Positions 1 through 42,339 of a stretch of 42,339 nt of DNA are shown in pieces. The DNA lies in the IMG/VR virus record IMGVR_UViG_3300046792_000103, positions 1 through 42,339 of that record. One strand, written 5' to 3'. This stretch comes from a virus. How positions within the stretch are numbered: the first letter of the stretch is position 1; each line of letters opens with the position of its first letter. The notes beneath the pieces are model-generated. The model made no database searches, was not told where the DNA came from, and worked only from the letters and a program-made list of their open reading frames with translations. Position numbers and translations under genes: made by a program.

Positions 1-127
1 AGCTGGCGAAGTCGCTCAGGGTCACAGTCACTCGCCGACAGGGCCGCGTCACCGGGGTCAGGCTGATCGGCACCGCGAAGACCCCTGAAGGTAAGAAGCG
101 GGACCTTGCATCGCTGAACCGTGGCCG
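1..127. repeat. Terminal direct repeat, left copy (circularisation overlap)
   Basis: These 127 bases are identical to bases 42213-42339. The repeat lies inside a gene that reads through the join without a frame break, so the molecule is circular or circularly permuted and the repeat is counted twice. An overlap of exactly 127 nt equals a common maximum assembler k-mer, so it is probably an assembly overlap, not a biological terminal repeat. Confidence 0.93.
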
Positions 128-287
128 TCTGCGTCACCCGCTCTACGGGAACCGCAAGCACTGGTATGACCAGCAGGTCTCGCCGAACTGGTGGGACGAT
201 CCGTTGATCAAGGGTGCCACCAAGGTGCGCAAGGAGATCGTCAAGTCACTCGACGACGTGGCGAAGAAACTCGCCCGGAAGCTCTGA
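1..287 (+). CDS. HK97 gp10-like tail completion protein, C-terminal part
   Basis: This is the 3' part of the gene that starts with GTG at 42032. The first complete codon here is at base 3 and the stop is TGA 285-287. Joined across the circle (42032-42212 plus 1-287) the protein has 155 residues. It is basic and contains a PLYGNRKHWYDQQVSPNWWDDP-type stretch near residues 110-130 typical of gp10-like tail completion proteins, followed by a charged helix ending in KKLARKL. Position between the tail tube gene and the tail chaperones agrees with a tail assembly role. The family call rests on remembered motif similarity, not on a search. Confidence 0.75.
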   Translation, partial: LAKSLRVTVTRRQGRVTGVRLIGTAKTPEGKKRDLASLNRGRLRHPLYGNRKHWYDQQVSPNWWDDPLIKGATKVRKEIVKSLDDVAKKLARKL

Positions 288-297
288 GTCCAAGATC

Positions 298-334
298 CAG
301 CGACCCCGCCAACTCCTGACCGGCGGGGTCGCTG
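298..334 (+). terminator. Strong intergenic hairpin before the tail chaperone gene
   Basis: Bases 298-310 and 322-334 form a perfect 13-bp GC-rich stem with an 11-nt loop. No T-tract follows. It sits in the gap between the gp10-like gene and the tail chaperone, where it could attenuate transcription or protect the downstream mRNA end and so lower chaperone output relative to the tube protein. Confidence 0.6.
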
Positions 335-370
335 CTCATGTCCAGGTCAGGAACAGGTCAGGAGACCGCA

Positions 371-649
371 ATGGCAGTGAAGCTGAAGGTGACGTATCTC
401 GACGAGCGTGAGGTCGTGGTCATCGCGTCCCCGCGCGCGCAGGTGATGACGGAGCAGTTCATCGGCGGGTTCGTCGACGAGCGGAAGGTTCAGGCGGGCT
501 ACTACCTGGCGTGGGCCTCACTGAACAAGGCGGGCAAGGAGTCCAGCGACTACGAGACCTGGCTGGACCAGATCTCCGACGTCGAGGAGGTCGAGTCCGA
601 GGTGGTCCCTACACTGCTGGCTCAGCCCGACGCTTCCTCGTCCGACTGA
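371..649 (+). CDS. Tail assembly chaperone (gpG-like, short product)
   Basis: A 92-residue acidic protein starting at ATG 371, with GGAG about seven bases upstream. A longer in-frame start at 338 overlaps the hairpin and has no ribosome site. In long-tailed phages the gene just before the tape measure encodes the chaperone that coats the tape measure during tail assembly. The acidic C-terminus (residues 60-92, rich in Asp, Glu and Ser) and the open -1 frame behind it fit that role. Identification rests mainly on position and the frameshift arrangement. Confidence 0.75.
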   Translation: MAVKLKVTYLDEREVVVIASPRAQVMTEQFIGGFVDERKVQAGYYLAWASLNKAGKESSDYETWLDQISDVEEVESEVVPTLLAQPDASSSD

Positions 650-807
650 GCGCACAGACCGGCGTCCCGTACTCGGTCCTGATGGATGAGGACTGGGAGA
701 CGCTGCGCACCTACGAGGAAGTCCTCGCCGAACTGAACCGCAACGGCGAACCAGAACCCGACGGCTACCAGACGCTCCTTCAACAGGCGCAGAGATACGG
801 GGGCTGA
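371..807 (+). CDS. Tail assembly chaperone, -1 frameshift fusion (gpGT-like)
   Basis: The frame one base back stays open from 511 to TGA 805-807. Past the first stop it encodes a conserved-looking segment (ARRFLVRLSAQTGVPYSVL, then DEDWETLRTYEEVLAELN) typical of the second chaperone part. No convincing independent start serves it, so I infer a programmed -1 frameshift, giving about 145 residues. The exact slip site is uncertain. The best candidate I see is C-CCT at 607-610, where a proline tRNA can re-pair from CCT to CCC. No classical heptamer is present. Confidence 0.65.
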
Positions 808-810
808 CTG

Positions 811-3800
811 ATGGACATCGGCTTCAACATCCTCGCCCGCGACAAGGGCGCGTCGGCGGCCTTCGAGAAGGTCTCCAAGAGCATCGACGGAACCACGGCG
901 GCGATGGCGAAGGTGGAGAAGGCGACCGATGCCGTTGCCGTCGCCAGCACCCGCCTGCAGAAGGCGCAGTCGACCGAGGCCGACGCCATCGGCAAGGTCC
1001 GCGTCGCGGAGTCGAAGCTCGAGGAGATCCGCAAGAACGGCAAGGCGAAGGCGTCACAGATCGCCGCTGCCGAGGAGACCCTCGCCGCTGCACAGCGGAA
1101 GGCGGCGTCCGCTGCCGACTCATCGAGGACTGCATCGAAGCGGTACTCCGACAGTCAGGCTGCCGCAGCGAAGGCCGCGAAGGAACTCGGCGATGCTCAG
1201 GAGGCCGCGGGCAAGAAGTCGAAGAAGCAGTCGTCCGACCTGGAGAAGGTCGGCAAGGTAGCAGACTCGACCGACAAGAAGTTCGGCTTCCTCGCGGCCC
1301 GCACCCACGGGCTTACGGCCGGGATCTCAACCGGGTTCGGCAGGGCCGCGGGTGCGCTGGCGGCATTCGCCGGGGTCGCGGCGCTGAAGGGCTTCATCGA
1401 CGACGCCCGGGAGTCGGCGAAGGTCGGCCGGCTCACCGAGGCTGTGATCAAGTCCACCGGTGGCTCGGCGAAGATCACCGCCGATCAGGTCGGAGATCTG
1501 GCGACCGCGATCAGCAACAAGACCGGCGCGGATGACGAGGCGATCCAGAGCGGCTCGAACCTGCTGCTGACGTTCACGAACATTCGCAACGGTGTCGGCA
1601 AGGGCAACCAGATCTTCGACCAGGCCACCCAGGCTGTCACCGACATGACCGCGGCACTCAACGACGGCCAGGTCACGACCGAGGGCATCAAGACCTCGAG
1701 CATCCAGCTGGGCAAGGCGTTGAATGACCCGATCAAGGGTGTCACCGCGCTGCAGAAGGTCGGCGTGTCGTTCACCGCTGACCAGAAGAAGCAGATCAAG
1801 ACCCTGGTCGACTCAGGAAAGACCATGCAGGCCCAGAAGATCATCCTGGGTGAACTGAACAAGGAGTTCGGCGGCGCAGCTGCTGCCGCCGCCGACCCGA
1901 TGCAGAAGCTGGGTGTGATCGTCGGGAACGCGAAGGAGGCGATCGGCGGGGCGTTCCTGCCGATCGTCGACAAGGCCGCGACGATCCTCGGCCGAGTGAT
2001 CCCGGCCGCCATTGGCAAGGCTTCCATAGGGTTCTCGGCGCTCAACGCCGCGTTCCACGGTGAAGGTGTCACCAGCAGCGGGTTCGTCGGCGTCATGGAG
2101 CACATCGGCGTCATGGCGCGATCGGTGGCGAACGTCTTCCAGTCCGCAGTGATTCCGCGGATCAAGGACTTCGGCGCGTGGGTGGTCGCCGTAGCGGGCA
2201 ACCTGGTGGCAACGTTCGGTCCTGCTGTCAAGGATGTCTTCGGGTTCTTCAAGACTGACGTGCTCCCCCGACTGCAGGCCTTCGCGCGTTACCTCGGGAC
2301 ATCGGTCCTGCCGAAGGTCGGCGAGTTGGCCGCTGCGCTGTCGGAGAACAAGGACTTCCTGGTCCCGTTCGTTGCGACCCTGCTGGCTGGAGTCGTCGTC
2401 TTCAAGGCCGTCACCCTTGCGGTGAAGGCGTGGGCGGCGGTCCAGGCCATCCTCAATGTCGTCCTCGCCGCGAACCCGATTGGGCTTGTGATCGTCGGCG
2501 TCGCGGCTCTTGTTGCCGGCATCATCTACGCCTACAAGCACAGCGAGAAGTTCCGCCAGATCCTGCAGGGTGCGTTCCGTGGGATCCAGGTGGCTGCCCA
2601 GACTTTCGCGCCGCTGGTGAAGGCTGCGATTAATGTCGTGATCGGCGTCTTCTCGCTGTGGTGGAACGTGTTCGCCAAGCCGATCCTGACGCGATTCGGC
2701 GCAGCCCTGGCGACGGCTTGGGGGCTCGCGAAGAGGTTCGGCCAGATCACAGCCGCGGGATTCACTGCCATCAAGGAGCCCGCCCGCGCCGCGATTGCGT
2801 TTGTGATCGGCAGGTTCCTCGGCTTCGTCGGCGACATCCTCACCGGGGCATCGAAGGCCTTCGGTTGGGTGCCGAAACTGGGCCCGAAGCTGAAGGCCGC
2901 TGCCACCGAGTTCGGGAAGTTCCGTGACGGCGTGAACGCGAGGCTGGCCGGCATCAAGGACCAGACGGTCAACGTCGGGATCAAGTACTCCTCGAAGGGC
3001 GTGAACCTTTCCGCACCATCCAGCGTGGGCAGATTTGCCGACGGCGGTGGAGTGTTCGGCGGCACTCGAGGCCAGGACTCCGTTCCAGCGCTGCTGATGC
3101 CCGACGAGCACGTCTGGACCACGAAGGAAGTCAACGCCGCCGGTGGGCACGGCGCGATGAAGCGGATGCGCCGTGCGGCGCTGGCCGGCGAACTGAACGG
3201 CTACGCGGCGGGCGGAGCGGTCGGTTTCCACATCAACACCCGCACTCCGTCGGCAGCCGCGCTCGGCAAGGCCGTCGCCGCGCAGGCGCTGAAGTCTGCC
3301 GGACCGTACATCGCGGCCGGCGCCAAGCAGCTCGCCACGATGGGCCCGTCCGGTCCGCCCGGGGGAAGGCACTCCTTCCGCGGGCAGACCCTGAACTCTC
3401 GCACCATCAGCATGCTGCTGAACGCGGAGCGACTCCTCGGCCGCGTCTTCCACATCATGCAGGGCTCATATTCCACACGGGTGTCTGCGTCGGGTTCCAC
3501 CCACGCCGGCGGTGGCGCGATGGACACCGACGGTCCGGGCGGATGGAACACCGCTGTGTCGGCACTACGCCGTGCGGGGTTCGCGGCATGGCACCGGTCT
3601 CCTTCGCAGGGGCCGTGGGGGCATCACATCCACTCGATCGCGATCGGCGACCCGAGCGCATCCCCGGCGGCGAAGGCGCAGGTCCGGTCCTTCCTCCATG
3701 GCGGCAACGGCCTCGGCGGCTACAAGCGGGGCACTCCCTGGGTCCCCAACGACCAGCTGGCGCACCTGCACAAGGGCGAGGCGGTCATCCCCCGCAAGGT

Positions 3801-3963
3801 GAACGAGGCCCGCCTGAAGGCCAGCGGCGGCGGCGCGCAGACAGTGGTGCTCGAGTTCCGCAGTGACGGGACCCCGCACATGGACTGGCTGGTCAAGGAG
3901 TTCCGCAAGTACGTCCGCGTGCAGGGCGGCAACGTCCAGCACGTGCTGGGGACGGGCCGATGA
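811..3963 (+). CDS. Tape measure protein with embedded M15-like peptidase domain
   Basis: This 1050-residue protein is the longest in the genome and follows the chaperones, as expected for the tape measure that sets tail length. Residues about 10-160 are Ala/Lys/Glu-rich coiled coil. Residues about 510-590 hold hydrophobic segments including the family-typical LAANPIGLVIVGVAALVAG. Residues about 850-960 look like a zinc D,D-peptidase of the M15 type: H898-x6-D905 in STHAGGGAMD, and the H939-I-H941 pair in WGHHIHS. Such a domain would loosen peptidoglycan during DNA entry. A final segment resumes tape-measure-like sequence. The stop overlaps the next start by ATGA. Confidence 0.93.
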   Translation: MDIGFNILARDKGASAAFEKVSKSIDGTTAAMAKVEKATDAVAVASTRLQKAQSTEADAIGKVRVAESKLEEIRKNGKAKASQIAAAEETLAAAQRKAASAADSSRTASKRYSDSQAAAAKAAKELGDAQEAAGKKSKKQSSDLEKVGKVADSTDKKFGFLAARTHGLTAGISTGFGRAAGALAAFAGVAALKGFIDDARESAKVGRLTEAVIKSTGGSAKITADQVGDLATAISNKTGADDEAIQSGSNLLLTFTNIRNGVGKGNQIFDQATQAVTDMTAALNDGQVTTEGIKTSSIQLGKALNDPIKGVTALQKVGVSFTADQKKQIKTLVDSGKTMQAQKIILGELNKEFGGAAAAAADPMQKLGVIVGNAKEAIGGAFLPIVDKAATILGRVIPAAIGKASIGFSALNAAFHGEGVTSSGFVGVMEHIGVMARSVANVFQSAVIPRIKDFGAWVVAVAGNLVATFGPAVKDVFGFFKTDVLPRLQAFARYLGTSVLPKVGELAAALSENKDFLVPFVATLLAGVVVFKAVTLAVKAWAAVQAILNVVLAANPIGLVIVGVAALVAGIIYAYKHSEKFRQILQGAFRGIQVAAQTFAPLVKAAINVVIGVFSLWWNVFAKPILTRFGAALATAWGLAKRFGQITAAGFTAIKEPARAAIAFVIGRFLGFVGDILTGASKAFGWVPKLGPKLKAAATEFGKFRDGVNARLAGIKDQTVNVGIKYSSKGVNLSAPSSVGRFADGGGVFGGTRGQDSVPALLMPDEHVWTTKEVNAAGGHGAMKRMRRAALAGELNGYAAGGAVGFHINTRTPSAAALGKAVAAQALKSAGPYIAAGAKQLATMGPSGPPGGRHSFRGQTLNSRTISMLLNAERLLGRVFHIMQGSYSTRVSASGSTHAGGGAMDTDGPGGWNTAVSALRRAGFAAWHRSPSQGPWGHHIHSIAIGDPSASPAAKAQVRSFLHGGNGLGGYKRGTPWVPNDQLAHLHKGEAVIPRKVNEARLKASGGGAQTVVLEFRSDGTPHMDWLVKEFRKYVRVQGGNVQHVLGTGR

Positions 3964-6086
3964 CGAACCAGATGACGATGGAGATCCTGACCTCGACCGG
4001 CCCGATCGTGTGGACCGACATCTCCGACGACGTCTACCAGCGCGACCCGCTGACGATCACTCGGGGCAAGAGTGACGAGCAGTCGCAGGCCGCCCCGCAG
4101 AGGATGTCTTTCACTCTCGACAACCGCGACGGCAGGTACTCGCCGAGGAACCCGCTGTCGCCGCTGTTCGGGAAGATCGGACGCAACACCCCCATCAGGT
4201 GCAAGATCGACAACGGGACGTCCCAGCGGTTCTACGGGGAGATCTCCAGCTTCCCTCCGCGCTGGGACGAGGGGCACGCCGACAACTATGTCCCGATCGA
4301 GGCGTACGGGGTGCTGCGGAGGTTGGGGCAGGGGCAGCCTCCGCTGTCGAACGCGCTGCGGGACTGGGTTCTGCAGCAGCCGACGCTGGCGGCGTACTAC
4401 CCGCTGTCGGGTGGCGAGGACACGAAGTACAGCCAGAACATCGCGCCCGGGAAGACGGGCTCGTTCTTCGGGTCCGGTGGCGCGGCGTTCACCTACGGCG
4501 TGGACATGGGTGCGGCGTGGCTCGGGACCGGGATGCAGGTCAACGCCACCGGTGATGTGCCGTACCTGCAGGGCGTCGGGAACGCGATGGGGTCGAATGC
4601 CGCGCTGGACTTCACGTTCTCGTCGCTGGCGATGGGTGTCCTCGACGTGCAGCTGTGGCCGACGTCGGACTCGTACTGGAACCTGCGCCTGAACACCTCG
4701 GCCGACGCGTGTACGGCGCAGGTCTGGTACTACGACGACACGGCCGGCATCCTCGCGGAGACCGCCACCGGTGTGATCACCGAGCTGCGGGACACCGAGC
4801 TGCACACGTGCCGGTTCGAGCTCGACACCGTGGCGGGTCCGAACGTCAGCTACAAGGTCTACATCGACGGCGTGCAGATCGACACGGGCACGAACTCGCT
4901 GGGCCAGACGCTTGCCCGGGTGCCGTTCTTCCGGTTCCACTACTCGCGGTTCGTGAACCAGACCTACGTCAACCTCGCGCACCTCGTGCTGTGGGCCGAC
5001 AACACGGCGGCGAACATCCCGCTTGTGCAGGACTACACCGCCGCTGCGTTCGCGTATGCGGGTGAGTTCGCGCTCGACCGGATCTTCCGTGTGGCCGCGG
5101 ACGGCGATGTCTTCGTCGATGTGTTCGGCAACTCAGACGAATCATCGACGATGGGCCCGCAGTTCACGGAATCCAGGCTCGACCAGATCCGCGACTGCGA
5201 AACCACGGACATGGGGATCCTCACCGATTCCCGCGTCGACACCTTCGTCGTCCCGACCCTGAACTACATCGCCCGTTCGGGGATGTACAACCAGTCGACG
5301 TGGTTCACGCTCAACTACAACGCGGGCCAGGTCGTGGCTCCGCTGGAGCCGATCGACGACGACCAGACGACCCGCAACGACGTCACCGCCACCCGCAGGG
5401 AAGGCGGCAGCGCCCGGTACGCGATCGACACCGGGCCCTTGTCGACGCAAGACCCGCCCCATGGCGTGGGGCACTACGACACCGAAGTGACAGTGAACGT
5501 CCAGACTGACGGGCAACTCCTCGGGATCGCGTCATGGGTTGCGAACTTCGGCACGCTGGACAAGGCCAGGTGGCCTTCGGTGACGGTGAACCTGAACGCG
5601 CCCGGGATGAACTCGATACTGCGCGCGAAGATCCTGTCCGCCGACATCGGCAAGCAGTTCACGATCACCGGGATGCAGAAGGCATTCATCTACGACGACG
5701 TGAGCCTCGTCATCGTCGGCTACACCGAGGTCATCGATCCGTTCGTCCACACGATCACCTTCAACTGCATGCCGGCGGAACCCTTCATGGTGGCCGAATA
5801 CGGCACGGCGAGGTACGACGCGGACGGCTCCACGGTCACCTCCAACATCACCGCCACCGCGACGTCGCTGTCGGCAACGAAGTCGGGAACCACGCTGTGG
5901 ACGACGGACCCGACGGCGTTCCCGTTCGACATCCGGGTGGGCGGTGAGCGGATGACCGTCACCAACATCACCGGCTCGACGTCCCCGCAGACCATGACCG
6001 TTGTCCGCAGCAAGAACAGCGTCGTGAAGGCGCAGACGTCGGGGACCGCGATCGCCTTGTGGAACACGCCCCGCTACGCGCTCTAA
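3960..6086 (+). CDS. Minor tail protein with LamG-like insertion
   Basis: A 708-residue protein translationally coupled (ATGA) to the tape measure. Residues 1-125 (with SFTLDNRDGRYSPRNPLSPL) resemble the N-terminal domain of actinophage distal or minor tail proteins. Residues about 145-350 (from LAAYYPLSGGEDTKYS to VDVFGN) look like a concanavalin/LamG-type beta sandwich, a possible sugar-binding module. The remainder returns to tail-protein beta structure. It probably forms part of the baseplate or tail tip and may contact the host envelope. The fold calls come from sequence pattern only. Confidence 0.8.
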   Translation: MTNQMTMEILTSTGPIVWTDISDDVYQRDPLTITRGKSDEQSQAAPQRMSFTLDNRDGRYSPRNPLSPLFGKIGRNTPIRCKIDNGTSQRFYGEISSFPPRWDEGHADNYVPIEAYGVLRRLGQGQPPLSNALRDWVLQQPTLAAYYPLSGGEDTKYSQNIAPGKTGSFFGSGGAAFTYGVDMGAAWLGTGMQVNATGDVPYLQGVGNAMGSNAALDFTFSSLAMGVLDVQLWPTSDSYWNLRLNTSADACTAQVWYYDDTAGILAETATGVITELRDTELHTCRFELDTVAGPNVSYKVYIDGVQIDTGTNSLGQTLARVPFFRFHYSRFVNQTYVNLAHLVLWADNTAANIPLVQDYTAAAFAYAGEFALDRIFRVAADGDVFVDVFGNSDESSTMGPQFTESRLDQIRDCETTDMGILTDSRVDTFVVPTLNYIARSGMYNQSTWFTLNYNAGQVVAPLEPIDDDQTTRNDVTATRREGGSARYAIDTGPLSTQDPPHGVGHYDTEVTVNVQTDGQLLGIASWVANFGTLDKARWPSVTVNLNAPGMNSILRAKILSADIGKQFTITGMQKAFIYDDVSLVIVGYTEVIDPFVHTITFNCMPAEPFMVAEYGTARYDADGSTVTSNITATATSLSATKSGTTLWTTDPTAFPFDIRVGGERMTVTNITGSTSPQTMTVVRSKNSVVKAQTSGTAIALWNTPRYAL

Positions 6087-6095
6087 GGAGGACCG

Positions 6096-6755
6096 ATGGC
6101 CTTCTCGGCTGGAGACATCGTCATCGCACCGGGGGAACCTGATGTGCAGGTGTTCACCGCGAACGGGACCTGGACCAAGCCTGCAGGTCTGCGGGGTGCC
6201 ATCGTCGAGGTGTGGGGCGCCGGTGGTGGCGGTGGCGGTGTCGCCTCCGCCAGCGGTCAGGGTGAAGGCGGCGGTGGCGGTGGCGGCGGGTACGCCAAGA
6301 AGCTGTTCCAGGCCGACGAACTCAGCGCCACCGAGGCGGTCACCGTCGGCACAGCGGGCACCGCGGGCACTACAGCCCCATCCGCCGGTGGCACCGGCGG
6401 CACCTCGTCGTGCAAGACCGTCAGCGCTACCGGCGGGGTAGGCGGCGGCGGCATGACAGCGGTCGCGACAACCGGCACGGCAGCCGGTGGGGCAGGCGGC
6501 ACCGGGTCGGGCGGCGACGAGAACATGACCGGCGGCGACGGCGGCAACGGGCGGGTCCTCGCGGGACTGGCCGTACTGGCGGGCCACGGAGGTGCCGGCG
6601 CGGCCGGTGGTGGCGCGGCCAGGGAGCCATCCAGTCAGGGTGTCGGTTCGACCGGCAAGGCCCACGGTGGAGGCGGCTCGGGAGCATTCGGGGTCTCGTC
6701 TTTCGCCGGTGGCGCTGGGTCCGGCGGGCGCGTGGTCGTCACAACGATCTACTGA
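6096..6755 (+). CDS. Glycine-rich minor tail protein
   Basis: A 219-residue protein with an excellent AGGAGG ribosome site ending six bases before ATG 6096. After an N-terminal beta segment (VFTANGTWTKPAGLRGAIVE) most of the protein is glycine-rich, with long GGGG runs at about residues 45-65 and 110-200. This pattern is common in actinophage tail tip or fibre proteins placed just after the large minor tail protein. Such polyglycine regions may form polyGly-II-like bundles. That is family knowledge, not something visible here. Confidence 0.8.
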   Translation: MAFSAGDIVIAPGEPDVQVFTANGTWTKPAGLRGAIVEVWGAGGGGGGVASASGQGEGGGGGGGGYAKKLFQADELSATEAVTVGTAGTAGTTAPSAGGTGGTSSCKTVSATGGVGGGGMTAVATTGTAAGGAGGTGSGGDENMTGGDGGNGRVLAGLAVLAGHGGAGAAGGGAAREPSSQGVGSTGKAHGGGGSGAFGVSSFAGGAGSGGRVVVTTIY

Positions 6756-6822
6756 GCAACCTCGCACCGGCCCGGCCCTCGCCGACAGCGAGCCCGACTG
6801 AACCGACAGCCTTGGGGATGAG

Positions 6823-7290
6823 ATGGCAATGAAGCGGAAGATGTGGCTGTTGCGCTGGCAGGCGCGACTGTCGGCGACACCGTTCTCCCTGTTCCTGTCC
6901 CTCGCCCTGGTGCCGGTCGGTGTCACTGCCGCCGTCCTCGGAAGCGAGGTATCCAAGGCAATCAGCAACGTCCTCCCCGGCGAACCTCTCCCGCATCTGT
7001 GGGGCGGCCTCCTCGCGGTAGCCGGCGCGATCACACTGCTCGGCATTGCCCGCGGCTCCTGGCTCGCTGAGTATGTGGGGCTGCAGTTGATGGCGTTCGG
7101 GCTGCTGTTCTACGCCGTGTGCTGCTATGCCGGTCTCGGCATCGGCGGCGTCGTCTCCGGCTCGTTCGCGCTGGCCTACACCCTGGCCTGCTGGTACCGG
7201 TCCAGGACCCTGTACCAGGCGGCGAAGGCGAGCGCGCAGGAACGCCACGACGCTTCTGCCAACCGGGGGGAACGGGGGCCTGATGAATGA
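6823..7290 (+). CDS. Multi-pass membrane protein near the lysis cassette
   Basis: A 155-residue protein with a basic N-terminus and about four hydrophobic segments (roughly residues 20-40, 60-80, 85-105 and 105-125), ending in a charged tail. GGGGATGAG precedes ATG 6823. An in-frame ATG at 6829 is an alternative. Its place between minor tail genes and the endolysin suggests a holin-like or lysis-regulating role, but I cannot assign it to a holin family. It overlaps the next gene by 8 bp. Confidence 0.7.
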   Translation: MAMKRKMWLLRWQARLSATPFSLFLSLALVPVGVTAAVLGSEVSKAISNVLPGEPLPHLWGGLLAVAGAITLLGIARGSWLAEYVGLQLMAFGLLFYAVCCYAGLGIGGVVSGSFALAYTLACWYRSRTLYQAAKASAQERHDASANRGERGPDE

Positions 7291-7711
7291 CGCCACTACG
7301 CGGTTCGTTCTGCAGGTTCTCGCCGTCCTGCTAGGAGGCGGCAGCGTACAGCTCATCCTCCGGCTGGCATTCAAGAAGAGCGACCTCCGCAGGACCAACA
7401 CCGAATCAGATTCGGTGGTCGTCACGGCAGCGAACAACCAGGTCGTCCGCCTTGAGGCCGAGCTCGCGCGGGCATTCGCCGAGGTTGAGAAGGTCCGTAG
7501 CGAACTGTCCAGCGAACGCTCATCCCGCTCGGCGCAGATCACCGAGGTGCAACGGGTCAACACCCAGCTGGGGGTCGAAGCGCAGGCCCGCAGCAACGAG
7601 ATGGTCGAGGAGTTCCGCAAGGAGAACGAGCGCCTCAACCGGGTGATCGTGAAACTCCAGATCGACCTGTCCAAGGCGAACGCCAAGATCAGCGTCCTCG
7701 AAGGCAAGTGA
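7283..7711 (+). CDS. Membrane-anchored coiled-coil protein
   Basis: 142 residues from ATG 7283. One hydrophobic segment lies at about residues 8-27, followed by a long heptad-rich coiled coil from about residue 45 to the end (for example KENERLNRVIVKLQIDLSKA). Longer upstream starts would run further back into the preceding gene. The N-in anchor plus cytoplasmic coil, directly upstream of the endolysin, resembles accessory lysis or spanin-like proteins, but no family is recognised. Confidence 0.7.
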   Translation: MNDATTRFVLQVLAVLLGGGSVQLILRLAFKKSDLRRTNTESDSVVVTAANNQVVRLEAELARAFAEVEKVRSELSSERSSRSAQITEVQRVNTQLGVEAQARSNEMVEEFRKENERLNRVIVKLQIDLSKANAKISVLEGK

Positions 7712-7735
7712 TTGGTCCTAGGAACGAGGTCAGGA

Positions 7736-8578
7736 ATGGCACCACCGATGACGAGGTCGCAGACGATCGCGGCCATGAGCAAGTGGAAGGTGCCGGTCAA
7801 GTACTACGCCGGCTGGGACACGAGAGGCCGCCCCGGCGACTTCTCCAGCATCAACGGCATCATCATCCACCACACCGGCAGCGACTCGCAGAGCGACGAC
7901 TACCTGAAGTTCCTGTTCGTCACCGGCCGCCCGGACGAGGGCATCCCCGGCCCGCTGTGCCACGTCTCCACCGACATGGACGGCGACCTGTGGGTAGGTG
8001 CCTCCGGGCGCGCGAACCACGCAGGCAGAGGCTCCAGTGCGATCCTCAACGAGGTCATCACCGAGTCCTACAGCGGTTACCGGTCCCCCGAACTGAACGC
8101 GGGCGCGGACAACACCGACGGCAACGCCCACTTCTACGGCAACGAGGTCCGCTTCGACGGCGGCCAGCGGATGACCGACAAGCAGTGGAACTCAGCAGTG
8201 CTGTGGGCTGCCGCGATCTGCGACCACTACGGCTGGTCCGCGCTGTCCGTCATCGGCCACCGCGAATGGACCGACCGCAAACCCGACCCGGGTTGCACCA
8301 AGATGTACGAGTTCCGCGCCGCGGTCAACGCTCGCCTGTTAGCCGGCCCGCCGGGTACCACCCCGAAACCCCCCGCAGGAGGAACCATGGCACTCGATGC
8401 CACAGAGATCACGCAGATCCGCGCCGCTGTGCAGGCTGAGATCGAGGAGTACTTCACCCGGTTCTTCGTCAACCCGACCGGGACCGGTACGGCCATGCGC
8501 GCTGACATCGACGACATCCAGGCCACGGTGCACACCATCGCGGACGCCGTTGCCGCACTCACGAAGCCGAACCAGTAA
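7736..8578 (+). CDS. Endolysin: N-acetylmuramoyl-L-alanine amidase (Amidase_2)
   Basis: A 280-residue lysis enzyme that cuts the amide bond between MurNAc and the stem peptide. The catalytic domain spans about residues 18-205. IIIHHTGS (H45/H46), NHAG (H95), GHREW (H175) and DPGC (C187) match the zinc-site pattern of the amidase_2/PGRP family. A Pro-rich linker (about 208-220) leads to a short helical C-terminus of about 60 residues instead of a recognised wall-binding repeat. I prefer ATG 7736, which has GAGG at good spacing, over the upstream TTG at 7712. The stop overlaps the holin start. Confidence 0.92.
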   Translation: MAPPMTRSQTIAAMSKWKVPVKYYAGWDTRGRPGDFSSINGIIIHHTGSDSQSDDYLKFLFVTGRPDEGIPGPLCHVSTDMDGDLWVGASGRANHAGRGSSAILNEVITESYSGYRSPELNAGADNTDGNAHFYGNEVRFDGGQRMTDKQWNSAVLWAAAICDHYGWSALSVIGHREWTDRKPDPGCTKMYEFRAAVNARLLAGPPGTTPKPPAGGTMALDATEITQIRAAVQAEIEEYFTRFFVNPTGTGTAMRADIDDIQATVHTIADAVAALTKPNQ

Positions 8579-8814
8579 TGGCCACAGGTGACGGGCTGAA
8601 GAACACCAAGGCTTGGGCTGCTGCCTACGGTGGCGCGGTCCTCGGCTTCGTCGCGCCCGGTGCCGCCTACCTGCTGACCGTGGACAGTGACGGCATCTCG
8701 GGCACCGAGTGGACCCATGGTGGCCTGATCGCCGTCGTCGCCGCAGTGGCTACGGGCGGGATCCTGGGTGGCGTCGTGCAGCGGGTGGAGAACAAGCCGA
8801 AGGACACGCCGTGA
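8578..8814 (+). CDS. Probable holin
   Basis: 78 residues with two hydrophobic segments (about residues 12-34 and 48-67), a short loop and a charged C-terminal tail (VENKPKDTP). Its start codon shares a base with the endolysin stop (TAATG). Small two-segment proteins next to the endolysin are usually holins, which time lysis by opening the inner membrane. It could alternatively be an antiholin. Confidence 0.75.
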   Translation: MATGDGLKNTKAWAAAYGGAVLGFVAPGAAYLLTVDSDGISGTEWTHGGLIAVVAAVATGGILGGVVQRVENKPKDTP

Positions 8815-8903
8815 ACGTGCCCATCTGGATCTGGGTGCTGGTCGGCGCGATCCTGTTCGTGCTGCTGCTCGGACTCCTCGGGGTCGGCATCAACATCAAC
8901 TGA
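8811..8903 (+). CDS. 30-residue single-span membrane protein
   Basis: GTG 8811 overlaps the holin stop as GTGA. The product is nearly all one membrane span (VPIWIWVLVGAILFVLLLGL) with a short polar end. Tiny single-span proteins at the end of actinophage lysis cassettes often assist or modulate holin action. It is the last gene of the late operon. Confidence 0.6.
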   Translation: MNVPIWIWVLVGAILFVLLLGLLGVGININ

Positions 8904-8906
8904 TCT

Positions 8907-8948
8907 CCAGCCTGGGCCTGGCTTCCCGCGTCCCCGCGCCCAGGCTGG
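8907..8948 (+). terminator. First hairpin of a tandem terminator
   Basis: Bases 8907-8917 and 8938-8948 are perfect 11-bp inverted repeats with a 20-nt loop, starting four bases after the late-operon stop. It precedes the stronger terminator at 8961. Confidence 0.6.
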
Positions 8949-8960
8949 ACCAACGCAAGA

Positions 8961-8993
8961 GCCCCGCCCTTCCATCAGGAGGGCGGGGCCTTT
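8961..8993. terminator. Bidirectional intrinsic terminator between convergent operons
   Basis: A perfect 10-bp GC stem (8961-8970 with 8980-8989) and a 9-nt loop is followed by CTTT on the plus strand and TCTT on the minus strand. It separates the plus-strand lysis genes from the minus-strand cluster ending at 9036. A 9-bp inverted repeat (CTGGACCAA at 8945 and TTGGTCCAG at 9017) flanks it. Confidence 0.85.
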
Positions 8994-9035
8994 CCGCGTT
9001 CCCCGAGCAAGGCCATTGGTCCAGGGAGGCGAAAC

Positions 9036-9200
9036 CTACCGCTGCCAGTCCATCTTGCCGACTTGATCCCGAGCCTGCTTGAGACCCATGCGCTGGTCGC
9101 TGTCCACAGTCTCCCGGATCTCGTCATCCAGCCAGTTCATTAGTTCGACGGCATCGACATACCTCGGTACCGAAGCCTTCTTGCGCCATGGCCAGTCCAT
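9036..9200 (-). CDS. Small hypothetical protein (54 aa)
   Basis: This is the last gene of the minus-strand cluster. ATG at 9200 shares one base with the upstream gene's stop (TGATG) and the stop is TAG 9036-9038. The protein is Trp-rich at its N-terminus (MDWPWRKK), then charged and helical (VELMNWLDDEIRETVDSDQR). No family is recognised. The tight overlap with its neighbour supports it as real. Confidence 0.6.
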   Translation of the reverse strand: MDWPWRKKASVPRYVDAVELMNWLDDEIRETVDSDQRMGLKQARDQVGKMDWQR

Positions 9201-9454
9201 CAGATGCGCTCCAACCGGGTCAGCACGTACGACCGGTCATGCACCAACAGGTGCGAGTCCAGCGTCCCCGTCAACGGGGTGTCCCAGTAGATCTGGATCC
9301 CGATCGACAACACCGCCACGACAGTCCCGGTGCCGTAGTCGCGGGACCGGAACCGGTTGCCACGTTCGATGTCGTCACCCGGCTGCTTGTCGTTGCGGTG
9401 GTCTACCTGTGACTCAGGCGAGATGCCGTACAGCTCGCGGCGTGGCTCGGTCAT
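9200..9454 (-). CDS. Hypothetical protein (84 aa)
   Basis: ATG 9454 overlaps the previous stop by ATGA and has AAGGTG upstream. The C-terminal half (TVVAVLSIGIQIYWDTPL) looks like short beta strands and not a membrane span. No family is recognised. Confidence 0.65.
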   Translation of the reverse strand: MTEPRRELYGISPESQVDHRNDKQPGDDIERGNRFRSRDYGTGTVVAVLSIGIQIYWDTPLTGTLDSHLLVHDRSYVLTRLERI

Positions 9455-10155
9455 GACGTCACCTTCGGGAGCGCCTCGATCAGGTCGGCATCCTTCGCCC
9501 CTTCAAGGAACGTGCCGCCGATCATCATGGCCGAGGGCGCCCACCCGGACCGCACCAGCGCCTCGGCAGCGGTGCGGCGCATCGGCTGCTGGTCGTAGTC
9601 CATGCCGACAGTGGCGAGGTGGTCGACCAGTTCGTCCGCCGAGGCGAAGACCGGAGTGACGGGACTGCCCTCACTCACGGTCTCGTAGAGCACCCAGCCG
9701 AGCTCATCCTCGGGTGCATCGAAGTCGGGCATGTATGCCTCGCGGGTCGGCTCGGTGGCGTACTCGCTGTACGGGTAGCCTGCCAGCAGTTCCTCGACGG
9801 TGCTCGGGAAGAACTCGCGGACCACCGTCTCGCCGTCGTCCGCGTAGACCTGATACGGCTGCGGCCAACCTCGCGTGCCGTCGCGATTCTCGAAGCCTTC
9901 GGGCGAGTGGTATCGCATCAGGAACTGAAGGTGCTCATGCTCACCGGCTTCCCATTCGACGCGTTCCCGCGCCCACTTCTCATGCGCTGGGGTGAAGGAC
10001 TCGCCATAGAGCGGCACGAACCGCTCGGTCTGGCCATGTAGGCGCGAAGCTGGCTCACCTCGGCGCGCACGTCCCAATGCCTGGGACTCCCAGTATGGGT
10101 TGAACTCGACTGGGTGCTTCCATCCGACCGGAACTCTACGTACCTCGCGGCTCAT
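9451..10155 (-). CDS. Acidic hypothetical protein (234 aa)
   Basis: ATG 10155 has GGAGG in front and overlaps the previous stop (ATGA). The protein begins with a basic, aromatic segment (VPVGWKHPVEFNPYW) and is mainly acidic from residue 60 on, with repeated TVEEL/ADEL helices. It is soluble with no cysteine cluster. The longer ORF reaching 10407 lacks a ribosome site and runs through the neighbouring gene. No family is recognised. Confidence 0.7.
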   Translation of the reverse strand: MSREVRRVPVGWKHPVEFNPYWESQALGRARRGEPASRLHGQTERFVPLYGESFTPAHEKWARERVEWEAGEHEHLQFLMRYHSPEGFENRDGTRGWPQPYQVYADDGETVVREFFPSTVEELLAGYPYSEYATEPTREAYMPDFDAPEDELGWVLYETVSEGSPVTPVFASADELVDHLATVGMDYDQQPMRRTAAEALVRSGWAPSAMMIGGTFLEGAKDADLIEALPKVTS

Positions 10156-10475
10156 CGCTCCGCCTCCTGTTTGGCTTGCTGGATACCGTCCCACTGCTCG
10201 GCCATGCAGTGCACCGCGTGCGCGGCCAGCGGAAGCTCGCCGGGCCGGGTGGTCCACCAACCTCGTGGATGATTGGACGCGGTGAGTCGCTTCCCGCACG
10301 CGGTGATCATCGCCCTGCCGTCGTCCTCTTCGCGGACAATCTGGTGAGCTCTGATCGGGTAGCCGTAGTACGGGTGATTGATCGTGTTGCAGATGTCCAT
10401 CGCCCACGTCACTGCGCCTGGGGTCGCTGGTTGCGCATCCGGGAGGACGGAAGGCTCCTGCTCTGGCTCGCTCAT
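10152..10475 (-). CDS. Hypothetical protein (107 aa)
   Basis: ATG 10475 follows an ideal AGGAGGTGA ribosome site. The first 20 residues are acidic and Pro-rich. The rest contains Cys and His in ITACGKRLT and AHAVHCMAEQ, possibly a metal or redox site. Its neighbours are overlapping genes of the same minus-strand cluster. No function is assigned. Confidence 0.7.
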   Translation of the reverse strand: MSEPEQEPSVLPDAQPATPGAVTWAMDICNTINHPYYGYPIRAHQIVREEDDGRAMITACGKRLTASNHPRGWWTTRPGELPLAAHAVHCMAEQWDGIQQAKQEAER

Positions 10476-10687
10476 GCGGTCACCTCCTGAACGTACCGGT
10501 TGAGTTCCGCCCACTGCGCCTCGGTGGCCTCCACCCTGAACACACCGGTCGAGTACCCCTTGAAGAACTCCCGCTCGGGTGGAGGCTGGGGAACCTGCTC
10601 CCACGTCACACCGGACGAGTTGAGGTGCCGGCGGAACAGGTGCGTGGCGATCGCACCATGGACGGTGACCGTGCGGGGCTCACTCAT
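10472..10687 (-). CDS. Small hypothetical protein (71 aa)
   Basis: ATG 10687, with AAGGTGG upstream, lies 8 bp inside the previous gene. It is a compact soluble protein with a likely beta start (RTVTVHGAIATHLF) and a C-terminal helix (EAQWAELNRYVQEV). No family is recognised. Confidence 0.65.
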   Translation of the reverse strand: MSEPRTVTVHGAIATHLFRRHLNSSGVTWEQVPQPPPEREFFKGYSTGVFRVEATEAQWAELNRYVQEVTA

Positions 10688-11123
10688 CCGCGAGCCACCT
10701 TTCGAACTCGGTCACTCGCCACTCATCCCGAAAGCCTTCGCGGTCGGCGTACGGCTCAGCCAGCAGGCGCACCGTCTCGCATGGCCAGTCTGCGTTAGCG
10801 CCAGCACCACCAGCGCAGCATCTGCACAGCATGCCGATGCCTTCATGGAGGTGCGGCGCGTGCAGCGCGAGGATCTGCCGGTCGGCTGCGATCCGGGCCA
10901 GCGCGAAGGAATCCGGGTCGGGCTCCAAGAACTCTGAGATGTACCTCTCCCGCGGTATGAACTCGGGCCGCCCGCCATGCTCCCAGCGAATGAACATGAG
11001 TCCGTCATCCGCTGTCATCACTTCGGCCAACTCCATGCCCTCGCGCGGCCGGTACCTTCCCGCCTCGCGCTTCTCCTGCTCATCCCAGACCCGGGTGAGC
11101 CACTCAACCAGGTCGGCGGTCAT
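10680..11123 (-). CDS. DUF6221-like protein (147 aa)
   Basis: The start LVEWLTRVWDEQEKREAG and the later SFALARIAADRQILALH, a Cys pair (MLCRCCAG) and VRLLAEPYADREGFRDEW match the layout of a short actinobacterial protein family I remember as DUF6221, common in Streptomyces and in actinophages. Its function is unknown. ATG 11123 is preferred over an upstream TTG because GGGAG lies eight bases before it. Confidence 0.72.
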   Translation of the reverse strand: MTADLVEWLTRVWDEQEKREAGRYRPREGMELAEVMTADDGLMFIRWEHGGRPEFIPRERYISEFLEPDPDSFALARIAADRQILALHAPHLHEGIGMLCRCCAGGAGANADWPCETVRLLAEPYADREGFRDEWRVTEFERWLADE

Positions 11124-11305
11124 GGCAGCTGCTCCCAACGCTCGCCAGTCCAGCGGACCGTGATCCGCTCCTCGGTGTGCTTGTCGACGCCAGACAGGTG
11201 GTCGTAGACCTCGGGGATCTCGTCATCCAGGTAGGCATCCGACGTGAAGCCGTTTGGCATGTGGTACTCGATCTTGGGGCCGCCCAGGTCATCCACGGGG
11301 GTCAC
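11120..11305 (-). CDS. Small hypothetical protein (61 aa)
   Basis: GTG 11305 overlaps the previous stop and AGGGA lies upstream. The stop overlaps the next start by ATGA. It is an acidic soluble protein ending in a Trp-rich beta segment (ERITVRWTGERWEQLP). No family is recognised. Confidence 0.6.
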   Translation of the reverse strand: MTPVDDLGGPKIEYHMPNGFTSDAYLDDEIPEVYDHLSGVDKHTEERITVRWTGERWEQLP

Positions 11306-11454
11306 ATCAGATCCCTGAGCTTGCTTGGACGAGCCGGTGCATCCAGATCCTCCAGGAGGGCTTCGAACGCCTCAACTGGGATCGTCACGTGCGCCTCAAT
11401 GGGAGGTGGCGCAGCCTCGTCGACGTCCTGCTCGCGCTTGCTATCGTTCGTCAC
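11302..11454 (-). CDS. Small ribbon-helix-like or DUF1778-type protein (50 aa)
   Basis: GTG 11454 has AAGGAG seven bases upstream. The segment IEAHVTIPVEAFEALLEDLDAPARPSKL is the typical strand-helix pattern of short DUF1778-like proteins (substrate-free antitoxin-like folds), which in phages often occur alone. No toxin gene is recognisable beside it. The assignment is tentative. Confidence 0.55.
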   Translation of the reverse strand: MTNDSKREQDVDEAAPPPIEAHVTIPVEAFEALLEDLDAPARPSKLRDLM

Positions 11455-11483
11455 AGCTGAACTCCTTAGTCAGTTCGGCTACT

Positions 11484-11520
11484 GCGCCCTTCGCCCCGAC
11501 AGGCGGAGGGCGCTCTTTTC
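11484..11520 (+). terminator. Intrinsic terminator facing the plus direction
   Basis: Stem 11484-11490 with 11507-11513 and an inner 4-bp stem are followed by TCTTTTC. The T-tract is on the plus strand, opposite to the surrounding genes, so it would stop antisense read-through from the late operon. It may also act as a processing hairpin between two minus-strand genes. Confidence 0.6.
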
Positions 11521-11531
11521 GTCTGTTCAGA

Positions 11532-12290
11532 CTACCGCTTGGCGCACTCAGGGCGTGTCGGGTCACCACACGTCTCGTGGCCGATCACCCGCACCCCACA
11601 CCCGGTACAGGTGTACAGGGTGGAGTTCACGCCGTCGCCGTTCCGGAGGTTGAGCACGGCGTCGGTGGCCTCTTCCGCGACCTGGGACGGTTGCAGGCCA
11701 GGCTTGATTGCAGCGGCGTAGATCAGCCGCCAGATCTCGTGCCGGGTCGCTCCGTCACTCACCCCCGCGCTCAGGGAGGCGACTACCTGAGGCCGCATGA
11801 ACGGCTGCGCTGCCTCCAGGCCGCTCCGGACGCGCGCGACAAAGGCTTCCTCGTCGTCCCCCTGTCCGCAGTCGATCCAGTCCCGGAACGCCTCCACCGC
11901 CTCGTCACTCACCCCCGCCGACAGGGCGGGAACGTTCGCTGGCGGGGCGTTGTGCTGGCGGTAGATGAACAGGTCCCACGGACCGTCGTACTGCTCATCC
12001 AGTTCGGCCGCGTGCTGGAACACCTTCTCGGTGATCTCGTCCGCCACCTCGTCACTTGCCGCTGGCGGGATCTCGATCACCAGGAAGCGCGTCCCCGGTT
12101 CGTAGTCATGCTCGGGGGCAGGCTCTACAGGATGGGCGGCGGCGTACGCCTCGGCGAAGCGGTCGACGTGCTCGGCGTACGTGTCGACGCCGGACTCCTC
12201 GTCGCGCTCGATACCCTTATGCAGGTCGTAGTCCGCGTGCGCGACGACCTTCCGCAGAGCGGCATCCACGGCCGCACGATCCAGGCTCAC
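11532..12290 (-). CDS. Hypothetical protein with C-terminal zinc ribbon (252 aa)
   Basis: GTG 12290 overlaps the previous stop and has GAGG eight bases upstream. The protein is acidic and helical. A duplicated motif occurs at NVPALSAGVSD and VVASLSAGVSD (about residues 119-129 and 171-181), each followed by a helix. The last 35 residues hold four cysteines (YTCTGCGV, ETCGD, PECAKR) that can form a zinc ribbon. No named family. Confidence 0.7.
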   Translation of the reverse strand: MSLDRAAVDAALRKVVAHADYDLHKGIERDEESGVDTYAEHVDRFAEAYAAAHPVEPAPEHDYEPGTRFLVIEIPPAASDEVADEITEKVFQHAAELDEQYDGPWDLFIYRQHNAPPANVPALSAGVSDEAVEAFRDWIDCGQGDDEEAFVARVRSGLEAAQPFMRPQVVASLSAGVSDGATRHEIWRLIYAAAIKPGLQPSQVAEEATDAVLNLRNGDGVNSTLYTCTGCGVRVIGHETCGDPTRPECAKR

Positions 12291-12469
12291 GACAACCTCA
12301 GCTCTCCACGGACCCAGCCGTTAGCCTCAGCCTCGGTGGCGAACCCCTGCTGCTGGACCTCGCGGCCGCCGAACAGGGAACCGATCCACTCCGGCTCGCC
12401 CCACTCGCGCTGCCCCTGCTCGACGGTGCCGGCGACCTCGCGCGTCTCGCGATCCCGGTAGGTGATCAT
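12287..12469 (-). CDS. Small hypothetical protein (60 aa)
   Basis: ATG 12469 has GAGGAG upstream and overlaps the previous stop (ATGA). The sequence MITYRDRETREVAGTVEQGQ and later FATEAEANGWVRGEL suggest a small beta-rich fold with a C-terminal helix. No family is recognised. Confidence 0.65.
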   Translation of the reverse strand: MITYRDRETREVAGTVEQGQREWGEPEWIGSLFGGREVQQQGFATEAEANGWVRGELRLS

Positions 12470-12720
12470 GATTTCTCCTCGCCCTTGCGCCCACCCAGCT
12501 CCGGGGGGACCGCCTGGATGACCTTTACCAGCGCCATCTGCACCGCGACCATGCCCTGCCCCTCCAGTGACTCGTCCAGCACGTGCAGCCCGTACGCCTT
12601 CAACACCCGACACACGTCGTAGGCCATGCCGAGCGGCAGATCGCGGGCGGGCGTGTCGAGCGGCTTGATCTCCAGTGTCATCTCTTGCGCCTCCAGCGCA
12701 TCCCGCAGGCTGTCACTCAC
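12466..12720 (-). CDS. Hypothetical protein (84 aa)
   Basis: GTG 12720 overlaps the previous stop as GTGA and has GGAGG six bases before it. An in-frame ATG 39 bases further on also has GGAGG, so the start is uncertain. The sequence is mostly helical (LGMAYDVCRVLKAYGLHVLD) with a basic, acidic-capped end. No family is recognised. Confidence 0.65.
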   Translation of the reverse strand: MSDSLRDALEAQEMTLEIKPLDTPARDLPLGMAYDVCRVLKAYGLHVLDESLEGQGMVAVQMALVKVIQAVPPELGGRKGEEKS

Positions 12721-13112
12721 TTGGCGCCTCCGATCCGTCGCACCATCTCGGCGTTCGTGGCCAGCATGTGCTGGAACCACCCGAACAGCACCAGGATCAC
12801 GATCGTCCCCACCACCAGCGAACCCACACCGGCCGCGACGAACAGCATGCCGAACGGGTTGCTGTCGGTGCTGGCGACCCCGTTCGCGTCGATCGTGGCC
12901 GTCGGCTTGCTCACGTTGGCGCCGATCGCGATGTAGATGAACGAGCCGATGGCGTTCAGCACCAGCAGCACCCACTTGAGGACGCCGATCAGGCCGGCGG
13001 TTCGTGCGGCCTTGGCTGGGATCTTGTCGGACGGCACGTAGACCGCAGGCTGCTGCGGCTGGTCGGCGCCGGTGTAGTGGACTGGCGGTCGGTTGGCGTT
13101 GAAGTCACTCAT
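12717..13112 (-). CDS. Two-span membrane protein (131 aa)
   Basis: ATG 13112 has GGGGGAG upstream. A Pro-rich cytoplasmic-looking N-terminus (residues 1-35) leads to hydrophobic segments at about residues 38-64 and 87-113, separated by a polar loop (SKPTATIDANGVASTDSN). It sits directly behind the secreted protease gene, so the two may be co-expressed at the cell envelope. No family is recognised. Confidence 0.7.
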   Translation of the reverse strand: MSDFNANRPPVHYTGADQPQQPAVYVPSDKIPAKAARTAGLIGVLKWVLLVLNAIGSFIYIAIGANVSKPTATIDANGVASTDSNPFGMLFVAAGVGSLVVGTIVILVLFGWFQHMLATNAEMVRRIGGAK

Positions 13113-13141
13113 GATGTCTCCCCCTGTAGTTGCTGCTGGAA

Positions 13142-13840
13142 TCACGGGATCTGCTTCCGGGTGACCGTCGAGTACAGCCCCGCGGTCATCTTGATGCGGT
13201 ACTTGTCGTAGGCGTCCAGGCTGTGCCCCTCGCGCATGATCGACGTGACCCGCGGCTGGGCGTGGGACAGGCCGTACGCGTGCCCCAGCTCGTGCGCGAA
13301 CACGTCGGTCCACTCGCGCCCACCCCCACACGCCGTCCGCTGGTAGCCGGTCAGGTTGACCTTGATCAGCGGCCGGTTGTAGTTGACGCTGTTGCCCAGG
13401 TCGTAGGCCTGGTAGCTCGGCGGCAGCGTCATGGCGCACGTGTTGCCCATCGCCAACTTGTCGGCCTTCGTGAACGGGACGAACGTGACGTACCGGTTGC
13501 GCGGGAAGCCGTGCGCCGCGCACTGCCCGGCCTTGTTGTACGCCGACACCTTCAGCCGGGGGTCGATCGCCCGGTAGATGCGCGCGACCGCACCGAGCGG
13601 ATGGCCGGGGATGGACGAGTCGATGCAGATCCACCGGCTCGGCCAGCGCCACCCCTGGTACCAGCAGTACCCGTACGGGTCGCCCTCGTTGGCACACGAC
13701 GCCTTGGTTGTCGCGGTCGCGCCGGCAGTCAGGTACTCAGGCGGCGGTACGGCCTTGGTGGTGGGTGCGGCGAACAGTCCGGCCGCGACGATCACCAGCA
13801 CCGCGACGACGCGCATCGGGTTGGCGTTGAACTCGAACAC
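13142..13840 (-). CDS. Secreted metzincin-like zinc protease
   Basis: 232 residues from GTG 13840, preceded by GGGGAGAG. A hydrophobic export signal covers about residues 10-30. The zinc motif HELGHAYGLSH (H183, E184, H187, H193) is a full metzincin HExxHxxGxxH signature, with M202 in SIM as the Met-turn. Cysteines at 49, 59, 72, 107, 135 and 171 could form three disulfides, as expected outside the cell. It is the first gene of the minus-strand cluster, divergent from the integrase. I infer a protein-cutting enzyme released by the lysogen. The substrate is unknown. Confidence 0.85.
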   Translation of the reverse strand: MFEFNANPMRVVAVLVIVAAGLFAAPTTKAVPPPEYLTAGATATTKASCANEGDPYGYCWYQGWRWPSRWICIDSSIPGHPLGAVARIYRAIDPRLKVSAYNKAGQCAAHGFPRNRYVTFVPFTKADKLAMGNTCAMTLPPSYQAYDLGNSVNYNRPLIKVNLTGYQRTACGGGREWTDVFAHELGHAYGLSHAQPRVTSIMREGHSLDAYDKYRIKMTAGLYSTVTRKQIP

Positions 13841-13937
13841 GATTGGGCTCTCCCCTGTTGATCCGGCGAGCCCGCTCGATGGTGTGTTTCAGAGCGTCCG
13901 TGGCAAGCCGTGGCTTTGATAAGGCATACTATGCAGC
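13841..13937 (+). promoter_or_regulatory. Divergent promoter region; likely leaderless integrase promoter
   Basis: TGGCAA (13901-13906), an 18-nt spacer and CATACT (13925-13930) resemble a sigma-70 promoter whose start point would fall on or next to the integrase ATG at 13938. No good ribosome site lies near that ATG. The opposite direction must carry the promoter of the minus-strand cluster, but I see no clear consensus for it. Confidence 0.5.
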
Positions 13938-15311
13938 ATGAGAGAGCGTGGCGCAATATATTCGCGGATCAGCGATGACAGAGAAGGCCTTGAGCACGGC
14001 GTCATCCAGCAGGAGGCCGACTGTCACAAGCGCGGCAAGCGGGACAAGGTCCCCATCGCGGATCACCACGTCTACAGGGAGAACGACCGCGGCGCCTCCC
14101 GGCACTCGAAGAAGAAACGCCCCAAGTACGAAGCGATGCTCAAGGCAATCGAAGCCAGAGAGATCACCGTCGTCTACGCCTACTCCAACGGACGTCTCAC
14201 TCGCCGCCCAATGGAGCTCGAGGATCTGATCCAGCTGCACGAGCGGACTGGCGTACTGTTCCGCACCATCGTCTCCGGTGATGACGACCTCGCGACAGCA
14301 GACGGCCGGATGGTCGCGAGGATCAAAGCGGCGGTGGACGCGGCGGAGGCGGACCGGATCTCCGAGCGAGTGAAGGTGAACACGGCAGTACGCGCCAGGG
14401 CCGGACGCGCTCACGGTGGCCAGCGTCCGTATGGCTGGCAGGCTGAGGACCGCACGCAGCTGGACCGCAAGGAGCACAAGGTCATCAAGGAAGCCGTGAA
14501 GCGGGTATTCCAGGGCGACTCTCTCCGCTCCATCGCCGCCGACTTCAACCGGCGCAACATCCCCACGGTGATGGGTGCGCCATGGTCGATCTCAGGTATC
14601 CGCCGGCTCCTGACGAATCCACGGCTGGCCGGCATCCGTGTCCACCAGGGCAAGCCGGTCGGCAAGGGCGACTGGAAGCCCGCGATCACGGAGCTCGAGC
14701 ACCGACGGCTCACCCGCATCCTCACCGGCGAGGACCGGCGCACCGCGTCTGACAACCGGCGCAAGTACCGGATGACCGGACTCGCGATCTGTGCCGACTG
14801 CCGCATCCCGGTGGTCCTGCGGATCAACTCGCAGAAGGACCGACCGACACGGCAGTTCTACGGGTGCAAGCAATGCGGGATGATCCGCAAACGCGAGTGG
14901 GTGGACACCTACACCGACGGCGTGATGGAGGAGTTCCTTCGCGGCTACAAGCCGAAGCCACCGATCGCCGCAGACGAGAGGGCGGCACGGGAAGCAGTTC
15001 GGTTGCGCACGAAGATCGAGGACACGAAGGCGACGTTCTCCGAGTCCGACGTGATGACGCCGGCCGACCTGGAGAAGCTGCTCCGCGGCCTGTACCAGAA
15101 GCTTCAGGCCGCGGAGGACAAGGCGACCCCGCCGACGGTGGATGCCGTGCTGGATGGCGTGACGGGTGAGGACCCGAAGGTGCCATGGGTGGACATCCCG
15201 ATCGAACGCCAGCGCCGGATCATCGACCTGTTCTTCACTGTCGAGCTCCATCGGGGGAGACCGGGGATCCGCACGTTCGACCCGGAGACCGTGCAGTTCG
15301 TACCGAAGTAG
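13938..15311 (+). CDS. int: Large serine integrase
   Basis: A 457-residue serine recombinase that would join attP and attB to insert the phage. The catalytic domain covers residues 5-150: IYSRISDD holds the nucleophile S12, YSNGRLTRRPMELEDL is the conserved loop and helix, and ADRISERVK marks the long helix. The recombinase domain follows (about 165-260, with WSISGIRRLLTNPRLAG). A zinc ribbon uses C285, C288, C310 and C313. A coiled-coil segment lies at about 345-400. It starts at ATG 13938 with no Shine-Dalgarno. The terminator at 15313 ends it. attP should lie close by, but I cannot locate its core. Confidence 0.95.
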   Translation: MRERGAIYSRISDDREGLEHGVIQQEADCHKRGKRDKVPIADHHVYRENDRGASRHSKKKRPKYEAMLKAIEAREITVVYAYSNGRLTRRPMELEDLIQLHERTGVLFRTIVSGDDDLATADGRMVARIKAAVDAAEADRISERVKVNTAVRARAGRAHGGQRPYGWQAEDRTQLDRKEHKVIKEAVKRVFQGDSLRSIAADFNRRNIPTVMGAPWSISGIRRLLTNPRLAGIRVHQGKPVGKGDWKPAITELEHRRLTRILTGEDRRTASDNRRKYRMTGLAICADCRIPVVLRINSQKDRPTRQFYGCKQCGMIRKREWVDTYTDGVMEEFLRGYKPKPPIAADERAAREAVRLRTKIEDTKATFSESDVMTPADLEKLLRGLYQKLQAAEDKATPPTVDAVLDGVTGEDPKVPWVDIPIERQRRIIDLFFTVELHRGRPGIRTFDPETVQFVPK

Positions 15312-15312
15312 T

Positions 15313-15337
15313 GCCTCGCCGGGGTCCGGGGCGAGGC
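15313..15337. terminator. Hairpin between convergent integrase and membrane gene
   Basis: A perfect 8-bp stem (15313-15320 with 15330-15337) and 9-nt loop lie directly after the integrase stop and before the end of the minus-strand gene. It has no T-tract. It could terminate both directions. Confidence 0.6.
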
Positions 15338-15342
15338 TGCGT

Positions 15343-15969
15343 TCAGCCGAGCGGCAGACAGACCTTCACGCCGAGAAGGTTGAGCGTGCATGGGGTGGAC
15401 GGTGTCACCACAGGCAGTGTGACTGTGACCGTGGGGGTCGCCGGGAGGCTCACGGTCGGCGTGCTCGGATCGCTGGTCGGTGACTTCGTCGGCGTCCTCG
15501 TTGGCTTGGTCGTGGGCATTCGGGGCGGCTCCTTCGTCTTGGCCGGCTGCGTTGCGGACGGCAGTGCGGCCGGTGGTGGGGTGATCCGCATCGGCACTCG
15601 CGGAGGTGAGGTTCTCCGCGGGGTCGATGTGGCGGTGGGTCTTTTCGTTGGCTTGGCTTGGCGTGGCTGCGTGATCACCTGACCCGGCGGGTCGTTCGCC
15701 CCCGGCGGGCCTGGGTGTTCTGCGATGACGGCCCCTCCGACGGTGATCCCGGTGGCCATGAGTGCTACAGCGGCTCGCTTGTAGCTGCGCAGCCACTCCC
15801 CCAGTCCCCAGATCCCCGCTCCGAGAAGCCCGCCCTTGATGAGCTGGAACTTCCGCTTCCTCTCGCTGCGGTCCCTTTTCTCGGCCGCTGCCAGTCTCCG
15901 CTGCAGCTCGTCCGCTGCCGCCAGCCCCTCCTCGATGCGCCTCCGTAATGCCTCGTATTCATCTGGCAT
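15343..15969 (-). CDS. Membrane-anchored Pro/Thr-rich protein
   Basis: 208 residues. Residues 1-40 are a charged coiled coil, about 43-85 hold one or two hydrophobic segments, and about 90-185 are extremely rich in Pro, Thr, Ser and basic residues, like a stalk crossing the cell wall. The C-terminus has a Cys pair (PCTLNLLGVKVCLP) that could form a loop. No ribosome site precedes ATG 15969, but TACATA lies seven bases upstream, so it may be leaderless. Its place between integrase and repressor suggests expression in the lysogen, for example surface exclusion. That is inference. Confidence 0.7.
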   Translation of the reverse strand: MPDEYEALRRRIEEGLAAADELQRRLAAAEKRDRSERKRKFQLIKGGLLGAGIWGLGEWLRSYKRAAVALMATGITVGGAVIAEHPGPPGANDPPGQVITQPRQAKPTKRPTATSTPRRTSPPRVPMRITPPPAALPSATQPAKTKEPPRMPTTKPTRTPTKSPTSDPSTPTVSLPATPTVTVTLPVVTPSTPCTLNLLGVKVCLPLG

Positions 15970-16032
15970 CTACCACTATGTACACGAATTCACCACGCAG
16001 AGTAAGACCTCAGCTACCTGAGACTCGATCAC

Positions 16033-16341
16033 TCATCCAACGGACCGGCCCTTCTCGATTTCATCCAGCCTGGCAAGGGCGTCGAGGAGCTCGGTGCGCT
16101 TCTCAGCGATCTGCTCGCTGGTCAGCGCCGGCTCTTCGATGGCAGGGGTGAGAGTGGCCGCATCTACCCCCAGTACTTCGGCCACACGTCGCAGGACCGC
16201 ACGTCTCGGTTCACGGCGGTCGCGCTCGATGTTCTGGACCGTTGCTCGCGAAACTTGGGCATGGCCGGCCAGTTCTTCCTGGCTCAGACCAGCCTGTTCC
16301 CGCAGGGTCCGGACGAGATTGCCGCGTGTCTGATTCTGCAT
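16033..16341 (-). CDS. XRE-family immunity repressor
   Basis: 102 residues. A helix-turn-helix of the XRE/Cro-CI type spans about residues 8-62 (LREQAGLSQEELAGHAQVSRATVQNIERDRREP), followed by an acidic helical tail (EQIAEKRTELLDALARLDEIE) that may dimerise. It faces away from the Cro-like gene and has an operator copy over its own promoter, so it probably represses both itself and the early operon. It is much shorter than lambda CI and has no peptidase domain, so SOS-type self-cleavage is unlikely. Confidence 0.85.
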   Translation of the reverse strand: MQNQTRGNLVRTLREQAGLSQEELAGHAQVSRATVQNIERDRREPRRAVLRRVAEVLGVDAATLTPAIEEPALTSEQIAEKRTELLDALARLDEIEKGRSVG

Positions 16342-16424
16342 CGCTCCCTAAGTTAGGCCTAAGTTCCACATTGGTCAATATCCACGCTTGACTTAGGCTC
16401 AACTTAGGCCGTAATGTGGCTCAC
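16342..16424. promoter_or_regulatory. Immunity switch: divergent promoters with two inverted operators
   Basis: Two 19-bp elements match at 16 positions in opposite orientation: 16347-16365 (plus strand) and 16390-16408 (minus strand). Both fit CCTAAGTT, two purines, GCCTAAGT. Rightward promoter: TTGACT 16388-16393, 18-nt spacer, TAATGT 16412-16417. Leftward promoter: TTGACC (complement of 16373-16378), 17-nt spacer, TAACTT (complement of 16350-16355). Each operator covers the spacer of one promoter. Both predicted start points lie at or within about two bases of the start codons. Confidence 0.8.
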
Positions 16425-16640
16425 ATGAAGCTCAACGTCAAAGCCCTCAAGGCTCTCCGCGAGACCAGCGGGGACACGCAGATGTCCCTGGCGCAGCGTG
16501 CGGGGATCAGCGAGGTGGCGTACTGGCGGATCGAGAACGGGATCTCCGAGCCTCGCCCTCGCACTGCCGTGAAGCTCGCGGAGGCTCTGGGTGTCCCTGT
16601 CGGCGCGATCTACACCGCCGAGCAGAGGGCGGCCAGCTGA
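16425..16640 (+). CDS. Cro-like XRE transcription regulator
   Basis: 71 residues, almost entirely one XRE helix-turn-helix (LRETSGDTQMSLAQRAGISEVAYWRIENGISEP). I choose ATG 16425 over GTG 16416 because the predicted transcription start falls on 16425 and GTG lies in the -10 element. It is the first gene of the early operon and shares the operators with the opposing repressor, the classical Cro position. Confidence 0.8.
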   Translation: MKLNVKALKALRETSGDTQMSLAQRAGISEVAYWRIENGISEPRPRTAVKLAEALGVPVGAIYTAEQRAAS

Positions 16641-16792
16641 TGCCGCGCCACGGAGGTTCCAGCCACCGCGCCTCACGCCGTAAGCACGCCGGCCACCGAA
16701 TGCACCGCAAGACCCGCCTCGCCCGCCTGAAGGCGAACGTCGGTCAAGGCCGCGGCTCCAAGGACATGGCCTGGGGAAGGAGCGCCGTCTGA
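16640..16792 (+). CDS. Small very basic protein (50 aa)
   Basis: ATG 16640 overlaps the Cro-like stop (TGATG). Rich in Arg, Lys and His (HRASRRKHAGHRMHRKTRLA), it probably binds nucleic acid or a host protein. It was too short to stand on composition alone, but the overlaps at both ends support it. No family is recognised. Confidence 0.6.
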   Translation: MPRHGGSSHRASRRKHAGHRMHRKTRLARLKANVGQGRGSKDMAWGRSAV

Positions 16793-16920
16793 TGGGCGTC
16801 TTCAACTTCGGTCGCAACAACAACCCGCCGCCGCACCGTCCGCAGAACCCGAAGGCTCCCAAGGGCGGGAGCAAGGGGGGCAACACCGGAGGCGGACGCA
16901 AGCAAGGTGGCGGGAAATGA
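16792..16920 (+). CDS. Small Gly/Asn/Lys-rich protein (42 aa)
   Basis: ATG 16792 overlaps the previous stop. It is a low-complexity, basic and probably disordered protein (GRNNNPPPHRPQNPKAPKGG) with no recognisable domain. GGAAGGAG provides the ribosome site. Confidence 0.55.
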   Translation: MGVFNFGRNNNPPPHRPQNPKAPKGGSKGGNTGGGRKQGGGK

Positions 16921-17057
16921 CCACCGAGCTCGAGCGCATCCGCGACCTCGGCCACCTCGAGGGCGCGCGCCTGCGGAAGGTCCGCCCGATCACCGAGGCC
17001 GAACAGCAGGAGCTTCGGCTCCTCATCGGCGACAACCGGAAGGCGAAGGCCTCCTGA
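16917..17057 (+). CDS. Small helical protein (46 aa)
   Basis: ATGA overlap with the previous gene. It looks like two charged helices (LERIRDLGHLEGARLRKV and EAEQQELRLLIGDNRKAK). No family is recognised. It is the last gene before a 155-nt untranslated gap. Confidence 0.55.
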   Translation: MTTELERIRDLGHLEGARLRKVRPITEAEQQELRLLIGDNRKAKAS

Positions 17058-17060
17058 GCA

Positions 17061-17210
17061 CCCCTGCGGGTCGCCTTGCCGCGGCGCCATCCCCCTCGAC
17101 GCCGACCTGAGCGACGACCCGCAGGGGCCACAAGCAAACAAGTGAAAAAGCCGAGCCCTCGGCTTCTACCGGACAGCAGCAACCGAGGGCCCAACGAATG
17201 GGGAGTCTAG
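17061..17210 (+). promoter_or_regulatory. Attenuator-like leader with alternative hairpins and a short leader ORF
   Basis: A perfect 13-bp stem joins 17061-17073 and 17115-17127. Behind it, two hairpins exclude each other: 17148-17154 with 17159-17165, and 17155-17162 with 17183-17190. A 22-codon ORF (GTG 17142 to TAG 17208-17210) spans both and ends inside the ribosome site of the next gene. This resembles translation-sensing attenuation. No function has been shown. Confidence 0.4.
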
Positions 17211-17212
17211 CA

Positions 17213-17440
17213 ATGAACGCATGGGAGTGGGTGACAGCGGTCCTCGCGATCTGGGGCGCTGTCTCGATCATGGCAGGGGTGTTCTGGGGTCTCATCGGCC
17301 GCCGGATCTTCCGCCCCCGCCCCATCCAGCCGCGCATTGTCCGCAAGGACGGCGAGGCGATGAGCCAGAACGAGCTCAACGCCGTTCGCAGCATCATGTC
17401 GCTGGACGCCGAGCTCCGTGGCCTGCGGGGTGAGCGGTGA
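17213..17440 (+). CDS. Single-span membrane protein (75 aa)
   Basis: ATG 17213 has GGGGAG eight bases upstream. The in-frame ATG 17198 overlaps that site and is less likely. Residues 5-28 form a membrane span, followed by a basic stop-transfer segment (GRRIFRPRPIQPR) and a cytoplasmic helix. Position early in the operon suggests a host-envelope or exclusion role. No family is recognised. Confidence 0.65.
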   Translation: MNAWEWVTAVLAIWGAVSIMAGVFWGLIGRRIFRPRPIQPRIVRKDGEAMSQNELNAVRSIMSLDAELRGLRGER

Positions 17441-17733
17441 TGATGGCCGTCGAGGACCACGCCTACTCAGCCACGATGGCGTGGATCGAAGACATCGTCG
17501 AACTGCACCCCGAGCTGTGGGCAGCGAAGTTCGAGTTCGCCACCGACAAGGGCATGCTCTGGGTCCTTGTCGAGGGCAACGAGCACGAGGTGCTCGCGTG
17601 GCGTGCCGCTGTCGGTGGCCGGATCATGCGCTCGCAGGTCCGCCTCGGCGTCTGGTCGAAGGAGATCCTCGGCGTCCGTGTCCATGTCCGCGTCGTGGAT
17701 GACCCGAAGCGGGCCCCGGGTGGTGCGTCATGA
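17440..17733 (+). CDS. Hypothetical protein (97 aa)
   Basis: ATG 17440 overlaps the previous stop (TGATG). GTG 17437 and ATG 17443 are possible starts too. It is a mixed alpha/beta soluble protein (WIEDIVELHPELWAAKFEF, then MLWVLVEGNEHEVLAWRAAV and VRVHVRVVDDPKR). No family is recognised. Confidence 0.65.
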   Translation: MMAVEDHAYSATMAWIEDIVELHPELWAAKFEFATDKGMLWVLVEGNEHEVLAWRAAVGGRIMRSQVRLGVWSKEILGVRVHVRVVDDPKRAPGGAS

Positions 17734-17903
17734 CCGACGACGAGAAGGCGCTGCGCCAACTGCTGGACGCGCTCCCGATCTATGCCATCCGCATCGGCTA
17801 CCGGTACGACTCGACTCCTGAGGAGCGCGCCTTCGGTGAGGCGATGCTCGAGATCGGCCGCCGGTGGAAAGAGCTCAAGCCTGGCTTGGGTGGCACCTCA
17901 TGA
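17730..17903 (+). CDS. Small hypothetical protein (57 aa)
   Basis: ATGA overlaps at both ends. It is mostly helical and charged (DEKALRQLLDALPIYAIRIG, EERAFGEAMLEIGRRWKEL). No family is recognised. Confidence 0.55.
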   Translation: MTDDEKALRQLLDALPIYAIRIGYRYDSTPEERAFGEAMLEIGRRWKELKPGLGGTS

Positions 17904-18085
17904 CCGTCTGTCAGCATCCCCGAACAGGCTGGGTAACCAGCCGTCCCCTCGGTGGCATCGAAGGCCCGTACGCCGCAGCCCCCGTCTGCAACCTCCCCGA
18001 GTGCATCGCCGAAGCGAAGGCCTGGGTGAGCGAGCGAGTCCACGGCAAGACCGCCCACTACGTCGCCGACGAGGTGACGCCATGA
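17900..18085 (+). CDS. Small Cys-containing protein (61 aa)
   Basis: ATGA-coupled. The sequence has Cys/His in TVCQHP and APVCNLPECIAEAKAWV, a pattern seen in short phage proteins that may bind one metal ion. No family is recognised. Confidence 0.6.
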   Translation: MTVCQHPRTGWVTSRPLGGIEGPYAAAPVCNLPECIAEAKAWVSERVHGKTAHYVADEVTP

Positions 18086-18279
18086 TCACCCCGGAGCAAG
18101 CAGCGCAGAGCATCGGCCGCAAGGTCGTCTACCGCTCCCATGAGGGCGCGGAGCCTGAGGAAGGCGTCATCACCCGTGCAGGTGGCGACAGCTGGATCTT
18201 CGTCCGCTATGGCAACGACGTTCACGCCAAGGCGACCTGGTGCGGCCATCTGGAGTTCGCCGTCGGCGGTGCGTCATGA
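18082..18279 (+). CDS. Small SH3-like beta protein (65 aa)
   Basis: ATGA-coupled. After a helix (PEQAAQSIG) the strands KVVYRSHEG, EEGVITRAGGDSWIFVRYG and ATWCGHLEFAV suggest a small SH3-like barrel found as a stand-alone protein in many actinophages. The fold is inferred from strand pattern. Role unknown. Confidence 0.6.
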   Translation: MITPEQAAQSIGRKVVYRSHEGAEPEEGVITRAGGDSWIFVRYGNDVHAKATWCGHLEFAVGGAS

Positions 18280-18599
18280 GCGCGGCTCGCAGGTTCGTGC
18301 TGGTCCGCCACGACGACATCACCGGCAATAGCGGCGTCGGGATCATCGCCGAAGGGGTCCAGTGGCGCGGCGGTACAGCCGACCTCCACTGGACGACGCC
18401 CCACGAATCGTTCGTCCACTGGCCCGGTGGCGTCGACGCGATCCTCGCCGTTCACGGCCACGAGGGTGCCACGGTGGCCCGCTTCCTGGACGACACCCCG
18501 AACCCGGAGTCCCCGGACTCATGGGTCCCCGCCGAGGCGCCAACCACAAGCAAGTACCCAGACGACCCGCTGGAGATCTTCGACCGGGAGGACCGATGA
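18276..18599 (+). CDS. Hypothetical protein (107 aa)
   Basis: ATG 18276 overlaps the previous stop. The first 75 residues are strand-rich (RRFVLVRHDDITGNSGVGIIAEGVQW, TADLHWTTPHESFVHWPGG). The C-terminal 35 residues are Pro/Asp-rich and probably disordered. No family is recognised. Confidence 0.65.
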   Translation: MSAARRFVLVRHDDITGNSGVGIIAEGVQWRGGTADLHWTTPHESFVHWPGGVDAILAVHGHEGATVARFLDDTPNPESPDSWVPAEAPTTSKYPDDPLEIFDREDR

Positions 18600-18913
18600 C
18601 CACCCTGCATCGATCGCGCAACGACAAGTTCCACCGCGCCGATTGTCGCTACGCCGATCCCACGCTCCCGTGGCTGTGGGCCGAAGGCAGGACCCGCGAG
18701 GAGGTCAGGGAGGGTGCCGAGCCGAACGGCGTCCTCCCCTGCAAGGTCTGCCAGCCGCTCCTATTGCTGCCTTCGGTCTTCACGCACGCTCCCTGTTGCT
18801 CGGCTCACGGTGTCGACATGGGGTGTGAGCGCTACCGCCGCACGCACTTCGTTGAAGTCGGCAACTGCTGCGACGCCGATGCGGCAGCACGTCCCGAGGC
18901 GGCGAAGCGATGA
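18596..18913 (+). CDS. Cys-rich metal-binding protein (105 aa)
   Basis: ATGA-coupled. FHRADCRYADPTLPW and VLPCKVCQP resemble the short CxxC-type metal-binding module that also occurs in Ada-like proteins. Further cysteines follow (HAPCCSAHG, GCERY, NCCDAD), enough for a second site. Probably zinc-binding. Partner and function are unknown. Confidence 0.65.
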   Translation: MTTLHRSRNDKFHRADCRYADPTLPWLWAEGRTREEVREGAEPNGVLPCKVCQPLLLLPSVFTHAPCCSAHGVDMGCERYRRTHFVEVGNCCDADAAARPEAAKR

Positions 18914-19146
18914 CCAACACACGCCCAGACGTGGCTCTCGTCCTCGCCACCATCTCCAGCAAGACGCGGGTGCGGTTGAACGTCCGCGATGTCGAGGTGG
19001 AGTCGCCGGCCGAGCACGCGGCCCGCCTGTTGCGGTTCCTCACCCACGTGATGGGTGAGCCGTACCTGGCGTCACCTGAGCACTCCGAGCGCGTGCTGAC
19101 CGAGTTCAACCAGATGGAGCAGCACCTGACGGAGGTGGCGTCATGA
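18910..19146 (+). CDS. Hypothetical helical protein (78 aa)
   Basis: ATGA overlaps at both ends. An N-terminal strand-helix part (VALVLATISSKTRVRLNVRD) is followed by long helices (SPAEHAARLLRFLTHVMG, SERVLTEFNQMEQHLTEV). No family is recognised. Confidence 0.6.
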   Translation: MTNTRPDVALVLATISSKTRVRLNVRDVEVESPAEHAARLLRFLTHVMGEPYLASPEHSERVLTEFNQMEQHLTEVAS

Positions 19147-19316
19147 GCGGCCTGCTCTGGTTGTTCGTGGCCCAGGCCTTCCTGAATGCGGTCACGGTCG
19201 TGGCGAGCGTTGGCAAGCCGAAGAAGCCGACGACCGCTCATGTGGCCGCTGGTGTGGTTGTCATCGACGCTCTGGTCATCGCCGCCATCTTCTACTTCGG
19301 TTGGGGGCTGCGCTGA
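19143..19316 (+). CDS. Two-span membrane protein (57 aa)
   Basis: ATGA-coupled. Hydrophobic segments at about residues 3-22 and 33-54 flank a basic loop (GKPKKPTTA). The start of the next gene shares one base with its stop. It pairs with a neighbouring single-span protein. No family is recognised. Confidence 0.6.
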   Translation: MSGLLWLFVAQAFLNAVTVVASVGKPKKPTTAHVAAGVVVIDALVIAAIFYFGWGLR

Positions 19317-19504
19317 TGGCCGGCCAAATCCTGGGCTTCGTGTGGACCGTCACGGTCTGGTTCTTCCTGCTGCTGTTCGTCGGCGTACCGATCGCACGTC
19401 ACCGCTGGAAGGCGAGTGAGCGGCGAGACGCCGAAGCCACCGAGACGGTGCTGTCCCGCACGCAATCCTCCGAGGACGACACGCATATCTGGGACGCGCT
19501 GTGA
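19316..19504 (+). CDS. Single-span membrane protein (62 aa)
   Basis: ATG 19316 overlaps the previous stop (TGATG). One span at about residues 5-27 (GFVWTVTVWFFLLLFVGVPI), then a basic and acidic cytoplasmic tail. The next gene's GTG overlaps its stop. No family is recognised. Confidence 0.6.
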   Translation: MAGQILGFVWTVTVWFFLLLFVGVPIARHRWKASERRDAEATETVLSRTQSSEDDTHIWDAL

Positions 19505-19833
19505 ACGACGACAGCGCCGAGTGGATGGCCCAACTCAAAGCCTCCGGCCAACTCAGGCCGGACCCCCAAGAAGAGAGAGGCGGTGACGACAATGGGCAAC
19601 GAGTGGAAGCGCGACGACTCCAGCAACGGCTGGGACTGGTAGTTGCCAGCGGCAACCAACGAGGGCGGCAGGTTCTGGGGACCTGCTCGCCTGGACGCTT
19701 CAAAGCCCTCATCTGGCGCCTCCTCACCCCTCGCTATCCCCAGCTGACCGACGAGCAGCAGCAGTCGGTAGACGAGCAGGTACGCCTGCGCTCGGAGTGG
19801 ATCCGCACACACAGCAGGCGGGAGCAGCCATGA
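19501..19833 (+). CDS. Hypothetical protein (110 aa)
   Basis: GTG 19501 overlaps the previous stop. The N-terminal third is polar and probably disordered. The rest is basic and helical (GRFKALIWRLLTPRYPQLTDEQQQSVDEQVRLRSEW). The stop overlaps the RusA-like gene. No family is recognised. Confidence 0.6.
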   Translation: MNDDSAEWMAQLKASGQLRPDPQEERGGDDNGQRVEARRLQQRLGLVVASGNQRGRQVLGTCSPGRFKALIWRLLTPRYPQLTDEQQQSVDEQVRLRSEWIRTHSRREQP

Positions 19834-20210
19834 GCGTCACGATCCATCTCGCGATCAGCCGCGACGTGCTGCTGACTTCCAACACGAAGGCCCACTGGGC
19901 TACCAAGGCCCGCCACACCAAGGTGATCCGTGACATGGCCTGGATCATGGCCAAGCACCAGCGGGTCCAGTTGATGCCCGCGGCAACCCTCGAGGTGGTC
20001 ACCAAGTGGCCGGACCACAGGGTGCGCGACGCGGAGAACATCGCGCCTACGAGCAAGGCGGCGATCGATGGCTGTGTGGACGCCGGCCTACTCACTGACG
20101 ACTCGTCGCGCTACCTGACGCACGTCGGGTACGCCATCGACGACGAGACCCACAAGACACCTGGTGTCGCGTGCTTCATGACGCTCACCTTCACGCCGGT
20201 GACGCCATGA
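19830..20210 (+). CDS. RusA-like Holliday junction resolvase
   Basis: 126 residues from ATG 19830, behind GGGAGCAGCC. The central RDAENIAPTSKAAIDGCVDAGLLTDDSSRYL is the RusA signature: Asp residues in RDAEN and in LLTDDS coordinate the metal, and the Lys in TSKAAID is the conserved basic residue. RusA-type dimers cut Holliday junctions and help resolve branched replicating DNA, which fits the neighbouring ERF and replication genes. The length is typical. Confidence 0.85.
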   Translation: MSVTIHLAISRDVLLTSNTKAHWATKARHTKVIRDMAWIMAKHQRVQLMPAATLEVVTKWPDHRVRDAENIAPTSKAAIDGCVDAGLLTDDSSRYLTHVGYAIDDETHKTPGVACFMTLTFTPVTP

Positions 20211-20974
20211 CCGACCTCAACGTGCTGTCCCTGTTCGCGGGCATAGGTGGCTTGGAACTGGGCCTGGAGCGCGCCGGCATGACCGCGGTCGGCCAGGTCG
20301 AGCTCGACCCCTACTGCAACGAAGTCCTCGCAACCCATTGGCCGGAGGTCCCACGCCATGACGACGTACGAACCGCTCCCGAGTGGTGGCTCAGTGAGCC
20401 ACGACCACGGGTCGATGTCGTCTGCGGAGGCTTCCCCTGCCAGCCGTTCAGTGTCGCAGGCAAGCAACTCGGAACCGCCGACGAGCGCTGGGGATGGCCG
20501 TGGATGGCAGACTTCATACGCGCAGTGGGACCCCGATACGTCGTCGTGGAGAACGTCTCAGCTCTCCTTCGAGATGCCGACGCCTTCGGATGGATGCTCG
20601 GTGACCTTCACGGACTCGGGTTCGATGCGGAGTGGTCTCTTGTCACCGCGTGCTCCGCTGGTGCCCCACACATGCGTCGCCGACTGTTCGTTGTGGCCTA
20701 CCCCACTGGAGAGTTTCGGCCGGCACGGCTGGCCGAAGAGCTCGGCCGGGTCGGACAAACCGCGGTACGGCGAGACGGCGATGGCGAACATGCTTGGCGC
20801 CGTCCAGAGGTTTGGCTGGAAGCCGCCGGTAGCCCTGATCGAGTGGCTGATGGGGTTTCCACTCGGATGGTTGCGGCCGGCGGAAACGCGGTCGTCCCCC
20901 AGGTCGCCGAGCTCGTCGGCCGACTGATCGTCGCCCACCACAACCAACTCACTCTCACCCATGGGGGGCACTGA
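20207..20974 (+). CDS. DNA (cytosine-5) methyltransferase
   Basis: 255 residues. The motif set is complete: I, LSLFAGIGGLELGLERAG (residues 8-24); IV, GGFPCQPFS with nucleophile C78; VI, VVVENV with E115; VIII, HMRRRLFVVAYP (155-166); X, GGNAVVPQ (225-232). It transfers a methyl group from SAM to C5 of cytosine, probably to protect phage DNA from host restriction. The target-recognition part between VIII and X is short (about 55 residues). No restriction enzyme lies beside it. A second long ORF lies inside it in another frame. Confidence 0.93.
   Translation: MTDLNVLSLFAGIGGLELGLERAGMTAVGQVELDPYCNEVLATHWPEVPRHDDVRTAPEWWLSEPRPRVDVVCGGFPCQPFSVAGKQLGTADERWGWPWMADFIRAVGPRYVVVENVSALLRDADAFGWMLGDLHGLGFDAEWSLVTACSAGAPHMRRRLFVVAYPTGEFRPARLAEELGRVGQTAVRRDGDGEHAWRRPEVWLEAAGSPDRVADGVSTRMVAAGGNAVVPQVAELVGRLIVAHHNQLTLTHGGH
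20358..20927 (+). CDS. Nested overprinted ORF inside the methyltransferase gene
   Basis: A 189-residue ORF lying wholly inside the methyltransferase gene, one frame off. It has its own GGAGG nine bases before ATG 20358. The sequence contains EASPASRSVSQASNSE, an SSWRTSQLSF...SGSMRSG segment, APLVPHT...SLWPTP and ALIEWLMGFPLGW. I recall these motifs, in this order, from a widespread phage and bacterial family found near cytosine methyltransferases. EWLMGFPLGW is read from the same bases as RVADGVSTRM of the enzyme. Real dual coding is likely, function unknown. The alternative is a spurious reading forced by a conserved enzyme. Confidence 0.55.
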   Translation: MTTYEPLPSGGSVSHDHGSMSSAEASPASRSVSQASNSEPPTSAGDGRGWQTSYAQWDPDTSSWRTSQLSFEMPTPSDGCSVTFTDSGSMRSGLLSPRAPLVPHTCVADCSLWPTPLESFGRHGWPKSSAGSDKPRYGETAMANMLGAVQRFGWKPPVALIEWLMGFPLGWLRPAETRSSPRSPSSSAD

Positions 20975-20975
20975 C

Positions 20976-21257
20976 ATGCGCGATCCCAACCTGGACCGGA
21001 CCTGGATGCAACAGGCACTCTGCGCCCAGATCGACATGGACATGCACTTCCCGCGGTCCAACGCCCTCAAGCCCCGCGAACCGGTCGCCGTGTGCCGTGC
21101 GTGCTCGGTGCTCGCGAACTGCCGCGAGTACGTGATGACGCTGGAGGTCGGCTTCGCCCAGTCCAGACGCGTCGGGGTGTGGGCGGGGATGTACCCCAAC
21201 GAGCGGATCAAGTACGAGCCGCAGTGGCTCGCCGAACAGGTCGAGGGGGCGGCGTGA
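20976..21257 (+). CDS. whiB: WhiB-family iron-sulfur transcription regulator
   Basis: 93 residues from ATG 20976 with a GGGGGG stretch upstream. Four cysteines, C16, C40, C43 and C49 (spacing C-x23-C-x2-C-x5-C), bind a 4Fe-4S cluster. GVWAG (67-71) is the WhiB turn, usually GVWGG. WhiB proteins occur only in Actinomycetota and their phages and act by binding the primary sigma factor. It could redirect host transcription or help exclude other phages, as reported for the TM4 WhiB-like protein. The C-terminal basic tail is short (NERIKYEPQW). Confidence 0.92.
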   Translation: MRDPNLDRTWMQQALCAQIDMDMHFPRSNALKPREPVAVCRACSVLANCREYVMTLEVGFAQSRRVGVWAGMYPNERIKYEPQWLAEQVEGAA

Positions 21258-21703
21258 ACAAGTGCCGCAGGGGTCTCCATGAGATGACCGAAGCCAACAC
21301 CCGCGTCGACGGCAGGGGCCGCAGGAACTGCCGCGAGTGCCACCGGCTCCGCAAGCAGGTGGCGCGCAAGCGGAAGCTCGTGGCACACCACAAGGACGCC
21401 ACGTTCACCGGGCCAACCGCGTGGGACGAAGCGCTGGCCAAGAACGAACCGGTCGTCTTGTGGGAGAAGAACAGGCGTGGCGTCTGGATCCACACCTACA
21501 TCTACGACCCGCACGCGGATACCGGCACCCACAACCGGGCGAAGACCGCCTGCAAGCGGAACCACGAGTTCACCGAGGCCAACACGATCCTCAAGTCCGA
21601 CGGGTCGCGCCAGTGCCGTAAGTGCAAGCAGGCCCACAACTCCGCCCGCTACGCAACCCCCATCGAGACGCCGCTGCTGGCGGCTGCAAGGACAGACATA
21701 TGA
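21254..21703 (+). CDS. Protein with two HNH-associated zinc modules (149 aa)
   Basis: GTG 21254 overlaps the WhiB stop. Two copies of one module occur: residues 4-34 (CRRGLHEMTEANTRVDG..RNCRECH) and about 108-135 (CKRNHEFTEANTILKSDG..QCRKCK). Each has the C-x4-H-x-N-x-C-x2-C arrangement of the zinc module often attached to phage HNH nucleases. The linker between them has no HNH motif, so this is probably a DNA-binding protein or a degenerate homing-type protein. Confidence 0.75.
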   Translation: MNKCRRGLHEMTEANTRVDGRGRRNCRECHRLRKQVARKRKLVAHHKDATFTGPTAWDEALAKNEPVVLWEKNRRGVWIHTYIYDPHADTGTHNRAKTACKRNHEFTEANTILKSDGSRQCRKCKQAHNSARYATPIETPLLAAARTDI

Positions 21704-21894
21704 CCGAGGTAGGGAAGGTTCTCGGCGTACTGGTCGAGCATTCGATCGTGCGCGGGATCCGCAGCATGCAGACCCATTGCAAGTGCGGCTGGATCTCTGT
21801 CGCCCAGGCGGATGGCTGGCATGAGCACGCACACCACCAGGCGGTGCAGATCGTCGCCGCTCGACGGAGCAAGTCGAAGAAGGCCGCATCGTGA
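21700..21894 (+). CDS. Small His/Cys-rich protein (64 aa)
   Basis: ATGA-coupled at 21700. MQTHCKCGWISV and DGWHEHAHHQAVQIV give a Cys2/His-rich centre that probably binds zinc. The tail is basic (RRSKSKK). Similar short proteins with CxCGW...HxxHH are common in actinophages. Function unknown. Confidence 0.65.
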   Translation: MTEVGKVLGVLVEHSIVRGIRSMQTHCKCGWISVAQADGWHEHAHHQAVQIVAARRSKSKKAAS

Positions 21895-22517
21895 GCGCGA
21901 TCTACGCCGCACTCGGTGCGGTGATGAAGCAGGTTGGGGCCGTCAAGAAGGGCGACCGCAACAAGAGCCAAGGCTACGTGTTCCGTGGCGTCGATGCGGT
22001 CGTGAACGCCGTCTACCCAGCGATGGTGGAGCACGGCGTGATCGTGCAGCCGAACGTGCGGGACTTCCAGTACGGCACGGTCGAGGTGGGCAAGGACCGC
22101 ACGACGATGGGTCACGCCCGCGTGATCGTGGAGTACACCTTCACGTCCACCGAGGATGGCTCGGCGGTTATGACGTCGGCCGCCGGCGAGGCGTTCGATT
22201 CCGGCGACAAGGCCACCCCGAAGGCGATGAGCGTGGCCCTGCGTACCGCGCTCTTGCAGTCGCTGATGCTGCCGACGGACGAGCCGGAACCAGATGCCAG
22301 CACCTACGAGAGGTCTGCTCCGGTGGCCCCACCGGACCCGCTGATCGTGGCGCGGAACGCCGTGGCGGATGCGTGGAGGGCGAACCGTGGCGAGTTCCAC
22401 CCTGCCGCTGTCGAGAAGGACTTCACCGAGTGGTCCAGCGGTGAGGTCTTCATGGACGCGACAGCAGAGCGCCTGTTGACCTACGCCGAGCATCTCACCA
22501 AGGAGCAGAGCGCATGA
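21891..22517 (+). CDS. erf: ERF-family single-strand annealing protein
   Basis: 208 residues from GTG 21891, overlapping the previous stop. The N-terminal 140 residues match the ERF core (IYAALGAVMKQVGAVKKGDRN, YVFRGVDAVVNAVYPAMVEHGV, DKATPKAMSVALRTALLQSLMLPT). ERF proteins form rings that anneal complementary single strands and drive phage recombination and circularisation. With the RusA-like resolvase upstream it makes a recombination module. The C-terminal 60 residues are less conserved. Confidence 0.92.
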   Translation: MSAIYAALGAVMKQVGAVKKGDRNKSQGYVFRGVDAVVNAVYPAMVEHGVIVQPNVRDFQYGTVEVGKDRTTMGHARVIVEYTFTSTEDGSAVMTSAAGEAFDSGDKATPKAMSVALRTALLQSLMLPTDEPEPDASTYERSAPVAPPDPLIVARNAVADAWRANRGEFHPAAVEKDFTEWSSGEVFMDATAERLLTYAEHLTKEQSA

Positions 22518-23026
22518 GCACCGAGTCGGAACGCCGACAGCGCAAGACTGAACTGCAGCGGCTGCGGCGGGCGGAGCAGAGGACTGGGTTCGCGGGCGTA
22601 CCACTGGACTACTCAGCGGTCGCGGCCCGAATCGGAGAGTTCAGGTCGAAGATCGCTCATGCCGATGACGGCTGCTGGAACTGGCTCGGCAAGGTCGATC
22701 GACCAGACGGTGGTTATGGATACATCTACCACCAAGGTCGGTGGTATCGCGCTCACCGCGTGTTCTACGTGGCCGCCAAGGGCGTTCCCGACCCGGGGCT
22801 AGATCTTGACCATCTGTGTCGCAATCGACTGTGCGTGAACCCCGACCACTTGGAAGCGGTGACCAGATCTGAGAACAACCGCCGGGGTCACGACCACAAC
22901 TCCGCGAAGACGCATTGCCCGCAGGATCACCCGTACGACGAGGCGAACACCAAGTGGTACCGGGGTCGGCGGTACTGCCGCGCCTGCGGCAATGGGCGCC
23001 ACCTGAAGCAGGAGGCGGGAGCATGA
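22514..23026 (+). CDS. HNH endonuclease with zinc module (170 aa)
   Basis: ATG 22514 overlaps the ERF stop. CWNWLGKVDRPDGGYG, RAHRVFYVAAKG and LDLDHLCRNRLCVNPDHLE are the HNH_3-type core, with catalytic His in LDHLC and the Asn/His pair in VNPDHLE. The C-terminus carries the same C..H..N..C..C zinc module as the gene at 21254 (CPQDHPYDEANT...YCRACG). Such free-standing genes are often homing endonucleases. Confidence 0.88.
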   Translation: MSTESERRQRKTELQRLRRAEQRTGFAGVPLDYSAVAARIGEFRSKIAHADDGCWNWLGKVDRPDGGYGYIYHQGRWYRAHRVFYVAAKGVPDPGLDLDHLCRNRLCVNPDHLEAVTRSENNRRGHDHNSAKTHCPQDHPYDEANTKWYRGRRYCRACGNGRHLKQEAGA

Positions 23027-23259
23027 CTCACCCCGTGAAGCGCATGCCGGAGCACCATCTTGCTGGCTGCGAGGCGTGCGGACCCATCTGGCCATGCGTC
23101 GACCACTATCCGAGCCCGCTCTCGCCGTGGGCGCAGGAGATCGTTGACACCTGCAAGGCTGAGGGGCGATCGGCCACGCCCGAAGAGCGGATCGTGTTGT
23201 TTGCCGAGTTCACCAATCTGCTTGAGGGCGCACTGAAGGCGCTAGGTGAGCAGCTGTGA
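23023..23259 (+). CDS. Small Cys/His protein (78 aa)
   Basis: ATGA-coupled. HHLAGCEACGPIWPCVDHY near the N-terminus can bind zinc. The rest is helical (EERIVLFAEFTNLLEGALKAL). No family is recognised. Confidence 0.6.
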   Translation: MTHPVKRMPEHHLAGCEACGPIWPCVDHYPSPLSPWAQEIVDTCKAEGRSATPEERIVLFAEFTNLLEGALKALGEQL

Positions 23260-23561
23260 GCGCCGAACTGGTGGACCCGTTCGCCACCCCACCGCCCGAC
23301 CGGCTGAAGACCGCAGACATGTGCGAGGACATCACCGCACGCCTGCAGAGGGCGCAGTACGACGATGCGCCGCTGTACCCACAGCTGATGCAGCACGTCC
23401 TGCGGGAGCTGGCGAGGGAATCCGACCCCAGGAAGCAGCACTCCCGATGGGCGCGCGCACTGCTGGAGCAGTTGCACCACCGCGCTGTGACAGGCGTGCA
23501 GTGGGACGAGCCGCAAGAGCCTGACTGGTCGCTCGACAGCGAGCGGAGGCTGCCGCGGTGA
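23256..23561 (+). CDS. Hypothetical helical protein (101 aa)
   Basis: GTG 23256 overlaps the previous stop. It is mainly helical with many charged residues (LKTADMCEDITARLQRAQYD, LYPQLMQHVLRELARE). The C-terminus is acidic and Trp-containing. No family is recognised. Confidence 0.6.
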   Translation: MSAELVDPFATPPPDRLKTADMCEDITARLQRAQYDDAPLYPQLMQHVLRELARESDPRKQHSRWARALLEQLHHRAVTGVQWDEPQEPDWSLDSERRLPR

Positions 23562-23761
23562 CGGAGCCAACCGATAACCAGATCGACGAGGCACTGAGGA
23601 CTACGCCGGGGCTTTGGTATGACCCTGAGGATTCCTATCCGGACCACACCAACCACGCTCTCCGGATCGCGTACCGCGCGGGCTACGAGGCGGCCCGCTG
23701 CACCTGCCCGCACATCTCCGAAGTGGACGACGACTGCCCTGAGCATGGGAGGGACTCATGA
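23558..23761 (+). CDS. Small protein with CPHISEVDD motif (67 aa)
   Basis: GTG 23558 overlaps the previous stop. The C-terminal CTCPHISEVDDDCPEHGRDS recurs almost unchanged in the gene at 28914, while the N-terminal parts are unrelated apart from a shared helix. The two Cys and His residues probably bind a metal ion. Function unknown. Confidence 0.65.
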   Translation: MTEPTDNQIDEALRTTPGLWYDPEDSYPDHTNHALRIAYRAGYEAARCTCPHISEVDDDCPEHGRDS

Positions 23762-23928
23762 GCGACGGCTGCAAGAACTGTGGCAAGCCCCTCGTCTGGG
23801 TGCCGGACCGTGGCGGCCGGTGGACCCACTACCGCGCGGACTTCTCCTGCGGCCGGCCTGAGCCCGGCGACCCGCCTGTGCAGCGCTGGGAGACCACGCT
23901 CGACCTGGATGAGGCAGGTGGCCACTGA
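23758..23928 (+). CDS. Small zinc-ribbon protein (56 aa)
   Basis: ATGA-coupled. GCKNCGKPLVWV gives a CxxC, WTHY and FSCGRP supply further ligands. The end is acidic. It is probably a single zinc ribbon. No family is recognised. Confidence 0.6.
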   Translation: MSDGCKNCGKPLVWVPDRGGRWTHYRADFSCGRPEPGDPPVQRWETTLDLDEAGGH

Positions 23929-24137
23929 TGAGCAGGCGTGGATCAGGTGTCGTCCTCCCCACCGTCGGCGCGTCGGTACGCCACCCACTGTGGCCCGAGC
24001 TCGGCATCGGGGAGGTGGAGGTCACCACCCAGATCTCCAGCCAGCACCTCGGTGCAGCCGCCGGCAGGGTGCGCTGGTCAACCGGTCAGGTCTCCACCCA
24101 CAACCTCTCTGTACTGCGGAAGGTGGATCTCGGATGA
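23928..24137 (+). CDS. Small hypothetical protein (69 aa)
   Basis: The ATG shares a base with the previous stop (TGATG). It is a strand-rich soluble protein (GVVLPTVGASVRHPLW, GEVEVTTQISSQHL, GRVRWSTGQVSTHNLSVL), possibly a small beta barrel. No family is recognised. Confidence 0.6.
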   Translation: MSRRGSGVVLPTVGASVRHPLWPELGIGEVEVTTQISSQHLGAAAGRVRWSTGQVSTHNLSVLRKVDLG

Positions 24138-24475
24138 ACCTTCCATCACGCGTGGGCGAACGCTACCTGTGCTTCATCGTGAAGCGCGAAGACAAGGGAT
24201 GGGGTGGCCCGTACGGGACCCAGCCCCGCCCGATCGTGCTGGTGTGTGAGGACTGCGGCCACGAGGTCCGCGGCACCTGGCCGCACGAGCTCAAGCGAAT
24301 GGCCGACCACCACGAGCATGGCCACGCCCCCTGTCCGCGCTGCGGAACGCTGCTGCTCAGGCGCAAGGACGGCTCGCCCCGCCAGCATCCTCACAACCGC
24401 TGCCCGGCTAAGAGCGCTGGCGACAAGATCGAACGCGAGTTCGTCAAGAACATGACCGCTCGGGAGTATGCATGA
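24134..24475 (+). CDS. Zinc-ribbon protein (113 aa)
   Basis: ATGA-coupled. Two CxxC pairs, VCEDCGHEV and CPRCGTLL, flank an HHEHGH stretch, giving one or two zinc sites. Basic residues dominate the C-terminus (RRKDGSPRQHPHNRC). It likely binds nucleic acid. No family is recognised. Confidence 0.65.
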   Translation: MNLPSRVGERYLCFIVKREDKGWGGPYGTQPRPIVLVCEDCGHEVRGTWPHELKRMADHHEHGHAPCPRCGTLLLRRKDGSPRQHPHNRCPAKSAGDKIEREFVKNMTAREYA

Positions 24476-24630
24476 GCTCCATCCTTGACCCCCATCACGA
24501 CCCTCAGGACCGTGGCGTCTACATGACCGTCTGCGAGCACTGCGGGTACACCCGCGCCTGCCGCCTGGTTGTGTCCGGCAACCGCTACCTGTGGAAGTGC
24601 ATCGGCCGCTGCGTCGGGGTGAAGCGATGA
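24472..24630 (+). CDS. Small Cys-rich protein (52 aa)
   Basis: ATGA overlaps at both ends. CEHCGYTRACR and WKCIGRC provide five cysteines for one zinc site. It resembles other tiny zinc-ribbon proteins of this operon. No family is recognised. Confidence 0.55.
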   Translation: MSSILDPHHDPQDRGVYMTVCEHCGYTRACRLVVSGNRYLWKCIGRCVGVKR

Positions 24631-25010
24631 ATGAAGACCACGCCCTCACCCCTGTAGCGGCAGAGCGCCGCCTGGTGGCTCTCGACAACGACATGACCCT
24701 GGCCGAACTCGCGCTACGCCGCGCCCGGGACACCGAGGTCGAGAAGAAGCACGCCTACGAAGCAGCACGGCGGCAGGCGAGCTTCGACAAAGACTGCCCA
24801 CGGGTAGAGCGCGGCGGCGCCACGGTCGACATGCGCAAGCAGTGGATCGAGGACCGCTGCGCCAACGAGGGTCGCGCCTACGACATCGCAGTGGTCGCGC
24901 GCGAGGGCGCACAGGACCATCACCGCACCGTGAGGGACCAGGCGATGATTTGCATGGCGCTCTTGCGGTCGGTGACCACGGCCTACGCAATGTCCGGGGT
25001 GAGCGGGTGA
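24627..25010 (+). CDS. Hypothetical helical protein (127 aa)
   Basis: ATG 24627 overlaps the previous stop. Long charged helices run through residues 10-60 (VAAERRLVALDNDMTLAELA) and 75-120. It may form a coiled-coil dimer. No family is recognised. Confidence 0.65.
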   Translation: MNEDHALTPVAAERRLVALDNDMTLAELALRRARDTEVEKKHAYEAARRQASFDKDCPRVERGGATVDMRKQWIEDRCANEGRAYDIAVVAREGAQDHHRTVRDQAMICMALLRSVTTAYAMSGVSG

Positions 25011-25567
25011 AGCGCACGGGCTTCCGCGCCTACGAGATGCGGCACTGCGACGTCTGCAACGGCGACCGCCCCCACAACGGCAAGGGTGCATGCCAGGGCT
25101 GTAAGCAGCGGGGGAAGGCCACCCCGGGCCGCCAGTTGTACCAGCGCGCCCGTGCCCTGCAGCGCTCCAAGAAGGCCGCCGGCAAGCCGAAGGTGTCACC
25201 GACCAAGCAGGCCGCCAAGGACGCGCTCCCGATCGCCAAGGGGGTAGCCAGGAGGCGCGCGGCAGGTAGGTGTGAGGTGTGCGGCCAGACCTGCAAGATC
25301 GGCCACGCCCACCACCGTCGTCCCCAGCAGCAGGGCGGTACGTCGTCGCTCGAGGTGCAGTCCGCGGCCAACCTGATCTGGATCCACCCCGAGTGCCATG
25401 AGCACATCGAGAGCTTCCGGACACACTCGTACCAGCTTGGCCTGCTGGTCTTCCAGTCCGCCGACCCCGCCAAGGTCCCCGTCCGCCTCCACGGCGGCTG
25501 GACCCTGCTGGCGGACGACGGATCCATGACGCGGGTCAACCCGCCAGACGATCAGGAGGTCGGCTAG
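25007..25567 (+). CDS. HNH-type endonuclease or zinc protein (186 aa)
   Basis: GTG 25007 overlaps the previous stop. An N-terminal zinc finger (HCDVCNGDRPHNGKGACQGC, residues 13-32) and a Lys-rich linker lead to an HNH-like core: RCEVCGQ, IGHAHHRRPQQQGG with the HH pair, then SAANLIWIHPECHEHIES with N and H. The order fits HNH nucleases of phages. It lies directly upstream of the replication initiator. Confidence 0.75.
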   Translation: MKRTGFRAYEMRHCDVCNGDRPHNGKGACQGCKQRGKATPGRQLYQRARALQRSKKAAGKPKVSPTKQAAKDALPIAKGVARRRAAGRCEVCGQTCKIGHAHHRRPQQQGGTSSLEVQSAANLIWIHPECHEHIESFRTHSYQLGLLVFQSADPAKVPVRLHGGWTLLADDGSMTRVNPPDDQEVG

Positions 25568-26325
25568 TGGCTCGAATTAGAAGCATCAAGCCGGATGCGT
25601 TCATGAGCGACAGCCTGTCCCAGGTTCCGCGGGGGGTCCGGTGGACGTTCGCTGGGCTGTGGACCTACCTCGACGACGAAGGACGCGGCAGGGACGACGT
25701 GCGCCTCATCAAGGCCGCCCTCTACCCGCTCGATGATGACGTCGCTCTGTCGATGCTCAGCGACGACCTGAAGCAGCTCGAGCACATCGGATGCATCTGC
25801 CGCTACGAGGTGGACGGCAAGACCTTCATGCACGCCCCTGGATGGGAAGACCACCAGCGCGTCAGCCACCCCACACCAAGCAAGCTCCCGAGGTGTTCAC
25901 GACACGATCCCGACCCGTTCGTGAAGCCTCCGGAGGAATTCGTGAAGCCTCCGGAACCTCTCCGCCCTGAAGGGAAAGGAAAGGAACAGGGAAAGGAAGG
26001 GAAGGGAAGCGCGGCGACCTCATCGGATCCCCTGTTCGATGAGTTCTGGCAGGTGTACCCGCGCAAGACCGACAAGGGCAACGCTCGCAAGGCTTGGGAC
26101 AAGGCACTGAAGAAGACCAGCGGCAGGACCATCATCCTCGCTGCTGCTGCCTTTGCCGCTTCCAAGCCGGACCTGAAGTTCACAGCGCACCCGTCGACCT
26201 GGCTGAACGGCGAGCGCTGGGACGACCAGCCGTTGCTGCTCTTGCCTGGTGGCGTCGGTCCGGACGGCAGGCCGACAGAACCGAAGCCGCCGTCTGACGA
26301 CATGCGTCAGGGGTGGAAGCGGTGA
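25567..26325 (+). CDS. Replication initiator / helicase-loader-like protein
   Basis: 252 residues from GTG 25567, which shares a base with the previous TAG and has AGGAGG upstream. Residues 1-100 (RIRSIKPDAFMSDSLSQVP, WTYLDDEGRGRDDVRLIKAALYP) match the winged-helix part of phage replication-initiation proteins. A Pro/Lys/Gly-rich linker covers about 115-155. The C-terminal PLFDEFWQVYPRKTDKGNARKAW...STWLNGERWDDQP is typical of DnaD/O-like proteins that bring the helicase to the origin. The next gene is the helicase-like ATPase. The linker DNA has origin-like repeats. Confidence 0.85.
   Translation: MARIRSIKPDAFMSDSLSQVPRGVRWTFAGLWTYLDDEGRGRDDVRLIKAALYPLDDDVALSMLSDDLKQLEHIGCICRYEVDGKTFMHAPGWEDHQRVSHPTPSKLPRCSRHDPDPFVKPPEEFVKPPEPLRPEGKGKEQGKEGKGSAATSSDPLFDEFWQVYPRKTDKGNARKAWDKALKKTSGRTIILAAAAFAASKPDLKFTAHPSTWLNGERWDDQPLLLLPGGVGPDGRPTEPKPPSDDMRQGWKR
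25918..26009 (+). repeat. Iteron pair plus purine tract: possible replication origin
   Basis: A 17-bp repeat is present exactly at 25918-25934 and 25939-25955 (period 21), starting TTCGTGAA. A partial inverted copy, TTCACGA, lies at about 25896. From 25969 to 26009 the top strand is purine except for one C. Lambda and relatives also carry iterons and the origin inside the initiator gene, so this may be the phage origin. Confidence 0.45.
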
Positions 26326-27539
26326 TGAACTCCGGGGATGCCGAGCAGAGCGTCCTGTCGTGCTGCTACCAGTCGCCGCTAGCTCTCGAGCGCGCCGCGA
26401 GCATCGTCACGGGAGCGGATTTCTACAACCCCACCCATGAGGCGCTGTGGGGCGTTCTGCGGGATCTGAAGGCGGCCGGCCAACCCACGGACGCGATGAT
26501 GGTCCAGTCGTCCCTGAGTGGCCGTGCTGACCTGATGAGCGCCCACCTGGCGGCGATGCTCAACCCGGCGCTGCCAGACACGGTCGAGTTCCACGCCAAT
26601 GTCGTTCGCGGGTTCTCCGCTCGCAGGCAGGTCATCCGTGAGTTGACCCGCCTGCGGCAGCGGGCCGACGACCTGAGCGCCGACCCGCAACTGCTGATCT
26701 CCGAAGCGGCGAACGGGTTCAACGCGATGCGGGATCAGGGCACCGAGGACATCGCGACCCTGACGCTCGGTGAGCTCATGGCCAAGCCTGAGGACCCGTA
26801 CGACTGGGTGATCCCGAACCTGCTCGAGCGGATGGATCGCCTGATCCTGACCGGCGAAGAGGGTTTGGGCAAGTCGGTCCTGCTGCGGCAACTCGCACTC
26901 ATGGCGGCGGCTGGGCTGCACCCGTTCACGAAGGCGAAGATCCCGCCGATCCGGGCGCACATCATCGACCTGGAGAACACCGAGCGGCATGTGAAGCGCC
27001 AACTGCGGCCGATGTCGATCCAGGCCAAGGCCAAGGGCAACGACCCGTCCGGCCGGTTGTTCATCGACTGCGACCCCCGCGGCATCGACATCACCCGCGA
27101 CAAGGACTTCTCGTGGGTCAACAAGGTTCTCGACGCGACCCAGCCCGACCTGCTGATCATCGGGCCGCTGTACCGGATGGTTCCTCGAGCCCTCCAGACC
27201 GATGACCACGTCGCGCCAGTGATCGCAGCCCTGAACTCGATCCGGGCCCGCGGGATCGCGATCGCGATGGAGGCGCACGCCGGCCACTCGAAGTCGAAGA
27301 ACGACGAACGCGACATGCGTCCCCGTGGCTCGAGCGCCCTCATGGGCTGGCCTGAGTTCGGCTACGGCCTGAGGCGCAACGAGATCGATGTCGACCTGGT
27401 GGCGTGGCGTGGTGACCGCGACGAGAGGGACTGGCCGAAGCGCATCCGACCGCTGGGTGAGTGGCCGTGGACCCCGGTGGATGTGCGGCTGTCGGACGAG
27501 GAGTGGAGGGCGAGTTTCGATGACCGAGAAGGAGCCTGA
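26325..27539 (+). CDS. DnaB/RepA-like replicative ATPase
   Basis: 404 residues. ATG 26325 overlaps the initiator stop (TGATGA). Residues 5-105 look like a DnaB N-terminal helical domain (AEQSVLSCCYQSPLALERA, HEALWGVLRDLKAAGQPTD). The RecA-like domain has Walker A GEEGLGKS (K183, S184) and Walker B LLIIGP (276-281), plus AMEAHAGHSKSKN as the sensor region. This AAA_25/RepA type of RecA domain replaces the usual DnaB one. It should act as the replicative helicase, loaded by the upstream protein. Confidence 0.88.
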   Translation: MNSGDAEQSVLSCCYQSPLALERAASIVTGADFYNPTHEALWGVLRDLKAAGQPTDAMMVQSSLSGRADLMSAHLAAMLNPALPDTVEFHANVVRGFSARRQVIRELTRLRQRADDLSADPQLLISEAANGFNAMRDQGTEDIATLTLGELMAKPEDPYDWVIPNLLERMDRLILTGEEGLGKSVLLRQLALMAAAGLHPFTKAKIPPIRAHIIDLENTERHVKRQLRPMSIQAKAKGNDPSGRLFIDCDPRGIDITRDKDFSWVNKVLDATQPDLLIIGPLYRMVPRALQTDDHVAPVIAALNSIRARGIAIAMEAHAGHSKSKNDERDMRPRGSSALMGWPEFGYGLRRNEIDVDLVAWRGDRDERDWPKRIRPLGEWPWTPVDVRLSDEEWRASFDDREGA

Positions 27540-27672
27540 GGACTACTCGTGGTTTCAGACGGTGGCCCGCTGCTGCGTGTGTGGCGGAGAGCTGTCGTAC
27601 ATCGGCGGCCTGGGCATCCACCCGCCTGACCCGAAGGACCCGAAGCGACTGATCTGCCAGGAGCGCACATGA
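27520..27672 (+). CDS. Small zinc-binding protein (50 aa)
   Basis: ATG 27520 lies 20 bp inside the helicase gene. CCVCGGELSYIGGLG and a late LICQERT give three to four cysteines for one zinc ion. The stop overlaps a further tiny ORF. No family is recognised. Confidence 0.55.
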   Translation: MTEKEPEDYSWFQTVARCCVCGGELSYIGGLGIHPPDPKDPKRLICQERT

Positions 27673-27722
27673 CCTCGCGGCTCCTGTCCCCTGCCTACGC
27701 CTACCAGAAGGACGCCGGATGA
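27669..27722 (+). CDS. 17-residue micro-ORF
   Basis: ATG 27669 overlaps the previous stop and its TGA overlaps the next start, both as ATGA, exactly as for verified neighbours. The peptide is polar (MTSRLLSPAYAYQKDAG). It may only serve to couple translation across the gap. Confidence 0.4.
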   Translation: MTSRLLSPAYAYQKDAG

Positions 27723-27910
27723 CCGAGAGCACCGGGTACCGCCCACCCCAGCAGGCGGATGAACGCTGCAAATGCAAGCGCGGTCCAGTCACCAACGCGC
27801 CATGGAACTACATGGGTCCGTGGCACGAAAACCGCTGCTGGCTGTACGTCTCGCCTAGATCCATCAGTGCCGCCGAAGGTGAGTTCGTGGATGGTCGCTA
27901 TGGCGAATGA
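27719..27910 (+). CDS. Small Cys/Trp-rich protein (63 aa)
   Basis: ATGA-coupled. CKCKRGPV and ENRCWLYV supply three cysteines around a Trp-rich centre (WNYMGPWHENRCW). Possibly a small zinc fold. No family is recognised. Confidence 0.55.
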   Translation: MTESTGYRPPQQADERCKCKRGPVTNAPWNYMGPWHENRCWLYVSPRSISAAEGEFVDGRYGE

Positions 27911-28124
27911 CGAGTTCCGTGAGCAGCAGGAGGCTTCGCGCAGGCACGGCCTCCAGGCACGTCAGGAGACCCGCGTAGAGCGAGCCATCCGCCGCGAGGT
28001 CTGTTCCGAGATCGTCATGGCGTTCCTTGAATTCGAAGCAACCGACATCCGCGGCCGAGCCGACATCAACATCGAGCGCGCGATCGCGATGGTTCGCGAA
28101 ATCGGCACCCGGGAGACCTCGTGA
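27891..28124 (+). CDS. Hypothetical helical protein (77 aa), paralogue of the next gene
   Basis: ATG 27891 has AAGGTGAG upstream. ATG 27900 is an alternative. The C-terminal half (VERAIRREVCSEIVMAF ... MVREIGTRETS) closely matches that of the following gene (VERAIRRQVAEEMAQAL ... LAREIGAKETS), so the two arose by duplication. No family is recognised. Confidence 0.6.
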   Translation: MVAMANDEFREQQEASRRHGLQARQETRVERAIRREVCSEIVMAFLEFEATDIRGRADINIERAIAMVREIGTRETS

Positions 28125-28144
28125 CCACTCTTGACCCTGCCTAC
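28112..28144 (+). repeat. 33-bp direct repeat, copy 1
   Basis: Identical to 28444-28476. It covers the end of one gene and the start of the next (the MTTLDPAY start), so the repeat copied a gene junction during a tandem duplication. Confidence 0.9.
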
Positions 28145-28456
28145 CCAAACCCCGAAACACTGGCTGCCGAGGTGGAGCTGTGGCTACAGGAGTGCGGATC
28201 CTGCGACGCAGGTCTGCCGATGGGATGCACCTGCCCGCCTGGTGACTACCGGGTGGTCCTGCTGAAGGTGTGGCGAGCCTACGAAGGCGTAGAGCGAGCC
28301 ATCCGCAGACAGGTAGCCGAAGAGATGGCGCAGGCGCTTGAGACGGACCGGGATCACGGCGACGGTCTTCCCATCTCAGACACGGTGTCGCGGTATCAGG
28401 CGTGGACGTACGCAGCCGCACTGGCGCGCGAAATCGGCGCCAAGGAGACCTCGTGA
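28121..28456 (+). CDS. Hypothetical protein (111 aa)
   Basis: GTG 28121 overlaps the previous stop. A Cys cluster (CGSCDAGLPMGCTCPPGDYR, about residues 25-44) is followed by a helical part shared with the upstream gene. The motif CDAGLPMGCTC...DYR is common in small actinophage proteins and probably binds zinc. Confidence 0.65.
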   Translation: MTTLDPAYPNPETLAAEVELWLQECGSCDAGLPMGCTCPPGDYRVVLLKVWRAYEGVERAIRRQVAEEMAQALETDRDHGDGLPISDTVSRYQAWTYAAALAREIGAKETS

Positions 28457-28476
28457 CCACTCTTGACCCTGCCTAC
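28444..28476 (+). repeat. 33-bp direct repeat, copy 2
   Basis: Identical to 28112-28144, 332 bp downstream. It again joins a gene end (REIGAKETS) to a start coding MTTLDPAY. Confidence 0.9.
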
Positions 28477-28581
28477 TGCGCTGACGGATGCGGACGTCTC
28501 GCCGAGACCGAACGACTGACAGCCGATGAACGCACCGAGATGGTGTGCGCTGAGCACGCCACACCCTTGGAGGACCAGTGA
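28453..28581 (+). CDS. Small Cys protein (42 aa)
   Basis: GTG 28453 overlaps the previous stop. Its first eight residues are copied from the start of the upstream gene. CADGCG and MVCAEH give one possible zinc site. No family is recognised. Confidence 0.55.
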   Translation: MTTLDPAYCADGCGRLAETERLTADERTEMVCAEHATPLEDQ

Positions 28582-28751
28582 CTGACGAAGGGGCCCGCTC
28601 CAAGGATGGCCTGATCATCATCTGCGAGCCGCGCAGGGATTGCGCCGACCCGCACGTGCTCCGCTGGCACTGCATGCGCGGGTTCGACGGTGCGGCCGAT
28701 GGGGTCTGCCCGCTGAAAGTGTGCGAGCAGCGAGGAGCGAACCGTGGCTGA
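28578..28751 (+). CDS. Small Cys-rich protein (57 aa)
   Basis: GTG 28578 overlaps the previous stop. Cysteines in IICEPRRDCADPH, WHCMRG and VCPLKVCEQ suggest a zinc site. No family is recognised. Confidence 0.55.
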   Translation: MTDEGARSKDGLIIICEPRRDCADPHVLRWHCMRGFDGAADGVCPLKVCEQRGANRG

Positions 28752-28917
28752 TGAGGAGTTCGTTGCCCGCTTCCCGACGATTGATGCGTACCTCGCGCAT
28801 CACCAGCGCGTTGGGCACGTCTGCTGCGGCTGTGTGAATCAAGACCCACCGCTGCCGTGCTGCAATCCCGGCCACCCGCTCGGTGAGCACTCCAGCAACC
28901 CACGGGAGGACGGATGA
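28744..28917 (+). CDS. Small Cys-rich protein (57 aa)
   Basis: GTG 28744 lies 8 bp inside the previous gene. HVCCGCVNQDPPLPCCNPGH gives five cysteines plus His, probably one or two metal sites. No family is recognised. Confidence 0.55.
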   Translation: MADEEFVARFPTIDAYLAHHQRVGHVCCGCVNQDPPLPCCNPGHPLGEHSSNPREDG

Positions 28918-29111
28918 CCGACATTCCGGACGAAGCGGTGGAGGCGGCATGGAAGGCCTTCTGGGGGCCAAGGAGCGCCACCGTGATGGACGGCCGCGGT
29001 GCCAGGCAAATCCGCCGCGTCCTGGAAGCTGCGCAGCCGTTCATGCAGTGCAGCTGCCCTCACATCTCCGAGGTGGACGACCACTGCCCACAGCACGGGA
29101 GGGACGCGTGA
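28914..29111 (+). CDS. Small protein with CPHISEVDD motif (65 aa), paralogue of 23558
   Basis: ATGA-coupled. It ends CSCPHISEVDDHCPQHGRDA, matching the end of the gene at 23558. The front (DEAVEAAWKAFWGP) is an amphipathic helix common in short actinophage proteins. Function unknown. Confidence 0.65.
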   Translation: MTDIPDEAVEAAWKAFWGPRSATVMDGRGARQIRRVLEAAQPFMQCSCPHISEVDDHCPQHGRDA

Positions 29112-29197
29112 AGACCTGGATCATCCGCGTCGCCGCGATCGCCTTGGTTGTTGCCTTCTGGGGCGCAGTCGCCTGGCTGATCTGGAGGATCTGGTGA
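29108..29197 (+). CDS. 29-residue single-span membrane peptide
   Basis: GTG 29108 overlaps the previous stop and the next GTG overlaps its own stop. It is one basic-capped span (IIRVAAIALVVAFWGAVAWL) ending in IWRIW. Probably a small inner-membrane protein. Confidence 0.5.
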   Translation: MKTWIIRVAAIALVVAFWGAVAWLIWRIW

Positions 29198-29622
29198 ACG
29201 AGCCATGCATGGTCGAGTGGTGCGACCGCCCGGTTGGTGACGGCTACGTGTGCCAGCGATGTGCTGACAAGCTCTCAGTGGCCCTAGGAGACGTTCCCGC
29301 GCTCTGGGAGGAACTGGACACCGTCCTGACCAAGCAGGCCCGCTACGCCGACCCTGAGGGACGCGGCAACGATCCTGCGCTGATGTTCAACACCCAGGCC
29401 TCCGAGATCGGCTGGGCGCTGCGCAACACCCTGAGCACCTGGTGCCGCTTGATCGCTGAGGAGCGGGGCAAGCCGCTGCCTGCTCCGCGAAAGTTCACAC
29501 CCAGGCATGCGCTCAGTCGCCACGGTGTGGTGGTGGCTGATGTGGCGGTCCGGTGCGGCACAACATTCCTTCCAGTCGAGCAATGCGACGGCTGCCGAAC
29601 AGGGAGGCACGTCGATGCCTGA
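29194..29622 (+). CDS. Hypothetical protein with N-terminal zinc finger (142 aa)
   Basis: GTG 29194 overlaps the previous stop. CMVEWCDRPVGDGYVCQRC (residues 5-23) is a treble-clef-like zinc finger. A helical middle (DTVLTKQARYADPEGRG, IGWALRNTLSTWCRLIAEERG) and a second Cys pair (VEQCDGCRTGRH) follow. I have seen this layout in actinophage proteins of unknown role. Confidence 0.7.
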   Translation: MNEPCMVEWCDRPVGDGYVCQRCADKLSVALGDVPALWEELDTVLTKQARYADPEGRGNDPALMFNTQASEIGWALRNTLSTWCRLIAEERGKPLPAPRKFTPRHALSRHGVVVADVAVRCGTTFLPVEQCDGCRTGRHVDA

Positions 29623-30112
29623 GATTGATGGCGAGATCGAGTTCGCGGACATGGTTGCCTTCCTCCTGGGACAGGTGACGTGGCTTCGCCATCATCGCGC
29701 CGGCCATGAGGCGGTGGAGGAGATCACCTCGGTGGTGAACTCGGTCCGCAAGGCCGTGGACCGCCCCGCCGAGCGTATCTACGCGGGCCCCTGCAAGGAC
29801 TGCAACGGCGACATGTACGGCAAGCCCGGTGCGGCCTCGGTGGAGTGCCGTCCCTGTGGGCTGGAGTACGACGTGGCCGAGATGGTGGCGTGGATGCACT
29901 CCCAACTCAGGGGCAAGCTCGTCACCGCACGGGAGGCAACGGTCCTGCTCGGGAGGATGGGGCTGCCGGTGCAGCAGAAGACGATCGACAAGTGGCGGGA
30001 GCGGGACAGGCTCGCCGAGCACAGCCAGGACAGGGACGGTAAGCGGCTGTACCTGTTCGACGACCTCGTTACTCTGGCCGCAACCAACACGGCAGATCGG
30101 AAGGCATCATGA
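29615..30112 (+). CDS. Zinc-ribbon plus winged-helix DNA-binding protein (165 aa)
   Basis: ATG 29615 has AGGGAGG upstream. The N-terminus is helical. Residues 69-90 hold two CxxC pairs (CKDCNGDMY, VECRPCGLEY). The C-terminal part (LVTAREATVLLGRMGLPVQQKTIDKWRERDRL, RLYLFDDLVTLA) is a MerR/excisionase-like winged helix. Located late in the early operon, it could act as a late-gene activator or as the recombination directionality factor for the serine integrase. Neither is proven. Confidence 0.75.
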   Translation: MPEIDGEIEFADMVAFLLGQVTWLRHHRAGHEAVEEITSVVNSVRKAVDRPAERIYAGPCKDCNGDMYGKPGAASVECRPCGLEYDVAEMVAWMHSQLRGKLVTAREATVLLGRMGLPVQQKTIDKWRERDRLAEHSQDRDGKRLYLFDDLVTLAATNTADRKAS

Positions 30113-30336
30113 ATAACCCGTGGAGGCGTGGCGTGCTACTCGGAACAATGGTGCTGGCTGGTCTAGGTGGCCTGTTCATCGTGACGGTGCTCGTGTTGGT
30201 GGCGCTTGGTGTGCAACTGTCCGACAACCCAGCTCCGCATTCTCGCTTGCTCGCGCTAGGTCTACTCATGCTGATCGGCGGGATGGTGTTCCTGATCGCC
30301 ATGTCCGAGCGATGGGAACGCCGACACGCCAAGTAG
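30109..30336 (+). CDS. Two-span membrane protein (75 aa)
   Basis: ATGA-coupled, the last gene of the early operon. Membrane spans lie at about residues 8-32 and 45-65, with a charged C-terminus (SERWERRHAK). No family is recognised. Confidence 0.6.
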   Translation: MNNPWRRGVLLGTMVLAGLGGLFIVTVLVLVALGVQLSDNPAPHSRLLALGLLMLIGGMVFLIAMSERWERRHAK

Positions 30337-30683
30337 GCAAGCACCGAACAGTGACACTCTGTCGTGTACTCTGCAGTCAGACTGGCTGACGTGTTGGTAG
30401 AGGCCGGTTGAGTAGCTGCTCACCATCCTCCGGGATTGGGTGAGCGTTAGACCCGGGGATCGCATAGCGAGTGCGTCCGGTCCTACAGCAGGGCTTCTGC
30501 AGAGTCTTGACGGATTGGGAGGCGTGGGTGTGGAACCCCACTCCCCGGGATTCACTTCCCGCTGGCATCCCCTGTCCAGCGGGACACGGCCCCGATGAGG
30601 CGCCGACCGGCCCGCCATCTCAACCCGAGATGCCCCCGGTAACCCTCTCATCGGGGCCGCTTCATTGCTGGGGGTGACATCCC
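30337..30683 (+). ncRNA. 347-nt non-coding gap with cloverleaf-like RNA fold
   Basis: No gene is supported here. A 9-bp closing helix (30368-30376 with 30497-30505) encloses three hairpins: 30381-30386/30403-30408 (one wobble), 30418-30424/30439-30445 with an inner ATCC/GGAT stem, and 30457-30464/30472-30478 with one bulge. Then come a hairpin 30558-30565/30576-30583 and the stem ending at 30659. No tRNA T-loop is present, so it is not an ordinary tRNA. It may be a phage small RNA, an RNA element in the 5' leader of the packaging genes, or a packaging signal. Confidence 0.45.
30587..30659 (+). terminator. Large multi-tier hairpin
   Basis: A perfect 13-bp outer stem (30587-30599 with 30647-30659) encloses ACCGG/CCGGT (30606/30636) and CATCTC/GAGATG (30616-30621/30627-30632). 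CTTCATT follows. It could end early transcription or the RNA upstream. Confidence 0.55.
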
Positions 30684-30881
30684 ATGCCGATGCGATCCAT
30701 GACCCGCCAGATCACCGAGTGCGACGCCCGCCTACGGGAACTGTCGGAGGTACGCCGTACCATCCGCCAGACCTTCGACTCGGTAAACACCGAAGGGGTC
30801 GAGTGGGTGAGGCTCGGCAAGGACATCGACGCACTCCTCGACGAGCGCTCACGGCTGACAGGCGGTACCCATCGTGCCTGA
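30684..30881 (+). CDS. Small coiled-coil protein (65 aa)
   Basis: ATG 30684 has GGGGGTGA upstream. It is helical throughout (ECDARLRELSEVRRTIRQTF, DIDALLDERSRL), probably a coiled-coil dimer. It is the first gene after the structured gap. No family is recognised. Confidence 0.65.
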   Translation: MPMRSMTRQITECDARLRELSEVRRTIRQTFDSVNTEGVEWVRLGKDIDALLDERSRLTGGTHRA

Positions 30882-31032
30882 GTTACGGACATGGACCTAC
30901 ATCCCCGAGCCCCGCGTCTGGTGTGTCCGCTGCGGTGTGCACGAGGCAGCCGGCACCCTGTGCCCGGTGTGCACCGACATCAAGCGCCACGCCGACACCG
31001 CGGTCAAGATGGCGAGCATGTGCCGTGGCTGA
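30874..31032 (+). CDS. Small zinc-ribbon protein (52 aa)
   Basis: GTG 30874 overlaps the previous gene by 8 bp. VWCVRCGVH and TLCPVCTDI form a four-cysteine zinc ribbon, followed by a basic helix. No family is recognised. Confidence 0.6.
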   Translation: MPELRTWTYIPEPRVWCVRCGVHEAAGTLCPVCTDIKRHADTAVKMASMCRG

Positions 31033-31123
31033 GGTGACTGACCCACCCACCTACCCGCTGGTCGAGACCTGGGAGACCATGCGCACTGCAGCAGCTGGGC
31101 AGCGCAGGTGGTGGCGTGGCTAG
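31025..31123 (+). CDS. Small hypothetical protein (32 aa)
   Basis: GTG 31025 overlaps the previous gene and TAG 31121-31123 overlaps the HNH start. It ends with a basic Trp-rich tail (GQRRWWRG). It may be a coupling ORF. Confidence 0.45.
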   Translation: MAEVTDPPTYPLVETWETMRTAAAGQRRWWRG

Positions 31124-31376
31124 CGCCGGCAAGACGGTAGCCCGCGGGTACAACGCCAGGCACAAGGCAGAGCGGGCACGCTGGGTGCCGAGGGTGAAGG
31201 CTGGCGGAGTGCTGTGTGCTCGGTGCCATCAGCCACTAGCACCTAACGAACCGTTCGACCTCGATCACACCGACGACAGAACCGGATACAACGGTCCTGC
31301 ACACGTCAAATGCAACCGCCGAGCTGGTGGACTCAAGGCCAGACGTCGAGATCGAGTACGACGCTGGAAGCTGTGA
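31116..31376 (+). CDS. HNH endonuclease of the packaging module
   Basis: 86 residues from GTG 31116. CARCHQPLAPNEPFDLDHTDDRTGYNGPAHVKCNRRAG carries the full HNH set: C-x2-C, the His in LDHTD, the Asn in YNG and H/N in HVKCN, with a basic end. HNH proteins beside the terminase genes of cos phages, such as HK97 gp74, stimulate terminase cutting at cohesive ends. The order HNH, short gap, small terminase is the same here. Confidence 0.9.
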   Translation: MASAGKTVARGYNARHKAERARWVPRVKAGGVLCARCHQPLAPNEPFDLDHTDDRTGYNGPAHVKCNRRAGGLKARRRDRVRRWKL

Positions 31377-31474
31377 CCTCCGAGTTTTTAGGTGGAGGGT
31401 ACGGCGACCCCTTAATCAGTCGCCCTCTATCTATGGCCGAAAAAACGGGAAACGCCGGATAGGGGTGACTGAGA
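31377..31474. other. Candidate cohesive-end (cos) region
   Basis: A 98-bp non-coding gap, richer in A and T than its surroundings, separates the HNH and small terminase genes. It contains GGCGAC and GTCGCC around a 10-bp centre (about 31404-31425), a TTTTT run and an AAAAAA run. In HK97 the cos site lies in the equivalent gap. The nick positions cannot be read from the sequence. Confidence 0.5.
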
Positions 31475-31753
31475 GTGGCCAAACTAAAGGTTGTCACCGA
31501 CAGTGATACTCCGCAGATCCCCAAGACGCTGAAGGATGCCGTCGACGTCTCTGAGCGCGCACTCTTGGTGACGATCCGGGCGAAGATCGCCTCTGAGATC
31601 GACGCTGGCGTGCCTCCTCACACCCTCGCACCGCTGACGCGGCAACTTCGCGACATCGACAAGGAGATCCGTCTCCTGGATCAGCGGACCCTCGAGGAGG
31701 CGGGCGAACGTGACGACGCTCCTGACGAGGCCTTCGACGCCGAAGCTCTCTGA
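31475..31753 (+). CDS. terS: Terminase small subunit
   Basis: 92 residues from GTG 31475. The helical core (RALLVTIRAKIASEIDAGVPPHTLAPLTRQLRDIDKEIRLLD) is typical of short actinophage small terminases, which bind the packaging site and pass DNA to the large subunit. It is small and lacks a clear helix-turn-helix, so DNA recognition may need the HNH protein. It overlaps the large-subunit gene by 44 bp. Confidence 0.78.
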   Translation: MAKLKVVTDSDTPQIPKTLKDAVDVSERALLVTIRAKIASEIDAGVPPHTLAPLTRQLRDIDKEIRLLDQRTLEEAGERDDAPDEAFDAEAL

Positions 31754-33161
31754 CCTCGCCCGTCGGGTTGTCGCTCCCAAGGGTGTCGTCTCAACGTCGT
31801 GGCCGTCGGTCGAGAAGAAGTGCAACGAGTTTGGCGTCCACTTCCGTACATGGCAGCCTGATGTCGGCCGACTGATCCTGGCCAAGAGGGCTGACGGGAA
31901 GTACGCGGCGACGATCGGCGGCACGGGGCTGTCAATCCCTCGTCAGGTGGGCAAGACGTTCCTGGTCGGCGCCATCGTGTTCGCTCTGTGCCTGCTCTAC
32001 CCGAATCTGACGGTCATCTGGACTGCTCACCGGTTGCGGACAGCCGAGGAAACATTCGGCAAGATGCAGGTGTTCGCCAAGCGCCGCAAGATCAAGCCGC
32101 ACATCGCGAAGGTTGTTCTCGGGTCGGGCGAGGAAGAGATCCGGTTCCTCAACGGTTCCCGGATCATGTTCGGCGCCCGTGAGTCAGGCTTCGGCCTGGG
32201 CTTCGATGAGGTCGACGTCCTGATCTTCGACGAGGCGCAGCGCTTGCGCGACTTGACCCTCGACGACATGATCCCAGCGACGAACCAGTCCAGGCAGCCG
32301 AGCGGTGCCCTGCTGCTCTTCATGGGTACGCCACCGCGGCCGACGGACCCTGGCGACGTGTTCCGCCGGATGCGGACCGAAGCGCTGACTGGTGAGGACG
32401 ATGACACCGGCTGGGTCGAGTTCGGCGCCGACCCTGACTACACGCCCACGCTGGCGCCCGCTCCATTGACGGCCGCCGACTGGGCGCAGATCCAGAAGGC
32501 TAACCCGTCCTACCCGGAAGACACGCCTCGTGAGGCGATCCTGCGGATGCGGAAGAAGCTCGGCCCGGAGTCGTTTCTGCGGGAAGGTCTGGGCATCTGG
32601 GACGAGGACGCTCGAGTGGGTGTTCTTCCCGGCTGGCTTGGTCGCGCCGTAGAGGCGGCTCCGCCGCCGGTGGCGGCGATCGGCATCGCGGTGTCGCTGG
32701 ATCTCGAATGGGGTTCCATCGGAGCTGCAGCGCCGTGGCCAGATGGCGATGTGGTGAATGTCGGTGCGGTGGACCGCCGGCGCGGTACGACCTGGCTGGT
32801 CGCGGAGGCCAAGCGGATCCAGGACGAGCACAAGTGTGCGGTGGTCATCGACGAGAAGTGTCCGGATGCGTCGCTACCAGGCGCACTCGAGGATGCCGGC
32901 GTCTCAGTGACTGTGGCGAAGCTCGATGACTGCATCGAGGCGTGTTCTGAGTTGGTGAACCGCGTCAAGGACGAGAAGGTCACGCACCAGAGCACCCCGG
33001 AATTGAACGACGCGATCAAAGCCGCGGCGTGGCGGATGGTCGGTGACCGCAAGCTGTGGGGCCGCAAGCAGTCGTCCGATGACATCTCGATGCTTGAGGC
33101 CGTGACACTCGCAGCCTGGAAGTCCGCCGCGGTGTACGACCCACTCGAATCTGTCTACTGA
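31710..33161 (+). CDS. terL: Terminase large subunit
   Basis: 483 residues from GTG 31710. ATPase part: Walker A SIPRQVGKT (K82), Walker B VLIFDEAQ (D174, E175) and MGTP as coupling motif (206-209). Nuclease part: acidic residues D331 (SLDLEW), D381 (VVIDEK) and D457/D458 (SSDDIS) fit the RNase H-like fold. It pumps DNA into the prohead and cuts it at genome ends. The length and motif spacing fit the HK97-like group. Confidence 0.96.
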   Translation: MTTLLTRPSTPKLSDLARRVVAPKGVVSTSWPSVEKKCNEFGVHFRTWQPDVGRLILAKRADGKYAATIGGTGLSIPRQVGKTFLVGAIVFALCLLYPNLTVIWTAHRLRTAEETFGKMQVFAKRRKIKPHIAKVVLGSGEEEIRFLNGSRIMFGARESGFGLGFDEVDVLIFDEAQRLRDLTLDDMIPATNQSRQPSGALLLFMGTPPRPTDPGDVFRRMRTEALTGEDDDTGWVEFGADPDYTPTLAPAPLTAADWAQIQKANPSYPEDTPREAILRMRKKLGPESFLREGLGIWDEDARVGVLPGWLGRAVEAAPPPVAAIGIAVSLDLEWGSIGAAAPWPDGDVVNVGAVDRRRGTTWLVAEAKRIQDEHKCAVVIDEKCPDASLPGALEDAGVSVTVAKLDDCIEACSELVNRVKDEKVTHQSTPELNDAIKAAAWRMVGDRKLWGRKQSSDDISMLEAVTLAAWKSAAVYDPLESVY

Positions 33162-33177
33162 GGAAAGGCGTGACGTC

Positions 33178-33306
33178 TTGACCACCTTCCTCGACCTGCT
33201 CGGCGTGGCTTGCCTCGCGGCAGCGGCGTTCTTCATCTGGGCCCCGGCCTGCCTGATCGTGATCGGCGTGGCATGCCTGGCCATGTCGTGGAAGGCGAGC
33301 CGATGA
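33178..33306 (+). CDS. Small two-span membrane protein between terminase and portal (42 aa)
   Basis: TTG 33178 has AGGAAAGG upstream, and its TGA overlaps the portal start. The product is almost wholly hydrophobic (CLAAAAFFIWAPACLIVIGV), with two short spans split by a Pro. The GTG just before is followed at once by a stop. Tiny membrane proteins at this place occur in other actinophages. Role unknown. Confidence 0.6.
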   Translation: MTTFLDLLGVACLAAAAFFIWAPACLIVIGVACLAMSWKASR

Positions 33307-34430
33307 GCCTGTTCTTCCGCAAGGCCGAGCAGCGCTCCGGCGAGTGGTTCAACACCTTCCCGGACAATGACTACCGGACCGTCTCGACTGAGAAGTCGAC
33401 GTACCTGGGGCCCGTGTTCTCGGCCCTCCGACACATCGTGGACTACGTCTCGACGCTGCCGCTGGATGCGTACCGCATGGACGGTGATACCCGCACGGAG
33501 CTCAACACCCTGCCGCTGCTGCTCCGCAGCCAGAACGACATCGGCCGCGCCGGGGTCGGGCAGTGGTTCGGTCAGGCTGCGTACGGGCTGGCGACCGCCG
33601 GCAATGCCGTGGGGTGGATCGCCGAAACGGACGGCTTCGGTTTCCCCTCGGTGGTGAACTGGCTGCGCCGGGAGTGGTGGACGTTCGACGAGATCAACAA
33701 GCAGTGGTACGTCGGCGGTCAGCCTGTCGGGTCGAGCCAACTCGTGCACATCCCGTGGATCGTGCCCACCGGCCACACACTGGGGCTGTCGCCGATCGAG
33801 CACTACGCGGCGCTCACGCGAGCCGGCTTGTCCGCGCAGGACTATGCGGATGTGCGGCGTGGCGGCGGCCTGCCCCCGTCGGTGCTGAAGAACAGCGCGA
33901 TGACGATCCAGTCTGATGCCGCCGCAGTGATCAGTGACCGTGCCGCCGCGGCCTTCAAGAGCGGGAAGCCGTTCGTGACAGGCAGCGACTGGGACCTGAA
34001 TGTCACCGTGATCCCGCCGAGTCACGCGCAGTTCATCGAGACCCTGAAACTAACGGCGACCCAGATCGCGTCCATCTACGGCATCGATCCCCGCGAAATT
34101 GGCGGCGATGCGGCTGGGTCGCTGACGTACAGCACCGACGAGTCGAGGCCGCTGAACCGGGCGAACGACATGAGGCCGTACATCGTGCGGCTGGAGAACG
34201 CGTTCAACCGACTGCTCCCAGAGCGGCAGTTCGTGAAGCTGAACGTCGACGCGACGTTCCGCACCGATCTCAAGACCCGCACCGACGTCATCGGTGCACA
34301 ACTGGCCGACGGGCGCCTGTCGCTCAACGAGGCCAGGGCGCTCGAGGACCGGCCGCCCGTCACGAACGGCGACTTCCATAACGGGCCCGCACCGACTGCG
34401 GCGCCGATTACCAGAGGAGAACTACCATGA
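33303..34430 (+). CDS. Portal protein (HK97 family)
   Basis: 375 residues from ATG 33303 (ATGA overlap, GGAAGG upstream). A longer reading frame from 33210 belongs to the overlapping small gene and is rejected. SALRHIVDYVSTLPLDAYRMDG, QAAYGLATAGNAVGWIAE and VIPPSHAQFIETLKLTATQIASIYGIDP are typical of HK97-type portals. The dodecamer forms the DNA entry gate and docks terminase and the head-tail adaptor. Confidence 0.94.
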   Translation: MSLFFRKAEQRSGEWFNTFPDNDYRTVSTEKSTYLGPVFSALRHIVDYVSTLPLDAYRMDGDTRTELNTLPLLLRSQNDIGRAGVGQWFGQAAYGLATAGNAVGWIAETDGFGFPSVVNWLRREWWTFDEINKQWYVGGQPVGSSQLVHIPWIVPTGHTLGLSPIEHYAALTRAGLSAQDYADVRRGGGLPPSVLKNSAMTIQSDAAAVISDRAAAAFKSGKPFVTGSDWDLNVTVIPPSHAQFIETLKLTATQIASIYGIDPREIGGDAAGSLTYSTDESRPLNRANDMRPYIVRLENAFNRLLPERQFVKLNVDATFRTDLKTRTDVIGAQLADGRLSLNEARALEDRPPVTNGDFHNGPAPTAAPITRGELP

Positions 34431-35089
34431 GCGACGCTGAGCGGCGCTTCACGTCGGTCCCGGTGGAGATCCGCGCCGCGGCCCAGGACAAGCTGACTAT
34501 CGGCGGGTATGCCGCCAAGTTCGAGCGGATGAGCCAGAATCTCGGCGGTTTCGTCGAGGTGATCCGGTCGAGCTTCTTCAACAAGTCGCGCGGCGACGGC
34601 TGGCCGAACGTGATGGCCCGCCACAACCACGACGACAACATGCTGCTTGGCACCTCAGGCGCCGGCACGCTGCGCCTCAATCTCGACGAGGTCGGCCTGG
34701 ATTACTCCGTCGACCTGCCGCAGACCCGGATGGACGTCTACGAGCTCGTGTCGCGGCAGGATGTGCGGCAGTCGTCGTTCGCGTTCATTGCCTACGAGGA
34801 TGACTGGTCGACCAGCGACCAGGGCTTCCCGCTGCGCTCGCTCATCTCCGGTCAGCTGATCGACGTGGCATCGGTGAACAGCCCCGCCTACCTCGACACC
34901 TCGACGGGCCTGCGTTCGCTGGCCAACAAGTTCGGCGCTCCCATCGAGGAGGTCCGGACGCTGGCCGGCCAGAACGACCTGATGCGGTTCTTCAAGCGCA
35001 CCGATTCCGTCGACCCGCGGGTGAAGCGCCGTTCGTCTCAGGCGGCGCTGGCGGCCATCGCGTTGCTCGATCCCGACGCGACCATCTGA
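34427..35089 (+). CDS. Prohead protease (HK97 family)
   Basis: 220 residues. ATG 34427 overlaps the portal stop. IGGYAAKFERMSQNLGGFVEVI and the catalytic His in ARHNHDD (H68) and Ser in RQSSFAF (S117) fit the HK97 protease pattern. It removes the capsid scaffolding domain and itself before DNA packaging. No separate scaffold gene follows, so the scaffold is probably the N-terminal part of the capsid protein. Confidence 0.93.
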   Translation: MSDAERRFTSVPVEIRAAAQDKLTIGGYAAKFERMSQNLGGFVEVIRSSFFNKSRGDGWPNVMARHNHDDNMLLGTSGAGTLRLNLDEVGLDYSVDLPQTRMDVYELVSRQDVRQSSFAFIAYEDDWSTSDQGFPLRSLISGQLIDVASVNSPAYLDTSTGLRSLANKFGAPIEEVRTLAGQNDLMRFFKRTDSVDPRVKRRSSQAALAAIALLDPDATI

Positions 35090-35214
35090 TCTTCCACCCA
35101 GGCGGGCAGGGCGACCCCACCCGCTGACCGTGGCGCAACACCGCACATCCGGCAGGGCGACCCCACCGGGACTCAGCACGACCACCAATCCGAGTCCCAT
35201 GAAAGGGGACGCAC
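35090..35214 (+). promoter_or_regulatory. Tandem matching hairpins upstream of the capsid gene
   Basis: A 17-bp repeat occurs at 35105-35121 and 35151-35167. Each copy folds as a GGG-CGA-CCC hairpin with CA/CA internal loop. The outer stems differ but still pair: GCGGG/CCCGC in copy 1 and CCGG/CCGG in copy 2. That compensation suggests a conserved RNA fold or protein site controlling capsid mRNA. Confidence 0.6.
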
Positions 35215-36477
35215 ATGTCCAGCATTGCGGACAGCCTGATGGAGCGCCGCTCGGCGCTCATCAAGCAGGCACAGGAGATCGCCCAGAAGGGCGTCACCGA
35301 GGACCGCGACCTGTCGGTCGAGGAGCAGTCCCAGTTCGACGGCATGTTCGCCGAAGCCGGCAAGCTCCAGGAGCGCGCCAAGTCCATCGCTGACGGCGAG
35401 AAGCGCGGCAGTGAGCTCGAAGAGTCCTTCCGCTCCGTCACCGGCAAGAAGATGGACCAGGGCGAGCAGGGCCGCAGTGACTCGGGCCTGGCCAAGTGGG
35501 CCCGTGAGGCCCGCATGGGCGACACCTTCGAGGTGCAGGCGATTCCGGGTGCGGAGAAGCGCGCCATCCAGACGCGTGGCGCCGAGACCCGCGCCATGTC
35601 CGCCTCCGGCGGTGTCGCTCAGGACGGCGTCTACGGCCAGCTGTGGCAGTACGCGGTGGCCGGATCGCAGCTTCTGCAGTCCGGTGTCGACATCCTCAAC
35701 ACCACCGACGGCAACCCGCTGCCACTGCCGGTGGCGACGGTGCACGCCACGACCGGTGCGAGCGGTACAAACAGCCTCACCCCGGCCACGATCGCCGCGA
35801 GCGGCAACATCAACACCAACGACGCGACGATCACCACGGTCAACCTGTCGGTCAGCAAGTACGGCTACCTGACCCTGGTGCCGTCCGAGCTGGTGCAGGA
35901 CGCTCAGTTCGACCTCGAGGGCTACATCTCGCAGGCGGCCGGTCGTGAACTCGCCCGCACCCTGTCGGTTGTCGGCACCACCGCGGCCATCGCCGGGTTC
36001 ACCACGCAGGGCGTTGCGGGGCCGGTCGGAACCACTGTCAGCCTCGGCTCGCAGTCCACTGCCGGCATGGGTTCGGATCTGCTGGTGAACCTGTTCCACT
36101 CGGTGCTCCCGGAGTACCGGACGAACGCCGCCTGGCTGATGGCGGACTCGTCGTTCGCGGCGATCCGCAACCTGAAGGGCTCCCCGAACAACGGCTCGAT
36201 CTGGCAGCCCGCGCTCACCGCCGGTGAGCCGGACACGCTCCTCGGCAAGCCGGTGTACGTCGTGCCGCAGCTGCCCTCCATGGGCGTCAGCGCGAAGTCG
36301 ATCTACTTCGGCGAGATGGCTGCGCTGAAGGTCCGGATCGCGGGCGGCATTCGCTTCGAGCGAAGTAGCGAATATGCCTTTGGCAACGACCAGGTCGCCT
36401 TCCGGGCGCTGGTCCGCACGGGCGCGGTGACGGTCGACCCGAACGCGGTCAAGTTCTTCCAGAACTCGGCCACCTGA
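35215..36477 (+). CDS. Major capsid protein (HK97 fold)
   Basis: 420 residues from ATG 35215 with AGGGGAC upstream. Residues 1-90 are a charged coiled coil (the delta/scaffold domain, removed by the protease). The mature shell part starts near 115-130. VATVHATTGASGTNSLTPATI, TLVPSELVQDAQFDLEGYISQAAGRELART and FGEMAALKVRIAGGIRFERSSEYAFGNDQVAFRALVRTGAVT are typical of the HK97 capsid family, the last being the A-domain and P-domain end. Terminator-like hairpin follows. Confidence 0.95.
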   Translation: MSSIADSLMERRSALIKQAQEIAQKGVTEDRDLSVEEQSQFDGMFAEAGKLQERAKSIADGEKRGSELEESFRSVTGKKMDQGEQGRSDSGLAKWAREARMGDTFEVQAIPGAEKRAIQTRGAETRAMSASGGVAQDGVYGQLWQYAVAGSQLLQSGVDILNTTDGNPLPLPVATVHATTGASGTNSLTPATIAASGNINTNDATITTVNLSVSKYGYLTLVPSELVQDAQFDLEGYISQAAGRELARTLSVVGTTAAIAGFTTQGVAGPVGTTVSLGSQSTAGMGSDLLVNLFHSVLPEYRTNAAWLMADSSFAAIRNLKGSPNNGSIWQPALTAGEPDTLLGKPVYVVPQLPSMGVSAKSIYFGEMAALKVRIAGGIRFERSSEYAFGNDQVAFRALVRTGAVTVDPNAVKFFQNSAT

Positions 36478-36481
36478 CAAG

Positions 36482-36513
36482 GATGCGGCCGGGCTCTCGG
36501 GTCCGGCCGCATC
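36482..36513 (+). terminator. Hairpin after the major capsid gene
   Basis: A perfect 11-bp stem (36482-36492 with 36503-36513) and 10-nt loop lie four bases behind the capsid stop. No T-tract follows. It may partly terminate transcription or shield the abundant capsid mRNA. Confidence 0.7.
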
Positions 36514-36535
36514 ATCCGCCATACCTGGGGCTCTG

Positions 36536-36931
36536 ATGGCAACCACAAGCTTGTTTCTTGCATCAGAGAACTGGGGCATCATGCCGAAGATCACGACGCA
36601 GACCGCGTCATCCACTGTCATCACGGCCGCTGGGAACACGGCCACCGCCACGGTCCAACCTGTCGGGAACGTCGGCAGCCCAGTGCTGGTGCACATCGGC
36701 GTCAGTGCCGTGTCAGGCACCAGCCCGACGTGGGCGCCGGTTGTGCAGTTCTCCAACGACGGCACCACCTGGCTGGCGGCGAACGCCGACGAGACGATCC
36801 CCGCCATCACGACGACCGGGGTCACCGTGTGGCGCGTGGCGCAGTCGCGGGCAACCTTCGTTCGTGTGTCGTGGCCGCTTCCGGGCGGAACGACGCCCTC
36901 ATTCACGGCCAACATCGCTATCTGGAGTTGA
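36536..36931 (+). CDS. Putative head accessory protein (131 aa)
   Basis: ATG 36536, or ATG 36581 (MPKITTQTAS), both behind GGGG; the choice is open. It is a strand-rich, Thr/Ala/Val-rich protein (TASSTVITAAGNTATATVQPVG, GSPVLVHIGVSAVSG, TVWRVAQSRATFVRVSWPLP) resembling an Ig-like or jelly-roll fold. Its position directly after the capsid gene suggests a head decoration protein. It is similar in style to the protein at 40946. Confidence 0.6.
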   Translation: MATTSLFLASENWGIMPKITTQTASSTVITAAGNTATATVQPVGNVGSPVLVHIGVSAVSGTSPTWAPVVQFSNDGTTWLAANADETIPAITTTGVTVWRVAQSRATFVRVSWPLPGGTTPSFTANIAIWS

Positions 36932-36933
36932 TC

Positions 36934-37131
36934 ATGAAGGTTCGTATCGTCAACCGCCCGACCGGGTTGCTGAACGGCCGGGACTGGCCTGAGGTCGGTG
37001 AGGTGTTCGAGGTCGAGGACCACCACGGCGCCGACATGTGCGCGTCCGGCATCGGGGAACCGGTGGTGGAGGACAAGACCGAGAAGCGTCCCGCCGCCAA
37101 GAAGGCCGAGACCCGGAAGTCTGACGGCTGA
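36934..37131 (+). CDS. Small head-module protein (65 aa)
   Basis: ATG 36934, behind TGGAG. KVRIVNRPTGLLNGRDWPEVGEVFEVEDHHGADMCASG forms a small beta fold. The tail is Lys/Ala-rich. Short proteins of this type lie between capsid and adaptor genes in many actinophages. Function unknown. Confidence 0.65.
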   Translation: MKVRIVNRPTGLLNGRDWPEVGEVFEVEDHHGADMCASGIGEPVVEDKTEKRPAAKKAETRKSDG

Positions 37132-37529
37132 TGGCGCTCTCGTACTCCGCCGCGATCCGGAACGCGCAACTCGACCAGATCACTACAGCGGTGGGCACGA
37201 CCGCGAAGCTCCGCATCTACAGCGGCACCCGGCCGGCGAACGTGGCCGCTTCCATCACCGGGACGCTGCTGGCTGAGTTGACGTGCAACGCGACTTTCGC
37301 GCCAGGTGCGTCCACCGGTGTGCTGACGCTGAACTCGATCACCAGTGCCACGGCATCAGCGACTGGCACCGCGTCCCATTTCCGGCTGTGGAACTCCGCC
37401 GCCACCACCGCCATGGTCGATGGCGATGTCAGCACCTCGGCGTCGGATCTCAACCTGAACAGCACGAGCATCACCTCCGGCGGGTCGGTCGCTGTGACCA
37501 GCTTCACCATCACCGCCGGCAACGCGTAG
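37131..37529 (+). CDS. Hypothetical structural protein (132 aa)
   Basis: ATG 37131 shares one base with the previous stop. TTAVGTTAKLRIYSGTRPANVAASITGTLLAEL and the later Thr/Ser-rich strands match a beta-rich protein frequent in head or tail modules of siphoviruses. Function unknown. Confidence 0.65.
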   Translation: MALSYSAAIRNAQLDQITTAVGTTAKLRIYSGTRPANVAASITGTLLAELTCNATFAPGASTGVLTLNSITSATASATGTASHFRLWNSAATTAMVDGDVSTSASDLNLNSTSITSGGSVAVTSFTITAGNA

Positions 37530-37551
37530 TACCCGACTGGGGGCACACATT

Positions 37552-37845
37552 ATGGCCGGCTATCCGAAGAACAAGGAATCCGTCGACAACATCGTGGGCG
37601 AACTCGCCCAGTCGATCAACCGGGACTTCCGCCGCGCGATCGAACTGAAGGGTGAGCTCGACTTCTACGACGACGCCGCACTGACCAGCCTCGGCTACAC
37701 CGCCGGTGAGGTGGCCACACTGCGGACTCTGGCCACGAACCTCGGTCAGCTCTACAACATCTACACGGGGACGGCGAGCCTGGCGAGCGCCAAGGACTTC
37801 CGTCCGGCTCTGCGCGCGGTGTGGGGAATTCTCGGCGACTTCTGA
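37552..37845 (+). CDS. Hypothetical helical head-module protein (97 aa)
   Basis: ATG 37552, GGGG nearby. Helical throughout (ESVDNIVGELAQSINRDFRRAIELKGELDF, AGEVATLRTLATNLGQLYNIY). It lies just before the repeat-rich fibre-like gene. No family is recognised. Confidence 0.65.
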   Translation: MAGYPKNKESVDNIVGELAQSINRDFRRAIELKGELDFYDDAALTSLGYTAGEVATLRTLATNLGQLYNIYTGTASLASAKDFRPALRAVWGILGDF

Positions 37846-37859
37846 GTTAGGGGCTGCTG

Positions 37860-39671
37860 ATGGCGTTCCGCAGCGCGTCAACAGTGGTCGCCGGAGCGGA
37901 CAGCGCCAGCCTCGTCGTTGGTGTCCCCGCAGGCGCGACCGCAGGCGACATAGCGATCGTCGCGCTGTACATGGAGACGACCGCCGCGGTTACCCCGGCT
38001 TCGGGCTTCACGCAGAAGGCTGACCTGCAGACGACCGCGGCAAGCCGTGGGCGGTGCCAGGTCTTCTGGAAACGTCTCACCGGTGCCGACTCCGGCAGCT
38101 ACACGTTCTCCTGGTCCGGTACGACGTGGCGCGGTGGCGGTTGCGTGCTGTTCTCCGGCCGGATTGCTACAGGTGACCCGTTCGACGGGACAGGTACGGC
38201 GGAGTCGACGGGCAACGTCACCACCCTCGGCGTCACCGCCACCGCGGTCTCTGCCGGTGGAGACGCGGTCGGGGCGTGGACCACGTTCGCTCTACCGGAA
38301 TCGTTCACCGCACCGGTGAACTACACGGAGCGGATCGACGGCAACTCGCAGCTGACGATCATCTCCCGCGATAACGTGACCTCCGGGTCGACGGGTTCGA
38401 TCACCCCGACGGCCAGTGCGTCCGATTTCATGAAAGGGTTCCTAGGGATCCTTGCCGGTGCGTCCACCGGTGTCACCGGAGCCGCGGCTGCCACCGAATC
38501 GAACGACACCTCCACCGCATCGGGCAAGCTCGGCTACAGCGGCACCTCTGCACGGACGGAAGCAGCGGACACCTCCTCGGCCAGCGGGACCGTCGCCAAC
38601 CCCGTCACGGGCACGTCAGCGGCTGCACAGGCCAATCAGACTTCCACTGCGACCGGCCAGCTTGGCTACTCTGGATCCGCGGCCGCCAATCAAGCGGCGC
38701 AGACCTCCGCGGCCGCGGGAATCCTCGGCTACACCGGCACCGTCGCCCGTACGCAGGCCAATCAATCGGCGGCCGCGAGCGGGCAACTCGGTTACGCCGG
38801 ATCGGCGACCGCGGCGCAGGCGGCCAACACCTCGTCCGCCTCCGGCACCGTCACGGGTACCGGGATCAGCGGCAGTGCTGCTGTCACCCAGGCTGCGCAG
38901 GCATCGACGGCCAGCGGGCAACTGGGCTACTCAGGTACCGCTACTCCCACGCAAGCCAACCAGACAGCGTCTGCGGCCGGGAAGCTCGGATACTCCGGGA
39001 CCGCTGGAGCCACCCAGGCAAATCAGACCTCGACCGCTTCAGGCCGACTCGGGTACACAGGCACGTCGGGGACCACTCAAGCCGCACAGACCTCGTCAGC
39101 TTCCGGCACCTACACTTCCGCCGGCTCGTTCACTGGCTCGGCCGCGGCAACGCAGGCAGACCAGATCGGATCCGCCACCGGCCAACTCGCCTACAGCGGC
39201 ACGTCGGCGCGGACCGAATCGAACGACACCTCCACCGCCTCCGGGACCGTGGTCAACCCGATCACGGGCACCTCGGCAACGATCCAGGCCAACCAGACCG
39301 CGTCGGCGTCCGGGAAACTCGGCTACAGCGGCACTTCCGCACGCACCCAGGCGAACCAGACCTCGGCGGCTACGGGTGTTGTTTCGGGCCCAGTCACCGG
39401 GTCTGCAGCTGTGACCCAGGCGAACCAGACGGCCAGCATCACCGGCTACTTCACTGCGCTCGTCACCTTCGGCACCGCATCCGCGGTCGCCATGGCGACC
39501 AGTGCAGCGTCCTCTGCATCCCCGGCGACCTCCACAGCGTCTCCAGCGTCCTCGACGGCCCCGGCGTCCTCCGGTGCCACAGGGACCACGGCAGGCGCTC
39601 AGGCGGCCACTGGCGCCGTCCCGCAGGCGAACCCAGGCACCTTCACTGTTCCTACCGCGACAGGAGGCTGA
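37860..39671 (+). CDS. Repeat-rich fibre-like structural protein (603 aa)
   Basis: Residues 1-195 form a strand-rich globular domain (SLVVGVPAGATAGDIAIVALY, FWKRLTGADSGSYTFSWSG). From about 205 to 545 there are about 14.5 tandem repeats of 21-24 residues, consensus TQANQTSTASGxLGYSGTSA, alternating with a TVxNPxTGTSA variant. Residues 550-603 are Ala/Ser/Pro/Thr-only low complexity. This looks like an anchored head with a long fibrous stalk. Located among head genes, it may be a capsid or neck fibre. Confidence 0.7.
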   Translation: MAFRSASTVVAGADSASLVVGVPAGATAGDIAIVALYMETTAAVTPASGFTQKADLQTTAASRGRCQVFWKRLTGADSGSYTFSWSGTTWRGGGCVLFSGRIATGDPFDGTGTAESTGNVTTLGVTATAVSAGGDAVGAWTTFALPESFTAPVNYTERIDGNSQLTIISRDNVTSGSTGSITPTASASDFMKGFLGILAGASTGVTGAAAATESNDTSTASGKLGYSGTSARTEAADTSSASGTVANPVTGTSAAAQANQTSTATGQLGYSGSAAANQAAQTSAAAGILGYTGTVARTQANQSAAASGQLGYAGSATAAQAANTSSASGTVTGTGISGSAAVTQAAQASTASGQLGYSGTATPTQANQTASAAGKLGYSGTAGATQANQTSTASGRLGYTGTSGTTQAAQTSSASGTYTSAGSFTGSAAATQADQIGSATGQLAYSGTSARTESNDTSTASGTVVNPITGTSATIQANQTASASGKLGYSGTSARTQANQTSAATGVVSGPVTGSAAVTQANQTASITGYFTALVTFGTASAVAMATSAASSASPATSTASPASSTAPASSGATGTTAGAQAATGAVPQANPGTFTVPTATGG

Positions 39672-39672
39672 C

Positions 39673-40485
39673 ATGCCCTTCGACGTCGGCGACTCAGTAC
39701 CGATCGCGTGGGATGTGAAGGACGCAAACGGGACGCTTGTCACTGCCAGCACCGTGCTGTTGACCGTCACACTCCCCGACGGCACCACTGCCACTCCGAC
39801 GGTTCCCGCCCCGTCTCCCGCAGGGCAGTACCGCGTCACCTACGTCCCCACCCTGGAAGGCCGGTACGAGTGGCGGGCCGTCACAACGGTCCCGAACACC
39901 TCCTACGGGGATGTGTTCGTGGCCCGCGGCAACGTCTCACCCGCGCTCCTGTCCCTGGCGGACGCGAAGAGCCATTTGAACATCTCGCCCACGAACACCG
40001 CCACCGACGACGAGCTCCGCGAGTATCTCGAGGCGGCAACGGAGATCGTCGAGAGCTACGTCGGTCCGGTCGTGGCCCGCAGCCACACAGCCAGGGTCTG
40101 CGGCTACCGCAGCCAGATCCCGCTGCCACACACGCAGGTCACGGCGGTCACGAGCATCACCGACGTCCGCACGGGAACCACCCCGATCGTCCTGTCGGAC
40201 CTGTCGATCAACGCTGCAGCCGGGATCATCTCGTACAAGAACGGCCAGACCTTCCCGTACGGAGACCTGGACATCACCTACACGGTGGGCCGCACGGTCG
40301 TGAAGGCGAACTGGACGCTCGCGGCGAAGATCATCGTCAAGCACAACTGGGACACCCAGCTTGGCAACCTGCCCAGCATTCAGGGCGATTCCCCTGGGTA
40401 CGTGGTGTCCGGCGCCGGCTACCTGGTGCCGTTCCGTGCGCAGTCCCTGCTGCAGCCCGACCAAGTGCCGGCGGGCTTCGCCTGA
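39673..40485 (+). CDS. Head-tail adaptor with N-terminal Ig-like domain (270 aa)
   Basis: ATG 39673, GGAGG upstream. Residues 1-92 look like an Ig or bacterial-Ig fold (VPIAWDVKDANGTLVTASTVLLTVTLPDGT, YEWRAVTTVPN). From residue 96 LSLADAKSHLNISPTNTATDDELREYLEAATEIVESYVG is the signature of the gp6-like adaptor that sits below the portal. The adaptor alone is usually 100-190 residues, so the front domain is an addition. Confidence 0.82.
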   Translation: MPFDVGDSVPIAWDVKDANGTLVTASTVLLTVTLPDGTTATPTVPAPSPAGQYRVTYVPTLEGRYEWRAVTTVPNTSYGDVFVARGNVSPALLSLADAKSHLNISPTNTATDDELREYLEAATEIVESYVGPVVARSHTARVCGYRSQIPLPHTQVTAVTSITDVRTGTTPIVLSDLSINAAAGIISYKNGQTFPYGDLDITYTVGRTVVKANWTLAAKIIVKHNWDTQLGNLPSIQGDSPGYVVSGAGYLVPFRAQSLLQPDQVPAGFA

Positions 40486-40934
40486 TGGCAAGCAAGACAG
40501 ACGCGGTGATCCTCGCGCTCACCGCGATGTGGACGGCTGCACTGACAAGCGCGGTGGTTGCCGATGGCCCGCAGGCCAACAGTGACGCAGCGAACGACTG
40601 GCTGTTCGTCGGCGCCGACGGTGACGCACCGGACGAGGGTAACGAAGCAGCCGCTGTCGAGCAGTCGTGGATGGCCTTCGCTCGCACAAAGCAGGAGGAC
40701 GGCGAAGTCACCTGCGCGGTCGTGTCGCGCAGTGGCGACACGAACATCCCGGCTCTCCGCGCCCGCGCCTACGCGCTGTTCTCGGCCGCTGAGGACGCCC
40801 TACGCGCCGACAACACTCTCGGCGGCCTGCTGATGCAGTCCTACGTCTCGGCGCATCAGTACAGCCCCGCGCAAACGACGCAGGGCGGAAGGGTTCGCGT
40901 CGTGTTCACCGTCACCTATCAGGCCCAGATCTAA
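40485..40934 (+). CDS. Putative tail terminator or head closure protein (149 aa)
   Basis: ATG 40485 shares one base with the adaptor stop. DAVILALTAMWTAALTSAVVADGP, DWLFVGADGD, SWMAFARTKQEDGEVTCAVVSRSGD and GGRVRVVFTVTYQAQI resemble the tail terminator proteins of actinophages. It would cap the tail tube at the neck. Head closure is an alternative. Confidence 0.68.
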   Translation: MASKTDAVILALTAMWTAALTSAVVADGPQANSDAANDWLFVGADGDAPDEGNEAAAVEQSWMAFARTKQEDGEVTCAVVSRSGDTNIPALRARAYALFSAAEDALRADNTLGGLLMQSYVSAHQYSPAQTTQGGRVRVVFTVTYQAQI

Positions 40935-40945
40935 GGAGATCCACT

Positions 40946-41311
40946 GTGGCTGCACTATCTGCAATCACCCCGTCGAATGCGGGGACGTTGTCCACCGGTG
41001 CCGCGGTGTCATCTTCCGACACCATCGCCCAGTCGATCCTTGGGCCGCGCGGCGCGACCCTGGAGATCATCAATGCCGGCGCCTCGCCCGACAACATCCT
41101 CATCTCCGACAGTGGCCTCACGCCAGCGGGTAACACCCTGGCCGTCAACGCTGGCGCGAATGGCGCGACCGTCTCGGCTTCGGTTGCCGCTGGCGCATCG
41201 AAGGTGTTCGACATCTCCCCAGAGCAGGTGAACCCGGCGACCGGGCTGGTCACGATCACCCACTCCTTCACCACGACGGTCACCTACAAGCTCTACCCGA
41301 ACGGGCTGTGA
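40946..41311 (+). CDS. Hypothetical beta-rich structural protein (121 aa)
   Basis: GTG 40946 behind AAGGAG. Ala/Gly/Thr-rich strands (RGATLEIINAGASPDNILISD, VTITHSFTTTVTYKLYPNG) suggest a decoration-like beta sandwich. It resembles the protein at 36536 in style but not clearly in sequence. Function unknown. Confidence 0.65.
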   Translation: MAALSAITPSNAGTLSTGAAVSSSDTIAQSILGPRGATLEIINAGASPDNILISDSGLTPAGNTLAVNAGANGATVSASVAAGASKVFDISPEQVNPATGLVTITHSFTTTVTYKLYPNGL

Positions 41312-41316
41312 TCGCG

Positions 41317-41607
41317 ATGACGAACACCTACAAGGCGATCTCGGTCGTCGGTGAGCACTACTTCGGTGAGGGCGTGTCGGACCTCGACCTGTCGGTGGCC
41401 GAGGAGCAGGACGCGCTCGGGAGCCACCACCTGGAGATCGTGCCCCGCCAGTACCGGGTCCTGGCCGACAACTACGCGGCGGGCAAGCAAGGCGAGCTCG
41501 TCGATCTGGCGCTGCTCAAGGAGCACGAGCAGGCACTCATCCAAGGCGGCCACCTCGAGCGGGTCGACAAGCCAGCAGCCAAGGCTGCTCAGAAGAAGGA
41601 GCAGTAG
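41317..41607 (+). CDS. Hypothetical structural protein (96 aa)
   Basis: ATG 41317 (an in-frame GTG at 41308 overlaps the previous stop). It has the FGEGVSDLDLSVAEEQDALGSHHLEIVPRQYRVL fold of small head-tail module proteins and a Lys/Ala-rich tail. No family is recognised. Confidence 0.62.
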   Translation: MTNTYKAISVVGEHYFGEGVSDLDLSVAEEQDALGSHHLEIVPRQYRVLADNYAAGKQGELVDLALLKEHEQALIQGGHLERVDKPAAKAAQKKEQ

Positions 41608-41609
41608 CG

Positions 41610-42029
41610 ATGGCCCTGTTCACACTCACCGACGCGATGGTCATCGTGAACGGTGTCACCCTGTCCGATCACGCCAAGTCCGTCACCTGCGAGGACACCC
41701 GCGACCAGGTCGACTTCACTGCCTTCGGTGCCACCAGCAAGGTCTACGGCAAGGGCCTCGGTGACGCCAAGATCACCGTGGAGTTCTTCCAGGACTTCGC
41801 CGCGGCCAAGGTGCACGCGACCCTGCAGCCGCTGATCGGTTCGACTACGCCGGTCGTGGTGGAGATCCGGCCGACGAGTGCCGCGCGTTCCGCGACCAAC
41901 CCCGCGATCCTGATGACGGCGCTGCTGTTCAGCTACAGCGGTCTGGGCGGCAGCATCGGCGACGCCAGCACCATGTCGGCGGAGTTCCAGAACGCCAGCC
42001 AGGCCGGCGTCACCTACCCGACGAGCTAG
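41610..42029 (+). CDS. Probable major tail tube protein (139 aa)
   Basis: ATG 41610, AAGGAGCAG upstream. NGVTLSDHAKSVTCEDTRDQVDFTAFGATSKVYGKGLGDAKITVEFFQDF and the strand-rich remainder match small siphovirus tube proteins, which stack as hexamers around the tape measure. It has the right place, shortly before the chaperones, though the gp10-like gene intervenes. It is shorter than most tube proteins (150-250). Confidence 0.78.
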   Translation: MALFTLTDAMVIVNGVTLSDHAKSVTCEDTRDQVDFTAFGATSKVYGKGLGDAKITVEFFQDFAAAKVHATLQPLIGSTTPVVVEIRPTSAARSATNPAILMTALLFSYSGLGGSIGDASTMSAEFQNASQAGVTYPTS

Positions 42030-42031
42030 CC

Positions 42032-42339
42032 GTGGCGGGCCTCGAGATCACGGGTGCGGACAAGCTCGACGTCCTCGCCAAGGCCCTCAAGCAGTACGGC
42101 GACAAGGGCCTTGAGAAGGAGCTCTACTCGTCGATCAACCGATCGGTGAAGCCTCTGGTGACGGACGTGAAGAGGGCGACCCCGCGGTACCTGCCGCGGC
42201 GTTATGCGCTCGAGCTGGCGAAGTCGCTCAGGGTCACAGTCACTCGCCGACAGGGCCGCGTCACCGGGGTCAGGCTGATCGGCACCGCGAAGACCCCTGA
42301 AGGTAAGAAGCGGGACCTTGCATCGCTGAACCGTGGCCG
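42032..42339 (+). CDS. HK97 gp10-like tail completion protein, N-terminal part (crosses the join)
   Basis: GTG 42032, two bases after the tube gene. The frame reads on through the window end and continues at base 3 to TGA 285-287, total 155 residues after removing the 127-bp overlap. The N-terminal segment GLEITGADKLDVLAKALKQYGDKGLEKELYSSINRSVKPLVTDVKRATPRYLPRR is the family-typical helical start. Usually this gene precedes the tube gene. Here it follows it. Confidence 0.78.
   Translation, partial: MAGLEITGADKLDVLAKALKQYGDKGLEKELYSSINRSVKPLVTDVKRATPRYLPRRYALELAKSLRVTVTRRQGRVTGVRLIGTAKTPEGKKRDLASLNRG
42213..42339. repeat. Terminal direct repeat, right copy
   Basis: Identical to bases 1-127. 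See the left copy. Removing one copy leaves a 42,212-bp circle. Confidence 0.93.

Follow-up and report, generated by a model that had tools for sequence, protein, structure and literature searches.

The window that we analysed, a virus record that is 42,339 bases long and GC-rich (66%), contains a methyltransferase gene with a second long reading frame inside it, and the question raised by this locus is whether the inner frame encodes a protein and what such a protein would do. The outer frame (20207..20974, + strand), termed alpha, encodes the large subunit of a C5-cytosine DNA methyltransferase with motifs I-VIII and X, without motif IX. The nested frame (20358..20927, + strand), termed beta, carries motif IX and lies wholly within the alpha ORF in the +1 frame, comprising 189 codons from the ATG at 20358 to the TGA at 20927; its assignment is based on its match to phrog_1008, homologues in the same +1 frame, and codon-shuffle tests. 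A 189-residue ORF at this position had been described in a sequence-only reading of the DNA, and we recovered both the ORF and all of the words named in it. That reading had also given beta its own GGAGG. A possible Shine-Dalgarno site, GGAGGT (20344..20349, + strand), is indeed present about 9 nt 5' of the beta ATG, but it doubles as alpha codons for PEV within the conserved HWPEVP codons and the Shine-Dalgarno/ATG pair is not conserved in all relatives; the site was discarded as evidence. The alpha ATG itself overlaps the stop codon of the upstream ORF (ATGA, window positions 20207-20210), which suggests translational coupling with that ORF.

Alpha matched phrog_363 and PF00145 (E=4.9e-37), the latter only over positions 2-162 of the 324-position profile, and a PDB search with alpha matched M.HhaI (12-189), with the match ending just past the motif VIII block. 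On a class I fold, alpha presents in order motif I, motif IV (FPCQ, with the catalytic Cys; 20432..20443, read as SPAS in the +1 frame), motif VI (ENV; 20549..20557, with E115-N116 invariant), the motif VIII region (APHMRRR; 20663..20683), and motif X (GNAVVPQ; 20882..20902), all on the + strand. The AF2 model of alpha (pLDDT 86, pTM 0.84) superposed on M.HhaI (7..327, Z 26.8, 225 aligned, 3.4 Å) and M.HaeIII (Z 22.9, 207 aligned, 2.0 Å) and covered the large domain of each, including the motif X helix (231-252), which aligned to the end of M.HhaI. Residues 188-216, located where the small domain would be, were disordered in the model. Neither motif IX nor the small (TRD) domain was found in the alpha chain, for which the profile match stopped at 162 of 324, and because of this absence we classify alpha as a subunit and not as a complete enzyme.

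The motif that alpha lacks was located in beta. At 20841..20870 (+ strand) the nested frame reads EWLMGFPLGW, overprinted on RVADGVSTRM of alpha, and the C-terminal word of beta is LNPxWVEWLMGFPxGW. A beta profile matched single-chain relatives at the motif that precedes motif X (E=1.5e-9), and its best match to canonical enzymes, which was weak, fell on motif IX LTPRECWRLQGFP (E=0.005). Upstream of this motif, in the position of the target recognition domain, LWPTP (20691..20705, + strand; T115 invariant, P116 in over 90%) marks the start of a variable region between motifs VIII and IX (20706..20840, + strand), a putative target recognition region over which the alpha frame is poorly conserved. 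The AF2 model of beta alone was poor (pLDDT 63) and confident only for the motif IX part, the beta profile retrieved nothing from the PDB sequences at E values up to 10, and no Pfam family was common to the 108 beta sequences scanned. Beta matched phrog_1008 (E=1.5e-27), as did all 34 beta sequences of alignment A1. The widespread family that the sequence-only reading had placed near methyltransferases is real, but its members here lie inside or overlap the methyltransferase gene, and no copy of beta away from a methyltransferase was encountered among the relatives found.

Related loci were fetched by using beta, by using alpha alone, and from annotated phages, and at 265 of these 266 loci a beta match overlapped alpha in the +1 frame. 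Motif IX was present only in the beta frame for 72 of the 83 loci found by alpha, only in the alpha frame for four, and in both for one, with a frequency of 0.5% in shuffled sequences; the remaining six included four with near-variants or a missed motif IX copy in beta and two that were truncated or rearranged. The single-chain enzyme of locus L191 has motif IX in the alpha frame directly before motif X (LNPDWVEWLMGYP..RLMALGNSVVP; LNPDWVEWLMGYPISWTDGGSRMQRLMALGNSVVP), and Hamulus gp68, Aggie gp53, and B22 gp50 each combine PTP repeats, EWMMGxPxGWV, and motif X in frame in a single chain; in these fused forms, the PTP repeats are a continuation of the region of beta in the target-recognition position. 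Motif X occurs in the beta frame in L040, L041, L196, and L250, L250 having IX and X jointly in the beta frame and L191 having them in the alpha frame; the differing motif frames of L196, L250, and L191 look as though indels had shifted segments from one frame to the other. The second frame of Vanisoa and Lilbooboo contains both IX and X, and its overlap with alpha is limited to the end of the alpha frame. When the two frames are summed, the set of motifs I-VIII, IX, and X is nearly always complete.

Several additional features were noted among these relatives. The +1 frame is still open in the fused enzymes Hamulus gp68 (L268:1223-1573) and Aggie gp53 (L269:875-1390), where it holds the beta N-terminal words SETWPTSGMTRNGxLLPLP..SSxPTPRA. 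A second overprinted +1 family (L038:1652-2077, L201:2115-2646, L207:2181-2640, and L192:2202-2652) differs from beta and ends in SLSxILExxxxxKYFLSxKAxxGILRRAxxRGKxLPxxLExAL; it lies over single-chain enzymes that have a motif IX of their own, of the RLQGFPDDW type, and over the truncated L192, and one member, MM1 ORF14, is annotated. In B22 gp50 (L270:91-2190), the catalytic SPC of motif IV is immediately followed by approximately 300 intein-resembling residues that interrupt the methyltransferase (SPC-FVAGTS...VVHN-CQD).

Two-chain enzymes of this class offer a comparison. The small chain of the window is encoded inside the gene for the large chain, and in M.EcoHK31I the 176-aa small subunit is likewise encoded within the large subunit gene in another frame. 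In M.EcoHK31I (YGGCCR) the large subunit contains motifs I-VIII and X and the small subunit contains motif IX only (PMC3404938), a distribution shared by the window pair, the likeness being one of motif layout. Because this layout is the two-polypeptide design of M.EcoHK31I, and EWLMGFPxGW is the motif IX that alpha lacks, the earlier statement that the second product has no known function was mistaken. The window pair differs from M.EcoHK31I in being phage-borne, with no restriction enzyme among the scanned neighbours, and whereas the predicted TRD of M.EcoHK31I belongs to its large subunit, the region at the TRD position in the relatives of the window is better conserved in beta. M.AquI (CYCGRG) is split after motif VIII, with IX and X in the small chain (PMC3404938); Vanisoa and Lilbooboo resemble it in this respect, and IX and X lie together in the second frame in L040, L041, and L250, whereas the window pair keeps motif X in the alpha chain and has a beta frame that is nested over its full length. 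The name of phrog_1008, "DNA methyltransferase", conveys neither a subunit role nor nesting. Paenibacillus phage Lily gp63 is likewise nested within gp62 in the +1 frame and contains LIMGFPIKW; its record assigns no function or mechanism beyond the methyltransferase label.

Motif IX is an essential piece that is absent from alpha and present in beta, so that the two most likely form one enzyme. We conclude that the locus very probably encodes a two-polypeptide phage C5-cytosine DNA methyltransferase, with both chains derived from one stretch of DNA. Alpha, without the small domain and motif IX, would fold as the large domain, providing SAM binding, the catalytic Cys of motif IV, the ENV of motif VI, motif VIII, and a motif X that returns to the core. 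We infer that beta is translated separately, from a start codon inside the alpha gene, in the +1 frame; that it supplies motif IX and a variable region corresponding to the target recognition domain of single-chain enzymes; that it would assemble with alpha into one active enzyme marking a short DNA sequence; and that the methylation most likely protects phage DNA from host restriction. The neighbours of alpha include genes for a WhiB-like protein (20961-21257), an ERF recombinase (21891-22517), and an HNH protein (22514-23026). A Pfam scan of six neighbouring ORFs gave no match to a type II restriction enzyme, and for this reason the window gene looks like an orphan phage methyltransferase.

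The beta sequence might instead be made as an alpha-beta fusion, by a programmed frameshift after motif VIII, alongside unshifted alpha, although we regard this as unlikely. A start codon 5' of the SPAS word was present in 230 of 244 relatives and absent from 14, so the beta start codon moves among them, and its absence from those 14 would suit a frameshift. The same is true of Vanisoa and Lilbooboo, in which a shift into the second frame with IX and X would give a single-chain enzyme, and single-chain fusions of that kind exist. However, the 14 sequences mostly have a later in-frame ATG, and in the window a shift after motif VIII would lose motif X. A late shift also requires no conservation of beta over motifs IV-VIII. 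Since the conserved words of alpha force part of any +1 reading, we assessed such conservation by shuffling synonymous codons within alpha at 80 phage loci picked by alpha alone. With stops ignored, the N-terminal part of beta scored 99 bits versus 60 bits for the shuffled sequences, using a model trained on nested sequences, and exceeded all shuffles at 74 of the 80 loci, which indicates conservation beyond the demands of alpha.

It is improbable that beta is a real protein with some other role, such as a regulator, an anti-restriction protein, or a toxin-like protein, with an incidental likeness to motif IX. No structural or Pfam match was obtained for most of beta, as such a role would allow, and a shortened conserved N-terminal part of beta persists over the single-chain enzymes of MM1, L191, L201, and L207; because it persists where no extra motif IX is needed, beta may do more than supply that motif. 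Against an incidental likeness, alpha is without motif IX at precisely the place where beta contains it, the motif changes frame as a single unit, sometimes together with motif X and sometimes not, and in the fused relatives the beta word occupies the motif IX position.

Very improbable is the possibility that the beta frame is an artefact, in which a GC-rich gene and conserved alpha words together yield long, similar +1 frames. When alpha was recoded with the codon usage of the window (20,000 runs), the beta span stayed open in 8.2% of the recodings, and the longest open frame averaged 145 codons in synonymous shuffles; the length of beta alone is therefore weak evidence, and ORF length was discarded at an openness probability of 0.08. 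The SPAS word was also discarded, as an echo of alpha motif IV. Fourfold-site divergence in alpha remained at background level (0.54) across the first 20 codons from the FPCQ motif and suppression set in approximately 20 codons after it; this lack of suppression means that ASPASRS for the most part mirrors FPCQPFS, and the earlier pairing of FPCQPFSVAG with ASPASRSVSQA as a dual signal proved to be largely forced by alpha. Shuffled alpha sequences, as noted, reach 60 bits with the N-terminal beta model. The constrained core of beta begins near GxGxxxSxAxYDPxTSSWRTSQ. The pairing of RVADGVSTRM with EWLMGFPLGW, in contrast, held up: EWLMGFP appeared in one of the 20,000 recodings (0.005%), and alpha uses the rare codons CGA, GCT, GTT, and ACT exactly over the beta motif. 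The GC3 of alpha was 0.86 before the overlap, 0.65 inside, and 0.81 after, with a background of 0.82. Using the same 80 loci and beta model, the full beta HMM scored 145 bits versus 31 bits in shuffles and was above all 30 shuffles at every locus (80/80), and the C-terminal half, with stops ignored, scored 52.6 versus 7.5 bits (75/80 loci). M.EcoHK31I or a nested restriction-modification system was sought among plasmids; the four bacterial enzymes fetched were all single-chain, and when used as negative controls they showed no beta signal for the N- or C-terminal part.

The synonymous-site test proposed in the sequence-only reading pointed in the same direction. Fourfold-site divergence in alpha was 59.8%, 40.6%, and 61.2% before, inside, and after the overlap (0.60, 0.41, and 0.61) for pairs that are not independent; for disjoint pairs the values were 0.565 versus 0.370 in the overlap, with lower divergence in 55 of 65 (P=3e-10). 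The suppression was confined to the overlap, as for an overprinted pair, and it is seen even though the alpha protein itself shows lower conservation there than in the part before the overlap. Judged from the sequences, both frames are conserved beyond what the alpha protein sequence forces, and the suggestion of dual coding is supported by the synonymous-site suppression, the codon-shuffle tests, and conservation at 265 of the 266 loci. Phages whose hosts have a lower GC content, such as Lacticaseibacillus and Paenibacillus, showed the same pattern. The suppression, the dip in codon bias, and the frequency of motif IX in the null sequences (0.005-0.5%) refute an artefact unless RNA structure or another DNA signal explains the suppression. 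That alpha is a decaying single-chain methyltransferase with its C-terminal part out of frame, both frames being remnants, is likewise very improbable, for although an indel in Llama-like phages breaks both frames at one place, the two frames remain whole and show conservation among divergent phages and prophages from many phyla, and motif X of alpha and motif IX of beta are both kept. The Llama indel (L032:3215-3245, also in L012) is common to Ochi17, Seabastian, and relatives, where two methylase genes are annotated.

Existing annotations rarely capture both chains. For XFactor gp67 (L031:3001-3729) the nested beta alone is annotated, as a hypothetical protein, and the surrounding alpha frame is unannotated; XFactor and SG4 both have this alpha-beta pair. 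Lily gp63 is annotated as "g62 internal gene", DNA methyltransferase, and a survey lists gp62 and gp63 as cytosine methyltransferases (PMC6070908). Elsewhere only alpha or only beta is annotated, and unannotated betas occur in Lacticaseibacillus phage R9.1, a Salmonella phage, and a Synechococcus phage. The open literature searched yielded no paper that describes nested methyltransferase genes in phages. The best reading of these data is that beta, as the motif IX subunit of a split phage C5 methyltransferase, is widespread and largely unannotated; the split arrangement, for which a bacterial precedent is known, turns out to be common in phages.

Few long same-strand gene pairs have two products that are both conserved across phyla, and in this overprinted pair a function can be assigned to the second one. 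Two proteins are probably encoded by each of hundreds of phage genes for which annotation gives a single, or the wrong, methyltransferase ORF, and alpha cloned alone would give an inactive enzyme if the split-enzyme reading is true. More tentatively, the locus may belong to a phage-wide family in which the catalytic and sequence-recognition halves occupy two frames of the same DNA, motifs IX and X have been exchanged between frames across lineages to give nested, partly overlapping, and fused forms, and beta has an extra role. The pair is a compact natural system in which two essential motifs (EWLMGFP and DRVAxGVP) are kept on the same bases, and in which one may ask how a methyltransferase passes between split and single-chain forms.
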